The notes beneath the pieces are model-generated. The model was not told the origin of the DNA. It worked only from the letters and a program-made list of their open reading frames with translations, and made no database searches. Of a DNA stretch of 64,000 nt, positions 1 through 64,000 are shown piece by piece. A program made the position numbers and the translations under genes. How positions within the stretch are numbered: the first letter of the stretch is position 1; each line of letters starts with the position of its first letter. Source of the stretch: Paeniglutamicibacter terrestris (GTDB lineage: Bacteria > Actinomycetota > Actinomycetes > Actinomycetales > Micrococcaceae); contig NZ_JAAWVT010000001.1 in the NCBI RefSeq assembly GCF_012271785.1, forward strand, positions 372,001 through 436,000, written 5' to 3'.

Positions 1-1302
1 CATGACGACCTTCCCGGTGGCCGGAACACCGGTGGAGGTACGCGTGAGGGTGGCGTCAACTGCCGCCTTCCATTTGGCTCCGTAACCGAGCTGTTCGTTC
101 TCTTTCACAAATCCGGTGAACTTCTGATCCAGCGTCTCATCGGTGACGTTGCAGTCACAGGAGGACTTGAGCGTATTCACCTTGCGCATCGCGTAGGTTC
201 GTCCGGCCATGGCCTGGGCTTGGAGCACCGCCGAGGGCCAAGATGAGGGAACCTCGGCCAGACCATAGAGATACTCATCGTTGAGCCGCAAGGAGGTCAC
301 CAGATTGACCTGATCGCTGAGTATCCCGGCTTCCAGCACGCCATGGCGGTAGATCCCGGGTGAGGTGGATTCGGCGTTGGACTTGTTGATCAAGAGGGTT
401 GCCGCGGTAGATGCGGGCCAGGCCCGGGTGCCTTCCCATTGGATGCGCAATTTCCCGGTGACCAAGTTGGCTTGCGGGGCAGGGTTTATGTCCCTGACCC
501 CGTCTTTGTTCAGGTCGCGTGCAATGACGTCGTATCCGGCCGGGGTCTTAAACGTATAGCTCAGCGAGGTGCCGCTACGGGAGAAGGACAGTGTGGAACC
601 CGCCGCCCCCGTGTAAGTCTTTTTGGCCGTCGGATCAATCACGCGCATTTTTCCGCCGGCAACGCTCAGCGAGCTGGTCGCTGACTTGAGCAGTTGCACA
701 CGGATGTCACTGGCTGCCGAGCTGGTGCTGGCCGTGACGGTGGCCGGGTTGTAGTAGTACTGCAGGATGGAGGTGGCGCTTTTGCCTTCCTCGGCCATGG
801 AGCGGGCGCCGTATTGACTCATCCCTACCCCGTGCCCCCAGCCGGAACCTGCGAGGGTGAAGTCCCCCGGCTTGGGCGCCGGTAGCCAGTAGCTGGTGCC
901 GTTGCTGCGTGCACCCAGAATGCCACCGGTGAAGGCCTGCCGGGTGTCGGCTCCGTAGCTGTACTGTTCGGCCGTCGGGTAGCCGAACCTACCGTTTTCC
1001 CAGCCGGTGTCCGCCCACGCCTGGGCCAACGCATTGCGGACCGTCAAGGCCTTACGAGTATCGGAATACACCACAATTCCGTCGCCGTGCGAACGCCACA
1101 GTCGCCCGTCCTTCAGCTTCCCGGTGGTGGCGTCGGCGCCGCCAAGGCTTATGGCGGCCTTAGCCAGGTATGTCGCATTGGACTCGGCGATAGGTGCGGC
1201 CGGCACCATCGTGGTGATCGAGGGAGCTGCCGCGGCCGCGGTTCCGGGAATCAGCACGCCGACGAACAAGGTGGCAGCAAGCATCAGGGCGGTAGGTCTC
1301 AT
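1..1302 (-). CDS. SpoIID/LytB domain protein with LGFP repeat, 3' end cut by window
   Basis: The reading frame is open from the ATG at 1302 to the window edge, giving 434 codons with the C-terminus missing. Residues 1-25 form a signal peptide ending in a run of alanines. Residues about 63-112 match an LGFP repeat (W-x-S, GDG, a repeat of the aromatic spacing, then GRFGYPT). LGFP repeats are known from actinobacterial envelope proteins and are thought to hold proteins to the wall. Residues 153-166 carry GWGHGVGMSQYGA, the hallmark of SpoIID/LytB domains, some of which are amidase enhancers or peptidoglycan transglycosylases. A purine-rich AAGGA precedes the start. The family assignment is firm; the enzymatic role is inferred. 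Confidence 0.85.
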   Translation of the reverse strand, partial: MRPTALMLAATLFVGVLIPGTAAAAAPSITTMVPAAPIAESNATYLAKAAISLGGADATTGKLKDGRLWRSHGDGIVVYSDTRKALTVRNALAQAWADTGWENGRFGYPTAEQYSYGADTRQAFTGGILGARSNGTSYWLPAPKPGDFTLAGSGWGHGVGMSQYGARSMAEEGKSATSILQYYYNPATVTASTSSAASDIRVQLLKSATSSLSVAGGKMRVIDPTAKKTYTGAAGSTLSFSRSGTSLSYTFKTPAGYDVIARDLNKDGVRDINPAPQANLVTGKLRIQWEGTRAWPASTAATLLINKSNAESTSPGIYRHGVLEAGILSDQVNLVTSLRLNDEYLYGLAEVPSSWPSAVLQAQAMAGRTYAMRKVNTLKSSCDCNVTDETLDQKFTGFVKENEQLGYGAKWKAAVDATLTRTSTGVPATGKVVM

Positions 1303-1407
1303 CGGTTTCCTTGGGGCGGCGCGACGGCGTTGTCCGGTTACACCCGGGGCCATGAAATCTGATCATACTTCAGCTGCATTAACTCGGCAGCAGTTTCGCC
1401 TCACCCG

Positions 1408-2499
1408 GTGGTGCACGATATCTTGGCACCAGCACCTTTCACGCCATCAAACAGGAGTTTTGTCATCTCGTCCATCATCACCGCTTCCACCCATGGCTCG
1501 CTGGGTCTGGTGATGTTGCGCCGCCCCGAGGCCATCAATGCCCTCACCCTGGGCATGCTGGAAGACCTCACTCGGATCTTCACGGACTTTAGATCCGATA
1601 CCAAAATCTCCATGGTCATCCTGCAGGGTGCGGGGGCACGCGGATTTTGTGCCGGTGGGGACATCAAGGACTTTCACGCAGCGGTCAGCAGCGGGGAACA
1701 CCAACGCTTCCTAGAGTTACTGAGACTCGAATTTGCCCTTGATGAGATGATCGCCAACTATCCCAAACCGGTGATCACCATGGTCCATGGCCTGTGTATG
1801 GGCGGCGGGATCGGCCTGGCCTCCCATGCTTCGATCCGCATCACCACACCAGAGGCTCGTTTTGCCTTGCCCGAGGCGCGCATCGGATACTCTCCCGATG
1901 TGGGATCCACCCTGCTGATGGCCAGGGCCCCGGGGCACGTGGGTGAATACTTGGCCCTGACCGGGACCAGCTTCACCGGTGCCGACGCGGTAGAACTGGG
2001 TTTTGCCGACATGATGGTGAGCCAAGATCGCTTCGAGGAAATCTTTGAGGCACTACCCGACTTCGATTCGATGCCCGCGGCGGAAATCGCCGCTGGCATC
2101 GAGGTACTTTTTGGCTTCTTTGCCGCTTCCCCGCTCGCCAGCCAACAGCCGTGGATTGATGCTGCCTTCTGCGCACCCACCGTTCCGGAGATCATTCAGC
2201 GGCTTTCGACGATGCGCCATCCGGCCGCCGCAGAGGCGCTTGCTGCCATTCAGGCCAACTCCCCCACCTCGCTGCACTGCGCGCTGGGCGCCGTGCGGGC
2301 AGCACGCACCGAGGATCATCTGCGCTCGGCACTGGATCGTGAACTGCGGGTGGCCGAATACTTGATGTACCGCGGGGATTTGACCGAGGGCATCCGCGCC
2401 CAGGTCATCGACAAGGACCGCTCACCACGCTGGAGTCCACTGACTGTAGATCCGGCCACCGAGCGGGAGATTGCAGCGCTGATCACCGTGGAGCAATAG
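1408..2499 (+). CDS. 3-hydroxyisobutyryl-CoA hydrolase-like (enoyl-CoA hydratase/isomerase family)
   Basis: This 363-residue protein has the crotonase fold signature. The oxyanion-hole motif RGFCAGGDIKDF sits near residue 80 and HGLCMGGGIGLASH near residue 130, followed by PEARIGYSPDVG. The length of about 350 residues and the C-terminal extension separate it from 260-residue enoyl-CoA hydratases and match 3-hydroxyisobutyryl-CoA hydrolase, which releases 3-hydroxyisobutyrate in valine breakdown. The start is uncertain. GTG at 1408 or 1411 are the only in-frame candidates upstream of the conserved region, and neither has a good ribosome binding site. No valine pathway partners lie nearby, so the substrate is inferred from family only. 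Confidence 0.8.
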   Translation: MVHDILAPAPFTPSNRSFVISSIITASTHGSLGLVMLRRPEAINALTLGMLEDLTRIFTDFRSDTKISMVILQGAGARGFCAGGDIKDFHAAVSSGEHQRFLELLRLEFALDEMIANYPKPVITMVHGLCMGGGIGLASHASIRITTPEARFALPEARIGYSPDVGSTLLMARAPGHVGEYLALTGTSFTGADAVELGFADMMVSQDRFEEIFEALPDFDSMPAAEIAAGIEVLFGFFAASPLASQQPWIDAAFCAPTVPEIIQRLSTMRHPAAAEALAAIQANSPTSLHCALGAVRAARTEDHLRSALDRELRVAEYLMYRGDLTEGIRAQVIDKDRSPRWSPLTVDPATEREIAALITVEQ

Positions 2500-2945
2500 C
2501 GCTGCTGAAGTCTTGTCCTGCCTCACTGCCCCAGTAGCATGTGAGTCCGCGGCCACGGAAGGCAATGTTTCTTACCTCTATCAACGAGCTGAGCGAAGTG
2601 TCGCAGGGCAGTGCCCTACGCAAAAAGATGCTGCTCTCCGAAGCTGAATCCGAAGCATTCCTGCTCTTCCTCCTTCATGACGGATTCGCTCGGCTGCGCT
2701 AGCACTGGACCCACGAGCGCACCGTGGTTTAGGACCGGCACGCCGCAGTGTCCCTTAGAGACGACAGAACACGCGTTTCGGCGGTGGTTACCCGACCCTC
2801 CGGCCAGCGAGACGGCCGCCACCGTCATGACCCAAAAACGCAAGGACCGCTGATCCGGGATTTTCCCGAACTCAGCGGCCCCCTGCATCTAAATAAAATC
2901 CGGGCTAACCGAACTTGTATTGGCTTTGGCCGAAGCGGGTGGAAC
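2500..2945. other. Intergenic stretch, one doubtful 45-codon ORF
   Basis: No convincing gene is seen on either strand. A plus-strand ORF at 2565-2702 (ATG, 45 residues, a GGAAGG two bases before the start) has a weak coding look but no recognisable family, and the spacing is too tight for a normal ribosome binding site. The stretch may hold a degraded gene. Confidence 0.4.
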
Positions 2946-3101
2946 CTACAACGGCCAGTTGTTGTTTCCGCCCAAGGTCTTAACGATGCCAGCGCTCTGC
3001 GCCGAACCGCTATCGGGCTGCACAACGCCGGCGGAACCGCCAACGACCACTGCCCCGGCAAGCAGCATTGCGGCAAGGGCCGAACCCAAGATCTTCTTCA
3101 T
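2946..3101 (-). CDS. Small secreted peptide, 51 residues
   Basis: The ATG at 3101 opens a 51-residue frame ending at TAG (2946-2948). A GGAGA ribosome binding site stands a few bases upstream on this strand. The product starts MKKILGSALAAMLL and continues as an alanine/valine-rich hydrophobic segment to about residue 24, a typical Sec signal peptide. Cleavage after GSA near residue 24 would release about 27 residues ending in GGNNNWPL. There is no lipobox cysteine and no cysteine at all, so a lipoprotein or disulfide-bonded peptide is unlikely. It is transcribed divergently from a TPR protein starting at 3343. I do not recognise the family; an exported signal or a structural peptide is possible. 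Confidence 0.6.
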   Translation of the reverse strand: MKKILGSALAAMLLAGAVVVGGSAGVVQPDSGSAQSAGIVKTLGGNNNWPL

Positions 3102-3200
3102 ATATTCTCCATCTCAATCAATATTCGGGCGAGTGATCGGGGCAATGCCCGTAATGCCCGCACCCTAAACGGATCGGCAACCCCAAAGAGCTATGCTAAT

Positions 3201-3225
3201 GCTCACCTGTGCTCACCTGTGCTCA
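3201..3225. repeat. Tandem 10-bp repeat in divergent promoter region
   Basis: GCTCACCTGT occurs twice back to back (3201-3210 and 3211-3220), followed by the partial unit GCTCA. It lies in the 241-base gap between the secreted peptide gene and the TPR gene, about one helical turn per unit, so it could be a phased operator. This is directly visible; a regulatory role is inferred. Confidence 0.5.
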
Positions 3226-3342
3226 TCCGAGTGAATTCGTCATAGAAATTTTCCGTGTCACCTGCCCTTTAGTCTATTCTCGGACTTTCGGCGGACGGGA
3301 ATTCTGACGTTGTCCATCGCCGCATGGAGCATAATTGAGGGC

Positions 3343-4326
3343 ATGCCCCACCGTTCACTCGAATTCCTTGCCGCCAAGGCGGAAGCGCACCACCGCAGGA
3401 TCCGGACTTCAGGAGATCAGCAGCAGGTGCTGGAAGCAGCCAGGGCGTGTGCCCGCATCTACGGGGAACTGGGAGATGAAGCAAAGGAATCCGACTTTCT
3501 TTACGACTTGGGAAAAAGCCAGATCCTTACCGGTGCGTATGCGGCGGCTTTCCAAACCGCCGAAAACCTCATGGCTTTCGCGCGGATGCAAAGCGACCTG
3601 GTATTCAAGGTCCAGGTCCTGATCCTGCGTGCGGCGGCCCTGCGCAACCAGTCCCGGCACGAAGAAGCCGTAGAAACCGCACGCCGGGCCCTTGCTGTCA
3701 TGTCAGAAGTCCAAGATAGCGACCATGCCCGCGCCGAGGCCTACCAGGGAATCATTGCGTGTTTGGTTGAGGCGGACAAGGCTGACGAGGCCTGGGCCAT
3801 CCACAGCCGGTTGTCCGACACGTTGGAACACGTTGAGGACACTTTGCTGGCCGGTCAGGGTTTTTGGACACTTGGCAACCTCGCGTTCGCGAAGGCTCAT
3901 GTCGCCGAGGGATTCGCCTATCACCAGCGCGCGGCCGACCAACTGCAACAGATCAACGACATCCATATGTGGGCCCGGTTCAACAATGCGAGCGCCGATG
4001 TGCAATTGCAGGCTGGAGTTGCCAACCAAAGCACCGAGGACTGCATTGTCCGTGCCCAACTGGCCTACGACATCATCGGAGGCAGCGCCGTGGAACTCCT
4101 GGGCTTGGCCGGAACCCGGGCACGATGGTACGTGGCAAACGGTGATCTTGAAGAGGCGTCCTCCTTGTTGGAGAAGGCACTGGCCGATGCCTACGGCTGC
4201 GGTGCCCCTGAGGACGCGACGGTGCACCTCTTATGGTCACAAATACTCGACGCTTTGGGGTACACCGACGAAGCTCGCCGGGAACGCGACCACGCTGCCC
4301 GGATCGAAAAGACAGCTGAGCACTGA
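3343..4326 (+). CDS. Tetratricopeptide repeat protein without DNA-binding domain
   Basis: I chose the ATG at 3343, preceded by GAGGG, over a TTG 33 bases upstream, giving 327 residues. The protein is all-helical, with repeated helix pairs carrying TPR-like spacing. Examples are the segments around residues 65-80 (GAYAAAFQTAENL), 100-115 (SRHEEAVETARRAL), 165-180 and 255-275 (NGDLEEASSLLEKAL). No helix-turn-helix precedes the repeats, and no signal peptide or membrane segment is present, so it should be a cytosolic scaffold or peptide-binding protein. It resembles the TPR part of RRNPP-type receptors and of bacterial AfsR/SARP C-termini. The divergent neighbour is a small secreted peptide gene. 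The specific function is unknown. Confidence 0.75.
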   Translation: MPHRSLEFLAAKAEAHHRRIRTSGDQQQVLEAARACARIYGELGDEAKESDFLYDLGKSQILTGAYAAAFQTAENLMAFARMQSDLVFKVQVLILRAAALRNQSRHEEAVETARRALAVMSEVQDSDHARAEAYQGIIACLVEADKADEAWAIHSRLSDTLEHVEDTLLAGQGFWTLGNLAFAKAHVAEGFAYHQRAADQLQQINDIHMWARFNNASADVQLQAGVANQSTEDCIVRAQLAYDIIGGSAVELLGLAGTRARWYVANGDLEEASSLLEKALADAYGCGAPEDATVHLLWSQILDALGYTDEARRERDHAARIEKTAEH

Positions 4327-4348
4327 CCCGGCGCCGTGCCAGGTCAGC

Positions 4349-5914
4349 CTACGAAGCCTTCTTGGATTCCTTGAGGATGGTCTTAACCTGCTCGTTGCTC
4401 AGACGAGACCACGGTGAATCGACGGCGCCTTGCACCGCGGCGTCTGGACTCTGCGCCTGGTTCCACCATTTGGCCTCAAAAATCCGACCGTCGAAAACGA
4501 TCCGATCGCCCTTTTCATAGACCTTTCCGGCCGCCCATGCCGGGTACGTTCCTGCCGGCACCTTAACAGTTTCCTCCGGCTTGTCGCCGGGAAGTACCGG
4601 TCCGATTAGCGTCCAGGCGGTCGCGCGCGCATCACTGGCCGGCAGATCCGGAGCTTCTCCCTGGGTCCACCATTTTGCTTCGTAGACATTGCCGCGCCAT
4701 ACGAGGCGTTCCGACTTTGGGTAGGCGGCTTCGGCGTTCCATACCGGGTAAGGACTCTTCTCGGGGTCATCGACGATGGCCGTCTCGGCGGGGGCTTGAA
4801 TGGGTGACGGGTTTGCCTTCGCCGGGGCGCCGGCGGAGTCTAGATCGGCAGCGAGCAGGCTGGCGAAAGCTCCATCATCCTGACTGGTTCCGCTGCAGTT
4901 GTTCGATACCCTTTGCAGGTCCGGGAAGTTGGGCCCGCAGTCCGCGTCCCTGTTCGCTGACCACATCGAAATCCGGCCTACGCCAGTGGCGACAGCAAAA
5001 TCCTTCAATGCCTTGGCATCATCCAACGTGAATACCTCGCCAATTAGGTCATTCTGGCCGATCATCGGTGTGAGACCGATCTTCGCCCACAGTGTTTGGT
5101 CCCCCATCTCTCGCCCCAACTGGCCGAACAGCGCCTTGAGCTGTGCGTGGGCGCTGCGTGCGCCCTGCTCCGATGCCGCTGCCATGCTGTCGCCCGCGGC
5201 GCGCGTAGCCCCAAAGTTCATCGTCATTAAGTTCACTCCCGCCAGGTCCACACCACCTTCAAGGAGCCGCTTGACTTCGCCGAGGCCGGACTCGGTCAGA
5301 CCTCTGGTATCGACGGGAAGGGTCACCCAGACTTCCAAGGGCTTCCCTGCGTCCTTGGCACGGGTTTGAAGGGCAGTCACCGCAGAAGCACGCCGGAGGG
5401 AAGCTGTGGAATCCTCGAGGTCGTTTCCCTCGACATCCAGATCGAGCGTGCTGGAATCGTATCGCTGAAGGAACGACTCATATCCGGCGATGATCTTCTC
5501 TTCGTCGGTGCAGGCGGTGGAGAGTTCGTCGTTGTTCAACCCACCGGTGGAAATAACGATCTCTCCGCCTTGTTCACGCACCCGAGCCACCTTGCGGTCC
5601 AGGTCGAACGTCTCATTGGCACTGTCCATGGAGTAGTAACCACCCCAGGAGTTCACGCATGGGTCCTTAGGATCCGCCACGGCGAACCCGAGGACAACTC
5701 GTTGTCCCCGCGCTACGTTCTCGGCAATCGGATAGAACGGTGTCGAAGTCGCGTCCACGTAGGAACCGTACCAGCGCCCCGTGTCGGCGGCTCTGGCCGA
5801 ATCGCGATTCGTATTCCACAAGTAGATCCCGGTCCCCACCAATCCGGAGATCACCAAGGCAACAATGAAGACGCGGATCCATGACAGATGCCTGCCAGCG
5901 GTCATTTTAGGCAC
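4349..5914 (-). CDS. GH18 chitinase-like glycosidase, membrane-anchored, two CBM5/12 modules
   Basis: This 521-residue protein has an N-terminal membrane segment at about residues 12-34 after a basic stretch, so it is an anchored or secreted protein. A glycoside hydrolase 18-like barrel spans about residues 45-345. Its core strand reads LDLDVEG near residue 158, fitting the DxDxE catalytic pattern of chitinases. Two C-terminal carbohydrate-binding modules of the chitin-binding type follow, at about 388-440 and 455-507, each with a YPxW start and a YEAKWW or FEAKWW core. Family knowledge points to beta-1,4-GlcNAc polymers as substrate or ligand. It is divergent from the GT2 synthase at 6197, suggesting it trims or remodels the polymer made there. 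Confidence 0.85.
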   Translation of the reverse strand: MPKMTAGRHLSWIRVFIVALVISGLVGTGIYLWNTNRDSARAADTGRWYGSYVDATSTPFYPIAENVARGQRVVLGFAVADPKDPCVNSWGGYYSMDSANETFDLDRKVARVREQGGEIVISTGGLNNDELSTACTDEEKIIAGYESFLQRYDSSTLDLDVEGNDLEDSTASLRRASAVTALQTRAKDAGKPLEVWVTLPVDTRGLTESGLGEVKRLLEGGVDLAGVNLMTMNFGATRAAGDSMAAASEQGARSAHAQLKALFGQLGREMGDQTLWAKIGLTPMIGQNDLIGEVFTLDDAKALKDFAVATGVGRISMWSANRDADCGPNFPDLQRVSNNCSGTSQDDGAFASLLAADLDSAGAPAKANPSPIQAPAETAIVDDPEKSPYPVWNAEAAYPKSERLVWRGNVYEAKWWTQGEAPDLPASDARATAWTLIGPVLPGDKPEETVKVPAGTYPAWAAGKVYEKGDRIVFDGRIFEAKWWNQAQSPDAAVQGAVDSPWSRLSNEQVKTILKESKKAS

Positions 5915-6196
5915 ATCTAACTCAATTCATAATCATTTCGCGCAATCTGTAAAAACTTTCCACAGTAAGGCAATTTATCGATATTTAATTCAACGAGAAA
6001 TGATAAATTTTAACGCCAAGGGAATAAATTTGTAGACGCGGGAATCTTGTGCAAATCTTGTGCAAATCTTGAGCATAGTTATCGATCTCAAAATTCATAT
6101 CACGCAAGGATCATACGCTAGGATCAGGATTGGAAGTGCATTAGGGGTAATCAGACGCCCTAGCGCGCACGTCGATTCGCTGGGGAGAAGACAGTC
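5915..6196. promoter_or_regulatory. AT-rich divergent promoter region with three 11-bp repeats
   Basis: The 282 bases between the GH18 gene and the GT2 operon are much richer in A+T than the flanks. They hold three consecutive 11-base units: AATCTTGTGCA at 6043-6053 and 6054-6064, then AATCTTGAGCA at 6065-6075. A period of 11 bases places the units on one face of the helix, as expected for a direct-repeat operator. The GT2 start codon TTG at 6197 is preceded by GGGGAG at 6182-6187. Confidence 0.55.
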
Positions 6197-8515
6197 TTGA
6201 ATACCACTGATAGTGACAGCTGGGGCAACATCACGGAAATAAGGAAACGTCAATGGGGGGCTGAGAAGCGATCTGAACCATTATCAATAGTTCATCCAAT
6301 TCCTTCACGCCGGAAAATGGCCTGGGGGCGCATTGGGATCGTTACGACCATTCTGGCTTGGGTTAGCTACGTCATCAGCACGATCATGCGGCAACTTGCA
6401 GACAATCCAGATGCCGGCTTCCGGTTTCGTTTCGAGGCAGCCATGTACCTTGCAGTGGTCACCTTCCTTACCTTCTCTGCGTTGATGTACCTCGTCGCCC
6501 GGCAGGGCGCGCTTCTGCGCTTTTCCCAGCACCGCCGGGTGCCCCGCGGCGAGCTGGACAGACACTTCCGTACCTACGAGAAGTCGATCACGACGTTGGT
6601 CCCCAGCTATGCCGAGGAACCCTCGGTGGTCAGGCAGACGCTCTGGTCAGTCGCCCTGCAGGAATTCACGAACCTGCACGTGGTATTACTCGTGGACGAC
6701 AATCCCTACCCGCAGGATCCCGAGGTCCTGGCAAAGCTGCAGGAAACCCGCGACCTGGCCACGAATATCCAACTGGAATTGGAGCCTGCACTCAACGCTG
6801 CCCATTCCTCCCACACCCTACTCACCCGACAACGTGAGGCCGGAGCTTCGTCCGCACAAATGTTGGCAACCACGATCGAGGCCTACGATGCGGCAGCCAC
6901 CTGGCTCGAGGACATGGCCGCCAACGAAAAAGTCGAGGACCATGTGGACGAGTTCTTCGTCGATTCGGTCATCATGGGCCTGGCACGCGAACTGCGCCTG
7001 ACGTTGTTGGCCCTCAAAGCGGCCGCTGCACAAAACGATTCACCGGGCAGCGACCGGCTCGAAGAATTCCATTTGCGGTTGGAACGAATTTTCTCCGTGC
7101 AGATGCACTCGTTCGAACGCAAGAAATACGCGAACCTCTCGCAAGAAGTGAACAAGGCAATGAACCTCAACGCCTACATCTCCCTCATGGGTCAAAAGTG
7201 GCTCGTTGAGCAGCGGGGGGACATCGAGGTTCTGCGTGCCCTAGATCCAGCTCAAGAGATCCCGGAAACGGGCCAGGTCCTTGCGATACCGGACTCCGAA
7301 TACCTGCTCACGCTGGACGCCGATTCATTGCTACTGCGGGACTACTGCCTGCGCCTGGTCTACTTTCTCGAATCCGAGGAAAACTCCCGCGTGGCCGTAA
7401 CCCAAACCCCCTATTCCTCCTTCCGCGGCGCACCGACCCGCATCGAACGTCTTGCCGGTGCCACGACGGATATCCAACACATTCTGCACCAGGGAAAGAC
7501 CCGCTACAACGCCACCTTCTGGGTCGGGGCCAATGCCGTAATCCGCAAGCAGGCCTTGCTAGATATATGCCAAACTGCCACCGTCGGCGGATATGAGATC
7601 CAAACTTATATCCAGGATCGCACCGTCATCGAGGATACCGAGTCGAGTATCGACCTCGGAACCTACGGCTGGACCCTGTCCAACTACCCCGAGCGACTGA
7701 GCTACAGTGCGACTCCCCCCGATTTTGGTTCCCTTGTGGTTCAGCGTCGCCGCTGGGCCAACGGCGGTCTGTTGATCCTTCCCAAGTTTGGCCGGCAGAT
7801 CAGTGACCGCAAGCGCCGCAATGAGCGCATTGGATTGCGTGAGGTGTTGCTGCGGGTCAACTACATGGCATCGATTGCTTGGGCAAGCGTTGGCTTAATC
7901 TTCCTCTTGGCCTACCCTTATGACGGTCGTCTGCTCAGCCCACTGATCTTTGCGGCGGCACTACCTTATTTCATCGCCATGGGGAGCGACCTGCGCGACA
8001 GCGGTCACCGGTTCAGCGACATCTTCCGAATCTACGGATTCAACCTGATTCTCTTGCCGGTCAACATGGCCGGCGTCCTCAAATCCACGGAACAGGCATT
8101 TACCGGGGAAAAGATTCCCTTTGTCAGGACCCCCAAGGTCCGCAATCGGACAGCTTCCCCGGGACTCTATGTGGCCATCCCCTACCTGATCGTCATCTTC
8201 TCGCTCTTCACCATGTGGCGTGATTTCCAGGACAGCAACTGGGGCAATGTTGCCTTTGCCGCGTTGAACTCCGTGCTGGCCCTCTACGCCATCCGTGCCT
8301 ACATTGGTTTCAAGAACTCGATCGTCGACATGGCCCTTGGTCTCGTCAACTGGCTCTTCGTCTCACCCAAGAAGGTCAAGAAAGCCGCGATGGCCTACCC
8401 GGTGGCCACACCTGAGAATACCGATTGGTCGACCTTGTTGTACCAGGGCGACCGCCGCTTGGATCGTGACCTTCGCGGAAATGACGACCGCCGTAAGAGG
8501 ATCGGGGTCAAGTAA
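6197..8515 (+). CDS. Processive membrane glycosyltransferase (GT2, cellulose/chitin synthase type)
   Basis: The start is TTG with GGGGAG nine bases upstream, giving 772 residues. Two membrane segments (about 43-64 and 82-101) precede a cytosolic GT2 domain. The nucleotide-binding and catalytic motifs are all present: VDD at 166-168, DAD at 374-376, ED at 479-480 and QRRRW at 516-520. The QxxRW box marks processive synthases. About four or five membrane helices follow between residues 550 and 710. The gap between the first Asp pair and DAD is about 205 residues and includes a long charged helical insertion. It heads a three-gene operon ending in a GGDEF-EAL protein, so synthesis is likely controlled by c-di-GMP. 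The sugar polymer is unknown. Confidence 0.88.
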   Translation: MNTTDSDSWGNITEIRKRQWGAEKRSEPLSIVHPIPSRRKMAWGRIGIVTTILAWVSYVISTIMRQLADNPDAGFRFRFEAAMYLAVVTFLTFSALMYLVARQGALLRFSQHRRVPRGELDRHFRTYEKSITTLVPSYAEEPSVVRQTLWSVALQEFTNLHVVLLVDDNPYPQDPEVLAKLQETRDLATNIQLELEPALNAAHSSHTLLTRQREAGASSAQMLATTIEAYDAAATWLEDMAANEKVEDHVDEFFVDSVIMGLARELRLTLLALKAAAAQNDSPGSDRLEEFHLRLERIFSVQMHSFERKKYANLSQEVNKAMNLNAYISLMGQKWLVEQRGDIEVLRALDPAQEIPETGQVLAIPDSEYLLTLDADSLLLRDYCLRLVYFLESEENSRVAVTQTPYSSFRGAPTRIERLAGATTDIQHILHQGKTRYNATFWVGANAVIRKQALLDICQTATVGGYEIQTYIQDRTVIEDTESSIDLGTYGWTLSNYPERLSYSATPPDFGSLVVQRRRWANGGLLILPKFGRQISDRKRRNERIGLREVLLRVNYMASIAWASVGLIFLLAYPYDGRLLSPLIFAAALPYFIAMGSDLRDSGHRFSDIFRIYGFNLILLPVNMAGVLKSTEQAFTGEKIPFVRTPKVRNRTASPGLYVAIPYLIVIFSLFTMWRDFQDSNWGNVAFAALNSVLALYAIRAYIGFKNSIVDMALGLVNWLFVSPKKVKKAAMAYPVATPENTDWSTLLYQGDRRLDRDLRGNDDRRKRIGVK

Positions 8516-8517
8516 CC

Positions 8518-8979
8518 ATGAGCAGCATTCCTTCCCTCGAAATGAATCGTGGGGCAATGAACTGGCCTGAGGCCCTTCCCTCGATGCTCCACTCCACCGA
8601 ATCCCGACCGGTATGGACGCAGGAAAACGAGCACGCGCAACTCACGTTCTTTGCCAACGAATTGCTGGAAATCAGTTTCAGTCCCCGCACGGAGCTCACC
8701 GCCCCAACGGCCATGGAGCTGTTGGCCATTGCCAACGCCCGGCTTGAACACAGGATCAAATACCTGCTGATCGACATTTGCAGCTTGGACAGAATAGATG
8801 TGGAAGTCTCCCGAATCTTCAATTCCGTTACCGAGGGCATCCGCATCGCCTTGCTGGGCGCCGGGCCAACCGATCGCGTCCTGGCCCGCTTCTTCGTGCG
8901 CAAGATCGATCCGCTGCGTCGATTCACCTACACCGAGAGGCGCCAGGACGCGCTGGCGTTCCTGCTGGAAAATGACTGA
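8518..8979 (+). CDS. Small STAS-like protein (DUF7793-like)
   Basis: The ATG follows the synthase stop by two bases, and the 3' end overlaps the next gene by eight bases, so all three genes should be translated together. The 153-residue product alternates strands and helices, with a central LLIDICSLDRIDVEVSR segment and a following ALLGAG turn. This resembles the STAS/SpoIIAA fold in small actinobacterial proteins such as DUF7793. No serine phosphorylation site can be assigned with certainty. Position suggests a regulatory partner of the synthase or of the GGDEF-EAL protein. The family name is from memory and tentative. Confidence 0.65.
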   Translation: MSSIPSLEMNRGAMNWPEALPSMLHSTESRPVWTQENEHAQLTFFANELLEISFSPRTELTAPTAMELLAIANARLEHRIKYLLIDICSLDRIDVEVSRIFNSVTEGIRIALLGAGPTDRVLARFFVRKIDPLRRFTYTERRQDALAFLLEND

Positions 8980-10504
8980 AGTTCAGCCATCGTTGCCGGA
9001 CGAACCTCGCATTCCCCAGATTGTTGATGCCATCCTCAGGATCGCAGACATGGATTTCAACACTTTGCTGCACCCCAGTTGCAAGCGCGACGAAATCGAT
9101 GCCATCATCATGGGGATCAATGCCATGGCTTCCGACCTGGAAACCACGTATTCCACCCTAGATTGCCGAGTGGCCGAACGCACTCGCCAGCTTGAGGCAG
9201 CCCGAGACCAAATGGCGTTGCTGGCTTACACTGACCCTTTGACCTCGCTGGCCAACCGCTCGGCCTTGATGAATGAAATTGAAAAATCACTCGAAGCCAC
9301 CCGCACCGGCGATACGGCCCCGATCCTGATGCTGTTGGACCTCGATGCGTTTAAGAGCATCAACGACACCTACGGTCATGCCATGGGCGACAAGGTCCTA
9401 CGCCAGTTGGCCGACAGGCTGCGCAGCTGTGTGCGCACCGAGGACGTGGTGGCCCGTTTGGGAGGTGACGAATTCGCTATCTTGGTGCGCATGCCAGAAC
9501 ACGGTGCCATCCGAGCAGGTCGGCGCATTGTCGCGGCCATGAGTGCGGACATGGTCATTGACAACATCCACCTGAGCCCTGGCGCCAGCCTCGGTATGGT
9601 CAGGGCTACTGCGAGCCATTCTGCCGACAGCTTGGTGCTGGAAGCGGATACGGCCATGTACGTGGCCAAATGCCTAAGCACGGAAAAGGTCGTCGAATTC
9701 GAGCCCTTCATGCTCTTTGAACGGCGCGAAAAGGCCGAAATGCTTGCAGATCTCCGACAGGCATTGGGGACCGACCAGTTCTTCCCCGCCTACCAGGCAG
9801 TGATCTCCTTAGCAGATGAGTCAATCGTCGGTGCCGAAGCATTGGTGAGATGGCAGCGCACCGGCCACGGCTTGGTGCGGCCGGATCAGTTCCTGCCCAC
9901 CGCCGAGGAATCGGGCATGATCGGGGAACTGACCGAATACCTGTTGGACCGGGTCTTGTACGACGTGAAGACTTGGCGCGCCGCCAAACTCATCGACGAC
10001 ACCTTCAAAGTCCATCTGAACGTCACCTCGCGTGAACTTCATGACCTGCGATTTGCCGACGCGGTGCGCACGGCCTTGCGCCACCACGACCTACCAGCCA
10101 CCGTCTTGGTCCTGGAAATCACCGAGAACCGCTTGATGTCAGGAGACAACCTGCACCGCTACACGCTGCTAGCCCTGCGAAAAATGGGCGTCGAGGTCTT
10201 CATCGACGATTTTGGCACGGGATACTCCTCTATCAGCTACCTGCGGCAATTGCCTGTCGCCGGTGCCAAGATCGACAAGTCGCTGGTCGATGACATTGCC
10301 GTGGACCCGACGCAGGAGTCTTTTCTTCGCGCCATTTCGGACTTGATCGCTGCCTGTGAGCTCAAGTGCATCGTCGAGGGCGTGGAGACGATCGAACAGT
10401 CGGCAAAGCTCAAGGCCATGGGGTTCACGATGGTGCAGGGATTTCACTACGCCCGTCCGGTGGATACATCCGGTTTCTCGGAGCTGTTGCTTCAAGGCCG
10501 ATGA
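8972..10504 (+). CDS. GGDEF-EAL protein (c-di-GMP synthesis/degradation)
   Basis: The ATG at 8972 lies inside ATGACTGA, overlapping the preceding stop; the frame is open further upstream but that part shadows the previous gene. The 510-residue protein has a short N-terminal HAMP/coiled-coil-like region (15-85), a GGDEF domain with intact GGDEF at 164-168 and an RTED inhibitory I-site five residues before it, and an EAL domain starting AEALVRW at 288-294. The EAL domain keeps DDFGTGYSS and the EGVET glutamate, so both activities could be functional. There is no membrane segment or PAS domain. The operon position ties c-di-GMP to the GT2 synthase. Confidence 0.92.
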   Translation: MTEVQPSLPDEPRIPQIVDAILRIADMDFNTLLHPSCKRDEIDAIIMGINAMASDLETTYSTLDCRVAERTRQLEAARDQMALLAYTDPLTSLANRSALMNEIEKSLEATRTGDTAPILMLLDLDAFKSINDTYGHAMGDKVLRQLADRLRSCVRTEDVVARLGGDEFAILVRMPEHGAIRAGRRIVAAMSADMVIDNIHLSPGASLGMVRATASHSADSLVLEADTAMYVAKCLSTEKVVEFEPFMLFERREKAEMLADLRQALGTDQFFPAYQAVISLADESIVGAEALVRWQRTGHGLVRPDQFLPTAEESGMIGELTEYLLDRVLYDVKTWRAAKLIDDTFKVHLNVTSRELHDLRFADAVRTALRHHDLPATVLVLEITENRLMSGDNLHRYTLLALRKMGVEVFIDDFGTGYSSISYLRQLPVAGAKIDKSLVDDIAVDPTQESFLRAISDLIAACELKCIVEGVETIEQSAKLKAMGFTMVQGFHYARPVDTSGFSELLLQGR

Positions 10505-10808
10505 TCCGCTGCAGCATTCCGGCTGGGGGGGTGAAAACAGCTAGATGGGCCCAAGGATTTCAGGGGACCGGGTAATAGTTTAAACGGATCATGCGTTTAG
10601 CCTTCGACTTGATCCTTTGAAGCTGACCCTATGAGGTCTCCCGTGGAATTCTCGGGCTGTCTACGGATCCCAATTCGTCAACTATCCGATGACAGAGCTG
10701 TGCGAGGGTGCCACAAAGAATCCTGAGCAGCCCGTTGCTCGTGCCACAGACCGCTATTCCAAATGGCTGACATGGCAGTTGACATGAGGACGGGGAGCTG
10801 CAGCCTGT
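10505..10808. other. Intergenic, no gene seen
   Basis: This stretch separates the convergent c-di-GMP operon and the MFS gene. It contains a short inverted repeat TAAACG-N7-CGTTTA (10581-10599) without a T-tract, which could form a weak hairpin. I see no ORF with a ribosome binding site and no RNA gene. Confidence 0.5.
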
Positions 10809-12041
10809 CTACTTTTTCAGCGAGCGCAGCGGCACCACGGAGGCTAGGGTCACAACACCCATGGCAGTACCAAGGGCAGCAAATGCTCCGCCGGCGCCCA
10901 ATGTAGTGGCAAAGATGCCAATGCCCACGGGAATCACCGACTGTCCCAGCCGGTTGCCCAGCAACCGAATCGACATCCATGTGCCGCGGGTGCCCTCCGG
11001 GGCGATCAGCGTCACCACGCTCATGCTCAATGGTTGTCCGATACCCAACGCCAGACCGGCCAATACCAGCGCCACGGCCATCGCGATAACCGGCAGCGGC
11101 ACCACCAGCAGCGCCACCAGCACCGCGGCCGCACCCGTGGAGACAAGCATGAGAGTGCCCCGGCCAAATCTGCGGACCAAGTGATCCAACCCCAACCGGG
11201 AGAGCACCGTGGCACCGGCTCGTGCCGCCAGCAAGAGCCCGACGGTTTGGGTGGAGATGCCGCGTTCCACGGCCAACGCCGGAAGATAAACCTGCAGCAG
11301 GTCAACGGTGCATAACACCATCATGCTCAGCGTGATCGAGGCGATCAGCGGACTGCGGGCCGAACGTTCAACGTTCAGTGCGGTGCGCAGCTTCACCTGC
11401 TTTGTGAGTTCACCGCGTGGCACACCGACCGGGTGCCTGGCCATAAAGATGCTGGCCGCCAGCACGCCGAAGGCTCCCACCAGGTAGGCGCGCATCAGCA
11501 CTGAGGTATCCGGGGCCACCGCACTCCCGCCCAGCACACCGAGCAACAACGGGGCCACGGCCTGGGCCAGTGCCGTCACGGTGGTGTACAGCCCGAAGAC
11601 TCGATCCATGTTCCGATTCCGGGCCGAGGCCAGCCGACTTTGCTCACCGATCAGGCTCATCAGGTGTCCCACACCCAAGAGCAGATTCCAGCCCAGCAAT
11701 GCTGGCAGGGTGGGCGAAGCAAAAAGTAATCCGGCACCGGGGATGATCAGCAGCGCTGAGCCCACCAACAGGATGCTCTTTTCCCGGCCGCGATCCGCTG
11801 CCTGACCAATCAAGACGGCGAGGAACACCGGCAGAATGGAAAAGCTCGCCACCACCAGGCCCAGCAGCCCCGGATCTACCCCTAGCTCCAGCGCCTTGTA
11901 GGAGGTTGCTGGCCGCACCAAAAAAACCGACCCCTGCAATAAAAAGCCGTGGGCAAGCACGGACGGGAAACCGATGCCAGCAACGGGGTTTTTGGGGGCC
12001 ATAAATGCCATTATCCCAAGCCGGGCGGCATCCCGGCGCAT
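10809..12041 (-). CDS. MFS transporter
   Basis: This 410-residue protein has about twelve hydrophobic segments and the MFS loop motif after the second helix (GQAADRGREKS). A long cytosolic loop sits near residue 200 (RGELTKQVKLRT). The start is uncertain: ATG at 12041, or internal ATGs at 12011 or 12002. It begins nine bases after the stop of the glutamate-synthase-like gene and is probably co-transcribed with it. Substrate unknown; an exporter is as likely as an importer. Confidence 0.8.
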   Translation of the reverse strand: MRRDAARLGIMAFMAPKNPVAGIGFPSVLAHGFLLQGSVFLVRPATSYKALELGVDPGLLGLVVASFSILPVFLAVLIGQAADRGREKSILLVGSALLIIPGAGLLFASPTLPALLGWNLLLGVGHLMSLIGEQSRLASARNRNMDRVFGLYTTVTALAQAVAPLLLGVLGGSAVAPDTSVLMRAYLVGAFGVLAASIFMARHPVGVPRGELTKQVKLRTALNVERSARSPLIASITLSMMVLCTVDLLQVYLPALAVERGISTQTVGLLLAARAGATVLSRLGLDHLVRRFGRGTLMLVSTGAAAVLVALLVVPLPVIAMAVALVLAGLALGIGQPLSMSVVTLIAPEGTRGTWMSIRLLGNRLGQSVIPVGIGIFATTLGAGGAFAALGTAMGVVTLASVVPLRSLKK

Positions 12042-12050
12042 CGGCGGGAG

Positions 12051-13799
12051 CTACACCTCATGCTGTGGCGCAAGTTTGCCCTCCGGCCGCGCAGCCGCGG
12101 GGTGTACCGGGGCGACAGTGTGGTGGGTCGAATCCTTGGGTTCCACCCGTGCCGGGCTCACGGTTCCCGCGACCACTGAGGCCGATTCACGCGGGGTGGG
12201 CCAGGGCAGTGGCGCGTGTTCGCCGAAGGTGTCGGCGTCAGCCTCCGCCCAGTCCGGTGCCCAACCGCGCGGCGGATCGGCCAGTAATTCGCCGGGCGCC
12301 AACCAGTGGTGCAGACCCGCGTAGCTGCGGGTGGTCAGCTGATCAACGCGGCGGCGCAACATCCTGGTGTTCAGCTGGGCCGGATCACTCACGCCCATCG
12401 AGGCCATCAGCTGGGCAGCTTCCTGCACCGTGAGCTTGTGATAGTTATAGACCCGGTTGCCCTTGTCCACCACGTCCAGCGCGCGGAAGAGCCGCGGGTC
12501 TTGGGTGGCAACACCCACGGGGCATTCGTTGGTGTGGCATTTCTGCGCCTGAATACAGCCGGTGGCCATCATCATGGCCCTGGCACTGAAGGTGAAGTCG
12601 GCCCCCTGAATCAGCCGCTTGACCACGTCCGAGCCGGTGGCGACCTTACCCGCGGCACCGAGTCGAATTTTGGCGCGCAGCCCGCAACCCACCAGCGCGT
12701 TGTGCACCAGCATCAGGCCCTCGGTCAGCGGGGTTCCCACGTGGTCTTCGTATTCCAATGGGGCGGCTCCGGTGCCGCCCTCGGATCCATCGACGGTGAT
12801 GAAATCGGGGGTGATCCCGCTTTCCAGCATGGCCTTGCACATGGCCAGAACATCGGTACGCGAGCCAACACAGAATTTGTACCCCACCGGTTTGCCGCCG
12901 GAGAGTTCGCGCAGTCTGGCAACAAACTCCATCAGCTCGATCGGCGTGGAGAAGGCCGAATGCGAGGCGGGGGAAATGCAGTCAATGCCCATCGGCACCC
13001 CACGGGTCTCGGCAATTTCTTGGGTGATTTTCGCCGCCGGCAAGACCCCGCCCAACCCGGGCTTGGCACCCTGGGAGAGTTTGATGGTGATCCCTTTAAC
13101 GTGCTCTTTGGCGGCCTTGACGGCAAAGATCTGCGGGTCGAATCTACCGGCCTCATCGCGGCAGCCAAAGTATCCCGAGCCGATCTCCCAGAAGATGTCC
13201 GCCCCGTGTTCCAGGTGGTAGGAGGCCAGCCCGCCCTCACCGGTTTCGTGGACAAAACCACCCATGGCGGCGCCCTTGTTCATGGCGAGCACCGCATTTT
13301 TGGACAGCGCACCGAAGCTCATCGAGGAGATGTTCATCAGCGAGATGTCATAGGGCTGGGTGCAGTCCGGGCCGCCGATGCGAACCCGGTGCTGCTGGGC
13401 GCTGACCTCTACCGGAACGGTGGAGTGCAGGAGGTATTCGTAGCCGACCTCGTTCACGTCGCGTTCGGTGCCAAAGGCCTTGTGGCTATCGGCGCCCTTG
13501 GCGCGCGCATAAACCAGCGAGCGGGTGTCCCGGTCAAAGGGGCGACCATCGGTATTGCGCTCGATGAAGTATTGCTGGATCTCCGGGCGAATGGATTCAA
13601 AGAGGAATCGCATTCGTCCCAAAACCGGGTAGTTGCGCAGGATGGCGTGTTTTTTCTGGATGACGTCGTGAATGCCCAGCCCCAGCAGGCCCACCATCAG
13701 CACAGCGATCACCCACCAGCCGCCCGGCCCCAGGGAGGCGGCGATGATCGTAATGAAGCCGAGCAGGGACAACAACGCAAGAATCAGAAATCTCACCAT
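12051..13799 (-). CDS. FMN-binding glutamate synthase-like protein, membrane-anchored
   Basis: This 582-residue protein starts with two hydrophobic segments (about 4-22 and 27-44). The FMN and synthase domain of ferredoxin-dependent glutamate synthase follows, including SFGALSKNAV, the barrel segments ITIKLSQGAKPG and DFITVDGSEGGTGAAP, and the three-cysteine cluster motif CIQAQKCHTNECPVGVATQ that binds 3Fe-4S in GltB. The amidotransferase half is absent, so it is not a full GltB. Such stand-alone proteins are common and mostly uncharacterised. It sits directly downstream of davB on the same strand with a 61-base gap, so a role in handling ammonia or amino groups is possible but inferred. Confidence 0.85.
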   Translation of the reverse strand: MVRFLILALLSLLGFITIIAASLGPGGWWVIAVLMVGLLGLGIHDVIQKKHAILRNYPVLGRMRFLFESIRPEIQQYFIERNTDGRPFDRDTRSLVYARAKGADSHKAFGTERDVNEVGYEYLLHSTVPVEVSAQQHRVRIGGPDCTQPYDISLMNISSMSFGALSKNAVLAMNKGAAMGGFVHETGEGGLASYHLEHGADIFWEIGSGYFGCRDEAGRFDPQIFAVKAAKEHVKGITIKLSQGAKPGLGGVLPAAKITQEIAETRGVPMGIDCISPASHSAFSTPIELMEFVARLRELSGGKPVGYKFCVGSRTDVLAMCKAMLESGITPDFITVDGSEGGTGAAPLEYEDHVGTPLTEGLMLVHNALVGCGLRAKIRLGAAGKVATGSDVVKRLIQGADFTFSARAMMMATGCIQAQKCHTNECPVGVATQDPRLFRALDVVDKGNRVYNYHKLTVQEAAQLMASMGVSDPAQLNTRMLRRRVDQLTTRSYAGLHHWLAPGELLADPPRGWAPDWAEADADTFGEHAPLPWPTPRESASVVAGTVSPARVEPKDSTHHTVAPVHPAAARPEGKLAPQHEV

Positions 13800-13860
13800 G
13801 ACTTGAGCCTAGCGCCAACTCCGAGCGCGGCGCCGCAGGCACCGCGCTCGGCTGGCAGAA

Positions 13861-15567
13861 CTAGTTCCGCACGCTCAGGTTTTCATCAAGCTTCAGCGGA
13901 CCGAGTTCGGCTAGGAATTGCCCGGGGCCCGGGTTCTGCGCGGCGTCTTCGCCGCCGAGGTGACGCAGCACGCCCCAGACCGCGTTCAGCGCCGTGGTCA
14001 CAGCGCCTTCCGCCCAGCCCGCGGTCCAGGACACGTCATCACCGGTTAGGAAGATGCCGCGGTGTTCGGCCGGAGCTTCGCGCTGGTCAAAGTGTGTGTA
14101 GAGGCGTTCCTGGTAACGGTAGTGGCCGGGCAGGTTGGCCTTGAAGGCTCCCATGAAGTGCGGCTCGGCCTCCCAAGAGACGGTGATCGGCTGACCGACG
14201 ATGTGGCTGCGAATATCCACCTGGGGGTAGATCTTCGCCAGCGAATGCAGCATCAGCTCCATGCGGCGTTCGGCCGAGAGCGAGAGCCACTTCAGCGCGT
14301 CATCATTCCAGGTGTAGGAGAGCAGAATGACGGCCGGGGCGTCATCGCCGTTATCCAGCAGATAGGTGGCGCGGTTCAGTCGATCCGTCAGGGTCATGGA
14401 GAGCAGGAATTCGCCGGTGACCGGGTCCCGGTCCTTCCAGAAGGGGCGGTCCACCATGACAAAGGTTTTAGATGATTGCATGTAGTGCGAGCGCTCGATC
14501 GCCGTCCAGAGCTCGGCGGGGAACAAATCTTCCTCGGTGTCGATCCCGGTGGAGAGCAACCAGGACTGTACGGAAGACACGACCACCGGGTAAGTCTGGG
14601 TGCGGCCGAATTGTTCGGTGATCTCAATGGCCGTACTGCCATTAAAGCCTGGCTCTTCCGAGCGGCGAATCGTGGCTACCGCCCCGCGGGGTGCACCGGA
14701 ATGCAGCGAGGCCAGCGTGGTACCTACCGGCCAGTGGGCCAGCTCCTGCGGTGCGTGGTTCCACAGACCGTGGGGCAGCTTCGCTGCTCCCCCGATGATG
14801 CCGCGGTGATTATCATCCGCGTCCGTGTAGACCACGCGCAGGATTTCCAGGATGGAGTTGGAGAAGTCGGTGTCCCAGCCACCGGAGCCGAAGCCAACCT
14901 GACCGAAGGCCTCGCGGTGTTCAAAGCCCGCCTCCTTGAATGCGGCCGAGTTGGCGATGAAGCCGTAGAAGCTCTCCTCATCAAATTCTTCGAGTAGCGA
15001 GTTCCAGATCCGCTTGACCTCGAGCGCATCACGCGATTTGATGGCCTGCTGCATTTCATCAAACGATGCGTCCTCGCGCAGCGCCCGCTTCCAGGCATCG
15101 GCGACCTCGTGGAAGAAGGCCGGCAGGTCTCCCTCCTTTTCTACGTAGACCTTTTTGCCCTTGAGCTCGATGACCGTGGAGTCGGTCGGCGCGGCCAGCG
15201 GGTTGGGGAAATCGAAGGTTTCCAGACCCAGCAAATCGATGTAGTGGTACAGCGCCCTGCTGGAGACCGGGAAGCGCATGCCACCGAGGTCGCAGGTGAT
15301 CTCCGGTGCGGATGCGAAGCTGGCGGTGCGCAGCCGTCCACCAATCTGATCGGCCTCGTAGATGACCGGCTTGAGACCCAACTTCATTAACTCGTACGCC
15401 GTGACTAATCCGGAGAGTCCCGCGCCGATGACGGCAACTTCCGTGCCGTAGAGTTCCGGCGGAACACTGCCCAGACCGGCCGGATGGGCCAGGAACAGAT
15501 CGTAGTTAAAGGGGAAGTCGGGGTTCAACATGTTGATCGTGCCATCACTCTGCGGCAAATTGTTCAT
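13861..15567 (-). CDS. davB: L-lysine 2-monooxygenase-like flavin amine oxidase
   Basis: This 568-residue flavoprotein carries the dinucleotide-binding motif VIGAGLSG at 47-54 and the second FAD segment GGRLR. It matches, from memory, Pseudomonas putida DavB along its whole length. Shared stretches include PDFPF...HPAGLGS near the start, GGMRFPVSS, GQVGFGSGGWD, MQSSKTFVMVDRPFWKD, LPGHYRY and GDDVSWT. DavB converts L-lysine and oxygen to 5-aminopentanamide and CO2. Tryptophan 2-monooxygenase (IaaM) is the nearest alternative. The nearby amino acid permease, PucR regulator and nitrilase-family amidase fit the DavBA lysine route. AAGGACGCAGGACG precedes the ATG. Confidence 0.85.
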   Translation of the reverse strand: MNNLPQSDGTINMLNPDFPFNYDLFLAHPAGLGSVPPELYGTEVAVIGAGLSGLVTAYELMKLGLKPVIYEADQIGGRLRTASFASAPEITCDLGGMRFPVSSRALYHYIDLLGLETFDFPNPLAAPTDSTVIELKGKKVYVEKEGDLPAFFHEVADAWKRALREDASFDEMQQAIKSRDALEVKRIWNSLLEEFDEESFYGFIANSAAFKEAGFEHREAFGQVGFGSGGWDTDFSNSILEILRVVYTDADDNHRGIIGGAAKLPHGLWNHAPQELAHWPVGTTLASLHSGAPRGAVATIRRSEEPGFNGSTAIEITEQFGRTQTYPVVVSSVQSWLLSTGIDTEEDLFPAELWTAIERSHYMQSSKTFVMVDRPFWKDRDPVTGEFLLSMTLTDRLNRATYLLDNGDDAPAVILLSYTWNDDALKWLSLSAERRMELMLHSLAKIYPQVDIRSHIVGQPITVSWEAEPHFMGAFKANLPGHYRYQERLYTHFDQREAPAEHRGIFLTGDDVSWTAGWAEGAVTTALNAVWGVLRHLGGEDAAQNPGPGQFLAELGPLKLDENLSVRN

Positions 15568-15621
15568 CGTCCTGCGTCCTTCTGTTATAGCTAAAAAGTG
15601 GTTCGCGACAGCGAGGAAAGC

Positions 15622-17103
15622 TTATGAATCGCCCGTATGGCTTTCAATGTACTGCGCCTTACTCAGGGCACCCAGACGTGATCGAGACCGACCATAACCG
15701 AGGTAGAGTCCCACCCCGACCATCATCCAGATCCCGAACACCAGCCAGGTGTGCCAAGACAAGTTGGCCATCAGGAACAGGCAGGCCCCGATGCCCAGAA
15801 TAGGCGTCAGCGGATACAGCGGCGCCTTATAGGTGCGTGGGGCGTGTGGCTGCTTGCGGCGAAGGTAGATGACCGAGACGCCCACCAGGGCAAAGGCGAA
15901 GAGTGTACCGATGCTGGTGGCTTCGGCCAGGGCGCCGAGCGGGATGAACCCGGCGGTGATCGCCACGATGCCACCGGTAATAAACGTGCCGGCCACCGGA
16001 GTTCCGGTACGCCGCGAAACGCGGGAGAAGATCGCTGGAACGAGGCCGTCACGCGACATGGTCAGCAGGATGCGGGTTTGACCGTAGAGTACCGTGAGCA
16101 CCACGGAGGCGATGGCCAGCACCGCGGCGATGGCAAAGAGCAGCACGATCCAGCTTTGTCCGGTGAGTTCACCGATGATCTGCACCAGTGCGGCCTCGGT
16201 ACCTTCAAACCAGGTCCAGTCGCGGGCTCCGATGGCGGATACCGCTACCAAAACGTAAGCCACCGTCACGATGATCATCGAGAGCAGGATGGCCTTGGGA
16301 AGATCGCGTTTGGGGTTGATGGCTTCCTCACCGGCGGTTGATGCCGCATCAAAGCCAATGTAGGAGAAGAAGACGATCGAGGCGGCGCCGGTGACACCCG
16401 CGGCACCCATGGGCAGCAACGGTTCAAAGTTTCCGGCATCAAAGGCGGTGAAGGCCACGATGGAGAAGAACACCAGGATGCAGGTCTTGATGATGACCAC
16501 CGTGGTGTTCACGATGGCCGATTCCTTCGCCCCGCGGGCCAGCAGCAAAGTGGCCAGCAGCACGACGATCAGTGCCGGCAGGTTCACCACTCCGCCCTCA
16601 CTGGGTCCGCCGGCTAGGGCGGTGGGGATTTCTAGGCCCAGGGTGTGCAGCGCCTCGTTGACGTATTCTCCGGCGCCCACGGCCACGGCGGCGACCGAGA
16701 CGGCGTATTCCAATACCAGGCACCAGCCACAGACCCAGGCGATGCCCTCACCCATGGTGGCGTAGGTGTAGGAGTAGCTGGAGCCGGAGACCGGAACCAT
16801 GCCCGCCATTTCCGCGTAGGAGAAGGCGGAGAAGAGCGCCGTAACACCGGCCAGCACAAAGGAGATCCAGATGGCCGGTCCAGCCACCGGAACCGTGGCT
16901 CCGAGCACCACGAGGATGCCGGTGCCCATGGTCGCTCCCACGCTGATCATGGTTAGCTGCATCAGCCCCAGGCTGCGGCGCATCTTGCCGTTGCCGCCGT
17001 TGTCCTCGGCCTCCCGGGCCATCGAGGAGATCGACTTTTGGCGCTTCAGCTGCTGACCGAGGCGCAGCGGCGCACGCTGTCCGGTATCGGTGGTGGTTTG
17101 CAT
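15622..17103 (-). CDS. APC-family amino acid permease
   Basis: I start at the ATG at 17103, with AAGGA seven bases upstream; the frame is open to 17184 but that part has no initiation signal. The 493-residue protein has about twelve membrane segments and the APC signature G-x-G-I near the first helix (SVGATMGTGILV). A GFDAASTAGEEAINPKRDLP segment typical of the cationic amino acid transporter branch follows helix 6. It lies 54 bases upstream of davB on the same strand, so lysine import is the natural inference. Confidence 0.87.
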   Translation of the reverse strand: MQTTTDTGQRAPLRLGQQLKRQKSISSMAREAEDNGGNGKMRRSLGLMQLTMISVGATMGTGILVVLGATVPVAGPAIWISFVLAGVTALFSAFSYAEMAGMVPVSGSSYSYTYATMGEGIAWVCGWCLVLEYAVSVAAVAVGAGEYVNEALHTLGLEIPTALAGGPSEGGVVNLPALIVVLLATLLLARGAKESAIVNTTVVIIKTCILVFFSIVAFTAFDAGNFEPLLPMGAAGVTGAASIVFFSYIGFDAASTAGEEAINPKRDLPKAILLSMIIVTVAYVLVAVSAIGARDWTWFEGTEAALVQIIGELTGQSWIVLLFAIAAVLAIASVVLTVLYGQTRILLTMSRDGLVPAIFSRVSRRTGTPVAGTFITGGIVAITAGFIPLGALAEATSIGTLFAFALVGVSVIYLRRKQPHAPRTYKAPLYPLTPILGIGACLFLMANLSWHTWLVFGIWMMVGVGLYLGYGRSRSRLGALSKAQYIESHTGDS

Positions 17104-17186
17104 ATGCGAATCCTTGGTTGAACGGTTTCTAGCGCTTTCCGGTTCCCAGCCTAAACGTGTGACCTCAATCTCACGCCGAGCCAAAT

Positions 17187-17203
17187 TGAACTAAAGTTGT
17201 TCA
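17187..17203. promoter_or_regulatory. Inverted repeat TGAAC-N7-GTTCA, candidate PucR operator
   Basis: The palindrome lies in the short divergent gap between the permease and PucR genes, immediately before or across the regulator start. It is the only clear dyad there, so binding by the adjacent PucR protein is a reasonable guess. Confidence 0.45.
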
Positions 17204-17205
17204 GC

Positions 17206-18831
17206 ATGGGACAAATTGCACCGAAGGACGAATCCATATCCAGCCCGAACCTCGACTTCGCCAGACCCTGGGACTCCATTACCCTGACCCGGTTTTTACG
17301 CCAGCTGCCCAGCGGAATCACCGTGCTCCACGATGCTGGCGACCGACCGCTGCGCTGGGTTGAACCCAGCGACATCGATGACCCCACCCCCTATTTGGTT
17401 GACCACGAACTCATCTTGACCAGTGGTTTCCCCCTACTGGAGAGGATCAACGACGCCGAAGCGGTCCACGAATTTGTCGCCCGTCTGGTGGCGGCAAATG
17501 TCTCGGCATTAGGTTTTGGACTTGACCCCTATTTCTCCGCCGTTCCACCCACGCTCATCACCGCATGTCGCGAACTGAACCTTCCGCTGTGGCAAATTCC
17601 CGGCACGCTGCCCTTCGCGGCGATCGGGCTGGCCTTCGCGAATCTCATGGAGGCCGATAGCGCGCGGATGATGCGGCAGAACGCCGACGCCAATCGACTG
17701 CTGATGCGTTGTGTCAGTGGCGAAAACCCCGAGCAGGAAATTATCACGGTGCTCGCCCAGCGGGCGACGGCGGCGGTGCAATTACTTGATGCGGGCGGGC
17801 GCCTGCGATATTTCGCCACCACAGCTGGCCAATCCGCCCTCCAAGGCATGGAGCTAGAGTCGCTACTGATGCAGGCGGCCGACCCGCAGGGGCCCAAGCT
17901 AGTTCTGAGCGAATCCGCCGGGCAACACCATCTGGCTTTCCCCATCCGCCCGACGGCACCGAGGGGGTCGCGGGTTCCGCCATTGTTGGGAGTGTTGCAG
18001 CTGAGCTTCGGGCACCAGCCGGGATCCGCTGAACACAACCTCATGTCCACCGCGCTGGGACTGCTGGAGGTGGTGGCGCGCCAACGGGTGCTCGGTTCCT
18101 TCGCTCCCACACAGTTGGCCACCGCGCTCTTACTTGATGGCTCCGAGTCGTTGGACGCCGAAGCCCTCGAACTTTTTAACGGCTCCCTCGCAGGTTCCGC
18201 ACGCCGAGCGCCGCGAGTGGTGCTCGCCATCCCCCGCCCCGACTCGGCACCTCACGATCCGGGCCACGCCCTCACCCGTTTCCGTTCGCTGTTGGAAACC
18301 AAGCTGGTAATTCACTCCGAGGGTCGACTGACGGCCATTACGCGCACCGAACCCAGCCGAGAGGTCATCAATCGCATCGAGGCCGCCGGCTATTGGGCGG
18401 CCTTTAGCCGGCCAGTAGATCAACTTCAACATGAGGGGCCAGGAGTTTCGCTGGCCGCCAGCCTGCGCGAGATGGCCACGGAGGCTCACGGATTGGTGCC
18501 GCGACTACTTGATGAGGGACGCAGTCTCAGCGCAGAGAGCCTGCCGCAGTCCTTTGCTGCCCTCTTGCCCCAGGCAGCCAGCCGGCAACTGGCCCAGTCG
18601 TTGTTGGGCAATTTGTTGGAGCTGCCCGCCAAACGTCAAGACCTGTATCTGCAGGTGCTGCGAGCATGGCTGGATGCGCACGGTTCCTGGGATGCCACGG
18701 CGACGGCCATCGATATGCACCGCAACTCGGTGCGGCGCCACATCACCGCGATCAGTGAGATCTTGGGTCTGGATCTTGCCCGGGCCGAGGTGCGTTACGA
18801 GTTGTTCCTCGCCTTAAGGTTCTTACCCTGA
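17206..18831 (+). CDS. PucR-family transcriptional regulator
   Basis: I place the start at ATG 17206, though TTG 17197 is in frame and neither has a strong ribosome binding site; the protein is about 541 residues. The N-terminal half (about 15-150) matches the PucR ligand-binding domain, with LPSGITVLHDAGDRPLRWVEPSD and VDHELILTSG. The C-terminal 60 residues hold the PucR-type helix-turn-helix (HGSWDATATAIDMHRNSVRRHI). It is divergent from the lysine permease-davB genes and convergent with davA, so it probably senses lysine or a breakdown product. Confidence 0.87.
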   Translation: MGQIAPKDESISSPNLDFARPWDSITLTRFLRQLPSGITVLHDAGDRPLRWVEPSDIDDPTPYLVDHELILTSGFPLLERINDAEAVHEFVARLVAANVSALGFGLDPYFSAVPPTLITACRELNLPLWQIPGTLPFAAIGLAFANLMEADSARMMRQNADANRLLMRCVSGENPEQEIITVLAQRATAAVQLLDAGGRLRYFATTAGQSALQGMELESLLMQAADPQGPKLVLSESAGQHHLAFPIRPTAPRGSRVPPLLGVLQLSFGHQPGSAEHNLMSTALGLLEVVARQRVLGSFAPTQLATALLLDGSESLDAEALELFNGSLAGSARRAPRVVLAIPRPDSAPHDPGHALTRFRSLLETKLVIHSEGRLTAITRTEPSREVINRIEAAGYWAAFSRPVDQLQHEGPGVSLAASLREMATEAHGLVPRLLDEGRSLSAESLPQSFAALLPQAASRQLAQSLLGNLLELPAKRQDLYLQVLRAWLDAHGSWDATATAIDMHRNSVRRHITAISEILGLDLARAEVRYELFLALRFLP

Positions 18832-18848
18832 GTGTTCTTACCCTGAGT
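18819..18848 (+). repeat. 15-bp perfect tandem duplication across the PucR stop codon
   Basis: GTTCTTACCCTGAGT is present twice in a row. The first copy contains the PucR stop TGA at 18829-18831; the second copy repeats the last codons and stop in the same frame. It looks like a slippage duplication, with no effect on the protein. Confidence 0.8.
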
Positions 18849-18860
18849 CCCGGAAGCGCC

Positions 18861-19652
18861 TCAGATGCCCCACACTCGGTAGAGGTCGGGGCGGCGATCA
18901 CTCAGGTACGGGATCTCTGCACGGGCGGCGGTCAAAGTTTGCGGATCAATCTGTGCAAAAAGCAGCTCAGCGTTCGTTGAACCACGCGCCAGTACGTTGC
19001 CAAACGGGTCGGCGATGACGCTGCCGCCACCCAAGGCAAAACCGTCTTCCACACCCGTGTGGTTGGCGTAGGCAATAAAAAGCTGAGATTCGATCGCGCG
19101 AGCGGGCACCAGGGTATTGCTCACCGAATCGTAGCCACGACCCAGCGCGGTGGGGACCAGAAGCACTTGGACACCGCGCACGGCTGCGGCACGCACCGTT
19201 TCCGGGAACTCAAGATCAAAACAAATGATCATGCCCAGCTTCAAACCTCGGTAGTCAATGATGGTCGCGGGTTGAGTTCCGGGGCTGAATACTTCCTTTT
19301 CAGCATCGCCAAAGAGATGAACCTTAACGTAGGTGCCGCACTGGTTTCCGTTTTCATCAACAAACGTCGAAGTGATTTCCCAACGGTTTCCCGTAATCGC
19401 CGGCAAGGAGTAGACGATGGCTATACCGTGGCGGGCGGCGATCTTTCCCACGGAATCATGCAGTGCCGGCAGCGAGGCTGGATCCAGTTCGGCGCGTAAT
19501 TTCCGCGGTGCATAACCCACCACAAAGAGCTCCGGGGTCACCAAGAGCTCGGCCCCGGCCGTGGCAGCGGATTGGGCAGCCTCTTCGATAGCGGTTAGAT
19601 TCGCCGCGCTATCGAGTACCTGCGCTTGCGCCTGCATGACGGCCAACAGCAT
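18861..19652 (-). CDS. davA: 5-aminopentanamidase-like nitrilase superfamily hydrolase
   Basis: The ATG at 19652 has GGAGG six bases upstream, giving 263 residues. The catalytic triad of the nitrilase superfamily is visible: Glu41 in TPELFVVGY, Lys110 in YVKVHLFG and Cys144 in MIICFDLEFPE. Length and sequence agree with DavA of Pseudomonas (264 residues), which hydrolyses 5-aminopentanamide to 5-aminovalerate. Other short aliphatic amidases of the family are possible, but davB and a permease only 1.7 kb away support the lysine route. It converges on the PucR gene with a 29-base gap. The later steps (davT, davD) are not in this window. Confidence 0.82.
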   Translation of the reverse strand: MLLAVMQAQAQVLDSAANLTAIEEAAQSAATAGAELLVTPELFVVGYAPRKLRAELDPASLPALHDSVGKIAARHGIAIVYSLPAITGNRWEITSTFVDENGNQCGTYVKVHLFGDAEKEVFSPGTQPATIIDYRGLKLGMIICFDLEFPETVRAAAVRGVQVLLVPTALGRGYDSVSNTLVPARAIESQLFIAYANHTGVEDGFALGGGSVIADPFGNVLARGSTNAELLFAQIDPQTLTAARAEIPYLSDRRPDLYRVWGI

Positions 19653-19689
19653 TCGTTCCTCCAGGTCTGGGTCGGTGTTCAATTACAGC

Positions 19690-19938
19690 TTAGGGGCGCA
19701 ACGACACTGGAAGCTCCGGCCATTTGGCACCGTATGTGGCCACGTACGGGATGATTCGCACCAGCGAATGATCCGCCTCGCGTGGGTGCCATTCCCGCAT
19801 ACCGGCAATCCCCGTTGCCTTCAGCAGATCACACCACGACTCGAAGTAGAAGAGGTTCGACTGAGACGGCAGCGCGAGGGCAGGACTTGAGTATCGCGCT
19901 CCTTGATCGACTCCCCTAGATCCTTTCCTGGCGGCCGA
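19690..19938 (-). pseudogene. Probable remnant of a gene upstream of davA
   Basis: On the minus strand an 82-codon frame with coding-like third positions ends at TAA (19690-19692), 38 bases before the davA start. It contains NLFYFESWCDLLKATG and HPREADHSLVRIIPYVATYG. There is no plausible start codon before the upstream in-frame TGA at 19939-19941. A second coding-like stretch in another frame just upstream (FLRPCVAPIELLIGRQERI) suggests a frameshifted remnant. I do not recognise the family. It may instead be chance or a sequence error. Confidence 0.4.
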
Positions 19939-20006
19939 TCAGCAGCTCAATCGGGGCCACACACGGGCGCAAGAATCTGCTGCAGAATTCCACGCGCCGC
20001 GGAGCC

Positions 20007-20072
20007 TTAACCTACCCACGGGTAAGTTAATTCGCGAAACCCCTTGCAAACTTACCCGCGAGTAGGTTCAAT
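20007..20072 (+). promoter_or_regulatory. Two TetR-like palindromic operators over a candidate promoter
   Basis: Two near-palindromes of the same sequence in opposite halves occur 40 bases apart, centre to centre: AACCTACCCACGGGTAAGTT at 20009-20028 and AACTTACCCGCGAGTAGGTT at 20049-20068. A candidate -35 TTGCAA (20044-20049) and -10 TTCAAT (20067-20072) with a 17-base spacer place the second site across the promoter. The pattern is typical of TetR-family repressors, but no such regulator is adjacent. Confidence 0.6.
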
Positions 20073-20241
20073 GACTCTAGTTCCTTTTGTAATCCAGATC
20101 ACAACGAACCATGGGCTCGCTCGCAATCCGGGCTAGCACCTCCCGTTCCACCGCGCATGAACACGTGGCGTGCTTTTCTGCGCCAAAAAACAGGTCATCA
20201 TCCCATTGCACCATCCAACGCTTCGCCCCCAAGGAGTCCAG

Positions 20242-22650
20242 TTGAATGCACATTTAGCAGCCAAACGGCACACGCTTTTGCATGCCATCATCACAGTTTT
20301 GCTCGGCCTATTCCTCGTTGCCTTCCTGGCGTTCTACACCATGTTCTCCTCACAGGTGGCCACCGGCGCCTCGGATCTCAACGACGGAATGGGCAAGGCC
20401 AACGACGGCGTCATCAAGTTGGCCGACGGCTCCAATGCCGCCGCCTCCGGTGCCACCGAACTGGCCGACGGCACCTCGGCGCTCTCCGCCGGGGCACAAA
20501 AACTGCTTGACGGCACGGATAAGGCCGCCAGCGGAGCTACCCGGCTGTCCGAAGGAGCCACCGAGCTCAACGCTGGAACCTCCAAGCTCATGCTGGGTGC
20601 AGTTGATGCTTCGGCCGGTGCTACGAAGCTCGGCGACGGCGCGGGAACCCTGGCCACAGGTGTGGACAAGCTTGCCGACGGCACGCAGAAGGTTGATGCA
20701 GCAGCGGACAAACTGAACTCCGGCGCTTCCAAATTGGCCACCGGAGCAGGCAGCGCAAATACGGGTGCACAATCATTGAGTGCAGGTTCCACTAAATTGG
20801 CCGATGGCACCTCATCGCTGCTGACCGGCACCGGCGCACTGGATGATGGAGCGCAGGCGCTCAAGTCCGGTTCTCACGAGCTTTCCGACGGACTCTCCGC
20901 GCTGGGCCTAGGCACCTCAAAGGTTGATTCCGGCGCCCAAGAACTCTCCACCGGTGCCCAGCAACTCTCCGCTGGAGCAGGTGCCGCCAACGATGGAGCA
21001 CAGAAGATCGCCGCAGGCACCCAGGCTGCAAACGCCGGTGCACAGAAACTCGCCACCGGCACCAGCAGTGCGGCGGCAGGCTCCGACGCGCTTGCTAACG
21101 GCAGCGATAAGTTGCTCGGCGGCGTCGAAGAGCTCGCCGCCAAGGCTCCCGCACTGATTGAAGGCGTCGGCGCCCTGAAGGACGGCTCCGATCAGCTGGC
21201 CACCGGCAGCACCAAGCTGGCCGCGGGTACCAAGGCGCTGGCGGGCGCTGCTCCCGCGTTGCGTGAGGGCATTGTTGCCGCTCAGGAAGGCTCGGTAGCA
21301 GTGGAAACCGGCGCCAAGAATCTTGATGGTGGGCTGCAGACCGCTGCCAGTAAAGCGGGCGAATTGGCTGCTGGTTCAACTCGTCTTGCCGACGGGATGG
21401 ATCAGCTGGCAACCTTCATCAAGGAGAACCCAGCAGTTCCGGTGGGCCTCTTACAGGACAAGATCGAGAAGCTGAATGCTGGTGCCACAGAGCTTAACGG
21501 CGGCATGATCAAATTGGATGCTGGCACCACTACCCTCTCCGCCGGAGCCACCAAGCTCGCGACCGGATCCGGCAAGTTGGTTGACGGCATGACTCAACTC
21601 AAGACCGGGACCAAGGATCTCAAAGATCAGACGACAGCGTTGAACGCGGGTGCTCAGGCCATCAAGTCCGGTGCCAGCTCACTCGATGGTGGGCTCGGCA
21701 AACTCAGCGAGGGCTCCAAGGCTCTGGGTGTAGGTATCGGTTCACTCAAGGACGGCGCCACCTCCCTGAACGCCGGTGCCCAGAGTCTGAATTCGGGACT
21801 CACCCAGCTTGATGCGGGCTTCAACGATGAGAAAGCCGGCCTGCTGGTGGGACTAGATTCGCTGGGCAATGGCGCCTCGGCGCTGGCCGAGGGCACCGAC
21901 GCTCTGGCCACCGGATCCACCAAGCTCAGCACCGGCGCAGGTTCCCTCGCACAGGGAACCACGTCATTGAGCGAGGGCACGGGCAAGCTCAACACCGGCG
22001 CGCAGAAACTGGCAGCCGGTGGAACCAAGCTCGCCGATGGCACCTCTGCTTTGGAAACTGGCGCTACCGCCCTTGATCAGGGTGCCGCGAAGCTGGCCGA
22101 CGGAAGCAAGAAGCTGGCCACCGGAACGCAGAAATTGCAGGATGGTAGCTCGACCTTGGCTGCTGGCACCTCCACGCTGGCCACCAAAACTCCCGCTCTG
22201 GCTCAGGGTGCCGAATCGGCAGCTGCCGGTGCGTACAAGATCAAGGATGGCGCACAAAGCCTGGCCGCGGGCAATGGCAAGATCGCCCGTGGCGCGCAGG
22301 ATTTGGATGCGGGAGCGGCCAAGCTCGCCGGAGGAACCGAATCTCTGGACCTTGGTCTCGAATCATTGCGCAAGGGCACCTCGACCCTCTCCACCGGTGC
22401 CACCGCCCTTGATGAGGGTGCAACCAAGTTGGCCGATGGCAATTCGCAGCTCGCCACCGGGCTGAGCTCGCTCAACGAGGGATCCACCCAATTGGCCAGC
22501 GGCACCTCACGCCTGGAAGCCAGCACCCAGGCCGTGGCAGCTTCCAGCATCGGTAGCAGCCCCAGCGCCCTGTTGCTCTTGATTCCGCTGCTGTTGCTGT
22601 TGATCCCGGCGGTCATCATGATCCGCAATCGCCGACACCTTCGCGGCTAA
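20242..22650 (+). CDS. Giant LxxG heptad-repeat protein, membrane-tethered at both ends
   Basis: I choose TTG at 20242, with AAGGAG six bases upstream, over an open frame reaching 20170; the product is 802 residues. An N-terminal membrane helix (about residues 11-31) is followed by about 100 heptads of the pattern Lx(D/A/E/T)G(A/S/T)xx, with only brief interruptions near the middle (TFIKENPAVPVGLLQDKIEKL and FNDEKAGLLVG). A C-terminal membrane helix with a basic tail (IRNRRHLRG) closes the protein. The heptads match the X-X-X-Leu-X-X-Gly repeats that link the halves of YhgE/Pip proteins, but the Pip/ABC-2 domains themselves are absent. A long extracellular rod is likely. Confidence 0.8.
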   Translation: MNAHLAAKRHTLLHAIITVLLGLFLVAFLAFYTMFSSQVATGASDLNDGMGKANDGVIKLADGSNAAASGATELADGTSALSAGAQKLLDGTDKAASGATRLSEGATELNAGTSKLMLGAVDASAGATKLGDGAGTLATGVDKLADGTQKVDAAADKLNSGASKLATGAGSANTGAQSLSAGSTKLADGTSSLLTGTGALDDGAQALKSGSHELSDGLSALGLGTSKVDSGAQELSTGAQQLSAGAGAANDGAQKIAAGTQAANAGAQKLATGTSSAAAGSDALANGSDKLLGGVEELAAKAPALIEGVGALKDGSDQLATGSTKLAAGTKALAGAAPALREGIVAAQEGSVAVETGAKNLDGGLQTAASKAGELAAGSTRLADGMDQLATFIKENPAVPVGLLQDKIEKLNAGATELNGGMIKLDAGTTTLSAGATKLATGSGKLVDGMTQLKTGTKDLKDQTTALNAGAQAIKSGASSLDGGLGKLSEGSKALGVGIGSLKDGATSLNAGAQSLNSGLTQLDAGFNDEKAGLLVGLDSLGNGASALAEGTDALATGSTKLSTGAGSLAQGTTSLSEGTGKLNTGAQKLAAGGTKLADGTSALETGATALDQGAAKLADGSKKLATGTQKLQDGSSTLAAGTSTLATKTPALAQGAESAAAGAYKIKDGAQSLAAGNGKIARGAQDLDAGAAKLAGGTESLDLGLESLRKGTSTLSTGATALDEGATKLADGNSQLATGLSSLNEGSTQLASGTSRLEASTQAVAASSIGSSPSALLLLIPLLLLLIPAVIMIRNRRHLRG

Positions 22651-22664
22651 TTAGTACCACTCTT

Positions 22665-22721
22665 ACAACAAGCGTGGTCGGTCAGTTCCCTCTCAGGGAA
22701 CTGACCGACCGCGCTTGTTGT
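22665..22721 (+). terminator. Very long perfect hairpin, 27-bp stem
   Basis: Both arms pair over 27 bases with one G-U pair and a three-base loop CTC. It lies 15 bases after the heptad-repeat gene stop and 76 bases before the glutathione peroxidase gene. No T-tract follows, so it may be a stabilising or processing hairpin instead of a classic intrinsic terminator. Confidence 0.65.
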
Positions 22722-22797
22722 GGTGCAATACGAATAAATTCGCAAAAAACATTGAACGTTCGGGAATGGACCGGAGCCGCACGGTGCTGTAGTTGGC

Positions 22798-23280
22798 ATG
22801 GACATCACCACCATTCCCATCTCCACGATGGACGGGCAAACCACATCCCTCGCCGACTATGCAGGCCAGGTGGTCTTGGTCGTCAACGTCGCCTCACGCT
22901 GCGGACTCACCCCGCAATACGCAAAGCTCGAAGCCTTGCAGAAGACCTACGGGGAACGCGGTTTCACCGTGCTCGGTTTCCCCAGCAACCAATTCCTGCA
23001 GGAGCTGGGTAGCAATGAGGCCGTCGCCGAATTCTGCTCCAGCACCTACGGCGTGAGCTTCCCGGTCTTAGACCGGGTGCGAGTCAACGGCAAGAACGCC
23101 CACCCGCTGTACACCGAACTGAAGAAGACCAAGGATGCCGCGGGGAAGGCCGGGCGCGTCACCTGGAACTTCGAGAAGTTCCTGATCCTGCCCACCGGGG
23201 AGACTCAACGCTTCCGCCCGAAGGTTGAACCGGATGACCCGGCCATCATCGCTGCGATCGAGTCGGGCCTGGGAAACTAG
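22798..23280 (+). CDS. Glutathione peroxidase-like thiol peroxidase
   Basis: This 160-residue protein has the glutathione peroxidase core. The peroxidatic Cys sits in NVASRCGLTPQY (about residue 36), followed by GFPSNQF, the Cys of AEFCSSTYGVSFP, and WNFEKFL with the Trp-Asn of the active-site tetrad. In GFPSNQF the residue after Pro is Ser where many homologues have Cys. Actinobacterial members usually use thioredoxin to reduce lipid hydroperoxides and H2O2. It overlaps the next convergent gene by four bases at the stop codons. Confidence 0.9.
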   Translation: MDITTIPISTMDGQTTSLADYAGQVVLVVNVASRCGLTPQYAKLEALQKTYGERGFTVLGFPSNQFLQELGSNEAVAEFCSSTYGVSFPVLDRVRVNGKNAHPLYTELKKTKDAAGKAGRVTWNFEKFLILPTGETQRFRPKVEPDDPAIIAAIESGLGN

Positions 23281-23852
23281 TCGCGTTTGGGCCGCCGCGG
23301 CTTACTGAGCCAGGGACGCAGCAAGCGTGTGGTGACCGGCAGGAAAATATAGGTCATCAGCGGGGTGAGGATGCATGTGGTCAGCAAGACCACTAGGACC
23401 ACCGGCCAAGCGCGCAGGTGCGGCACCAGCAAGAGGTTGGCGAGCAGGCTCAGCGGGAAGAACGGCAAGAAGATGGAAACCGCTTGTTTCCAGCGCGGGG
23501 GAACTACCGTTTCGGAAATATTCACGGTGGTTTCCCCGGGATGCTCAAACCAGCCCTCGATCCCGGTGCGGTGCTCAACCTTGGTAATTTCTACCAGCTC
23601 GGACGCGCTGTTGATCCACCAGCGGCGTTCCTCGGAATCGTCCCACGCTGCAAGCGTTGCGGCCGAGGAGAACCGGTAGAGCACGTGCCATTCATTGGAA
23701 TTCGGAGACGTGCGGATCCATCCGGATCCTAGGTAACCGTCCCATTCGCGAGCCAGGTCTTGACCCGCCTGGACCCAGGCGTTGAAACGTCGATGATGTT
23801 CGGGCAATACCGTCCGTGTGATGGAGACGGTTATAGGGGTAGCTTGTGGCAT
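23277..23852 (-). CDS. ABM-domain protein with C-terminal membrane helices
   Basis: The N-terminal 95 residues match the antibiotic biosynthesis monooxygenase fold: a strand-led start (ITVSITRTVLPEHHRRFNAWV), a central WHVLYRF strand and a WxxSEERRWW segment. Two hydrophobic segments follow at about 125-143 and 150-172, then a basic tail. Similar fused proteins are common in bacteria and have no known enzymatic role. Its stop overlaps the glutathione peroxidase stop by four bases. Confidence 0.75.
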   Translation of the reverse strand: MPQATPITVSITRTVLPEHHRRFNAWVQAGQDLAREWDGYLGSGWIRTSPNSNEWHVLYRFSSAATLAAWDDSEERRWWINSASELVEITKVEHRTGIEGWFEHPGETTVNISETVVPPRWKQAVSIFLPFFPLSLLANLLLVPHLRAWPVVLVVLLTTCILTPLMTYIFLPVTTRLLRPWLSKPRRPKRD

Positions 23853-24088
23853 TTAGACAATCTAGTACCCCATCCCCGGCTATGACGAACCGAGAACCGG
23901 ATAAACACTGTCCACCCGTTAATCTGGCGGTGTCTATGCCACGGCGAGCACGTTCTCGGTGAGGGTCGAAGGCAGGGCCGCCCCGTTCGCAAGATGCACT
24001 GGCCCCGAAGTTTTTGCCTCAAAGTCCGCGCAGTGTCCCACTGCCATCAAGTTTCCGCGCCGATACATCAATTCCTTCGAGCCCGGCG

Positions 24089-24604
24089 TCACCCCTGACT
24101 CGACATGGCGCCACGGACGGTGAGCGGGCTCTGGACTGAGACCGAAATTCGGTGATCGTCATTGTTGCCGGGCCACGAGATCTGCACAATCCACTCGCCG
24201 TCCGGCTCGGCGAGGCGGTAGACGGTGGCGAACTCCATCGTTCCGCCCTGGTCAACCGTCGGCTCCACAGTCCACCGCTGGTCCAGAAGAAATTCGCCGG
24301 CCACGTCTGCCGCTTGCGCGGGCGTCACATCGGTAGAAACTTCGACGGCCGACCAGATCGTCCAGAAGGCGGTGTCGTGTTCCGGACCGACCAGCAATTT
24401 GGTCTCGCCGAACTGCGGCTGGGACGTCATGCCAACGTCGAATGCGTCGTTCACCGGCACGTGTTTGAGCATCCCCGCGTAAATCTCTTCGGCGCGGTCT
24501 TGGTACTCTTCGCGCCGACTTTCTAACGGCGGGGCTGAACACCCCGCCAGCGCCATAACAATTATGAAGAACACGCCGATCCCGACGCCGTTCAATGTCC
24601 GCAT
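24089..24604 (-). CDS. Hypothetical lipoprotein
   Basis: I start at the ATG at 24604, since the frame upstream to 24658 does not read like a signal peptide. The 171-residue product begins with a hydrophobic segment ending in LAGC, a lipobox, so it is exported and lipidated. The mature part is acidic with an alternating strand pattern and carries no recognised motif. The 236 bases between it and the ABM gene, and the 214 bases before the PucR-type gene, hold nothing I can identify. Confidence 0.7.
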   Translation of the reverse strand: MRTLNGVGIGVFFIIVMALAGCSAPPLESRREEYQDRAEEIYAGMLKHVPVNDAFDVGMTSQPQFGETKLLVGPEHDTAFWTIWSAVEVSTDVTPAQAADVAGEFLLDQRWTVEPTVDQGGTMEFATVYRLAEPDGEWIVQISWPGNNDDHRISVSVQSPLTVRGAMSSQG

Positions 24605-24818
24605 GCCACCAAAGTAGCACTCGAAGAATCCTCTTTGGGAGGTGCTTGTCACCGGCATGATGGATGGGCAGATTGGCTTGCTGCCGATGACTGTCCTGCT
24701 TTGCGTGAAGACTCTGCCCTGAAAACCCGGTTACGAGGTCGCCTTAGGTCAGCACCATCTCAGCCAACCCCCACCGGTGTCGGGGCTGACCCGGATGTTT
24801 CGCCCGTTTCGCCCTCCG

Positions 24819-26003
24819 CTATGACCAACCGACCACCAGCCGAGCCGCTTGAAGCGGAATGGTTGGGTCAACCCCGGTGAGCGTGGCAAAACGCTTGAGC
24901 CGGTTCATCAGTGTATTTCGGTGGCAAAAAAGTTCATCAGCGGCATGGGCAACACTTCCCGTGCGTAGGTAGGCGTGCACCGCCTCGGTGAGACGTCGAC
25001 GTTCAGTGGTTCCGCATTGTTCCAGGGCCCGATCAACTTCCCCCAGCCCCGGCGCTCCGGCCTCGGCGAGCGCCAGCCTAGCCATCCGCGCCCAGCCACG
25101 GCTCCATGTCATCGCGCCCTCTTCGGCCGGATCCAGAAGGTTGGCCAGTGCTCGTGCCACCTGCGAGGCCTGCCCAATATCTTCTAGGGTGCATAATTCG
25201 GAAACCACCCCACAGCTGAGCTTCTCAACTCGCGCGCTCAGGCGCAGACTCTCGGAGCCTGCCCTGGTCTCGGCGGGGTAAAAAACGATCAAGGCATCGG
25301 ATACCGAATAGGTGTACACCTTATTGCTGGCTCGTTCATTGGCCAGGGCCAGCCGCAGGGCGGGGATCTGCTCCCTTAGCGCTGCCACCACCACGTACCT
25401 TGTATCCAGTGGCTGTCCCAGTTCCTGAGCAATGCGCTCCAGGGCGGTGGCTGAAAGATTGCGTTCGCTGAAGAGCGTGGCGAGGTATTCCTGTCGTTTG
25501 CTCGCAGCTTCGGCTTGAATTCTTGCCGCTTCCCGCACGTAGGCTCGTTGGGTTTCCCCGGCGTAACTGTCCACGACTTCCCACACGCGGGCGGTGTGCC
25601 GCACCAGCAGCAGCGCATCCTCGGTGCGCGCGAGTGAGGTGATGGCTTCCCAGAGGATTGAGAAGTCCAGCCGGATCGCCGTCATCAGCGCCTCGATCGG
25701 TACTCCGGCCCGAGCCCGGGTAACCCCGACATCCAGAGAAATGGCGTCACGTTCGCGCAGGGAATCCGGCTCGTCGTGCTCAACCTTCATCGCCACGATC
25801 AACGCCTCAAATGATGCACCGCCGGTGCGCATGATTTCGCTAACCGGCAGCGGGGAGCTGGCGTAGCTGGGAATGGTACTTAGGCGTTGCACAAATTCAT
25901 GGGTCAGCTTCCCCACGTCCAGCCGATCCAGTAGAGCGGTCCAGCGCATTGCCTCGTCACTTTGGTGACTTTCTGTTATTTCTGAGAAATCTGGCGTTAA
26001 CAT
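24819..26003 (-). CDS. PucR/CdaR-type transcriptional regulator
   Basis: This 394-residue protein has a helical N-terminal region (about 20-165) of the RsbR/CdaR-like type, a middle GGDEF-like degenerate region, and a C-terminal PucR helix-turn-helix (TGSVAHAADELFCHRNTLMNRL, about 345-366). It is divergent from the permease-led catabolic operon starting at 26173, which it most likely controls. There is no membrane segment, so it should sense a cytosolic ligand. Confidence 0.82.
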   Translation of the reverse strand: MLTPDFSEITESHQSDEAMRWTALLDRLDVGKLTHEFVQRLSTIPSYASSPLPVSEIMRTGGASFEALIVAMKVEHDEPDSLRERDAISLDVGVTRARAGVPIEALMTAIRLDFSILWEAITSLARTEDALLLVRHTARVWEVVDSYAGETQRAYVREAARIQAEAASKRQEYLATLFSERNLSATALERIAQELGQPLDTRYVVVAALREQIPALRLALANERASNKVYTYSVSDALIVFYPAETRAGSESLRLSARVEKLSCGVVSELCTLEDIGQASQVARALANLLDPAEEGAMTWSRGWARMARLALAEAGAPGLGEVDRALEQCGTTERRRLTEAVHAYLRTGSVAHAADELFCHRNTLMNRLKRFATLTGVDPTIPLQAARLVVGWS

Positions 26004-26016
26004 GACCTCATATTAT

Positions 26017-26058
26017 GTGCTTTTGCACTGTTTGTGGTGTGCAACTCGTTGTAAAAAG
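26017..26058. promoter_or_regulatory. Dyads in divergent region of catabolic operon
   Basis: GTGC-TTTT-GCAC stands at 26017-26028, and a second imperfect dyad, TGCAAC-TC-GTTGTA, follows at about 26040-26053. They lie between the regulator start and the permease, and are plausible operator half sites for the adjacent PucR-type protein. Confidence 0.4.
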
Positions 26059-26172
26059 TGCGCCACATCACCGGCGATCCTTGGGAAGATAAATAACGTC
26101 CCTCACATTCCCCGGATGGCGCGCAGCGAAGTATCGGCCCTCCTCCACTTGAGATTCAGGCAGAAAAATCCC

Positions 26173-27495
26173 ATGACGCACACTGGAACACTCGAAGCGG
26201 GTGCAACCCGGCAAATCTCCGACAAGGAGGCCACCAAGGTTGCCATCGGCGCACTCATCGGCACGGCCATGGAGTGGTACGACTTCTTCCTCTTCAGCGC
26301 GGCAGCCGCGCTGATCTTTAACGTTCAGTTCTTCGCAAGCCAGAACGCCACGGCCGCGGCCATGGCAGCCTTCGCTACCTTCGGTGTTGGGCTCGTGGCT
26401 CGCCCCATCGGCGGCATGATCTTCGGTGTTATGGGAGATAAGATCGGGCGCCGCAAGACGCTGATGATCACCATCGTTGGCATCGGTTTCATTACCGGGC
26501 TGATCGGCCTGCTGCCAACCTACGCCGCCATCGGCATCGCCGCACCCATCCTGTTGGTGCTGCTGCGCATCGCCCAGGGCCTGTTTGTTGGTGGCGAATG
26601 GTCCGGCGCCATGACCATCGTGGTGGAAAACGCCCCGTTGCACCGCCGCGCCCGCTACGCCGCCCTGCCACAGATCGGATCCCCGATCGGCACCATCCTC
26701 TCCTCCGGCGGATTCTTCCTGATGACCATCTGGCTCTCGAAGGCAAACTTCGACGCGTGGGGCTGGCGCATCCCCTTCCTCGCCGCCATCCCGATGCTGC
26801 TGGTCGCCCTGTACATCCGTAGCCGCCTGGATGAGTCCCCGGTCTTCAAGGAACTCATGGAGAAGGGCGAAACCGAAAAGGCCCCGATCCGCACCACGCT
26901 GGTCGAATCCTGGAAGCAGATCATCATCGGCATGGCCGCCGGCATGCTCGGCATTGGCGGCTTCTACCTCGTCACAGCGTTTGTGGTCTGGTACGGCGTC
27001 AACGTGCTGAAATACGAGAGCTCACTGATGCTGCTCGGCGGAATCATTGCCGCAGTGGTGGAAATCCCGGTCTTGATCCTCGGTGGGCGCCTCGGCGAAC
27101 GCTTCGGTTCTTCCAAGGTCATCACCTACGGCGGCATCTTCTCCGCCATCATCGCCTGGCCCGCATTTATGCTCATCGATTCGGGCAACAGCGTGCTGGT
27201 CATCGTGGGCATGACGCTGGCCGTCGCCGCGCTTTCGCTGCCCTACGCCGCCTCCGGCACGGTACTGACCGGACTCTTCCCGGCCAAGACCCGCTACACC
27301 GGCGTCGGTTTTGCGCAGAACACCGCCGGCATGATCTCCGGGTTCATCCCGTTGGCCGCCACCGCACTGGTCGCCGCGGCATCCAACCACTGGTGGCCGG
27401 CGGCCGCCATGTTGATCTTCCTCTCGCTCTTCACCGCCGTGGCAGGCGTCATCGCCCCGCGCATGAGCGTTGATCTGCCCGGCTTCAAACACTAA
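26173..27495 (+). CDS. MHS-family MFS permease (metabolite:H+ symporter)
   Basis: I start at ATG 26173; the upstream open frame to 26002 has no coding character. The 440-residue protein has twelve membrane segments and the MHS hallmarks: GTAMEWYDFFLF at the first helix, GDKIGRRKTL in the 2-3 loop and RIAQGLFVGGEW in helix 4. MHS permeases import organic acids and zwitterions such as citrate, ketoglutarate, proline-betaine or aromatic acids. As first gene of the operon it probably brings in the operon's substrate. Confidence 0.9.
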   Translation: MTHTGTLEAGATRQISDKEATKVAIGALIGTAMEWYDFFLFSAAAALIFNVQFFASQNATAAAMAAFATFGVGLVARPIGGMIFGVMGDKIGRRKTLMITIVGIGFITGLIGLLPTYAAIGIAAPILLVLLRIAQGLFVGGEWSGAMTIVVENAPLHRRARYAALPQIGSPIGTILSSGGFFLMTIWLSKANFDAWGWRIPFLAAIPMLLVALYIRSRLDESPVFKELMEKGETEKAPIRTTLVESWKQIIIGMAAGMLGIGGFYLVTAFVVWYGVNVLKYESSLMLLGGIIAAVVEIPVLILGGRLGERFGSSKVITYGGIFSAIIAWPAFMLIDSGNSVLVIVGMTLAVAALSLPYAASGTVLTGLFPAKTRYTGVGFAQNTAGMISGFIPLAATALVAAASNHWWPAAAMLIFLSLFTAVAGVIAPRMSVDLPGFKH

Positions 27496-27506
27496 GCATT
27501 CCCCCT

Positions 27507-27565
27507 CGGTGCGTTCCGCAGGTCTAGGCCAAGATCCTGCGGAACGCACCGGAACATCTCTTTTT
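27507..27565 (+). terminator. Hairpin with T-tract between permease and TPP enzyme
   Basis: CGGTGCGTTCCGCAGG (27507-27522) pairs perfectly with the complementary run ending at 27551. A T-rich run follows at about 27557-27565. It may give partial termination so that the permease is made in a different amount from the enzymes. Confidence 0.7.
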
Positions 27566-27595
27566 ACGCTCCAGCACAAAGGAACACCAGAGCCC

Positions 27596-29236
27596 ATGAC
27601 CATGTCAGCAGGACACCTCATCGTCAAGACCCTCGAGGCCCACGGTATCTCCCGCGTTTACGCAGTACCGGGGGAAAGCTACCTCGATGTTCTTGATGGC
27701 CTGCACGATTCATCCATCCACACCGTGGTCACCCGCCACGAGGGTGGTGCCGGATTTATGGCACTGGCCGAGGGCCGGCTGGGTCAGACACCTGGCATCG
27801 CCATGGTCACTCGCGGCCCGGGTGCCGCCAACGCCATGATCGCCATCCACACCGCCTGGCAGGATGCCACTGCCATGGTGCTCTTTGTGGGCTTGATTCC
27901 GCTCGCTGACCGGGGACGTGACTCCTTCCAAGAATTCAGCCTGGGCGGCTGGTTCTCCACCACCGCGAAGGGCGTTTTTGTCCTGGATGATGAGCATCAG
28001 GCCGGGGATCTGGTGGCTCGTGCCCTGCGTTTGGCCTCCACTGGCCGCCCGGGCCCCGTGGTGGTGGGTCTGCCCGAGGACGTTCTGGTCCGGCTGACCG
28101 AATCCCCTCTCCCGGCACTGCTGCCGCTGCCCACCTCCGCCCCCAGTGCCGCGAGCCTCGATGCCCTCGCTACCGCGCTGGCTAGCGCACAGCGACCGGT
28201 CATCATCGCCGGCGGTGATGATTGGGAGACTCACACCTCGGTTGCCCTGGCCGACTTCGCCGCCGCCGCGCACGTACCGGTGCTCGCCGATTGGCGCGCC
28301 TACGATGTCATCAACCACGAATCCCCCGCCTATGCCGGCTGGTTGGGCTATGGCCGGGCCGAGCGCACCGTCCAGGCGCTGAACGACGCCGACCTGCTGA
28401 TATTCATCGGCTGCACCCGCTCCGATGTGCTCTCCGAGGGCTACAAGGCCGCCCTCAACACGCCAACCATCGTGGTGTCCACCGACGCCGAACTCATCGG
28501 CCATGCCGGACGGATCGACGCTCACCTGAGCGTGAGTCCCGCCGAACTGGTAACCGCGCTGCCCCAAGGAGGGACAGTGCGCGGAACCCGCGGCCCCGCG
28601 TGGATGGACACCCAACGGGCCCAACAGCTGGCCTTTAGCCGACCGGGCCCCGACGGTGGCACCGGCGTGGACTTGGGCATCGCCTTCGAAGCTCTTGAGG
28701 CAGCACTGGATCCGGATCGGATCCTGACCTATGGGGCCGGCAACGCCACGCTCTGGGGCCACCGCTACCTCTCCCACCACGGACCCAAGTCCCTGGTGGG
28801 CCCGCGCAACGGCGCCATGGGTCTGGCCGTCCCAGCGGCTGTGGCGGCCAGCATCATGTACCCCGGACGCCATGTGGTGGCGATCTGCGGAGATGGGGAC
28901 TTCTTCATGAACGCCCAGGAGCTGGCGGTGTCCTTCGCCCACGGCGGGACCCCGCTGGTGATTGTGGCAGATAACGGCATCTTCGGGACCATCGTGGCCC
29001 ACCAGCAAAACCACTACCCGCAGCGTCCTTCCGGCACGGCGATGGAGAACCCGAACTTTGCCCAGTGGATTCAATCCTTTGGTGGACACGGGGAGTTTGT
29101 TGAGACGACCGCAGACTTCGCCCCGGCCCTTGAACGCGCGCTGGCCAGCGGGAAACCGGCGGTGCTGCACCTGAAAACGGATCCGAGCACCATGGGTCCG
29201 GGCACCGTGGCACACCACGAGCTGGCCACCCGATGA
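27596..29236 (+). CDS. Thiamine pyrophosphate-dependent enzyme (acetolactate synthase-like)
   Basis: I start at ATG 27596, with AAAGGA upstream; the frame opens at 27470 but crosses the terminator. The 546-residue protein has the three-domain layout of the TPP decarboxylase family. The cofactor-activating Glu lies in TRHEGGAGFMA (residue 49), and the C-terminal TPP motif GDGDFFMNAQE...VIVADN binds Mg-diphosphate. It resembles acetolactate synthase, benzoylformate decarboxylase and oxalyl-CoA decarboxylase relatives; the reaction cannot be named. It overlaps the next gene by four bases (ATGA), so translation is coupled to the amidohydrolase. Confidence 0.85.
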   Translation: MTMSAGHLIVKTLEAHGISRVYAVPGESYLDVLDGLHDSSIHTVVTRHEGGAGFMALAEGRLGQTPGIAMVTRGPGAANAMIAIHTAWQDATAMVLFVGLIPLADRGRDSFQEFSLGGWFSTTAKGVFVLDDEHQAGDLVARALRLASTGRPGPVVVGLPEDVLVRLTESPLPALLPLPTSAPSAASLDALATALASAQRPVIIAGGDDWETHTSVALADFAAAAHVPVLADWRAYDVINHESPAYAGWLGYGRAERTVQALNDADLLIFIGCTRSDVLSEGYKAALNTPTIVVSTDAELIGHAGRIDAHLSVSPAELVTALPQGGTVRGTRGPAWMDTQRAQQLAFSRPGPDGGTGVDLGIAFEALEAALDPDRILTYGAGNATLWGHRYLSHHGPKSLVGPRNGAMGLAVPAAVAASIMYPGRHVVAICGDGDFFMNAQELAVSFAHGGTPLVIVADNGIFGTIVAHQQNHYPQRPSGTAMENPNFAQWIQSFGGHGEFVETTADFAPALERALASGKPAVLHLKTDPSTMGPGTVAHHELATR

Positions 29237-30894
29237 GACTCGATCTGTTAGTTCGTGCCGGTACGATCCTCACCCTGGATGAGGATCGCCCCACGGCCCG
29301 GGCCATGGGCATCATCGGTGGCCGCGTGGTGGGATTTGATGAGGAATTGGATGGCTGCACCGCGGATCGCCTCGAGGACTTCGGCGATGCAACGATCACC
29401 CCCGGATTCATCGACGCACATTGCCACACCACCTGGTGGGGTCTGGGACTCTCGGGGCTGGATCTTTCGCCGGCACGCGGGCTCGAGGAGCTCTACGCCC
29501 TGCTCGAGGCCGAAATGCTTCGACTTGAGCAGCAGCCGGGTGTGTGGCTTAACGGCACCGGCTTTAATCACAAGAACCACGGTGGGCTGTTCCCGGACAT
29601 CAAGCGGCTCGACGCGATTACCGGCGGCCGGCCGCTCTACCTGCGCCACGTCTCCGGGCATGCATCCATCACCAACACCGCCACCCTCGCCCTGGCCGGT
29701 GCCCTGCAACCTCATTTCACCGATCCCGTGGGTGGTGCCGTGGTGCGCGATGCCAACGGAGCCCCCACCGGACTGGTCGAGGAAGCAGCACAGGGCATCA
29801 TCCAAAAAATGCTGCTGCCCTACTCTCTGGAGCAGATCGTCTCGGCCCTGGACGCGGCGACCGCCCGCTACGCCGCCGAGGGCATCACCTCCTTCACCGA
29901 AGCAGGCGTTGGTGGTGGCTGGATTGGGCACTCCCCGGTGGAAGTCACCGCCTACCAGTTGGCTTTGGCCGCCGGGAAACTCCGCGCCCGCGCCCAGCTC
30001 ATGCCCACTCTTGATGCGCTGGAAGTGCAGTCATCACATGCTGCCGATGCTCACGGCACCGGAACTGGAAGAGGTCTGGATCTGGGCATCGTGGCGGGGT
30101 TCGGCAATGAACATCTCTCCCTCGGCCCGGTCAAGGTGTTTATGGATGGTTCCCTGCTGGGCGCCACCGCCGCGGTGACCGAGGACTATTGCGGGCACCA
30201 ACACAATACCGGTTACCTGCTTGATGACCCGCAGGAGTACCGCGAACGGGTGGCGGGCGCCTATCGCTCCGGGTGGCCGGTGGCCCTGCACGCCATCGGA
30301 GATGCGGCGATCGATCTGGCCATCGAGATCATTTCCGAGTTGCAGCTCAAGCATGGACCCAATGCCTTGCCGAACCGCATCGAACATTTCGGCATCGCCC
30401 GCCCCGATCAGGTCACCTCCGTGGCCAAGCACGGTATCGCCGTCACTCCGCAGGCCTCCTTCATTGGCCCACTGGGCGATCAATTTGCCGCACTGGTGGG
30501 CCCCGAGCGCGAGGGGTGGCTCTACCGAGGCCAGTCGCTACTGGAGGCAGGGGTTTTGGTCGCCGGAAGCTCGGATCTGCCGGTGGCAGATAACAATGTG
30601 CGTCGAGCCATGGCCTCGGCGGTCGACCGGTTGACCGAAAAGGGCAAGGTTCTGGGAGGCGCCGCCGAATGCCTGAGCCCGTTGGAGGCATTGCGGCTTT
30701 ATACCGTCAACGCGGCCAAGGCCACCGGTCAGTTCACCGACCGTGGATCTCTGACTCGTGGCAAGCTGGCGGACTTTGTCATCCTCTCCGAGTCGCCACT
30801 GACGACCTCCGACATTTCTGCCCTCACAATCCTCGGGACATTTGTTGGCGGGAAGCAAAGTTACGCCCCGCTCCCCGTCGCCGCGACCGCCTGA
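29233..30894 (+). CDS. YtcJ-like amidohydrolase (amidohydrolase 3 family)
   Basis: This 553-residue protein starts in the ATGA overlap. The metal-binding HxH is in TPGFIDAHCHTTWWG (residues 57-71). The family-typical GTGFNHKNH, VSGHASITNT, DGSLLGATAAVTEDY and ALHAIGDAAIDLAIEI segments follow in order. C-terminal GSSDLPVADNN and a trailing beta-domain (GSLTRGKLADFVIL) complete the fold. Members hydrolyse C-N bonds of diverse amides or cyclic imides; the substrate here is unknown. It is in the catabolic operon with an MHS permease and an M20 hydrolase. Confidence 0.87.
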   Translation: MRLDLLVRAGTILTLDEDRPTARAMGIIGGRVVGFDEELDGCTADRLEDFGDATITPGFIDAHCHTTWWGLGLSGLDLSPARGLEELYALLEAEMLRLEQQPGVWLNGTGFNHKNHGGLFPDIKRLDAITGGRPLYLRHVSGHASITNTATLALAGALQPHFTDPVGGAVVRDANGAPTGLVEEAAQGIIQKMLLPYSLEQIVSALDAATARYAAEGITSFTEAGVGGGWIGHSPVEVTAYQLALAAGKLRARAQLMPTLDALEVQSSHAADAHGTGTGRGLDLGIVAGFGNEHLSLGPVKVFMDGSLLGATAAVTEDYCGHQHNTGYLLDDPQEYRERVAGAYRSGWPVALHAIGDAAIDLAIEIISELQLKHGPNALPNRIEHFGIARPDQVTSVAKHGIAVTPQASFIGPLGDQFAALVGPEREGWLYRGQSLLEAGVLVAGSSDLPVADNNVRRAMASAVDRLTEKGKVLGGAAECLSPLEALRLYTVNAAKATGQFTDRGSLTRGKLADFVILSESPLTTSDISALTILGTFVGGKQSYAPLPVAATA

Positions 30895-30932
30895 TCTCAT
30901 CCTCTAAGACCCACCAATGAGCTGGAGTAGTT

Positions 30933-32225
30933 ATGACCCTGAACAGCACAGCATTTCTTGCCGATTTCACCTCCATGAGCGCCAATGGAGCAACAGCTGG
31001 CGGCGGTGTTGACCGCCAGGCCGCCACGATTGCCGATGGACAGAACCGCAATTGGTTCCGTGGTTTGGTCGAGGGTCACGGATTCACGGTGCGTTACGAC
31101 GCGGTGGGCAACCAGTACTCGATGCTGGAGCTAACACCCGGTGCCCCATGGATTGCCGTGGGATCACACCTAGATTCCCAGCCTTTGGGTGGTCGCTTTG
31201 ACGGTGCCTATGGTGTTTTGGCCGGTGCGCATGCGGCAGCGCGTGTCCAGGAATCCCTGACCGGCTCGAGCGAGACCGCATCGTTTAATATCGTCGTGAT
31301 CAATTGGTTTAACGAGGAGGGCTGCAGATTTAAGCCTTCCATGATGGGTAGCTCCGTTTATACCGGCAAGCTCTCGGCACAGCAGGTCCTCGAAACGACA
31401 GATCCGGCGGGCATTCGCGTGCGCGAGGCGTTGGAAGCCATCGGAACCATTGGGGACTTTGAACTGCCGGTGGCTGCCTACGTCGAGATTCATATTGAGC
31501 AGGGTCGCTCCATGGAGGATGCCGGTGTGAGCATCGGCCTAGTTGAGTCCACCTGGGGCGCCAATAAGTACGAATTCATTGTCCACGGGGATCAGGCGCA
31601 TACCGGTGCCACGATCATCGCGGACCGTCAGGATGCTTTGCTGGGTGCCTCGGCACTTGTCGTTGCGGCCCGGGAAATTGCGTTGGAGCACTCAACGGAT
31701 GAACACATGGTGATCACGTCCTGCGGTGAATTTAATGTCTTCCCCAATTCCCCGGTAGTGGTGGCGAGCCGGGTGAACTTGTTGGTTGATGTCCGTTCAA
31801 CGGACCCCGATGTTCTTGCGGCGGCAGATGCCGATCTTCACGCCAGAATTGCCGCCATCGAAAAGATGGCGAATGTGAGCATTGAGCGTGGAGCCGAGCA
31901 TGTTTGGGGTGCCAAAGCCTATGACCATGCCGGACTGAAGTTGGCCGCGGATGCAGCCGAGTCCTTGGGGCTGACCCATGGTGTGGTTCGCACCTTGGCC
32001 GGACACGACTCAACAAATATGAAGGACATTGTCCCAACCATCATGTTGTTTATTCCGAGTGTTGAGGGCATTAGCCACAACGAACGCGAGCTGACCCATG
32101 ACGCTGACATGGTGGCCGGGGTTGATCTCTTGACCGAGGTGTTGTTGCGTGTGGTTCGCGGTGAATTTGTTTCTGCGTCTGGAAAGGCCCAAGACTCGGC
32201 GCTAGAGTCATCGGCTGTTTCTTAA
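30933..32225 (+). CDS. M20-family amidohydrolase (N-carbamoyl-L-amino acid hydrolase / allantoate amidohydrolase type)
   Basis: This 430-residue protein carries the dinuclear metal motifs of the family: GSHLDSQPLGGRFDGAYG, WFNEEGCRF and AYVEIHIEQGR, with the late His in LAGHDSTNM. The dimerisation-domain segment GDQAHTGATI is also present. Relatives cleave N-carbamoyl amino acids, allantoate or ureidoglycolate, releasing ammonia and CO2. It is the last gene of the operon, 38 bases after the amidohydrolase, and ends at a strong terminator. The pairing suggests stepwise removal of amide or ureido groups. Confidence 0.87.
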   Translation: MTLNSTAFLADFTSMSANGATAGGGVDRQAATIADGQNRNWFRGLVEGHGFTVRYDAVGNQYSMLELTPGAPWIAVGSHLDSQPLGGRFDGAYGVLAGAHAAARVQESLTGSSETASFNIVVINWFNEEGCRFKPSMMGSSVYTGKLSAQQVLETTDPAGIRVREALEAIGTIGDFELPVAAYVEIHIEQGRSMEDAGVSIGLVESTWGANKYEFIVHGDQAHTGATIIADRQDALLGASALVVAAREIALEHSTDEHMVITSCGEFNVFPNSPVVVASRVNLLVDVRSTDPDVLAAADADLHARIAAIEKMANVSIERGAEHVWGAKAYDHAGLKLAADAAESLGLTHGVVRTLAGHDSTNMKDIVPTIMLFIPSVEGISHNERELTHDADMVAGVDLLTEVLLRVVRGEFVSASGKAQDSALESSAVS

Positions 32226-32233
32226 GCACACAC

Positions 32234-32290
32234 GGTGAGGGTCCTGTGGATGAATCGATTGAATCATCCACCGGACCCTCACCATTTTTT
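32234..32290 (+). terminator. Strong intrinsic terminator
   Basis: GGTGAGGGTCC (32234-32244) pairs with GGACCCTCACC (32273-32283), extended inward by TGGATGA/TCATCCA, and is followed by six Ts (32285-32290). It closes the catabolic operon; the stop codon of the convergent HNH gene lies in its T-tract. Confidence 0.85.
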
Positions 32291-33731
32291 ACGCTTTGTC
32301 GTGGTCTTTCGCCACTGGATGCACTGCTCGATCAGCGTTCAGTCGCCACAAAAGCTGCTCCACCAACCCAGGCAACCGCGGCGCCACCGACTCATACATC
32401 TGCCCACTACTAGTCGTCACCCGCAAAGCATGCCGCACACCCGGAACCGTTTCCTCCACCCACCCCGGAGACTCCTTCGTCGCATTACAACTACGACATC
32501 GACCATCAAGATTCTCCACCGAACTCGGCCCACCCCGAGCCGCCTGCACCACATGATCAATCTCCCGAATCAAACCATTACACCCCGGCGTCCGACAATG
32601 CTGATCCCGTAACATCACAAACCACTTCAGTTTCCCGCTAATCACCCGCGCCTTGGAATCCATAGCCACCAAATCCCCCGCACCAGGTGCCGTATAGAGC
32701 CGAACCACCTCAATATCCTCCGGATTCTGCCACGTTCCCAGCAAAAGCTTCCGTGAGCGATCCGCACTGATATATCCAAACCCCGGAATCAATGCCGGCT
32801 CCCCCTCCCCCGTGAAAAACGTTCCCTCCGTCATCACCAGATTCAACCGGACCCGCATATTCTCGTGATCCGTGAAACCCGTCATCGAGGTCAAGAAGTA
32901 GTCGGCAGCTATTTGCCCCCGAGTGCGTTCATCCCCGGCCGCTTGCCCGCGTCCTTCTTCCCGAGCCAAGACCTGCAGTATCGCCGCCCCATATTCCACG
33001 GGGACCAAACCGTCGATACGCATCCGGTAAGCATCAAAGCGATACACATGAAGATAACGACCCGCCCGAGCCTTCTGCTCCGAATCTTCCTCCAGCTCCG
33101 GTTCTAACAGCAGCGCCCACTGATGAATCGACTCACGCAATAAGGCATCCCCACCGCTAAAACACAGGGGACAGTCGGTGAACAACAGCTCCTCGATGAG
33201 ACGCTGGTTTTCCTTCTTCAGATGCCGCACCCCACGGGCCACGATCTCGGCCTGATGGAAGGTAATCGTGTCATCACCCACCGCGGCCCGCGTGAGCGGT
33301 AAATCTCGGGAAATAACCCGCGAGAGATGCAAAAACTCCACCCCCGAGCAGCGCGGCTGCCGCAACACCAACGCCACCTCCGCCCCGATACCCCAGGACG
33401 GATTCTTCTCCCGAACCCCTGCCGACTTGCGCGTAGCGACCACCGCGTCCTCATGAGCACACGCAAGATCCGCTTGACGGGCACTGGCCGCAGACTTCAA
33501 ATACTCAAAAGCCCCCAACGCCTCGACCCGATCAAAGGCCGTCCCCTCTATTGGAGTCTCATTCACGACGGTGGCCAAGACCCGCAGTGCGGCAGCTCCG
33601 GCAGTGGCAAGATACTCAGCCACGAGCGCACCAATCTCTACCCCACGCTGCGTTAACGCAGTGCTGGAGGCATCCTCACCGGGCACCGCACAGAGGGTGC
33701 CGGGAATCTGAGGTGATGACGTCGTTGCCAT
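32289..33731 (-). CDS. DUF222/HNH endonuclease domain protein
   Basis: This 480-residue protein has a helical DUF222 region (about 20-310) and a C-terminal HNH-like module, with CRTPGCNGLIREIDHV, a GGPSSVENLDG segment and CRSCNATKE. The usual final HH of the module is replaced by CN, so the motif reads as an HNN type. The zinc-binding cysteine pairs are kept. Multi-copy DUF222-HNH proteins are frequent in actinobacteria and their role is not established. The coding strand uses A-rich or T-rich third positions less than its neighbours do; no flanking repeats were seen. Confidence 0.85.
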   Translation of the reverse strand: MATTSSPQIPGTLCAVPGEDASSTALTQRGVEIGALVAEYLATAGAAALRVLATVVNETPIEGTAFDRVEALGAFEYLKSAASARQADLACAHEDAVVATRKSAGVREKNPSWGIGAEVALVLRQPRCSGVEFLHLSRVISRDLPLTRAAVGDDTITFHQAEIVARGVRHLKKENQRLIEELLFTDCPLCFSGGDALLRESIHQWALLLEPELEEDSEQKARAGRYLHVYRFDAYRMRIDGLVPVEYGAAILQVLAREEGRGQAAGDERTRGQIAADYFLTSMTGFTDHENMRVRLNLVMTEGTFFTGEGEPALIPGFGYISADRSRKLLLGTWQNPEDIEVVRLYTAPGAGDLVAMDSKARVISGKLKWFVMLRDQHCRTPGCNGLIREIDHVVQAARGGPSSVENLDGRCRSCNATKESPGWVEETVPGVRHALRVTTSSGQMYESVAPRLPGLVEQLLWRLNADRAVHPVAKDHDKA

Positions 33732-33847
33732 ATCTCTATTATAGAAAACCCCAACGACACTTTGGACTTCTACCTGACAATACTAGGAAAAAGATTCGAT
33801 GTCCCGATCAGGAGATAGCGCGGGCGAAGACATCCAGAGATGACGAT

Positions 33848-34693
33848 TTAGCCCCGCAACAGCTGCTCAAGGGACAGGGGCGGAATGCCGGTGATGCGTT
33901 CGATGTCGCCACTGACGTTTTCCATGGCACCGGCGGCAATGGCCGAATAGGTCGACACCCAGGCATCAACCTGCCACTTTGGTGCTCCGTACTCTGCCCG
34001 CGAGGCATAGGCTTCCTCGATCGTCTCATCCTGGAAGGAAACCTGGCGCTGACCAACGGCAGAAAGAATCTGCGCGATCTGCGTGAAGTTCAACGCCTCC
34101 GGGCCGGTGAGATCATAGGTGGCCCCGAGGTGCGCCCGCGGGTTCTGCAAGATGACAGCAGCCGTACGCGCCACATCCGCGCGCGCCACCAGAGCTGCCC
34201 GACCGTCACCGGCTGGGCCACGAATGACACCATCGGCGCCCACGGTGTCGCTCATGAAGTCGGCGTAGAAGTTATCGCGTAGGAAGGTGTAACCCAGGCC
34301 GGAAGCCCGGATATATTCCTCGGTCGCGTAGTGATCGCGAGCCAGGGTGAACACCGCATCCTGCGCTGCAGCAACAAAAGAAACATAAATCAGATGGTGA
34401 ACTCCTGCTGCCACGGCTGCATCAACGAAGTCGCAATGCTGGTCTAACCGCTCACGACTTTCGGAAGCCGAGACCATAAAGACCGTTTGCGCTCCGGTCA
34501 AGGCCGTCCGGGTGGCCGAGCTGTTTTCGTACGCCGCCGCCAATATCGTGGCGCCATCCAGCGGGGGCGCCTTGCGTGGGGTTCTGGCCAGCAGCCGTTG
34601 CTTCACCCCAGCGGCACTGAGCAGTCTGGCGACCTGGCCGCCGAGTTCCCCGGTAGATCCTGTCACTGCCAGCGCTGGAGGGATAAGACTCAT
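33848..34693 (-). CDS. NmrA-like NAD(P)-binding protein
   Basis: This 281-residue protein begins with a Rossmann strand and GSTGELGG (near residue 12). It continues with the pattern of atypical short-chain reductases of the NmrA/QOR2 group: TVFMVSASES, LIYVSFVAAA, SGLGYTFLRDNFY and YDLTGPEALNF. The classical YxxxK catalytic pair is absent, as in this subgroup. It may be a quinone reductase or a redox sensor. The neighbours give no clue. Confidence 0.83.
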   Translation of the reverse strand: MSLIPPALAVTGSTGELGGQVARLLSAAGVKQRLLARTPRKAPPLDGATILAAAYENSSATRTALTGAQTVFMVSASESRERLDQHCDFVDAAVAAGVHHLIYVSFVAAAQDAVFTLARDHYATEEYIRASGLGYTFLRDNFYADFMSDTVGADGVIRGPAGDGRAALVARADVARTAAVILQNPRAHLGATYDLTGPEALNFTQIAQILSAVGQRQVSFQDETIEEAYASRAEYGAPKWQVDAWVSTYSAIAAGAMENVSGDIERITGIPPLSLEQLLRG

Positions 34694-34764
34694 GTTTCCA
34701 TTCCATCATTGATTCGCTTCCCCCGATACAAAATGACTTTAACCGGGGGAAGCGCAAGGGATCA

Positions 34765-35451
34765 TTAGGCGCGTAATGCCACATCAAACCAACCAGTAAT
34801 GGAGGCCGGATGGGTGATGGCGGTTCCCACCACCACGGCGAAGGCTCCGGCATCCAGTGCCGCACGGGCCTGGGCCGGAGTATGGATCCTCCCCTCGGCG
34901 ATCAGCGGGCGGTCCAGTTCGGCCGCCGCAATCGCTGCAATCAGATCAAGGTCGGGACCCTGAGTCTTTTCCCGCTCCCCGCTGTAACCGGCCAACGTGG
35001 TGCCGATCAGATCTGCACCGGCCTCAACGGCGTTAAACGCATCCTTTAGTGACCCACAATCGGCCATGACCAGCGCATGAGTCTGCTCATGGATCATGGT
35101 GATGGTCGTCTTCAGGTCCAGCCCATCGGGACGAGGACGGCGGGTTCCGTCGATGGCCACGATGTGCGCCCCGGCGTTGGCCACGGCGATCGCGTGCCGG
35201 GCGGTGGGGGTGATAAATACGCCCTCGTGCCCGTCCTTCCAGAGCCCAATGACCGGGACCTCAACGGCGCTGCGGGTGAACTGAACATCCGCCAATCCCT
35301 GCACGCGCACCGCCGCGGCCCCGCCGATCACCGCCGAGGCAGCAATCTGCGCCATGGTGGTGGGGGTGCGCATGGGCTCACCCGGGTAGGCCTGAGCGGA
35401 GACGATCAGTCGGCCGCGTAGGGCCTCCAAAACTGCGGGTTCTAAGATCAT
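34765..35451 (-). CDS. nanE: N-acylglucosamine-6-phosphate 2-epimerase
   Basis: This 228-residue barrel protein matches NanE, which converts ManNAc-6-phosphate to GlcNAc-6-phosphate. Seen motifs are SAQAYPGEPM near the start, VIGLWKDG with the catalytic Lys, GAHIVAIDGTRRPRP, MADC, IGTTLAGYSG and LIAEGRIHTP with the catalytic Glu. It overlaps the kinase gene upstream by four bases. It is the last gene of the sialic acid operon. Confidence 0.9.
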   Translation of the reverse strand: MILEPAVLEALRGRLIVSAQAYPGEPMRTPTTMAQIAASAVIGGAAAVRVQGLADVQFTRSAVEVPVIGLWKDGHEGVFITPTARHAIAVANAGAHIVAIDGTRRPRPDGLDLKTTITMIHEQTHALVMADCGSLKDAFNAVEAGADLIGTTLAGYSGEREKTQGPDLDLIAAIAAAELDRPLIAEGRIHTPAQARAALDAGAFAVVVGTAITHPASITGWFDVALRA

Positions 35452-36428
35452 GAGCCGATTCTCTCTTGGTTGCCGGGGGCCAGGAAGAGTCCTGCCGCCC
35501 CAATGATTGCCGCGTTATTGCCCAGCGCTGCGGGGATCAGCTCCAGGGCTTGCAGCGGGTCGATGGCCTCTGCTTCGTAGCCTGCGCGCAGCGCATCCCA
35601 CCACAGTTCCCCCGCCCCGGCCATCCCGCCGGAAAGCACGATGACGTCCGGGTCAAGGATGTTGGCCAGTGAGCCAGCGGCGATCCCCGCGGCACGCCCA
35701 CCAAGTTCCAATGCTTGGATGGCCAGTTCTTCACCGTCATAGGCACGAGCCGTCAATGCGCGGGTGTCACTCACGGCCGAATCCCCACCCAAGGCCAGGT
35801 AGTGGCGGTGGATGGCCGGCCCCGCGGCGATGGCTTCTAGATGCCCGGTGCGCCCGCAGGAGCACGGTAGCGATGTGGCCAGCGGTGAGGCGAAGTGCCC
35901 CATGTGTCCGGCGATGTGGTGTGCCCCGGTCTGTGGGACACCGTTAAGCAGGAATGATCCGCCCACCCCGGTGCCCACGGCCAGCAGCAGCACCTGATTT
36001 TTGCCCGCTGCCGCTCCTTGCCAGGCTTCGCCCAGTCCGTGGGCGTGCACATCGTTGATGGCACGAATGGCGCATCCGGTGCGTGCCCCCAGCTCGGCGG
36101 CCAGGTCCGTACCGGCCCAGGCGGAGATGGTATCGGTGGCCGAGAGTACGCGAGCGCTCCGTGGATCAACGACCCCGGCCGCGCCGATGCCCAACCCGGT
36201 GATCCGAAAATCGTGGGCGGCCTCGCGCAGCTGATTTACCACCGCGGCCACAGCATCAAGCACCGCTGCGGCTCCGCTGCGGGCCGGGGTAGGAAGGGAG
36301 GCGGAAGCCAGAATGGTGCCGTGCTCATTCACCAAACCACCGGCGATCTTGGTGCCGCCCAAGTCAATGCCGAACGCGGCAATGCGCCCCGAGTGTTCGG
36401 GGCGCATTGATGCTGTTGCGTGATTCAT
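35448..36428 (-). CDS. nanK: ROK-family N-acetylmannosamine kinase
   Basis: This 326-residue protein starts with the ATP-binding GIDLGGTKIAGGLV (residues 20-33) and contains GIGAAGVVDP, the catalytic GHMGHF segment, and the zinc motif CSCGRTGHLE in which the usual third Cys is His. ROK kinases of nan clusters phosphorylate ManNAc; glucokinase activity is the main alternative. The position between nanE and nanA supports the former. It begins six bases after nanA and overlaps nanE by four. Confidence 0.87.
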   Translation of the reverse strand: MNHATASMRPEHSGRIAAFGIDLGGTKIAGGLVNEHGTILASASLPTPARSGAAAVLDAVAAVVNQLREAAHDFRITGLGIGAAGVVDPRSARVLSATDTISAWAGTDLAAELGARTGCAIRAINDVHAHGLGEAWQGAAAGKNQVLLLAVGTGVGGSFLLNGVPQTGAHHIAGHMGHFASPLATSLPCSCGRTGHLEAIAAGPAIHRHYLALGGDSAVSDTRALTARAYDGEELAIQALELGGRAAGIAAGSLANILDPDVIVLSGGMAGAGELWWDALRAGYEAEAIDPLQALELIPAALGNNAAIIGAAGLFLAPGNQERIGS

Positions 36429-36434
36429 CTGGAC

Positions 36435-37367
36435 TTAGAGCAGTCCGGTGCGGGTGAGGATGGCCTTGATGGCCGTGGCCTCGTCCGCGTTCAGTGCCTC
36501 CATCGGGGCGCTCATGGCGTTGGAGTCAAAGAGGCCCATGGCCACCATGGCGGTCTTGAATGCGCCAAGACCTGCGGCTCCGCCCGAGACGCGGGAAGAA
36601 TCCGGGGTGTAGACGATCTCAAAGACATCTGCCAGGCGGTTCTGCTCCGCCGCCGCGGTGGCCCAGTCCCCCGCTACCGCGGCGTCAAAGAGGCGGCGGT
36701 AGCCGGCCGGGTCAACGTTGCCCAGACCCGGGACCACACCGTGGGCGCCGCCGAGCAGCGCACCGTCAACAACGACCTCATGTCCGGTGAAGACGCTGAA
36801 GCCTTCAATGTCGGCGGTGGCCAGCAGCAACTGGCGGAAGGAGACATCATCGCCGGAGGAATCCTTCACACCAACGATCACCCCTTCCTTGGCCAGCTTC
36901 ACGGCGGAGGAAACTGCCAGCTTCACGTGGGTGCGCACCGGCACGTCGTAGGCGAAGATATCGATCTTCAGGGCCTCGTGGATGGCGCGGAAGTGCTCTT
37001 CAACCTCGGCGACGTTGGACAGCGCGTAGTACGGGGTGGTGACCACCAGGGCGTCGGCGCCGAGTGCGATCATCTTCGCGCCCTCTTCGATGACGCGAGC
37101 GGTGGTCTGCTCGTTGGCGCCCACGATCAGCGCAACGCGCCCGGCGTTGGCCTCGCGGATGGTGCCGACGACCAATTCACGCTCGGCATTGGTCAGGTAC
37201 GGAACCTCGCCCGAGGAACCGAGCACAAAGAGACCTGTTACCCCGCCGTTGATCAGGTGTTCCACAACGTTCTTCAGACCTTGAACATCGATGTCGCCCG
37301 CCGCGGTGCGCGGGGTGACCACCGGAGGAATGACGCCGGAGTACTTGGGGTTCTTAGCGTTAGCCAC
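36435..37367 (-). CDS. nanA: N-acetylneuraminate lyase (DHDPS/NAL family)
   Basis: I place the start at GTG 37367, giving 310 residues; an ATG at 37397 is also in frame but adds ten residues with no family match. The aldolase barrel carries GSSGE near residue 45, the Schiff-base Lys in GVIVGVKDSSGDD (about 163) and the Tyr of FAYDVPV. DHDPS itself and other keto-acid aldolases share these motifs, so the function rests on the nanE-nanK-transporter context. Product ManNAc and pyruvate. Confidence 0.82.
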   Translation of the reverse strand: MANAKNPKYSGVIPPVVTPRTAAGDIDVQGLKNVVEHLINGGVTGLFVLGSSGEVPYLTNAERELVVGTIREANAGRVALIVGANEQTTARVIEEGAKMIALGADALVVTTPYYALSNVAEVEEHFRAIHEALKIDIFAYDVPVRTHVKLAVSSAVKLAKEGVIVGVKDSSGDDVSFRQLLLATADIEGFSVFTGHEVVVDGALLGGAHGVVPGLGNVDPAGYRRLFDAAVAGDWATAAAEQNRLADVFEIVYTPDSSRVSGGAAGLGAFKTAMVAMGLFDSNAMSAPMEALNADEATAIKAILTRTGLL

Positions 37368-37455
37368 GAGAATGTCTTTCTTTTGGGGGTGGAGCATTTT
37401 TTGGGGGGGGTGTTGGCGGGGTGCCGCGCATCCGCAGGTGTGTGGAACTGCGGTG

Positions 37456-37484
37456 CTTGGGGGCGGCGCGGCGCCCCCACCAAG
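37456..37484 (-). terminator. GC-rich hairpin between transporter and nanA
   Basis: GGGGGCG (37459-37465) pairs with CGCCCCC (37472-37478), and CTT/AAG extends the stem around a three-base bulge. It lies between the ATPase stop and the nanA start. No T-tract follows on the minus strand, so an attenuating hairpin is more likely than full termination. Confidence 0.45.
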
Positions 37485-37486
37485 TT

Positions 37487-38293
37487 TTAGAGCTGGAGCA
37501 GCGTGGGAGCGGCGCCCAGCAGGGTGCGCGTGTAGTCGTGGGAGGGAGCGTCAAAGACCTGTTCGGCCGTGCCCTCTTCGACGATTTGTCCCGCGTTCAT
37601 CACGCAGATCCGGTCCGAGATGTAGCGCACGGTCTGGATGTCGTGGGAGATGAAGACCATGCCAAGGTTCAGCGTGGTTTTCAGGTCGGTGAGCAGATTC
37701 AGCACCTGGGCGCGCACCGAAACATCCAGTGCGCTGGTGGGTTCATCGGCAACAATCACGTCCGGATCCAGGGCCAGGGCCCGGGCGATGGCCACGCGTT
37801 GACGCTGGCCGCCGGAGACCTGGTTGGGCATCGCCGAGGCGGCGGAGGCCGGCAGGCCCACCACCGAGAGCAGCTCGTAAACCTTGGCGGAGCGTGAGGC
37901 ATCGTTGCCGATGCCGTGGACCTTGAGCGGATCGGTGAGGATGTCATGGATACTCATGCGGGGATTCAGCGCGGTGGAGGGGTCCTGGAAGACCACCGCC
38001 ACGGAGCGACCGAATTCCTTGCGCCCGGCGGCATTACGCTTGGAGGCGTCCTTGCCGCGGAAGAGTACGGTCCCGCTGGTGGTTTCCTGCAGGCCCACCA
38101 GGACCGAGGCCAGGGTGGATTTGCCGCAACCGGACTCCCCCACGATGCCCACCGTTTCACCGCGTGAGACGGAGAAGTTTACTCCGTTGACGGCGCGCAC
38201 GATGTTGGGGGAAAACAGCTTCCCACCGCGGACGCGGTGGTGAACGTGGATGTCGCGCAATTCGACGACGGGGACGTTGGTTTCCATGATCAC
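37487..38293 (-). CDS. siaI: ABC transporter ATPase of the sialic acid uptake system
   Basis: This 268-residue ATPase has Walker A GESGCGKSTLAS (near residue 54), the signature VSGGQRQRVAIA and Walker B VIVADEPTSALD. It belongs to the oligopeptide/dipeptide (OppF) branch. It overlaps the fused permease-ATPase gene by four bases, so the two ATPase domains are made together. The arrangement matches SiaEFGI of Corynebacterium glutamicum, from memory. Confidence 0.85.
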   Translation of the reverse strand: MIMETNVPVVELRDIHVHHRVRGGKLFSPNIVRAVNGVNFSVSRGETVGIVGESGCGKSTLASVLVGLQETTSGTVLFRGKDASKRNAAGRKEFGRSVAVVFQDPSTALNPRMSIHDILTDPLKVHGIGNDASRSAKVYELLSVVGLPASAASAMPNQVSGGQRQRVAIARALALDPDVIVADEPTSALDVSVRAQVLNLLTDLKTTLNLGMVFISHDIQTVRYISDRICVMNAGQIVEEGTAEQVFDAPSHDYTRTLLGAAPTLLQL

Positions 38294-40290
38294 TTGGCTC
38301 CTTGCGCAATAGCGATGTTATGGCTGGCCCAGAAGTGTTCCGGGTGATTGCCCGCCGGCACAAAGTCGGTGGGCACCGACGGATCCGCATCCGCACGCTG
38401 GGAGCGCTCGGCGAACCGGTCCCCCATCGCGAAGGAATACGGCGAGGGGACGGTGCCGGGGATCTGGTGCAGGCGCTTGGCGCCGGATTCGATCGATAGC
38501 ACCGCACCGAGCAGACCCTGGGTGTATTCGTGGGCCGGGGCGGCGAGGACGGCCGGAACCGGACCGGATTCCACGACCTGACCCGCGTACATCACGGTGA
38601 CGCGGTGGGCCAGCGAGGCCACCAGCGCCAGGTCGTGAGAGACGAAGACCATCGCGAAGCCCAGGGATTCGCGCAGCTCGTTGAGCAGGTCAACCACCTG
38701 CTTTTGGACCGTGACATCCAGGGCGGTGGTCGGCTCGTCGCAGACCACCAGCTTCGGGCTGCGCGAAAGCGCCATGGCGATGAGCACGCGTTGACGCTGT
38801 CCACCGGAGAGCTCGTGCGGGTAGGAGCGCAGCGTGCGCTTGGCATCAAGTTTCACCAGGGTCAGCAGTTCCTCGGGGGTTTTGCGTCCCCCGCGGCGGG
38901 TGAGCTGGCGCAGCTGATCCCCAATGAGCATCGAGGGGTTCAGTGAGGACAGCGCATCCTGGTAAACCATCGCGATCTGTTCTCCGCGCAGGCCCTTGTA
39001 GACCTTTTCATCCCCGGCGATGGCGGTGCCATCGGCACCGAGGGGAAGCAATTCCTTGGTTCCAAAGGTGATCGATCCGGTGATCGACGCGGTCTTGGGC
39101 AACAGGCCCATGATCGCCAGCGAGGTGATGGACTTGCCACAACCGGATTCGCCCACCAATGCCATGGTCTCGCCCTCACGGACGGTGAAGGAGACGTTGT
39201 CAACGATTCGGGTGTCCCCAAAGCGTTCGGGGAAACGGATCGAGAGGTTTTTGACCTCGAGGATGACCTTCGGATCCCCGTCGAGGACCAGCCTGTCACT
39301 GCGCTGTTCTTCGGTGCGAGCGAGCAGTTGCAGCTCGCCGCGCAGACGTTCCAGCGCGATCGTGTCAACGGCCGGCTTGGCAGCAACCGCAGTGGTGGTT
39401 TCGCTGCTCGATGCACTCTTGCGGGTGCTCTTGGGATTCACCAGGGCATCGGTCATGCCCTCGGCCAGGATGTTCAGGGCGAGCACCGTGACCAGGATGG
39501 TCAGACCGGCGAAGGTGGTGGCCCACCAGGCGCCGTTAAGCACCAGGGTGCGACCGTAGGAGATCACGTTGCCCCAACTGGGTGCCGGGTCTTGGATGCC
39601 GGCGCCGAGGAAGGAGAGCGAGGCCTCCAGGATGATCGCATCCGCCACCATCACGGTGGCGAAGACCAGGACCGGGGCGGCGCAATTGCGCAGCACGTGC
39701 CGACCCAGGATGTGGAAGCGGGAGGCTCCGATGACACGTTCGGCGCGGACGTAGTCCTCGCCCCATTGCGCCAACACATTGGCTCGGACCACGCGGGCGA
39801 TCTGCGGTACATAGATCACCGCGATCGCGATGATGATCACCGGGAGGCTATTTCCCAGCGAGGCCAGCAGGGCCGCTGCCAGGGCGATGCCCGGGAAGGC
39901 CATGAGCATGTCCATGATGCGCATGATGGTTTCATTGGCCCACTTGGCGCTGGTGGCGGCCAGGGCGCCGAGCAGTCCGCCGACCACCAGGGCCAGGGCC
40001 ACGGCGCCGATGCCGATCAGCATCGAGGAGCGCGCCCCAAAGAGCAGGCGGGAGAGGATGTCGCGGCCCAGACGGTCGGTGCCGAAGAGGTGCTCGGGAC
40101 CCGGTCGCTGGGCGGGGATGCCGGTAGCCAGCGGGTCGTGCGGGGCCAGCAGCGGGGCAAGGATGGCGGCCAGAGAGATCAGCACCAAGAAGACCAGGGA
40201 AATCTTGGAACCCAGTGGCAGCGAGGTAAAGCGCGTGGTGCCCGAGCTCAGTCGAGTCACGAGTCCGTTACGGGGGGCGAGGGAAGTCAT
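38290..40290 (-). CDS. siaG: Fused ABC permease-ATPase of the sialic acid uptake system
   Basis: This 666-residue protein joins an OppC-type permease (residues about 25-290, with the EAA loop GASRFHILGRHVLRN) to an OppD-type ATPase (from about 345). The ATPase has Walker A GESGCGKSITSL, signature LSGGQRQRVLIA, Walker B VVCDEPTTALD and the usual oligopeptide-transporter C-terminal extension (IPGTVPSPYSF). Fusions of this kind are known in the C. glutamicum sialic acid transporter. It starts five bases after the partner permease. Confidence 0.88.
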   Translation of the reverse strand: MTSLAPRNGLVTRLSSGTTRFTSLPLGSKISLVFLVLISLAAILAPLLAPHDPLATGIPAQRPGPEHLFGTDRLGRDILSRLLFGARSSMLIGIGAVALALVVGGLLGALAATSAKWANETIMRIMDMLMAFPGIALAAALLASLGNSLPVIIIAIAVIYVPQIARVVRANVLAQWGEDYVRAERVIGASRFHILGRHVLRNCAAPVLVFATVMVADAIILEASLSFLGAGIQDPAPSWGNVISYGRTLVLNGAWWATTFAGLTILVTVLALNILAEGMTDALVNPKSTRKSASSSETTTAVAAKPAVDTIALERLRGELQLLARTEEQRSDRLVLDGDPKVILEVKNLSIRFPERFGDTRIVDNVSFTVREGETMALVGESGCGKSITSLAIMGLLPKTASITGSITFGTKELLPLGADGTAIAGDEKVYKGLRGEQIAMVYQDALSSLNPSMLIGDQLRQLTRRGGRKTPEELLTLVKLDAKRTLRSYPHELSGGQRQRVLIAMALSRSPKLVVCDEPTTALDVTVQKQVVDLLNELRESLGFAMVFVSHDLALVASLAHRVTVMYAGQVVESGPVPAVLAAPAHEYTQGLLGAVLSIESGAKRLHQIPGTVPSPYSFAMGDRFAERSQRADADPSVPTDFVPAGNHPEHFWASHNIAIAQGAK

Positions 40291-40295
40291 GAGGG

Positions 40296-41252
40296 TCAGA
40301 CCGTCCTGATGCGGGGGTTGATAAGCAGGTAAAGCATGTCGACGAGGATGTTGACCAGCACGAAGGTGATCGCGATGGTGAGCACCACGCCCTGGACCAG
40401 GTTGACGTCGGAGTTGGTGATGCCATTCATGATCAGCTGCCCCATACCGGGCAGGGAGAAGATCATTTCAATCACCACGGCGCCGCCGAGCAGGTAGCCG
40501 ATGCGCAGGCCCAACACGGTGACCGGGGTGACCAGCGCATTACGCAGCACGTTGCGGGTGAGTACCTCGCCGCGTGGCACGCCGTTGCCGATGGCCGTGC
40601 GGACGTAGTCCTTGTCCAGTTCCTCCACCATCGAGGTACGCACCACGCGAATCAGCGAGGCGGAGACCGGGATGGCCAGCGCCAGGGCCGGCAGGGTCAT
40701 GTGCATAAACCAGCCACCGATGCCGCTGCCCATGGGTGCGGATCCACCGGAGGGGAAGATCGGGCTTTTGCCCAGCGCCAGCCACTGGATCAGCAGGATG
40801 CCGAGCCAGAAGGAGGGGGTGGCCACGGCGGCGATGGAGAAGATGCGCACCAGCTGGTCGGGCAGCCGGTCGCGATACAGGGCGCCCAGGACACCGAAGA
40901 CCAGCGAGATCACCACGGCGATCAGCACACCATAAAAGGTCAGCTGCAGCGTCAGCGGGAAGGCGTTGAAGATCATCTCCGTCACCGGGCGGGCCGGTGG
41001 GGTGGTCTTGCCGAAGTCGAGGGTCAGCAGTCGGCCCAGGAAGGAGACATATTGCAGGACCAGGGGCTTGTTCAGCCCGCGTTCTTCGCGGTAGGCCTCC
41101 TTGGCTGCATCGGAGGCACCCTCGCCCAGGGCGGAGGTGGCTTCGTCGCCGGGAGAAAGTTTGAGGATGACAAAAACTAGGAAGGTGATTCCCAGGATCA
41201 TCACGGGCAGGACAGCTATGCGGCGCAACAGCAACCGTAGGAGGGTTCCCAC
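40296..41252 (-). CDS. siaF: ABC permease (OppB type) of the sialic acid uptake system
   Basis: This 318-residue protein has about six membrane segments, the N-terminal OppB signature (RIAVLPVMILGITFLVFV) and an EAA loop (NGVPRGEVLTRNVLRNA). It follows the binding-protein gene after a strong hairpin (41299-41338), which would favour higher binding-protein levels. Confidence 0.87.
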   Translation of the reverse strand: MGTLLRLLLRRIAVLPVMILGITFLVFVILKLSPGDEATSALGEGASDAAKEAYREERGLNKPLVLQYVSFLGRLLTLDFGKTTPPARPVTEMIFNAFPLTLQLTFYGVLIAVVISLVFGVLGALYRDRLPDQLVRIFSIAAVATPSFWLGILLIQWLALGKSPIFPSGGSAPMGSGIGGWFMHMTLPALALAIPVSASLIRVVRTSMVEELDKDYVRTAIGNGVPRGEVLTRNVLRNALVTPVTVLGLRIGYLLGGAVVIEMIFSLPGMGQLIMNGITNSDVNLVQGVVLTIAITFVLVNILVDMLYLLINPRIRTV

Positions 41253-41298
41253 GAAAGAACTCCGATGGATAGAGGGTGGTGCGGGTGATCAAGAAGGC

Positions 41299-41338
41299 GC
41301 AAGCGGGCGCGCGCTTGGGAGAGAACGCGCCCGCTTGC
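41299..41338 (-). terminator. Hairpin after the binding-protein gene
   Basis: GCAAGCGGGCGCG (41299-41311) pairs perfectly with CGCGCCCGCTTGC (41326-41338) around a 14-base loop. It lies just downstream of the substrate-binding protein on the minus strand. Without a T-tract it fits the mRNA-stabilising or attenuating hairpins often found at this place. Confidence 0.65.
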
Positions 41339-41345
41339 CGGGAGC

Positions 41346-42953
41346 CTAGGCCTTCGGGGCTACGCCAACGAAGGAGACGCCCGTGGTCGGCAGCGGCTTA
41401 AAGCCATCCAGCTTGTCCGGGTTCCAGGCGGTGGGCAGCTGACGGTGGAAGACCGGGTAGAGCGGCACTTCGTCGGCGAGCAGGTTGATCGCCTGCGTCC
41501 AGGCCGCAACCGCGCCCTTCTCGTCCTTGGCCTTCACCGCGGTGTCGAGCATGCCCTGCAGCTTCTTGTACTCGGCGCTGGTGGACCAGCGGAAGCGCTT
41601 GGTGGGCCAGACATCGCCACGGTAGAACCAGCTCAGGAGCAGATCGAGGTCGTTACCGAAGACCGAGGGGTCACCGGGGGCAGCAACCACCTTGAACTTT
41701 CCGGTGTCAACGTAGTCGGTGTACAGGGACCCGGACTGCAGGTTCTGCATGGTGACCTTGACGCCGGGCAGCTTGTTCCAGGATTCGAGCAACAGCGGTG
41801 CCACGTCCTTCACCCAGGAGGTGTCGGTGGTGAGCAGCTCAAATTCGAGGCTGGTGACGCCGGCTTCCTTGAGCAGGGACTCGGCCTTGGCCGCGTCGTA
41901 GGCGAAGGTGGTGGCGGCCTTGACGTACTGCGGGTGGGTGTCCTGCACGTAGGAGGTGGCCGCCTTGGCGTTGCCCAGCAGCGCACGATCGATGATCGTC
42001 TGGGTGTCGGTGGCGTAGTGGAAGGCCTGACGCACGCGCTTGTCGGCAAACGGACCCGATTCGCAGTTGAACATCAGGAAGAGCAGGCCGAACGACTGTA
42101 CGGCTTCGACGGTCATCTTGGACTTCAGGCGATCAACGTCCAGGTACGGGACATCCTCGATGACCGAGACGCGGCCCGATTCTGCGGCGGTGACGCGGGC
42201 CGCGGCATCCGAGAGCAGGTACCAGATCATGTCGTTGGCCTTGGCCGGGTAGGCACCGTTGTAGTCGTCGAACTTCGCGAAGACAATCTTGTCGTCCTTG
42301 GTCGCGGAGACCAACTTGTACGGGCCCGAGCCCACCGGGGCCGCGTCAAACGCTGGCTGGTCGGCGGAGGCGAGCTTCTTCGGGACGATCTTGACCACGG
42401 AGATGCGGGTGGCGAACAGCGGGAAGGCGTAGTTCAGGGTGAAGACGACGGTGTCTTCCCCCTTAGCCTTGACCGACTTGATGAACGGGACAAACTGCGC
42501 GAAGAGCGAGGCGTTTTTGGTGTCTGTCACGCGATCGAAGGAGTAAATGACGTCGTCGACGGTGACGGGATCGCCATTGTGGAACTTGGCACCCGAGCGC
42601 AGTGTGACCTCCCAGGTGGTGTCGTTCACCTGCTTCGGATCGGCCTTGGCCAGGGCCAGGTACGGTTCGCGGGTTGCCGGGTGAAGATCAACAAGACCCT
42701 CGAAGATGTGCATATTGGCGGCGAACGGGGTGGCACCCGAGGAGGTCATCGGGTCAAAACCTGTTGACAGCGCGTAGGAGATGCCGGCTTCAAGCAGCGT
42801 CGTGGACCCGGCACCGGTGGCACCGGTAGTCGTGGACGGGCTAGAGCAGGCGGCGACGGTTGCCGAGAAGGCGGCAGCGGCACCGAGCATGCCCGTCAGC
42901 TTCAGAAATTCACGACGGCCACGGGGCTTGCTGGCCAAATCCTTGAGGGTCAT
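41346..42953 (-). CDS. siaE: Substrate-binding lipoprotein (SBP_bac_5) of the sialic acid uptake system
   Basis: The ATG at 42953 is preceded by AAAGAG. The 535-residue protein has a twin-arginine-like signal ([11 protein letters not shown], residues 12-22), a hydrophobic stretch and a lipobox AAC at about 34-36, so it is a lipoprotein possibly exported by Tat. The mature part matches the oligopeptide-binding family ([20 protein letters not shown] at about 113-132, truncated here to key residues). The nan context implies a sialic acid ligand. Confidence 0.85.
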
Positions 42954-42991
42954 TTTAAATCTCTTTCGTTTCCAGTTCCGGAAAAGTGGGA

Positions 42992-43048
42992 CGTAGGATG
43001 TCCTACGCCATGCATTAGACTGTAAGCGTGATCACCAATGAACGTCAA
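42992..43048 (-). promoter_or_regulatory. nan operon promoter with NanR-type operator
   Basis: CGTAGGATGTCCTACG (42992-43007) is a perfect 7-2-7 palindrome, a typical FCD-GntR site. On the minus strand a candidate -35 TTGACG (43048-43043) and -10 TTACAG (43025-43020), 17 bases apart, put the palindrome at about +6 to +21, where a bound repressor would block transcription. Confidence 0.65.
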
Positions 43049-43137
43049 CCACATCACACAAAAAACCTCGCACCGCAAGGAAAAGTTTTCAGCACACAGA
43101 TCTCGGCACTTCATACGAAAGAGGCACCAACCTGCTC

Positions 43138-43887
43138 ATGAACAGCCCTCGTAGCCCCCGCCTTGATGCCCACGCACGTTTGCGGGCACTGACCGGCGAT
43201 ATCACCGATCTCATCCTTGAACGTGGACTATTGCCGGGCGACGCGATGCCCACGGAACAGGACCTCATTGCGGAACTCGGCGTGGGAAGAAATACGCTGC
43301 GCGAGGCGCTGAAGGTGCTTCAGGCCCAGGGCGTGGTGGAGATTCGACACGGCTTCGGCATGTTTGTGGCCGCCGAGAATCTAGTGGCGCTGGCGGACTC
43401 GCTGACCTTCCGCGGACAGATGTCCCTGCGGCACAAGGGGCACGAGGCCAATGAGCTGGTGGATGTGCGCCAGGCACTGGAGGCCGGTCTGGTCGGTTCC
43501 GCCATCATCGCGATGACGGATGATCAGCTCGAAAAGCTGGAGGACGTGGTGCGCGCCATGGAGAGTCTTGCCGCGGCCGGTGAAGTGTTCATCGAGCAAG
43601 ACAAGGATTTTCACCGGTTGCTCTTTGAACCGCTGAACAACCAGCTGCTCAGCGACCTCTTGGGTGTCTTCTGGGAGGTCTACCGCAGCATCCACCGCGG
43701 CATTGGCACCCAGGTCCCGACCAACGCGACGTTGATCGAAACGGCTCAGGCGCATCGTGATTTGCTCGAGGCGGTCCGCAATGAAGATCAGACGCTGGCC
43801 AGCGATCTGCTCGGGCGGCACTTCGACGGCATCCGCGCCAGACTCGCGAACTTCAGCTGGGATTCGGGAAACTCAGTGCCCAAGTAG
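43138..43887 (+). CDS. nanR: GntR/FCD-family regulator of the nan cluster
   Basis: This 249-residue protein has an N-terminal winged helix (AELGVGRNTLREALKVLQAQG, shortened: key helix GRNTLREAL at about 46-54) and a helical FCD effector domain with metal-binding His residues (FHRLLFEPLN, QAHRDLLEAV). It is divergent from the transporter operon, whose operator lies between them. The ligand is presumably a sialic acid or ManNAc-6-phosphate. Confidence 0.85.
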   Translation: MNSPRSPRLDAHARLRALTGDITDLILERGLLPGDAMPTEQDLIAELGVGRNTLREALKVLQAQGVVEIRHGFGMFVAAENLVALADSLTFRGQMSLRHKGHEANELVDVRQALEAGLVGSAIIAMTDDQLEKLEDVVRAMESLAAAGEVFIEQDKDFHRLLFEPLNNQLLSDLLGVFWEVYRSIHRGIGTQVPTNATLIETAQAHRDLLEAVRNEDQTLASDLLGRHFDGIRARLANFSWDSGNSVPK

Positions 43888-43925
43888 GCATGGTTTTTGC
43901 GGCGTCGCGGGATCATGCTTGGTTC

Positions 43926-44306
43926 ATGACAACGTTGAACCACAGCGCCGTGTTTGTGGAAGCGACACGTGCCGATATCCACCAGTTGGTCCGCACCATG
44001 GTTGACGCCATTGGCGCACCTCTGGTCCAGATTCTCTCCGGTGCCAAGGACAACACCGCGCCGCACCGCTGGGCGCATCCCGAAAGCACCGAACCCGACA
44101 CGCTGACCGAAGAACGCCTCCGCCTGGGCTACCGGGTGTGGCTAACGCTGCAGGCGGCCGAGGACCGCGATGGCGCACTGACCTGGCTTCGGGACAAGAA
44201 TCCGGTCCTAGATGACGAACGGCCCGTGGATTTCATTTATCAGCAGCACGCCCAGCAGGTGGTGCACGCCGCGGAGTCTTGGGTCAGTGGCACGCCTACC
44301 CGCTGA
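43926..44306 (+). CDS. MbcA/ParS/Xre antitoxin C-terminal-domain-like protein, orphan
   Basis: I start at ATG 43926, giving 126 residues. The C-terminal 60 residues follow the toxin-binding DUF2384 pattern of MbcA/ParS antitoxins: ALTWLRDKNPVLDDERPVDF, then a helix with QQVVHAAESWV. The N-terminal part does not show a clear helix-turn-helix. No RES-domain toxin is next to it; the neighbours are nanR and a convergent thioesterase one base away. Such orphans are common in actinobacteria. Confidence 0.6.
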   Translation: MTTLNHSAVFVEATRADIHQLVRTMVDAIGAPLVQILSGAKDNTAPHRWAHPESTEPDTLTEERLRLGYRVWLTLQAAEDRDGALTWLRDKNPVLDDERPVDFIYQQHAQQVVHAAESWVSGTPTR

Positions 44307-44307
44307 T

Positions 44308-44856
44308 TTAGCGCCAGAGATGTGGGGCCGGGCGGCGCGTCCCGGGAAGCGCGGTCTCATCACGCCAACGCTGGACCCAGTCGGGAAGCACCCGATCATT
44401 CGGGAGTTCAACGCCCAGCTGGCGCAGAATCTCTTCGTTGGCGACCGGGCCCTCTTTTGACAGCAGCCGCGTGGCGATGGTCGCCTGCACGTAGATTTCG
44501 CCGTTGACGACCATCCGCTGTTCGAAGTAGATGCACTTATCGTCAATGCCCAAGATTCGTGTTTCTTGGGTGAACTTCTGGTTGAACACCACGGACTTGC
44601 GGAAGGTGATGGTCTCGGCCTGCACCACCGGCGTCCATTTGTTTTTTTTCATCAAATCCCAGGTCCCAGAACGGACCATGAGATCAAATCGCCCCAGGTC
44701 GAAGAGGGAGAAATACATACCGTTGTTGATATGACCGGCAATATCGATGTCGGTCAGCAGCGCCCGCATGGGCACCGACGAGAGATCAAACATGGAGAGC
44801 TTGGGGCGCTTGCGTGCGGTGGCGATCAGGAGCAGAAGACGAAAGATTGCGTGCAT
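44308..44856 (-). CDS. THEM6-like thioesterase (hotdog fold)
   Basis: I start at ATG 44856; an ATG at 44892 is also in frame. The 182-residue product has the THEM6/4HBT pattern: a hydrophobic first helix, then DIDIAGHINNGMYFSLFDLGR with the central helix and Asn-Asn, a VQAETITFRK strand and FEQRMVV. The first 20 residues could be a membrane anchor. Substrate is probably an acyl thioester. Confidence 0.78.
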   Translation of the reverse strand: MHAIFRLLLLIATARKRPKLSMFDLSSVPMRALLTDIDIAGHINNGMYFSLFDLGRFDLMVRSGTWDLMKKNKWTPVVQAETITFRKSVVFNQKFTQETRILGIDDKCIYFEQRMVVNGEIYVQATIATRLLSKEGPVANEEILRQLGVELPNDRVLPDWVQRWRDETALPGTRRPAPHLWR

Positions 44857-45001
44857 GAAGCCAACCCTACTCGTTGGTAACTTAGCTGTCACCCATTATT
44901 CAACATGCTAGTGATTGACTTTATTCAATGAGTTGCCCCATGATTAGACGGGGAACACCACCGTATTCCCCACCATCACCAGCATCCTCAGGATCACCAT
45001 C

Positions 45002-46285
45002 ATGACCCCGCGCGCGCTTCGCCCCTTCGCTCATCGCGATTACCGCATCCTTCTGATCGCCATGGCCATTAGCGTCTTCGCCCATGGCATGTGGGCAGTC
45101 GCGATGGTTTATCAGGTCAAACACCTCGGCGGCGGACCCGCTCAACTTTCGGTGGTTGCCACGGCCACTTCCTTGGGACTCCTAGGTTTCGTGCTGATCG
45201 GCGGCATCACCGCCGATAGGATCAGCTGCCGAAAAATCATCATCACCGTCGAGGCCATCTCATTGTTGGTGATGATCACCGTGGCGGCTCTGGCTCTCAC
45301 CGGAACCATGGAGCTCTGGCACCTTGCCGCGGCCGGATTCATTCAGGGATCCGGTGCAGCATTCTTCTTCCCTGCCTACTCGGCACTGCTCCCCCGGATT
45401 CTTCCGTCCGAGGATTTGCTGGCAGCCAATGGCATGGAGGGGATGTTCCGCCCGGTCCTGCAGCAGGCGGCGGGACCTGCGGTCGCCGGTGTTATCGTCG
45501 CGTCCTTCGCACCATCAATGGCGATCGCCGGAATAGCACTCTGCCACCTGCTGGCCTTCGGCGTGCTTAACCTTCTGGGTCATCACCGCGCCTATGACGA
45601 ACATCTGGCACCGGGCGAAAAGCGCCCCAGTGCCCTGGCCGATCTGCGCGAAGCCGTTTCGTATACCGTGGGAACGCCGTGGCTACTATGGACGTTGCTC
45701 TTTGCCGTCATCTCGGTACTCAGCTTCATCGGCCCGATCGAGGTGCTACTTCCCTTCGTGGTGGAGGATCAACTCGGCGGCGACGCCAAGACCTTCGGCT
45801 TTATGCTGGCGGCCTTCGGCATCGGCAGTGCCGTGGGATCGTTCGTGACGGCGTCCCTCCCGTTGCCGCGCCGCTACCTGAGTTTCATGATGGCGTTCTG
45901 GGGCTTTGGCACCTTGCCACTGGCTCTAATTGGCATCATCAGCACACCGTTCGCGCTGGCGATTCTGCTGGTGGTCGTGGGCATTACGGGCGGGCTCGGT
46001 CAGGTCATCTGGGGCACGTTGCTCCAGCGGCGAGTTCCCGCTCATATGCTCGGAAGAGTTTCGTCGTTGGACTTCTTCGTTTCGCTGGCGCTCATGCCGG
46101 TCTCAATGGCGCTGGCCGGACCGCTCGGAGCCATCATGCCGATCTGGATCATCTTTGTGGTCGCAGGGGTAGCATCGCCGGTGGTCGGGGCCATCGCGTG
46201 GTTCGCCGGGAAAATGTACCAGGACGAGATCGATCACCCGCTTGATCATCATGAGAAATCCGACAAGCTGGTCTCTGACCTGTAG
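45002..46285 (+). CDS. MFS exporter (EntS/DHA3 type)
   Basis: This 427-residue protein begins with FAHRDYRILLIA, the typical DHA3/MFS_3 start, and has twelve membrane segments. AGGAT eight bases upstream acts as ribosome binding site. The family includes EntS-type siderophore exporters and macrolide exporters; no siderophore genes are nearby, so drug or metabolite efflux is the broad call. Confidence 0.85.
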   Translation: MTPRALRPFAHRDYRILLIAMAISVFAHGMWAVAMVYQVKHLGGGPAQLSVVATATSLGLLGFVLIGGITADRISCRKIIITVEAISLLVMITVAALALTGTMELWHLAAAGFIQGSGAAFFFPAYSALLPRILPSEDLLAANGMEGMFRPVLQQAAGPAVAGVIVASFAPSMAIAGIALCHLLAFGVLNLLGHHRAYDEHLAPGEKRPSALADLREAVSYTVGTPWLLWTLLFAVISVLSFIGPIEVLLPFVVEDQLGGDAKTFGFMLAAFGIGSAVGSFVTASLPLPRRYLSFMMAFWGFGTLPLALIGIISTPFALAILLVVVGITGGLGQVIWGTLLQRRVPAHMLGRVSSLDFFVSLALMPVSMALAGPLGAIMPIWIIFVVAGVASPVVGAIAWFAGKMYQDEIDHPLDHHEKSDKLVSDL

Positions 46286-46434
46286 CTGGTCGACCCGGAG
46301 CCGTTCGGTGTTTTTGCGGGGGAAATGCCCACTGTGCATTGCCCAAAAGAGCCTGTGGAAAACCTCTGCCAATGCTCCCCGTTCGGGGCTAGGATGACAG
46401 CTAATCGACCCCCACCGAATCGTAGGCCGTTGGC

Positions 46435-47091
46435 ATGGTTACGAAAATCAAAAAGGTCAGTCTCATCTTCTGCTCCGCCGCATTGGTTTTCGCAGCAGCG
46501 GGATGTGTGGGAAGTGCAGACCCGGTTGAGCCCACGCCTACCGCCTCGAATCCCACGGCCACCGCATCCAGCTCTCCACCCACAACATCATCAAGCCCGA
46601 GTATCAAGCCCACGCCGAAACCGATTCCGGCGAGCTCGACTGGGCCTGCGAAGAACTGGCCCGTTCCGGTCATGCCCGACGCGGCGAAGAAAAACACCGA
46701 AGCCGGGATCAAGGCGTTTACCGAGCACTACTACGAACTCGTTGAATACACGATCCAAACGAACGACACGAAACCGATCAAAAAGGTGTCAAAACGAACT
46801 TGCCTTGAATGCGGAAACGTATTTATTGATCCATTCGACAATAATAAGAAAGCCGGCTCCTGGATGACAGGTGCAGAATTCAATGTCACCGTAACTAGGG
46901 CCATTCTTCAACTGCCTCAAGGTATCTCGCTGTACACAACGACGCAAGGTGAGATGAATCTGTTCATGAGCGATGGGACACTTCAAGGCACCTTTCCAGC
47001 AACCCCAAAACCCGCGCCCCTAATGATGATTCTCAGATTCGACCGTGGATGGATGGTCGAAAGCGTGGAGTATCTCGATGAAGACTCTTAG
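46435..47091 (+). CDS. DUF6318-family lipoprotein
   Basis: This 218-residue protein has a signal peptide with lipobox AAAGC at about 20-24, a Ser/Thr/Pro-rich linker (about 35-80) and a globular domain starting near WPVPVMPDAAKKNTEAG. The globular part carries TCLECGNVF with two cysteines that could pair. The layout matches DUF6318 lipoproteins of Arthrobacter and relatives. It overlaps the PKD protein gene by 14 bases. Confidence 0.78.
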   Translation: MVTKIKKVSLIFCSAALVFAAAGCVGSADPVEPTPTASNPTATASSSPPTTSSSPSIKPTPKPIPASSTGPAKNWPVPVMPDAAKKNTEAGIKAFTEHYYELVEYTIQTNDTKPIKKVSKRTCLECGNVFIDPFDNNKKAGSWMTGAEFNVTVTRAILQLPQGISLYTTTQGEMNLFMSDGTLQGTFPATPKPAPLMMILRFDRGWMVESVEYLDEDS

Positions 47092-48025
47092 AAATATGTC
47101 TGTATTCACGATCGTCTTTGCACTCGCACTGATGACATCCCCATTTGAAGCTTCGACATTCGCAGCAGGGGAAAACCGTTGCACAGTCATTGAACGCATG
47201 GGTAATAGTTTCATTGAGACCCACGTCAAGTGTTCTGACGAGAACGAGGAAAATTCAGCGCATTTCGTGCCAAACAACGAAAAATCAAAGACCATTTCGA
47301 ACGGACCCAAGCTTCGATACTCGGTGAACTACTACAGCGAATGCACACCCGATCTCACTTTGGTTCTATCCTGTGATGCGATTGCGGACCCGACTTGTCC
47401 TGATGGTGGGTACAGAACTATCAGGACGATACGTGCAATAAATGGCCCCAGAGCCGGCCAGATCGTTTCGACCACGCAATACTGCAGCGCCGAACCCCCG
47501 ACGACGATTCCCGGCGCGGAAGACGATATCGCCAAGATGACTCTGGCGGATTTTCGACGCCTAAATATCCTCGCTTCAATCATCATTAGCCAGCCAGAGA
47601 GTTTCTCGCTCCGTAACGGCAATGCCCACATGTTTGCGGATGCTGAATCCCAGAACTTTGCCGTCACCATCTTTGACCAGAACGTACGGGTGCGAGCTAT
47701 CCCAGTGTCATACGCGTGGAGTTATGGCGACGGAGCAACCCGATCCTTCAGTTTTCCGGGGCAACCCATGGCACAACGCGGATTCGACGAACCGACAACC
47801 ACCAGCCACGTCTACACAGAAACCGGTGATTTTGCTGTCGGACTCACCACGCGGTTCCGCGGCGAATACTCCACCGAGGGCGGACCCTGGACTCCAATTC
47901 CTGGAGTCGCCAATGTGCCCAGCGAACAAATCACAATGAGCGTCTGGCGGACCAAAAAGATCCTCGTTGCGGAGAACTGCAACGAAGGCGCGAGGACGCC
48001 AGGTTGCGCCTCGCTCTTCGAATGA
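47078..48025 (+). CDS. Secreted PKD-domain protein
   Basis: The ATG at 47078 has GGAG seven bases upstream and overlaps the preceding gene by 14 bases. The 315-residue protein has a signal peptide (about 1-29, ending in FAA). The C-terminal half holds a PKD-like fold: PVSYAWSYGDGATRSFSFPG, then HVYTETGDFAVGLTT. Four cysteines lie in the N-terminal half. PKD domains usually mediate protein-protein or polymer contacts at the cell surface. The pair with DUF6318 is probably a co-translated surface unit. Confidence 0.78.
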   Translation: MKTLRNMSVFTIVFALALMTSPFEASTFAAGENRCTVIERMGNSFIETHVKCSDENEENSAHFVPNNEKSKTISNGPKLRYSVNYYSECTPDLTLVLSCDAIADPTCPDGGYRTIRTIRAINGPRAGQIVSTTQYCSAEPPTTIPGAEDDIAKMTLADFRRLNILASIIISQPESFSLRNGNAHMFADAESQNFAVTIFDQNVRVRAIPVSYAWSYGDGATRSFSFPGQPMAQRGFDEPTTTSHVYTETGDFAVGLTTRFRGEYSTEGGPWTPIPGVANVPSEQITMSVWRTKKILVAENCNEGARTPGCASLFE

Positions 48026-48028
48026 ACC

Positions 48029-48403
48029 TCAGAGGTACGGACGAGTGATGAACTCGATGTAGTGGCCCGACGGATCCAACAGGTACACCCCGCGACCTCC
48101 ATGCTCGGTATTGGTCTTCCCGGGTAACGCCCGCTGCGGGTCTGCCCAATGTTCGATGCCCTGCGCCTGAATCTTGGCATAGGTCCGGGCGAAGTGCTCG
48201 TCATCGATCAAGAAGGCATAGTGCTGCGGCGGGAAATCAATGGGCGGGCAAGCGAACTGCAACATCACCCCATCATCAAGTTGGATGTTGGTGAAGGGGC
48301 CCCAGCTAGTCACGCTGTGGGCCTCGGCCAGATCGATAAAGAACTGGGCCGAGACTGTCGGATCTTTTGCGGCAATGATCGTGTGGTTAAAGGAAATGCT
48401 CAT
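48029..48403 (-). CDS. VOC-family (glyoxalase-like) protein
   Basis: I start at ATG 48403, giving 124 residues; the frame upstream is open but reads like non-coding sequence. The protein has the two beta-alpha-beta-beta-beta modules of the VOC superfamily: FNHTIIAAKDPTVSAQFF at the start and GVYLLDPSGHYIEFIT at the end. His and Glu of the metal site are in place. It converges on the PKD gene with a three-base gap. Substrate unknown. Confidence 0.82.
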   Translation of the reverse strand: MSISFNHTIIAAKDPTVSAQFFIDLAEAHSVTSWGPFTNIQLDDGVMLQFACPPIDFPPQHYAFLIDDEHFARTYAKIQAQGIEHWADPQRALPGKTNTEHGGRGVYLLDPSGHYIEFITRPYL

Positions 48404-48817
48404 GGTGTGTTTCTGCTTTCGGTTCGGAGAGTCCGAAGCGCGCAGGCAACGCATGGCCCAGCTGCAAGGCAAAGTAAAAGGAAGTGTGTGCCGGATACGG
48501 AGGGGCTCCTGCCAAGGGCAAGACTGTCGCCGGCGAGCGCTCAGGGCAAGGCCCTGCGCTACTGCAATATGGCGACAACGTGTGTTGCCGTTACCTCCTG
48601 GAAGCTCAGCCCATCTGGGGCACACCAAGGATTCTGCCACGTCCGCCAAGGTTGCTTCAAGCCCAAGCCGCGAGACGCCGGAGTTTATCTCCGGGGCCCC
48701 GTCCCGTTGCTGTTTCGTCGTTTGAACTTCATGCTGCCTGTCTACTCTCATGAACACGGCTTCGAGCCATTAGCGCTCGACATCCCCCGGCCGGTTTCCC
48801 GAAAGGCACGCATTTTC
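48404..48817. other. Intergenic between VOC and metallophosphoesterase genes, no gene seen
   Basis: The frame of the metallophosphoesterase is open through this stretch, but its composition and lack of any family match suggest it is not translated. No RNA gene, clear promoter or terminator was recognised. The region includes GC-rich blocks of unclear meaning. Confidence 0.5.
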
Positions 48818-49996
48818 ATGAAGTCCACTTCCACGTCCGTTCCCCGCCGCGGCATCTTGCTCGGCGGAACCGCCGCAGCCCTCTCCGGCATACTGGCCGG
48901 GGCGCGTCCCGCCGCCGCTTCGGTGCCGCTGGCTAAGGCCTCCCCGGCGAGCGCAAAACTCAAGTTCGGGGCGAACGGGAAATTTAAGATTGTCCAGTTT
49001 AATGACACCCAGGATGGTCCGCGCACCGATCGGCGCACCCTTGAACTGATGGAGGCCGTTCTGGATGCCGAGAAGCCCGGCTTCGTGGTCATCAATGGCG
49101 ATGTCATTGATGGTTCTCCGAACTCGCCACTCGAGGTCAAGCAGGCCATCAACAACGTCGTCCAGCCCATGGAGTCCCGCAAGATCCCTTGGGCGCTCAC
49201 CTTCGGAAACCACGACGAGGATTCCACCTCGCATGGCACCAAGATGACCGAGGCCAAGATCCTCGACTTTGTGCGCCGTTACGACTACAACCTCAATACC
49301 AAGGAAGACGACGTCTACGGCTCCTCAAACTCGCAACTGCTGATCGCCTCGGCACGGAGCAATAAGCCGGCCTTCGGCATTTGGCTCTTGGATTCCGGCC
49401 GCTACGCCCCGGACTCCGTGGGCGGACAGGACTTTGAGGGCTTGATGTCGTATGACTGGATCCGTCCCGAACAGATCGACTGGTACCGCGAGGCCTCAGG
49501 TGCCACCGAACGCCGGCATGGCAAGGTTGATTCGCTGATGTTCTTCCACATCCCATTGTGGGAACACCATCACATGTGGTTCGGTTCGCAGTTCACCTCC
49601 AACGAGGCAGACCATGCCAAGGCGGTCAAGAAGCACGGCATCGTGGGCGTGAAAAACGAGGAAGTCTATGTCGGCGCCTTCAACTCGGGCCTGTTTGCTG
49701 CCTTGCAGGAACGCGGGGATGTACGTGGCGCCTACTGCGGACATGATCACATCAATACCTACATGGGTAACTACTTCGGGATCGAGCTGGGCTACGGCCC
49801 GGGCACTGGATTTGGTCCCTATGGTGTGGGCGGGGCGCAAGAGCACAGCCTGCGCGGGGCTCGAGTCTTTGAGCTCGACGAGCATGCGAAGAATGTCTAC
49901 ACCGGCACCCGCACGATCTTTGCCAAGGATCTGGGCATCAACATGGATCCGGCCCGCAAACCCCTGGATCAGCCACTGCCACTTCCCCAGGACTAA
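48818..49996 (+). CDS. Tat-exported metallophosphoesterase
   Basis: I start at ATG 48818, with AAAGG upstream, giving 392 residues. A twin-arginine signal is present (SVPRRGILLGG, then a hydrophobic stretch to AAA). The calcineurin-like motifs appear in order: FNDTQDG (first metal ligand; usual DxH reads DTQ), VINGDVIDG, FGNHDEDS, FHIPLWE and CGHDHINTY. Purple-acid-phosphatase-like and Dcr2-like proteins share this layout. It probably hydrolyses a phosphoester outside the membrane. Confidence 0.86.
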   Translation: MKSTSTSVPRRGILLGGTAAALSGILAGARPAAASVPLAKASPASAKLKFGANGKFKIVQFNDTQDGPRTDRRTLELMEAVLDAEKPGFVVINGDVIDGSPNSPLEVKQAINNVVQPMESRKIPWALTFGNHDEDSTSHGTKMTEAKILDFVRRYDYNLNTKEDDVYGSSNSQLLIASARSNKPAFGIWLLDSGRYAPDSVGGQDFEGLMSYDWIRPEQIDWYREASGATERRHGKVDSLMFFHIPLWEHHHMWFGSQFTSNEADHAKAVKKHGIVGVKNEEVYVGAFNSGLFAALQERGDVRGAYCGHDHINTYMGNYFGIELGYGPGTGFGPYGVGGAQEHSLRGARVFELDEHAKNVYTGTRTIFAKDLGINMDPARKPLDQPLPLPQD

Positions 49997-50018
49997 GTGC
50001 CGGGAACCGCGCCGCGGG

Positions 50019-51845
50019 CTACTTTGGTCCGCGGCGCGGCCGTGCCGCGCGCATCCCCGCCGCTTCTTCGATGGCGTCGGCGGCACGAATCAGTCCCAGG
50101 TGTGAGAGTGCCTGAGGAAAATTGCCGGCCATTCGTCCGGTGACCGGGTCAAACTCTTCGGACATCAGACCCAGGTCGTTCACGATTGTCGCCAGTCTCG
50201 CCAACAGTCTTCGCGCATCATCGAGGCGACCACAGTGGGCGTATTGCTCGATGAGCCAGCAGGTGCACACCATGAAGGTGTACTCCCCCGGTGGCAGTCC
50301 GTCGGCCCCGGATTCGCTGCGGTAGCGGCGGAGGAAACCATGATCGTCCAGCAAATCCGTTTCAATCCTTTTCAGCGTGCCCAGCATTTTCGGATCTGAG
50401 TAGTCAAGGAAACCCACCTGGGCGAGCACTAGCAGCGAGGCGTCCACCTCCGTGCTGCCATAGGTCTGCGTGAACGAATTCAGTTCCTCGTTAAAGCCTT
50501 GGACCATGATCTGTTCCCGCAGCGCATCACGCGCCATTTCCCACGCCGGGGCATCTCCGGAAAGCCCGTGGTGCGTTACTGCCCGCACCCCGGCATCCAG
50601 CGCGGCCCACATCATGACCCTCGAATGCGTGAAGTAGGCCGGTTCCCCGCGCATCTCCCACAGGCCGTGGTCCTTGCGATCTAGATGGGCCAGCACGTCC
50701 TCGAGCAGTGCCTTCTGCAGCGGCCAGGAGAAGTGGTCCTCGCGACCGCCCATGGTGCGAAGTTCATCCAGGGCCACCATGACCTCACCAATAACATCAC
50801 CCTGGTACTGATACACCGCGGCATTACCCACGCGCACCGGTTTGGCGTCGCCATAACCCGGCAGGTGCTGCAGAATCTTTTCCGGCAATTCTCGTTCCCC
50901 GCCCACTCCGTACATGATCTGCAATCGGCGGTGATCCCCCGCGATAGCGCGCAGGAGCCAGTCACGCCAGCACAGCGCTTCATCCTCATAACCGTGGGTC
51001 ATCATCACCTGCAGGGTCAACGCAGCATCACGCAGCCAGCAGAAGCGGTAGTCCCAGTTGCGCTCGCCACCAAAAAATTCGGGAAGCGATGTGGTGGGGG
51101 CCGCGACGATGCCGCCGGTCTCCCGGTGGGTCAGTGCCTTGAGCACCAGAAGCGAGCGGCGCACCAGGGCCTCGTGGGCCCCGTGGGTGGGGATCTTTGC
51201 TGCCCACTGGCGCCAGGTGCGGGAGGTTTGGGTCATGGCCAGGCCCACGTCGTTGGGTTCCGGGATCCCGGTGTGGGAGGGGTAGCAGGCAAACTCGAAG
51301 TCGTAGACCTCCCCGGCCTTAACCTCAAACTCGTCATGATGGGTGTGGTTTTTGGCCTTGGGGAGTCGGGTGGCGTGCAGCACCGCAGCGTGCGGTCCGG
51401 CGACTGCCACCAATGATTCGGTGCCCTTCACCGCGTCAAAGTTGCGCCGCACCCACGGCAGCACCTTGCCGTAGTCGTACCTGATGATCAGCTCATGCTC
51501 CATCCTCATGGAGCCCGATAATCCCTCAACTCGGCGCATGATGCTGGAGCCGCCATCGCCCAGCGGCATGAAATCGGTGACAAGTACCTGAGATCCGCCG
51601 CTAGCCCAGAGGGTACGCAAGACAAAGGAGGAATCAAGATAGGTCCGACTGAGCACTTCACCCTCGATGGGGGCCAACAACCAACGACCATGTTCGCGGT
51701 TGCCCACGAGGGCTCCGAACACCGAGGCGGAGTCGAAGCGCGGGAAACACAGCCAGTCCACCGAGCCCCAGCGGGAGACCAACGCGGCGGTCCGCTGGTC
51801 AGAAAGCAACGCGTAGTCTTCGATTCCGGTTCCCATACTTCCCAC
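50019..51845 (-). CDS. GH15-family glucoamylase/trehalase-like protein
   Basis: This 608-residue protein starts at GTG 51845 or ATG 51836. The N-terminal GH15 associated beta domain (GIEDYALLSDQRTAALVSRWGSVDWLCFPRFDS, key part GSVDWLCFPRFDS) is followed by an alpha/alpha barrel with NWDYRFCWLRDAALTL, the signature of GH15. Actinobacterial members of this length include trehalases. No signal peptide is present, so it acts in the cytosol. It is divergent from the two-component system at 51966. Confidence 0.85.
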   Translation of the reverse strand: MGSMGTGIEDYALLSDQRTAALVSRWGSVDWLCFPRFDSASVFGALVGNREHGRWLLAPIEGEVLSRTYLDSSFVLRTLWASGGSQVLVTDFMPLGDGGSSIMRRVEGLSGSMRMEHELIIRYDYGKVLPWVRRNFDAVKGTESLVAVAGPHAAVLHATRLPKAKNHTHHDEFEVKAGEVYDFEFACYPSHTGIPEPNDVGLAMTQTSRTWRQWAAKIPTHGAHEALVRRSLLVLKALTHRETGGIVAAPTTSLPEFFGGERNWDYRFCWLRDAALTLQVMMTHGYEDEALCWRDWLLRAIAGDHRRLQIMYGVGGERELPEKILQHLPGYGDAKPVRVGNAAVYQYQGDVIGEVMVALDELRTMGGREDHFSWPLQKALLEDVLAHLDRKDHGLWEMRGEPAYFTHSRVMMWAALDAGVRAVTHHGLSGDAPAWEMARDALREQIMVQGFNEELNSFTQTYGSTEVDASLLVLAQVGFLDYSDPKMLGTLKRIETDLLDDHGFLRRYRSESGADGLPPGEYTFMVCTCWLIEQYAHCGRLDDARRLLARLATIVNDLGLMSEEFDPVTGRMAGNFPQALSHLGLIRAADAIEEAAGMRAARPRRGPK

Positions 51846-51965
51846 ACAACCGCATTAAGGGATGACAGACAAGGGGTTTTCCCCGCGGCACCTCACCTGC
51901 GATAGGTTCAAGATGCCGGAGGTTTGGACCACCGGCCCACCACTGTGTCTGTCTGAGGACTGAGT

Positions 51966-53354
51966 ATGAAACTTCTGGCCCTGCGCCACCGCTTGTTGCC
52001 CGGCGATTTACCGCCCGAGGGTTGGGAACGCAAGCAACCGAGCGCCGCGGCATTACGCCGCGATGTGTGGGTAGCGCTGGTGGTGATGGTGATCGCCGTT
52101 GTGGGCATGGAAATGATTCTGAGTTTCGGCCCCACGGAAAACGCACCGGATCGAATCCCCAGTTATCTGGCCATGTGCGCACTCACGGCGCCGCTGGCCG
52201 TGCGACGCCGTTACCCGATTATCGCCATGCTTCTGCTCTCCGGAATGTTCATGGGCTTCGGGATTTGGATGCCGCAGGTCATGGTTCAGCTGACGCCGCA
52301 GGTCACCTACTTTGTTGGACTGTACTCGGCCGTCACCTGGGCCAGGGACCGACGCTCACTGCGGCTAGCGCTCGCGGCGGTCATTTTGGCCATGTTCCTC
52401 TGGCTGGTCATTGGAATCACCAACGCCAAGCTCCTTTTCGGAACCGAACTTGATCTGCCCACCTCCATCGAGACCTCCGGATTCCTTGATCCGGTGATCG
52501 CCTATGCCTCGTACAACTTTCTGATTAACCTGCTCTACTTCGGTGGGGCCATCTTCATGGGACTGATGTCATGGCGCGGAGCCTGGCAGCACGAGCTGGT
52601 GGTGGAACAGGCAGATCAGCTCCGGGCCCAATCCGCGGAACTGGCCCGACGTGCGGTCATTGACGAACGTCTGCGCATTGCCCGCGAGTTACATGATGTG
52701 GTGGCCCACCATATCTCTGCCGTTGGAGTGCAGGCGGCAGCAGCGCGCATGGTTCAGCCCCGGGATCCACAACGCGCCGCCGAACTCATGCGCGGCATCG
52801 AGGACTCCGCACGGCAGGCGGTGGGTGAGACCCGGTCGCTGTTGCGCGTGCTGCGACATGAGGGTGCCGACGAATCCGTTTCCACCGATCCCACCGCTCA
52901 GCGCGCTCCGGAACCCTCACTGGAACAGTTGCCGGCCCTGATGGAACAGTGTTCGCGTGCCGGCCTGCGGGTTGAACTCATTACCGTTGAGCACCGGAGT
53001 GATGCCCTCCAGGAGGTCAGCGCCGGACTGGGTCTGGCGCTCTACCGCATCGCCGCCGAATCCCTGGCGAATGTCCGCGAGCATTCCACCGCCCGGAGCG
53101 CGGTGCTTTCGCTACGCAGCGGCGGTGACACGCACGGCGAGTGGGTAGAGGTTGAGGTCACCGACGATGGTGCGCCCCGCCCCGGAACCGCCGGCAGCGG
53201 CTTTGGGCTGCGCGGCATTCGTGAGCGCGCCGAATTGCACCACGGTCTGGTGGACATCGGTCCGCGCTCCCCCACCGGCTGGAGGACTCGTGCACGGCTG
53301 CGCCTGCTGCATTCCGCCACCGCACCCAGCACCACACCAGGAGTTGCCTCATGA
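51966..53354 (+). CDS. NarL-type sensor histidine kinase
   Basis: This 462-residue membrane kinase has an N-terminal region with about five or six membrane segments (35-200) and little extracellular sequence, as in LiaS/DesK-type intramembrane sensors. The HisKA_3 domain carries the phosphorylated His243 in RIARELHDVVAHH, and the ATPase domain carries GSGFGLRGIRERAELHHG. It overlaps the response regulator gene by four bases. The downstream ABC exporter suggests envelope or antibiotic stress sensing. Confidence 0.88.
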   Translation: MKLLALRHRLLPGDLPPEGWERKQPSAAALRRDVWVALVVMVIAVVGMEMILSFGPTENAPDRIPSYLAMCALTAPLAVRRRYPIIAMLLLSGMFMGFGIWMPQVMVQLTPQVTYFVGLYSAVTWARDRRSLRLALAAVILAMFLWLVIGITNAKLLFGTELDLPTSIETSGFLDPVIAYASYNFLINLLYFGGAIFMGLMSWRGAWQHELVVEQADQLRAQSAELARRAVIDERLRIARELHDVVAHHISAVGVQAAAARMVQPRDPQRAAELMRGIEDSARQAVGETRSLLRVLRHEGADESVSTDPTAQRAPEPSLEQLPALMEQCSRAGLRVELITVEHRSDALQEVSAGLGLALYRIAAESLANVREHSTARSAVLSLRSGGDTHGEWVEVEVTDDGAPRPGTAGSGFGLRGIRERAELHHGLVDIGPRSPTGWRTRARLRLLHSATAPSTTPGVAS

Positions 53355-54043
53355 GGAAAACCCGCATTCTGATCTGCGATGACCAGCCGCTCATCCGGTC
53401 CTCCCTGGCCCTGATCTTGGGCACCGAGGAGGACTTTGAGGTGGTGGGCACCGCCGCTGATGGACGCGAAGCCGTCACCTTGGCGCTGGAGCTAACCCCC
53501 GACGTGGTGCTTATGGACATTCAGATGCCGGTGCTCGACGGCGTCGGAGCCACAGCGCAGATCACCTCGGTGAGCACGGCCAAGGTCGTGGTGCTGACCA
53601 CCTTTGATCGCGATGATTACCTCTTCGCCGCCATCGATGCCGGGGCCAGTGGCTTCCTGCTGAAAAACACCGAACCGGAAATGATCATTTCTGCGGTGCA
53701 CGCGGCGGCCGACGGACAGGCATTACTCTCCCCGGAGGTCACGCTGCGCATCATCCAGCGTGGCACCGTCGCCGCTCAGAGCTCGGTGGCACAGCCAGCA
53801 AGTGGAAGCATCACCGCCGGTGACCAACGGATCCTCGACGAATTGACGGCGCGGGAGCGTGAGGTGCTCATCGCATTGGCCAGCGGCAAATCCAACGTAG
53901 AGATTGCCGGGACGTTATTTGTTTCCGAGGCAACGGTAAAAACTCACCTGTCGAACATCCTGTCCAAGGCCGGGCTGCGCGATCGGGTGCAGGCGGTGGT
54001 CTTCGCCTACCGGGTGGGGCTCATCCCTTCGACGGAGGTCTAA
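53351..54043 (+). CDS. LuxR/NarL-type response regulator
   Basis: This 230-residue protein has a receiver domain with acidic pair CDD at 9-11 and phospho-acceptor Asp56 in VVLMDIQMP, then a LuxR helix-turn-helix (LTAREREVLIALASGKSNVEIA, abridged to key part GKSNVEIA) at about 165-210. It is co-translated with the kinase. The likely target is the ABC exporter promoter in the 141-base gap that follows. Confidence 0.9.
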   Translation: MRKTRILICDDQPLIRSSLALILGTEEDFEVVGTAADGREAVTLALELTPDVVLMDIQMPVLDGVGATAQITSVSTAKVVVLTTFDRDDYLFAAIDAGASGFLLKNTEPEMIISAVHAAADGQALLSPEVTLRIIQRGTVAAQSSVAQPASGSITAGDQRILDELTAREREVLIALASGKSNVEIAGTLFVSEATVKTHLSNILSKAGLRDRVQAVVFAYRVGLIPSTEV

Positions 54044-54184
54044 GTCCGCGCGCCACCGCCGGGCACTCCCAAGTTCATTCCTTTGAACGATCCTTTGTCC
54101 CCAAGCCAGAACGTAGATTGGAAGCTAGGAAGGGTTTGGGCCAGCATGGCTTGAACCATCAGGGATCACAGGAAAGAGAACACC

Positions 54185-55066
54185 GTGTTAGAGGTCAAGA
54201 ATCTCACCCGGCGCTTCGGGGATCGGGTGGTGCTCAACGATGTTTCGTTCAGCGTTCCGGCCAATGGCATGACGGGATTTGTCGGCGCCAATGGTGCCGG
54301 CAAGACCACCACCATGCGCATCATCATGGGGGTGCTGAAATCCCACGCCGGGTCGGTGTACTTCAACGGCACACAAATTGTTGACGCGGATCGGGCTCGC
54401 TTCGGCTACATGCCCGAGGAACGCGGACTTTACCCCAAACAGCAGGTCCTGGATCAGCTCCAATACCTCGGCCAGCTCCACGGCATGAGCCGCGGTGATG
54501 CCCGCACCGAGGCACTTGACCTGTTGGATCGCTTCGGCATTGCCGATCGGATCAAGGACAAACTCGAATCCCTTTCGCTGGGCAACCAGCAACGCGTCCA
54601 GGTCGCTGCCTCGCTCATGCACCACCCCACCGCGTTGGTGCTCGATGAGCCCTTCTCGGGACTGGATCCGCTGGCCGTGGACTCGATGACCTCGCTGCTG
54701 GCCGAACGCGCAGCCACCGGGGTACCCATCCTGTTCTCCAGCCACCAGCTGGATTTGATCGATCAGCTCTGCGACAACCTGGTGGTGTTGGCCGACGGCA
54801 AGATCGTCGCGTCCGGTACTGCCGCCGAGCTGCGGGCGCGGGCCAGCGCAAAACATGTGGTGGTGACCCCTCCGGATGCCGGCTGGCTGCGCGAACAGAT
54901 GGGCGTTAGCGTTCTTGATGTTGCTGGCCCACGTGCCCTGGTCGAGTTCAGCGACGAGGCAACAGCCCAGCGCATTTTGCGTATCGCGGTAGATCGCGGC
55001 GCCGTCACCGAATTTGCCCCGCAACGTCCCTCGTTGGCGGAAATCTACCGGGAAGTCATCCGATGA
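54185..55066 (+). CDS. ABC exporter ATPase
   Basis: GTG start at 54185 with AGGAAAG upstream; 293 residues. Walker A is GANGAGKTTTM (near residue 40), the signature reads LSLGNQQRVQ instead of the usual LSGGQ, and Walker B is ALVLDEPF. The C-terminal DUF4162-like extension (about 225-293) is typical of NatA/YhaQ-type exporters. It overlaps the permease gene by four bases. Confidence 0.9.
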   Translation: MLEVKNLTRRFGDRVVLNDVSFSVPANGMTGFVGANGAGKTTTMRIIMGVLKSHAGSVYFNGTQIVDADRARFGYMPEERGLYPKQQVLDQLQYLGQLHGMSRGDARTEALDLLDRFGIADRIKDKLESLSLGNQQRVQVAASLMHHPTALVLDEPFSGLDPLAVDSMTSLLAERAATGVPILFSSHQLDLIDQLCDNLVVLADGKIVASGTAAELRARASAKHVVVTPPDAGWLREQMGVSVLDVAGPRALVEFSDEATAQRILRIAVDRGAVTEFAPQRPSLAEIYREVIR

Positions 55067-56295
55067 GCACCACCGAGTTAGATATCAAGGACGCACCGTC
55101 AAAGCTTGCGGCACCGAAGTCGCAGGGCGCACCGTGGCTGATCGTCACGCTACGCGAGGTGACGGTGAAGCTCCGTGACAAGTCATTTATCATTTCCACG
55201 CTAATCACCCTGGTCCTCATTGTCGGATCTGTGGTCATCTCCGGTTTCATGGGTAATAGAACCACCGAAGCCTCCGTGGCCTTTGGCCCCGGCACAGAAG
55301 CGGTAGAGCTGATCAACACCGCGAACGACCTGGCGGTTGAAAACGATCAAAAGATCGTCTTGACCGCTAATCCGCTGGGTTCAAATGATTTCGCATTGGA
55401 CTCGCTTCGGGACAAAAATGTTGATCTGGTCCTGACCCCAGCACCCGACGGCTACACGCTCACCGGGCTGAGCGACGTACCAACCGACATCGCTTCGTTG
55501 CTGTCGGAGGCGGCAGAGGCTCGGGCATTGGATACCAATGCCGGCACCTTGGGAGTCACCCTTGAGCAGTTGAAGGAGGGTTCAACCCTGACTCAGGCCT
55601 TGCTTGAGGGAAGCCAAGAACGCAACTCCATGGCCCTGATCATGGGCTTGATCTTCTCGTTCCTCTTCTACATGTCGGCGATGATTTTCGGCATGCCAAT
55701 TGCGAACTCCGTGGTGGAGGAAAAGCAGAACCGCGTGGTGGAGATTCTTGCCACGGCCATCCCGATCCGCCAGCTACTGGCCGGCAAGATTTTGGGCAAC
55801 CTGATCTTGGCCATGGGGCAGTTGTGCCTGTTCGTCGGGATCGGGTTGCTGGCATTGAGCCTCATGCCCACGGAGATTCCGTTCATCTCGGTCGTCTTTG
55901 CCACCGCAGGCTGGTTCCTGGCCTTCTTCCTCGCCGGTTTCCTGTTGCTGGCCGCCGCGTGGGCGGCGTTAGGGGCCATGGCGTCACGCACCGAAGACCT
56001 GCAGCAGTCCACCGGTCCGGTCATCATGGTGTTGATCGCCGTCTTGTTCACCGGCATTTATGCCAAGGGCCAGTTACTGGTGGTTGCCTCCTACGTCCCG
56101 GTGATTTCCTCGGTCGCCATGCCCATCCGTCTACTTAATAGCGACGTTCCGCTGTGGGAACCCATCGCGTCGTTGGCTATCGCCATCGCTGCCGCGTGGG
56201 CCATGGTGTTGCTCGGTGAGCGCATCTATCGCCGAGCGATCATGCAGACCGGTTCGGCCCTGTCCTGGCGCAAGGCGCTGAAGCTGGAGGACTAG
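55063..56295 (+). CDS. ABC-2 exporter permease (NatB/YhaP type)
   Basis: This 410-residue protein has a first membrane helix at about 40-60, a large extracytoplasmic loop (about 60-185) and five further membrane segments. The conserved EEKQNRVVEILATAIPIRQLLAGKI segment (key part EEKQNRVVEIL) sits between helices 2 and 3. Together with the ATPase it should export Na+, a peptide or an antibiotic. It ends before a convergent terminator. Confidence 0.88.
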   Translation: MSTTELDIKDAPSKLAAPKSQGAPWLIVTLREVTVKLRDKSFIISTLITLVLIVGSVVISGFMGNRTTEASVAFGPGTEAVELINTANDLAVENDQKIVLTANPLGSNDFALDSLRDKNVDLVLTPAPDGYTLTGLSDVPTDIASLLSEAAEARALDTNAGTLGVTLEQLKEGSTLTQALLEGSQERNSMALIMGLIFSFLFYMSAMIFGMPIANSVVEEKQNRVVEILATAIPIRQLLAGKILGNLILAMGQLCLFVGIGLLALSLMPTEIPFISVVFATAGWFLAFFLAGFLLLAAAWAALGAMASRTEDLQQSTGPVIMVLIAVLFTGIYAKGQLLVVASYVPVISSVAMPIRLLNSDVPLWEPIASLAIAIAAAWAMVLLGERIYRRAIMQTGSALSWRKALKLED

Positions 56296-56321
56296 CTTCA
56301 AAGCTTTGACGAATAACGGCT

Positions 56322-56356
56322 GTGGCGTGCGACCTCTTATGGAGATCGCACGCCAC
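56322..56356. terminator. Bidirectional hairpin between ABC permease and XRE gene
   Basis: GTGGCGTGCGA (56322-56332) pairs with TCGCACGCCAC (56346-56356), with an inner CTC/GAG pairing. A GGTCATTTTC run follows on the plus strand. It separates two convergent transcription units. Confidence 0.7.
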
Positions 56357-56382
56357 GGTCATTTTCGTTCCATGGCCAGTCC

Positions 56383-56622
56383 CTACTTCTCAAGCACCAG
56401 CAGCTCGCCGATCTCGCATTCCAAGACCCGGCAGATCGAGACAAGAGTGCTGAATCTGATGGCCTTCGCCCTGTCATTTTTCAGAACCGACAGATTCACG
56501 ATGCTCACCCCAGCAAGCTCACCCAGACGGGTCAGTGTCATGGATCGTTCGTGCAGCAGCGCATCTAGTCGGCAATGGACCCCACTGCTCAGATCAATGT
56601 CCTCATTATTGCCTGCCATCAC
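56383..56622 (-). CDS. Small XRE-family regulator (YozG-like)
   Basis: This 79-residue protein is essentially one helix-turn-helix: MTLTRLGELAGVSIVNLSVLKN (key part LGELAGVSIVNLS at about 33-45), followed by the family-typical FSTLVSICRVLECEIGELL. It overlaps the DUF2975-like gene by four bases. Small XRE proteins of this kind are regularly paired with DUF2975 membrane proteins. Confidence 0.88.
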   Translation of the reverse strand: MMAGNNEDIDLSSGVHCRLDALLHERSMTLTRLGELAGVSIVNLSVLKNDRAKAIRFSTLVSICRVLECEIGELLVLEK

Positions 56623-57299
56623 ACCAAACCATCTGTATCAAGGTGCAAACGTTGACCGCGACGCAGAACCAACGACAAGAGGATCAAGACAATACCGAGG
56701 GCCAACAAGGGGTGGTTAGCATCTTGGAAGCTGAATTCCGCGGAGGTCACCAACCAATTAACATCTCCAGCATTCTCTGGAATTTGCGTTGCTGTGCCGG
56801 GTATCCCGAGTTCGGCAGCCGCTAGGTGGTTTGATACGTCCGCAAGCCAAGGCGCAAAAAGAGCGGTCATACCGGCCATCGCGCCGAGAACCAGCATCGC
56901 CCAATGGGCTAGCGCCGTGAACGGATGGTTCTTCCACAACCTGCGGCAGATCATGATGATGGAGGCGCAGCCAGCAATGAACAACAGGAAGTACAACGCT
57001 TCGGATATGGCAAGTATCAGTCGTGGGGCGAAAAGCTTTTCGTCGCTTTCCACGAATGCGCTGCCATACGTCAGGTGCGATTCCCCAATGCTTCCCCGAA
57101 GCTGGGGAACCTCGTTCATGGGGGTAGCCATCGAAGCTTCAAAAACGAAAGACCTTGTGAAGTGTTCCTCGGTGAACCACGCCAAGTAAAGCACGCCAAA
57201 TAGTCCAGCTATGGCCGCGATGATCGCCGCTGTCATCAGGAATGTTCGTCCGCCGATGTGTCCAAGTTTTAGCATCTTGGTGCTCATTTCCGCGCCCAC
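56619..57299 (-). CDS. DUF2975-like membrane protein
   Basis: GTG start at 57299 with AAGGTGG upstream; ATG 57287 is an alternative. The 226-residue protein has four membrane segments (about 20-42, 95-117, 130-148 and 190-213). A helix-3 linker with CRRLWKNHPFTA resembles the R-x-x-G-x-P-F segment of DUF2975. Coupling to the XRE gene supports the assignment. Function unknown; membrane-linked regulation has been proposed for such pairs. Confidence 0.7.
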   Translation of the reverse strand: MGAEMSTKMLKLGHIGGRTFLMTAAIIAAIAGLFGVLYLAWFTEEHFTRSFVFEASMATPMNEVPQLRGSIGESHLTYGSAFVESDEKLFAPRLILAISEALYFLLFIAGCASIIMICRRLWKNHPFTALAHWAMLVLGAMAGMTALFAPWLADVSNHLAAAELGIPGTATQIPENAGDVNWLVTSAEFSFQDANHPLLALGIVLILLSLVLRRGQRLHLDTDGLV

Positions 57300-57308
57300 G
57301 ACCCCACC

Positions 57309-57341
57309 TTAACGATTGTCGATAATAACGATAATCGTTAA
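57309..57341. promoter_or_regulatory. Strong palindrome upstream of the DUF2975-XRE operon
   Basis: TTAACGATT (57309-57317) is repeated in inverted form as AATCGTTAA (57333-57341), with further CGATAA copies between the arms. It lies ten bases upstream of the operon start and is very likely the autoregulatory site of the XRE protein. Confidence 0.65.
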
Positions 57342-57342
57342 C

Positions 57343-57679
57343 ATACTCATTTGCCCCAGCCGGGTCAACCTCAACGCGGCTCACACGAGCCACAAACTTT
57401 CATGGGAAACCCAGCGGACCCGTGAATTGAACGGAAGTGAACACGTTCACGCGCTGCTGAGTAGCGGAAAAAAACAAACTGGCAGTGGCCGGAAGCAAAA
57501 ACCTCCCACCGTCGATTTCTGCGTTCGGTACTTTCTCAGCTCTCGAATGGCATTCATCGATGAGACGGAAAACCACGACGCGCGAAATCCCACGTCACAG
57601 CCGTGCGCTGTGGTGGAACTTGTCATTCCGGGAACTAGACTGCAAAAAATGCTTCCCTCTAGATGCCTAGGATCATCGA
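57343..57679. other. Intergenic, lower GC, no gene seen
   Basis: A minus-strand frame at 57447-57707 lacks a ribosome binding site and any family features. No RNA gene is seen. The stretch probably holds the promoter of the gene at 57680; AGGA at 57669-57672 is its likely ribosome binding site. Confidence 0.45.
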
Positions 57680-58894
57680 TTGCCCATCGAATCTGTACCT
57701 GCGCCAACCGCAGTATCCCCTATCACTGATATTCATGCCGCGTTCGATTTCCCGCGCATCCCGTCGGTAGATCTCAAGAAAGTCATCATCAACGGAAAAG
57801 CCGAAGGCCCCGACGGCTTTAGTGACCTCCGAATAGCGCCGACGTTGTTCATCATTGACGTGGACGGTCAGCAATCCATCACAGTAGGGAACTGTCAGAT
57901 ATTAACCAGTGCATCCGGAAGGACTCAGATCAGTGCCCATGTGGTGGAATCTTGGACCATCAAGAATACTCAGTCGGCGACATCACGACGAAAATCTCGT
58001 CGCACTGATCGGCGCCAAAACACAACGACCAAGCAGCTAGAGGCGACTTCCATTGCCGAGTCCAGCTCAGATATCAGAAATGAAATCACCACTTCGGTGG
58101 AAAAGATTCTACGTCTGCTGACCGACTCATGTACGTCTGAGAATCATCTTGACCGGGCTCCAGAAATCGCGAAACGGCTCTGCGAGCTCTCAAGGAACAA
58201 CGTCGCAGAGATACGAGACCTGCGATATGGCCTGGAGAGTGACTTGGCGAAATCGAGCCGCGATAGTTTAGCGACGGAAAACTACACCAACATGGTCGCC
58301 AACCTGCTGCAGCTAAATGTAATCTGCGGTCGGGCCGCCGATCAGGCGAGAGAGGCAGTTCGAGAAGGTTTATGGGTCCATGGTCCGGATTCTGAGGTTT
58401 ATCATGCCTACCGAAAACTGCAGGATCCCTCCATTGTGAATGCCTTCGAACCGGCAAATCATGAAATGCGCACATGGATGAGAATTCACGATGCCGCCAT
58501 ACGCCAGTGCCAGCAGATGCAGCTACAACTGGAAGCCGAATCAACCTCGATCCACGCGTTGCTCAGTTCCGCGTCCAGTGTTTCTAGTTCACGTGAGGCA
58601 GATGCTCAAACACGTTTTAATCTGCTGGTGGGGCTAGTCTCTATCGGATTGGGTGTACCTGCTCTTTTCCTCGCCCTATACAGCGCAACTATTTTGTTGC
58701 CGCTAAACACCAGCTCGAAGATCATGTCCTTCCTGCCTGTTGCAATCCCCCTGTTGATTGCCTCGCTATTTGCACTATTCATGCCTCCTCAAGGGTCGAC
58801 CAGGAAGTACTGGATAGGAAGTGGGCTTGTTACGCTGTTGGTTTTTGGCGTGCTCATCGTTGTTGCCATCGGCGCACCCATTTCAAATCCGTAA
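57680..58894 (+). CDS. Unrecognised protein with helical cytosolic domain and three C-terminal membrane segments
   Basis: TTG start with AGGA seven bases upstream; 404 residues. Residues about 28-95 look strand-rich, 96-120 are basic and Ser/Thr-rich (SRRKSRRTDRR), and 130-305 are long charged helices. Three membrane segments follow at about 311-334, 343-362 and 374-396. The transition TRFNLLVGLVSIGLGVP resembles the pore helix start of CorA-like proteins, but the GMN signature is missing. The region is less GC-rich than its neighbours, hinting at transfer. I do not recognise the family. Confidence 0.6.
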   Translation: MPIESVPAPTAVSPITDIHAAFDFPRIPSVDLKKVIINGKAEGPDGFSDLRIAPTLFIIDVDGQQSITVGNCQILTSASGRTQISAHVVESWTIKNTQSATSRRKSRRTDRRQNTTTKQLEATSIAESSSDIRNEITTSVEKILRLLTDSCTSENHLDRAPEIAKRLCELSRNNVAEIRDLRYGLESDLAKSSRDSLATENYTNMVANLLQLNVICGRAADQAREAVREGLWVHGPDSEVYHAYRKLQDPSIVNAFEPANHEMRTWMRIHDAAIRQCQQMQLQLEAESTSIHALLSSASSVSSSREADAQTRFNLLVGLVSIGLGVPALFLALYSATILLPLNTSSKIMSFLPVAIPLLIASLFALFMPPQGSTRKYWIGSGLVTLLVFGVLIVVAIGAPISNP

Positions 58895-59000
58895 GCCTGC
58901 AGTTTCCAGTTGGGCGCACCACGCTGCGGCCAACCATCTCTAAGCCGGGTTTTCGAAGACCTAGCATCTGGTGGGGCGGGTTCTGCTCGGCAACGGTTTA

Positions 59001-59055
59001 AACACAGAAGGTCCCCCACAAACCCAATTGGGAGCTTGTGGCGGACCTTCGTGTT
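59001..59055. terminator. Hairpin between the 57680 gene and putA
   Basis: GAAGGTCC (59007-59014) pairs with GGACCTTC (59043-59050), with CCACAA/TTGTGG inside and AACAC/GTGTT outside. It lies 14 bases after the putA stop on the minus strand and probably serves both convergent units. Confidence 0.7.
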
Positions 59056-59068
59056 CACAAGCTGAGGA

Positions 59069-62000
59069 CTAGATAAGCGCGTCGCTCAGGTGATTCGGGG
59101 TACCGAAGCGGTGCGCGGTAATGGAGATTGCCTGCTCGTGCAGGAAGGTCAGCATTTCCACACGTCCCGCGGAGACCACATTGTTGGCGTAGATCGCTAC
59201 ATCGGGCTTGCCGTTGGTTGCCTCGGCAACATCGATGATCGAGCCGCCGATCAGGCGGATACGAACACCCGAGTCCGGACCGGTCTTGGCGGCCAAACGT
59301 GCTGCACGTGTTCCGAATGCCTGGGCATCCTCAACCACCACGGTGACCGAGGATTGTGCCAGCACGGTGCGGATCGCTGCCGGAACCTCAACCGAGGAGG
59401 AGACCGTGATGCGGGATCCGGCGGTGATTCCGGCTCCGATGACGCGGATCAGCTCGGCGATGCCGTGAGCCGAGGTCTCGTTCTCGTAGCGAACCGTCAC
59501 CGGCAGCGCACGGTAGCGGAACACATTGCGTTCCGCGTGCAGACCCGAGACATCCTTAGCGGTGTTGAACTCGTTGATCCAGACCTTGTTATCCGATACC
59601 AGGGCGGCCTCAAGCCAGGCAAGGTCGGCCTCGTTGATGTCGCTGGAGCGGGCTGCGTTGAACAGCGCAGAAGCCCCGGCTCCCAGTACACCGGAGGTCA
59701 CCACGGGAGCGTCTTGCCAGGAGCCCATGCCCACCAGGTAGTTGGGTCCGCCAGCCTTGGTGCCGGCACCGATGGCCGACTTCTTCCAGCCACCGAAGGG
59801 CTGACGCTGCACAATCGCGCCGGTGATGCCACGGTTGATGTAGAGGTTACCGGCCTGAATGTTCTTCAACCAGTAATCCATTTCCCCGGAATCCAGGGAG
59901 TGCAATCCGGAGGTCAATCCGAAGTCGGTGTCGTTGACCATGGAGACGGCCTCTTCAAGGGTTGCCGCGGTCATGACACCCAGAATCGGACCAAAGTACT
60001 CGGTGAGGTGGAATTCGGAACCACGCTTCACACCCGAACGCACACCCGGGCTCCAGAGCTTGCCCGAATCGTCGAGCTGCTTCGGTTCAAGCACCCAGTT
60101 TTCGCCCTCACCCAATACGGTCAAACCGCGCAGCAGCTTGCCCGTGGCCTTCTCAATGACCGGACCCATCTGGGTCTGTGGATCATTCGGGTAGCCAACC
60201 TTCAGCGAGCGAGCAGCATCGATCAATTGGTTGTGGAAGCGCTTGGATTCGGCGGCGGATCCCACCAGAATGACCAGCGAGGCGGCGGAGCACTTCTGGC
60301 CGGCATGGCCGAAGGCGGAGGCCGCAACGTCCTTGGCCGCAAGGTCAAGGTCGGCGTGCGGGGTAACGATCACGGCGTTCTTGCCGCTGGTTTCTGCCAA
60401 GAGCGGCAGGTCCTTGCGGAAGGAGCGGAAAAGTTCCGCCGTCTCGTAGCCACCGGTGAGGATCAAACGGTCAACGCTTGGGTGCGAGACGAGCTCGGTA
60501 CCCAGATCGCGCTCGGAGAGCTGAACCAGCCGCAATACATCGCGCGGAACGCCGGCTTCCCAGAGTGCTTCGACCATGACGGCACCGGAGCGTGCGGCCT
60601 GACGTGCGGGCTTGATGATGACCGCGGAGCCGGCGGCCAAGGCCGAGAGGGTGGAACCTGCCGGGATGGCCACGGGGAAGTTCCACGGCGGGGTGATGAC
60701 CGTCAGCTTCGAGGGGACGAAGGTGGCACCTTCAACATGCTCCAACTCCAGGCCGAGCTGGGCGTAGTAGTGGGCGAAGTCGATGGCCTCGGAGACCTCG
60801 GGGTCACCCTGGTCCAGCGTCTTGCCACATTCGGAGCCCATGACCTCCAGAAGATCCGCGCGGTGTGCCTCAAGAGCCGCACCGGCGCGGTGCAAGATGG
60901 CGGCGCGAGCCGCTGCTCCCATGGCAACCCAGGAGTCGGAGGCGGCAACCGCCGAATCAACTACCGCGTTCAATTCGTTTGGTGTGTGGATCAGGGACTT
61001 GGCCACCGCATCGTTACCCAGCGTGGAGCTGAGCATCTTGTCCACAATTTTCCGACCCCAGGCCCGGTTGCCCGGAAGATCCGGATCCGTGTCGGGGGTG
61101 TTCTCGAAGTCCAGACTGCCATCGGCCAGACCGGCCAGCTTGGCTTCGATGGCTGTTTCGTCAACAAGGTTGCGATCCTGGATGCGGTGCGGAGCGGGAA
61201 CGCTGTTATCCAGATCGGCCAGCGAGGCCAGGAAGCGGTTCTTTTCGCGCTCGAAGAGTGCTTCGTTCTTATCGAGTTCGAAGACCGCGGACATGAAGTT
61301 TTCCTGGCTAGCGCCTTCTTCAAGGCGGCGGATCAGGTAGGCGATGGCCACGTCGAACTCGCCCGGGTGAACGACCGGCGTGTACAGCAGCAGGCGTCCA
61401 ACGTCCTTGCGGACGGCCTCGGCCTGGCCGGTCGCCATGCCGAGCAGCATCTCGAATTCGATGCCGGCGGTGACGCCGCGACCCTGGGCCAACAGCCAGG
61501 CCAGGGCCACGTCAAAGAGGTTGTGCCCGGCGATGCCGATGCGCACGTTCTCAATGTGTCCCGGGCGCAGTGCGTAATCCAGTACGGACTTGTACGAGGT
61601 GTCCGAGTCCTGCTTGGAGTTCCAGGTAGCCACCGGCCAGCCGTGAACATTGGCTTCGACCTGCTCCATCGGCAGGTTGGCACCCTTCACCACGCGGACC
61701 TTGATGGGGGCTCCGCCGGCGCCCACGCGGGCTGCGGAGAATTCCTGCAGGTGGATCATCGCCGACAGTGCGTCGGGCAGGTAGGCCTGCAGCACGATGC
61801 CGGCTTCGAGGTCGAGGAATTCGGCGCGGTCAAGGATCTTGGTGAAGACCGCGATGGTCAGGTCTAGGTCCTTGTATTCCTCCATGTCCAAGTTGATGAA
61901 CTTCTTCTTGGGGCTGGAGGTCGCTGCCAAGCGGTACAGCGGGATGAGCTTTTCGATGATGTGCTCAACAGCCTCGTCAAAGGCCCAGTGGTTGTGCGGT

Positions 62001-62605
62001 GCCACGGTGGAGGAAACCTTGATGGACACGTAGTCAACATCGTCGCGGGAGAGCAGCTGGTGGGTTCCGTCAAGGCGGCGAGCGGCTTCGCCCTCACCCA
62101 GGATGGCTTCGCCCAGAAGGTTGACGTTGAGGTCAATGCCTTCCTTCTTGATCTTGGAGATCGAGGAACCAAGCTTGGCATCGGTGGCGTCGATGATCAG
62201 GTGACCGACCATTTCGCGCAGGACCTTGCGGGCGATCGGGACGACGATGCTCGGGAAGATCGGTGCCATGGCGCCACCGAGTCCAACGGCAGAGCGCATG
62301 TACCAGGGCAGGAAGGAAGGCACCTTGGGGGCCAAGGCCTTGAGGTTTGCCGCGGCAACACTCAGGTCCTCGGGGCGAATCACTCCGTCAACAAAACCAA
62401 CGGTGAAGTCCAGTCCGTTGGGGTCCTTCAGCACGCCGGCCAGCTGGGCCGCGGAGGCATCAACCGGAACTTTTGAGCCTTCGGTGAGCCAATGGCGCAC
62501 CAACTTGATGGTTTCATCGGCCAGGTCCTGAGGGCGGACCAGGGCTGTGCCGTCGGCGGCGAGAGCCGGCGGGACTACACGCGCGTGCGGAGTCGTTAGG
62601 GACAC
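59069..62605 (-). CDS. putA: Bifunctional proline dehydrogenase / glutamate-semialdehyde dehydrogenase
   Basis: I start at GTG 62605, with AAGGAG nine bases upstream, giving 1178 residues; the open frame to 62701 has no signal. The proline dehydrogenase barrel (about 90-480) oxidises proline with FAD. The aldehyde dehydrogenase domain (about 560-1010) has the catalytic Cys in FGHAGQKCSAASL and Glu in LLAETSGKN. There is no N-terminal ribbon-helix-helix, so it does not regulate itself; the divergent LysR-type protein may do so. Confidence 0.93.
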   Translation of the reverse strand: MSLTTPHARVVPPALAADGTALVRPQDLADETIKLVRHWLTEGSKVPVDASAAQLAGVLKDPNGLDFTVGFVDGVIRPEDLSVAAANLKALAPKVPSFLPWYMRSAVGLGGAMAPIFPSIVVPIARKVLREMVGHLIIDATDAKLGSSISKIKKEGIDLNVNLLGEAILGEGEAARRLDGTHQLLSRDDVDYVSIKVSSTVAPHNHWAFDEAVEHIIEKLIPLYRLAATSSPKKKFINLDMEEYKDLDLTIAVFTKILDRAEFLDLEAGIVLQAYLPDALSAMIHLQEFSAARVGAGGAPIKVRVVKGANLPMEQVEANVHGWPVATWNSKQDSDTSYKSVLDYALRPGHIENVRIGIAGHNLFDVALAWLLAQGRGVTAGIEFEMLLGMATGQAEAVRKDVGRLLLYTPVVHPGEFDVAIAYLIRRLEEGASQENFMSAVFELDKNEALFEREKNRFLASLADLDNSVPAPHRIQDRNLVDETAIEAKLAGLADGSLDFENTPDTDPDLPGNRAWGRKIVDKMLSSTLGNDAVAKSLIHTPNELNAVVDSAVAASDSWVAMGAAARAAILHRAGAALEAHRADLLEVMGSECGKTLDQGDPEVSEAIDFAHYYAQLGLELEHVEGATFVPSKLTVITPPWNFPVAIPAGSTLSALAAGSAVIIKPARQAARSGAVMVEALWEAGVPRDVLRLVQLSERDLGTELVSHPSVDRLILTGGYETAELFRSFRKDLPLLAETSGKNAVIVTPHADLDLAAKDVAASAFGHAGQKCSAASLVILVGSAAESKRFHNQLIDAARSLKVGYPNDPQTQMGPVIEKATGKLLRGLTVLGEGENWVLEPKQLDDSGKLWSPGVRSGVKRGSEFHLTEYFGPILGVMTAATLEEAVSMVNDTDFGLTSGLHSLDSGEMDYWLKNIQAGNLYINRGITGAIVQRQPFGGWKKSAIGAGTKAGGPNYLVGMGSWQDAPVVTSGVLGAGASALFNAARSSDINEADLAWLEAALVSDNKVWINEFNTAKDVSGLHAERNVFRYRALPVTVRYENETSAHGIAELIRVIGAGITAGSRITVSSSVEVPAAIRTVLAQSSVTVVVEDAQAFGTRAARLAAKTGPDSGVRIRLIGGSIIDVAEATNGKPDVAIYANNVVSAGRVEMLTFLHEQAISITAHRFGTPNHLSDALI

Positions 62606-62722
62606 GAATGCTTCTCCTTGAAGGAAGTGATTTGGCAAAGACGGTTGAGCTACCTCTACCCATAATGCGCAGAAAAATATCGCGTGGATAGATCGGTTCA
62701 ACAGTCAGTATGAACCCAATCA

Positions 62723-62768
62723 TCACTTCGGCAAAAGTGAACAAACCCAAAGGTTTTACTTCGGGTTT
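62723..62768. promoter_or_regulatory. Two dyads in the putA-LysR divergent region
   Basis: TCACTT-N6-AAGTGA (62723-62740) and AAACCC-N14-GGGTTT (62743-62768) lie side by side in the gap. LysR-type proteins bind dyads of this kind, so regulation of putA by the adjacent gene is likely. Confidence 0.5.
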
Positions 62769-62840
62769 ACCAATGTATTCTGAAGGTTGCACACGTCACC
62801 GTTTTTCACCGCTAGAACACCCCAATCCAAGGAGCACATC

Positions 62841-63779
62841 ATGCTGGAAATCCGTCGCCTGAGACTGCTGCGCGAGCTCAGCATCCGCGGCACCATCGCC
62901 GAGGTTTCCGACGCGCTGAGCTACAGTCCCTCTTCGATTTCCCAACAGCTCTCGTTGTTGGAAAAAGAGACGGGGGTGACGTTGCTGCGCAAGGTGGGCC
63001 GACGCCTGCAACTGACCCCGCAGGCCGAGGTGCTCGTGGCCCATACCGATGAACTGTTGGATTCGATGGAACGTGCCGAGGCGGATCTGGCCTCGACCCA
63101 GCCACGCATTGCCGGCACGGTGCGCTTGGCCGTTTTTCAAACGGCCGTGCTCACGCTGCTGCCGGCGGTCCTGCGTCAACTGCGTCAGCACTACCCACAC
63201 CTGCGGGTGGAGGCGGTCCAGCACGAACCCGAAACTGCACTTCATGACACGTGGGCCCGGGATTTTGATCTGGTGGTCGCCGAGCAATATCCGGGACATG
63301 CCGCACCTCACTATGCAGCTCTGGACCGCAAATTCCTGGCCGATGACCCGATCCGACTCGCGCTGCCGGCCCGCAACGATGAGATGCCGACGGAGTTTCA
63401 CCACGTGAACTCCATCGAGGCCGCCGCATCCCTGCCCTGGGTCATGGAACCGCGCGGCGCGGCATCAAGGCACTGGGCCGAGCAGGCCTGCCGCACCGCC
63501 GGCTTTGAACCGGACATCCGCTACGAGACCGCCGACATGCAGGCCCACGCTCGACTGGTGGAATCGGGCAACGCCGTTGCCCTGCTGCCGGACTTGGCCT
63601 GGGCGGCGCGCACCCGCGAATTGCGGATCATTGATTTGCCGGGGGCGCCACATCGCACGCTTTTTACCTCCATGCGCCATTCCTCCTCCCAGCACCCGGG
63701 GATCCTCGCCGTGCGCAGCGCGATCCACCAGCAGGCCGAGGCGTTTGAGCCGGCCATCACCACGGCGCAGGGAGTGTAA
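62841..63779 (+). CDS. LysR-family transcriptional regulator
   Basis: I start at ATG 62841, with AAGGAG six bases upstream, giving 312 residues. The N-terminal helix-turn-helix is in VSDALSYSPSSISQQLSLLEKETG (key part YSPSSISQQLSLLE, about 28-41). The effector domain spans about 90-290. It is divergent from putA and likely responds to proline or glutamate. Confidence 0.88.
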   Translation: MLEIRRLRLLRELSIRGTIAEVSDALSYSPSSISQQLSLLEKETGVTLLRKVGRRLQLTPQAEVLVAHTDELLDSMERAEADLASTQPRIAGTVRLAVFQTAVLTLLPAVLRQLRQHYPHLRVEAVQHEPETALHDTWARDFDLVVAEQYPGHAAPHYAALDRKFLADDPIRLALPARNDEMPTEFHHVNSIEAAASLPWVMEPRGAASRHWAEQACRTAGFEPDIRYETADMQAHARLVESGNAVALLPDLAWAARTRELRIIDLPGAPHRTLFTSMRHSSSQHPGILAVRSAIHQQAEAFEPAITTAQGV

Positions 63780-63967
63780 TTCAGATCACAAATAGGTAAC
63801 AGCGGCAAATCGACTCCCACATAACCATGGATTTTCCTGACATACTCGAGGACTGTTGCTAAGAAACATGCACATGCCGAGCGGCAGCGTTATCGTGACG
63901 CCCGGCAGCACAGATCATTTTCGGGGAGAAGTTTCTCCGGCTCGCCAACCGTCATGAGGACCACAAC

Positions 63968-64000
63968 ATGTCCGATACAACATTTCAGCTGATAGCCATC
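63968..64000 (+). CDS. Start of a further gene, cut by window end
   Basis: ATG at 63968 with GAGGA ten bases upstream opens a frame of eleven codons to the window edge (MSDTTFQLIAI). Too short to identify. The 188 bases between the LysR gene and this start hold nothing else I can name. Confidence 0.4.
   Translation, partial: MSDTTFQLIAI

Follow-up and report, generated by a model that had tools for sequence, protein, structure and literature searches.

A likely RRNPP-like peptide-receptor system with Trp-Pro cores in Paeniglutamicibacter terrestris and related Micrococcaceae, and its linkage to GGDEF-EAL genes

Organization of the locus

The window, meaning the whole 64,000-nucleotide stretch of Paeniglutamicibacter terrestris DNA that was analysed, contains a short gene for a peptide precursor which is divergent from a gene for a protein built of tetratricopeptide repeats (TPR) without a helix-turn-helix (HTH) domain, referred to here as the receptor (Table 1). 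Past a convergent gene follows a same-strand operon ending with a GGDEF-EAL gene, which overlaps the gene preceding it by 8 bp and starts 4.6 kb behind the receptor.

Table 1. Features of the peptide-receptor locus (coordinates of the window)
Feature	Position	Strand	Remarks
Secreted peptide precursor	2946..3101	-	51 aa; signal sequence, short spacer, single core copy at the extreme C-terminus
Core NNNWPL codons	2949..2966	-	putative mature signal or its end
Shared divergent promoter region	3102..3342		TGCTCAC(C) present as three direct repeats (3200-3227)
HTH-less receptor	3343..4326	+	327 aa; interpreted as eight TPRs; start possibly at TTG 3310 instead
Protein with CBM5/12 modules, glycoside hydrolase 18-like (GH18-like)	4349..5914	-	GH18 below Pfam cut-off; conserved neighbour
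Family 2 glycosyltransferase (GT2), polysaccharide synthase-like	6197..8515	+	Pfam; in conserved neighbour clusters
Small protein weakly like DUF7793	8518..8979	+	E 9e-4, below Pfam cut-off; relatives in part of the loci
GGDEF-EAL protein	8972..10504	+	510 aa; weak N-terminal HAMP match; GGDEF and EAL motifs intact

The precursor frame starts with ATG, preceded immediately by GGAG (as judged by eye), reads MKKILGSALAAMLLAGAVVVGG... and ends with LGGNNNWPL directly before the stop codon. No Pfam or NCBIfam family matched it at E 0.1. The terminal NNNWPL, or NNNWPF, was present in all eight members of the genus that have the pair; among the seven relatives of the window organism NNNWPL occurred twice in five, while two have a single copy, as in the window. 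Where these five close relatives carry the second NNNWPL, the window precursor has an alignment gap that falls between repeats of ggccagttgttgttt, and this alignment suggests that the window precursor may have lost one core copy between direct repeats. Scanning of the divergent region for sigma-70-like promoters produced no match. The TGCTCAC(C) repeats are possibly a regulator site; one similar GCTCACCTG was seen in the alignment in several relatives from the genus.

The mechanical start of the receptor frame is TTG 3310. The downstream ATG 3343 was preferred because the alignments to more distant members of the genus (G156, G180) begin there; the start remains unsettled, however, since with the closer relatives (G022, G094, G141, G050) the alignment extends upstream by another 5 to 8 residues.

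Fold and conserved residues of the receptor

In Pfam only TPR_12 matched the window receptor above its cut-off, the rest being weaker matches of TPR type together with weak ones to HEAT_Nup120 and PPR, while the NCBIfam model HaaT, a TPR family associated with RiPPs, gave E 0.003, far below its cut-off. In general the two libraries assigned only generic TPR and HTH models to the receptors and no RRNPPA-specific match; whether they hold RRNPPA models was not checked. A sequence search of the PDB returned no RRNPPA chain among 34 matches at E 0.01.

The AF2 model of the receptor, built from 80 sequences, had a pLDDT of 95.0 and a pTM of 0.88 and was helical throughout from residue 2. Its 18 helical elements were interpreted as 16 helices forming eight TPRs. 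Invariant in the 80 sequences were W175 and N179 on helix 5A and W210 and N214 on helix 6A, i.e., twin WxxxN motifs spaced 35 residues apart; R221, R259 and W262, which we also place on A helices, were nearly invariant. In RRNPP receptors such asparagine residues hold the peptide backbone.

The fold search with the window model matched RapJ in complex with its peptide (RapJ-CSF) at Z 20.0 and 5.4 A over 310 residues (model residues 1-327 aligned to RapJ 42-369), NprR at Z 19.1 and RapH at Z 18.9. The top rows, however, belonged to LGN (Z 25.5), a TPR protein whose structure is known in complex with peptide partners, and to other eukaryotic TPR solenoids. The model of a receptor with an HTH, from the second branch described below, gave NprR at Z 22.8, RapJ at Z 22.4 and LGN at Z 26.0. 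Since LGN and unrelated TPR solenoids score equally or higher, the match to Rap does not demonstrate common descent. PlcR, Rgg and AimR were absent from the best 50 rows with either model, which excludes nothing.

The sequence-only reading had described a 51-residue peptide ending in GGNNNWPL and divergent from an all-TPR protein without a DNA-binding domain. Both frames proved to be as described, and the all-helical model and the lack of an HTH in the window receptor uphold the claim on the protein. The Sec export that it had also proposed is consistent with the signal sequence and remains an inference.

Conservation of the divergent pair

Within a set of 295 genomes of the family, receptor relatives (E 1e-5) were found in 143 and precursor relatives (E < 1e-6) in eight. 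The latter all belong to the genus of the window organism, and the same eight genomes carry the receptor, always divergent from the precursor. The more distant receptors of other genera are likewise accompanied by a divergent ORF for a secreted peptide with a Trp-Pro (WP) core. This was quantified on 162 distinct receptor genes with at least 700 bp upstream; at each of them the divergent ORF that looked most like a secreted one was picked, WP playing no part in the choice. The top-scoring ORF contained WP at 146 of them, and after two rows (L151, L154) had been judged to be chance 144 of 162 remained: 140 of 148 within the family and four of 14 in another family (f17) from the same order. Applied to 1002 other long frames from these loci, the same procedure yielded WP in 104. 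For ORFs scoring above 2.5 the figures were 144 of 147 at receptors against 15 of 165 at control frames, and at least two of these 15 (L177, L178) are themselves precursors of the same kind. The 18 receptor genes lacking a real WP precursor comprise eight from the family and 10 of the 14 from f17; inspection of L187 and L232 by hand revealed no secreted WP precursor.

Two outcomes would have spoken against the sequence-only reading: that the genes were not conserved as neighbours, or that the peptide belonged to a known structural or lipoprotein family. Both were looked for and neither was found, as the pair is conserved in divergent orientation (144/162 against 104/1002) and the window precursor has no Pfam or NCBIfam family and no lipobox. 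A lipoprotein nature was rejected for the precursors as a whole, none of the 144 containing a lipobox or any cysteine. The pairing of peptide and receptor is thus very likely genuine, and the case for it is stronger than could be seen from the single locus.

Trp-Pro cores and their relation to the receptors

One WP copy was present in 49 of the 144 precursors, two in 47, three in 25, four in 15, five in six and six, the maximum, in two, so that 95 carry the core at least twice. In the multi-copy precursors, identity between the six-residue cores of one precursor is 99.6%, against 63.5% for the six residues preceding them. Examples are AIGNWPDPMK in six copies (L068), AVGNWPD in five (L132), KVGNWPD in three (L019), GGLWPY in two (L013) and, from family f17, PTVGGSWPT in three (L133).

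When the 144 rows were labelled with their core residues on a tree of 150 receptors and compared with 500 shuffles, the residue before W required 20 changes (shuffled mean 54.6, lowest of the 500 49) and the residue after P 32 changes (shuffled mean 75.5, lowest 67). Furthermore, 29 of 30 precursors with WWP fell into a single receptor clade free of other cores (support 81, unstarred), L130 being the exception. The cores follow the receptor tree. These shuffle statistics overstate co-evolution, because relatives inherit both genes by descent. Cleaner evidence comes from 13 hand-picked genomes with two receptors, whose two cores differ in every case; for 11 of these genomes GNWPD pairs with a receptor carrying an HTH and the WWP core with an HTH-less one.

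In two loci of f17 (L146, L147) a shared divergent ORF of 51 aa, some 320 bp upstream from the TPR gene, ends with PLARGDWP and has no clear signal sequence; it might be a leaderless signal or an ORF with a mis-set start.

Two receptor branches

Receptors paired with GNWPDPM peptides have an N-terminal XRE HTH in 53 of 54 cases, and the one miss may be L083, which was cropped at its start. An HTH was also recognised in L133, L148 and L134 (all from f17), in L132 and in L029, and L118 gave a weaker match. In the other branch, to which the window receptor belongs, no HTH was matched in any of 84 sequences at E 0.01, a set that includes L029 cropped behind its HTH. The assignment of the domain rests on Pfam, as in the model of the HTH-branch receptor most of this domain has a pLDDT below 50.

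The HTH receptors of GNWPDPM loci (e.g., L172) adjoin, as judged by eye, purC-like, purD-like and ABC exporter genes, a neighbourhood unlike that of the HTH-less branch.

Linkage of HTH-less receptors to GGDEF genes

Neighbour clustering was based on a GC3-guided choice of genes, raw frames being swamped by false ORFs. The commonest conserved neighbour, present at 50 loci, was a same-strand protein with GGDEF and EAL motifs; only the window's protein and that of one relative were checked against Pfam. The linkage was then counted for 62 receptor genes in 60 stretches, 57 of them of about 19.5-20 kb and the shortest of 10.6 kb; the HTH was called with a model built from HTHs of the family itself and GGDEF with the window's domain. 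A same-strand GGDEF gene was found within 6 kb of all 40 HTH-less receptor genes, while none of the 22 HTH receptor genes had any GGDEF gene in the stretch read. Part of these loci had been selected with the GGDEF positions already known; one set of 20 loci taken alone gave 15/15 for HTH-less against 0/6 for HTH receptors. In the two species inspected (L074, L281) the receptor and GGDEF genes lie 2-3 bp apart. Such close coupling was seen only in other species, whereas in the window the GGDEF-EAL gene lies 4.6 kb away past the convergent gene, and this counts against the proposal that the receptor acts on the GGDEF-EAL protein.

The only GGDEF match found in the 4.34-Mb genome of the window organism is the one at this locus (window position 9224). 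From 15 genomes of the genus, eight have both the receptor and the GGDEF-EAL orthologue and six have neither; in the remaining one (G219) the contig with the GGDEF-EAL gene breaks off within the GH18-like gene and does not reach the site where the receptor would lie. Seven of the eight members with the pair have only one GGDEF gene in the genome. One member without the pair (G111) also has a single GGDEF gene, which was not matched by the window protein at E 1e-20. In a broader set of 80 genomes, 67 had GGDEF, and in 58 of these it was located within about 6 kb of a receptor (matched by hand), against one or two genomes expected by chance according to a rough estimate. The remaining nine consist of G111, which has no receptor, and eight in which an HTH-branch receptor locus was read, some with further receptor copies that were not read.

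Genes for GH18-like, GT2 and GGDEF-EAL proteins remain grouped across Paeniglutamicibacter, Zafaria, Glutamicibacter and Arthrobacter, part of them with the DUF7793-like gene as well. Part of the GGDEF link may reflect one old cluster retained by descent, although the gene order differs between the genera.

Proposed mechanism

The system is likely an RRNPP-like peptide pheromone with a cytosolic receptor, in which the HTH-less receptors would set the c-di-GMP level through the neighbouring GGDEF-EAL protein; both peptide binding and the c-di-GMP output are inferred. No experimental data on binding, export, import or c-di-GMP stand behind the mechanism, and what can be read directly from the sequences is confined to the pair, its cores, the two branches and the gene linkage. 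As inferred from its sequence, the 51-aa precursor would be exported by Sec, and the tandem cores suggest that proteases would then free a short peptide with the Trp-Pro core (...NNNWPL in the window). An oligopeptide ABC importer may return it to the cytosol, which is feasible given the 15 SBP_bac_5 genes of the window genome as candidate binding proteins. Judging from conservation, the peptide would sit in the groove of the eight TPRs, held by the twin WxxxN residues of helices 5A and 6A. Having no DNA-binding domain, the receptor is expected to act by protein contact, and the gene linkage points to the co-located GGDEF-EAL protein as the most probable target. The same linkage suggests that this control would set c-di-GMP, which in turn may act on the neighbouring polysaccharide locus with its glycosyltransferase and GH18-like genes. 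The sister XRE-HTH receptors are predicted to control transcription with the same kind of peptides.

The possible peptide-sensing pair proposed in the sequence-only reading is, even without binding data, supported as the best reading by the conserved neighbourhood, the tandem cores, the receptor tree, the TPR solenoid and the HTH-bearing sisters. What that reading had missed is that the family is widespread, that one of its branches carries an HTH and that a GGDEF-EAL gene accompanies the other, HTH-less one. A bolder version, to which we incline by a small margin, is that of an undescribed actinobacterial pheromone family with tandem Trp-Pro cores, in one branch of which a partner enzyme would replace the DNA-binding domain of the TPR receptor and the extracellular peptide would switch the GGDEF-EAL protein directly, without a transcription step. 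If this is true, population density would set c-di-GMP, in some species via the only GGDEF protein of the cell.

Alternative explanations

Of the other readings, the one hardest to dismiss accepts a true signal pair but lets the HTH-less receptor act elsewhere, on a response regulator or transcription factor, with the GGDEF-EAL protein being a target or a mere neighbour. Rap proteins, which are also HTH-less, act on regulators by contact, and structures of Rap-regulator complexes were among the fold-search matches; besides, the convergent GH18-like gene separates the receptor from the GGDEF operon in the window. We nevertheless regard this as unlikely in view of the GGDEF neighbour at 40/40 HTH-less against 0/22 HTH genes, the gap of only 2-3 bp in L074 and L281, and a gene set that stays constant while its order varies between genera.

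Still less probable is a role of the precursor as a multi-core RiPP or antimicrobial peptide, with the TPR protein serving its making or immunity. RiPP precursors also contain tandem cores, and the subthreshold HaaT match (E 0.003) points the same way. This reading was rejected: no modifying enzyme was present among the nine larger genes in window 1-15567 or recognised by eye among the neighbour clusters, cysteine is absent from all 144 precursors, and the sister TPR proteins carry a DNA-binding HTH. Finally, the two genes could be chance neighbours with separate ordinary roles, short secreted ORFs being common enough for a WP candidate to appear in 104 of 1002 control frames. The rate of 144/162 at receptors, together with cores that follow the receptor tree, leaves almost no room for this explanation.

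Relation to known systems

The pheromone reading places the pair next to the RRNPPA systems (Rap, Rgg, NprR, PlcR, PrgX, AimR), where a small exported propeptide, in some cases containing several pheromones, is encoded beside a cytosolic TPR receptor with or without an HTH (PMC9765709; PMC11343458). The present receptors likewise adjoin an exported propeptide gene (144/162), and the window receptor, an eight-TPR solenoid, falls within the range of 5 to 9 TPRs by which such receptors are defined (PMC9765709), with models of both branches near RapJ and NprR. In contrast to the RRNPPA systems of Firmicutes, the family occurs in Micrococcaceae and one further family of their order, has a W-P core and, in its HTH-less branch, is tied to GGDEF genes. 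As far as is known, all RRNPPA subfamilies except Rap have an N-terminal HTH. A close parallel is Rap-Phr of Bacillus, which also combines an HTH-less TPR receptor (RapJ aligning over 310 residues) with a secreted peptide, but nothing resembling Spo0F or ComA as a partner was seen in the window locus. Rap has an N-terminal helical bundle before its TPRs; the receptor model aligns to RapJ 42-369. The divergent gene order would be a further difference, given the position of the Phr gene in Bacillus. The HTH-less receptors would accordingly look Rap-like in design, with a second-messenger enzyme in place of the response regulator, a mechanism inferred from linkage. A precedent for contact control is RcbA/RcbB of Vibrio vulnificus, where a TPR protein shares its operon with a diguanylate cyclase and modulates this enzyme by contact (PMC12282931); unlike the window system, RcbB carries its own TPR domain fused to GGDEF, and the abstract of that study mentions no peptide signal (PMC12282931).

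Propeptides with TPR receptors are a known kind of system; within the scope of the searches made, the host group, the core and the association with c-di-GMP have no precedent. The RRNPP_detector screen covered only Firmicutes and viruses (PMC10075063), and the study of RRNPPA evolution searched Firmicutes (PMC9765709). In the open-access literature searched neither a description of this peptide-receptor family nor any of five core strings was found. Intracellular peptide quorum sensing via TPR receptors is known from Firmicutes, and soil actinobacteria would add well over 100 pairs with readable cores, in which receptors with and without an HTH offer a natural contrast within one family. The c-di-GMP link makes it testable whether a pheromone receptor controls a diguanylate cyclase/phosphodiesterase by contact, and the usual redundancy of such enzymes is removed in the seven of eight pair-bearing genus members that have one GGDEF gene per genome.

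Distribution and additional receptor copies

The window receptor had no relative in phages (E 1e-3) or plasmids (E 1e-8), and none of 87 pattern matches in viral contigs was confirmed; distant copies on mobile elements could have been missed, since these searches used one sequence or three patterns. A profile search at E 1e-20 was positive in 15 of 248 genomes of the order, in 10 of 149 genomes of f17 and in three of 346 genomes of the phylum, these three all from families f1 and f17. The negative part of the phylum result is weak, as scoring was limited to six first-look candidates in each genome.

Receptor paralogues for which no precursor could be recognised were observed at L097, L112, L141, L143, L144, L089, L187 (its first TPR gene) and L232; L097 and L112 lie, by eye, close to an rsmA-like gene. 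At least some precursor-less paralogues have an HTH (L144, L291). Such receptors might eavesdrop on a peptide made elsewhere. A genus member with four GGDEF matches has a second, distant receptor relative (31%; G200:C1:445827-446471). Finally, a contig titled Vibrio cholerae strain 35D (WNZI01000017.1; L167) carries a receptor-peptide locus of Arthrobacter type, and the assembly is probably mislabelled or contaminated.
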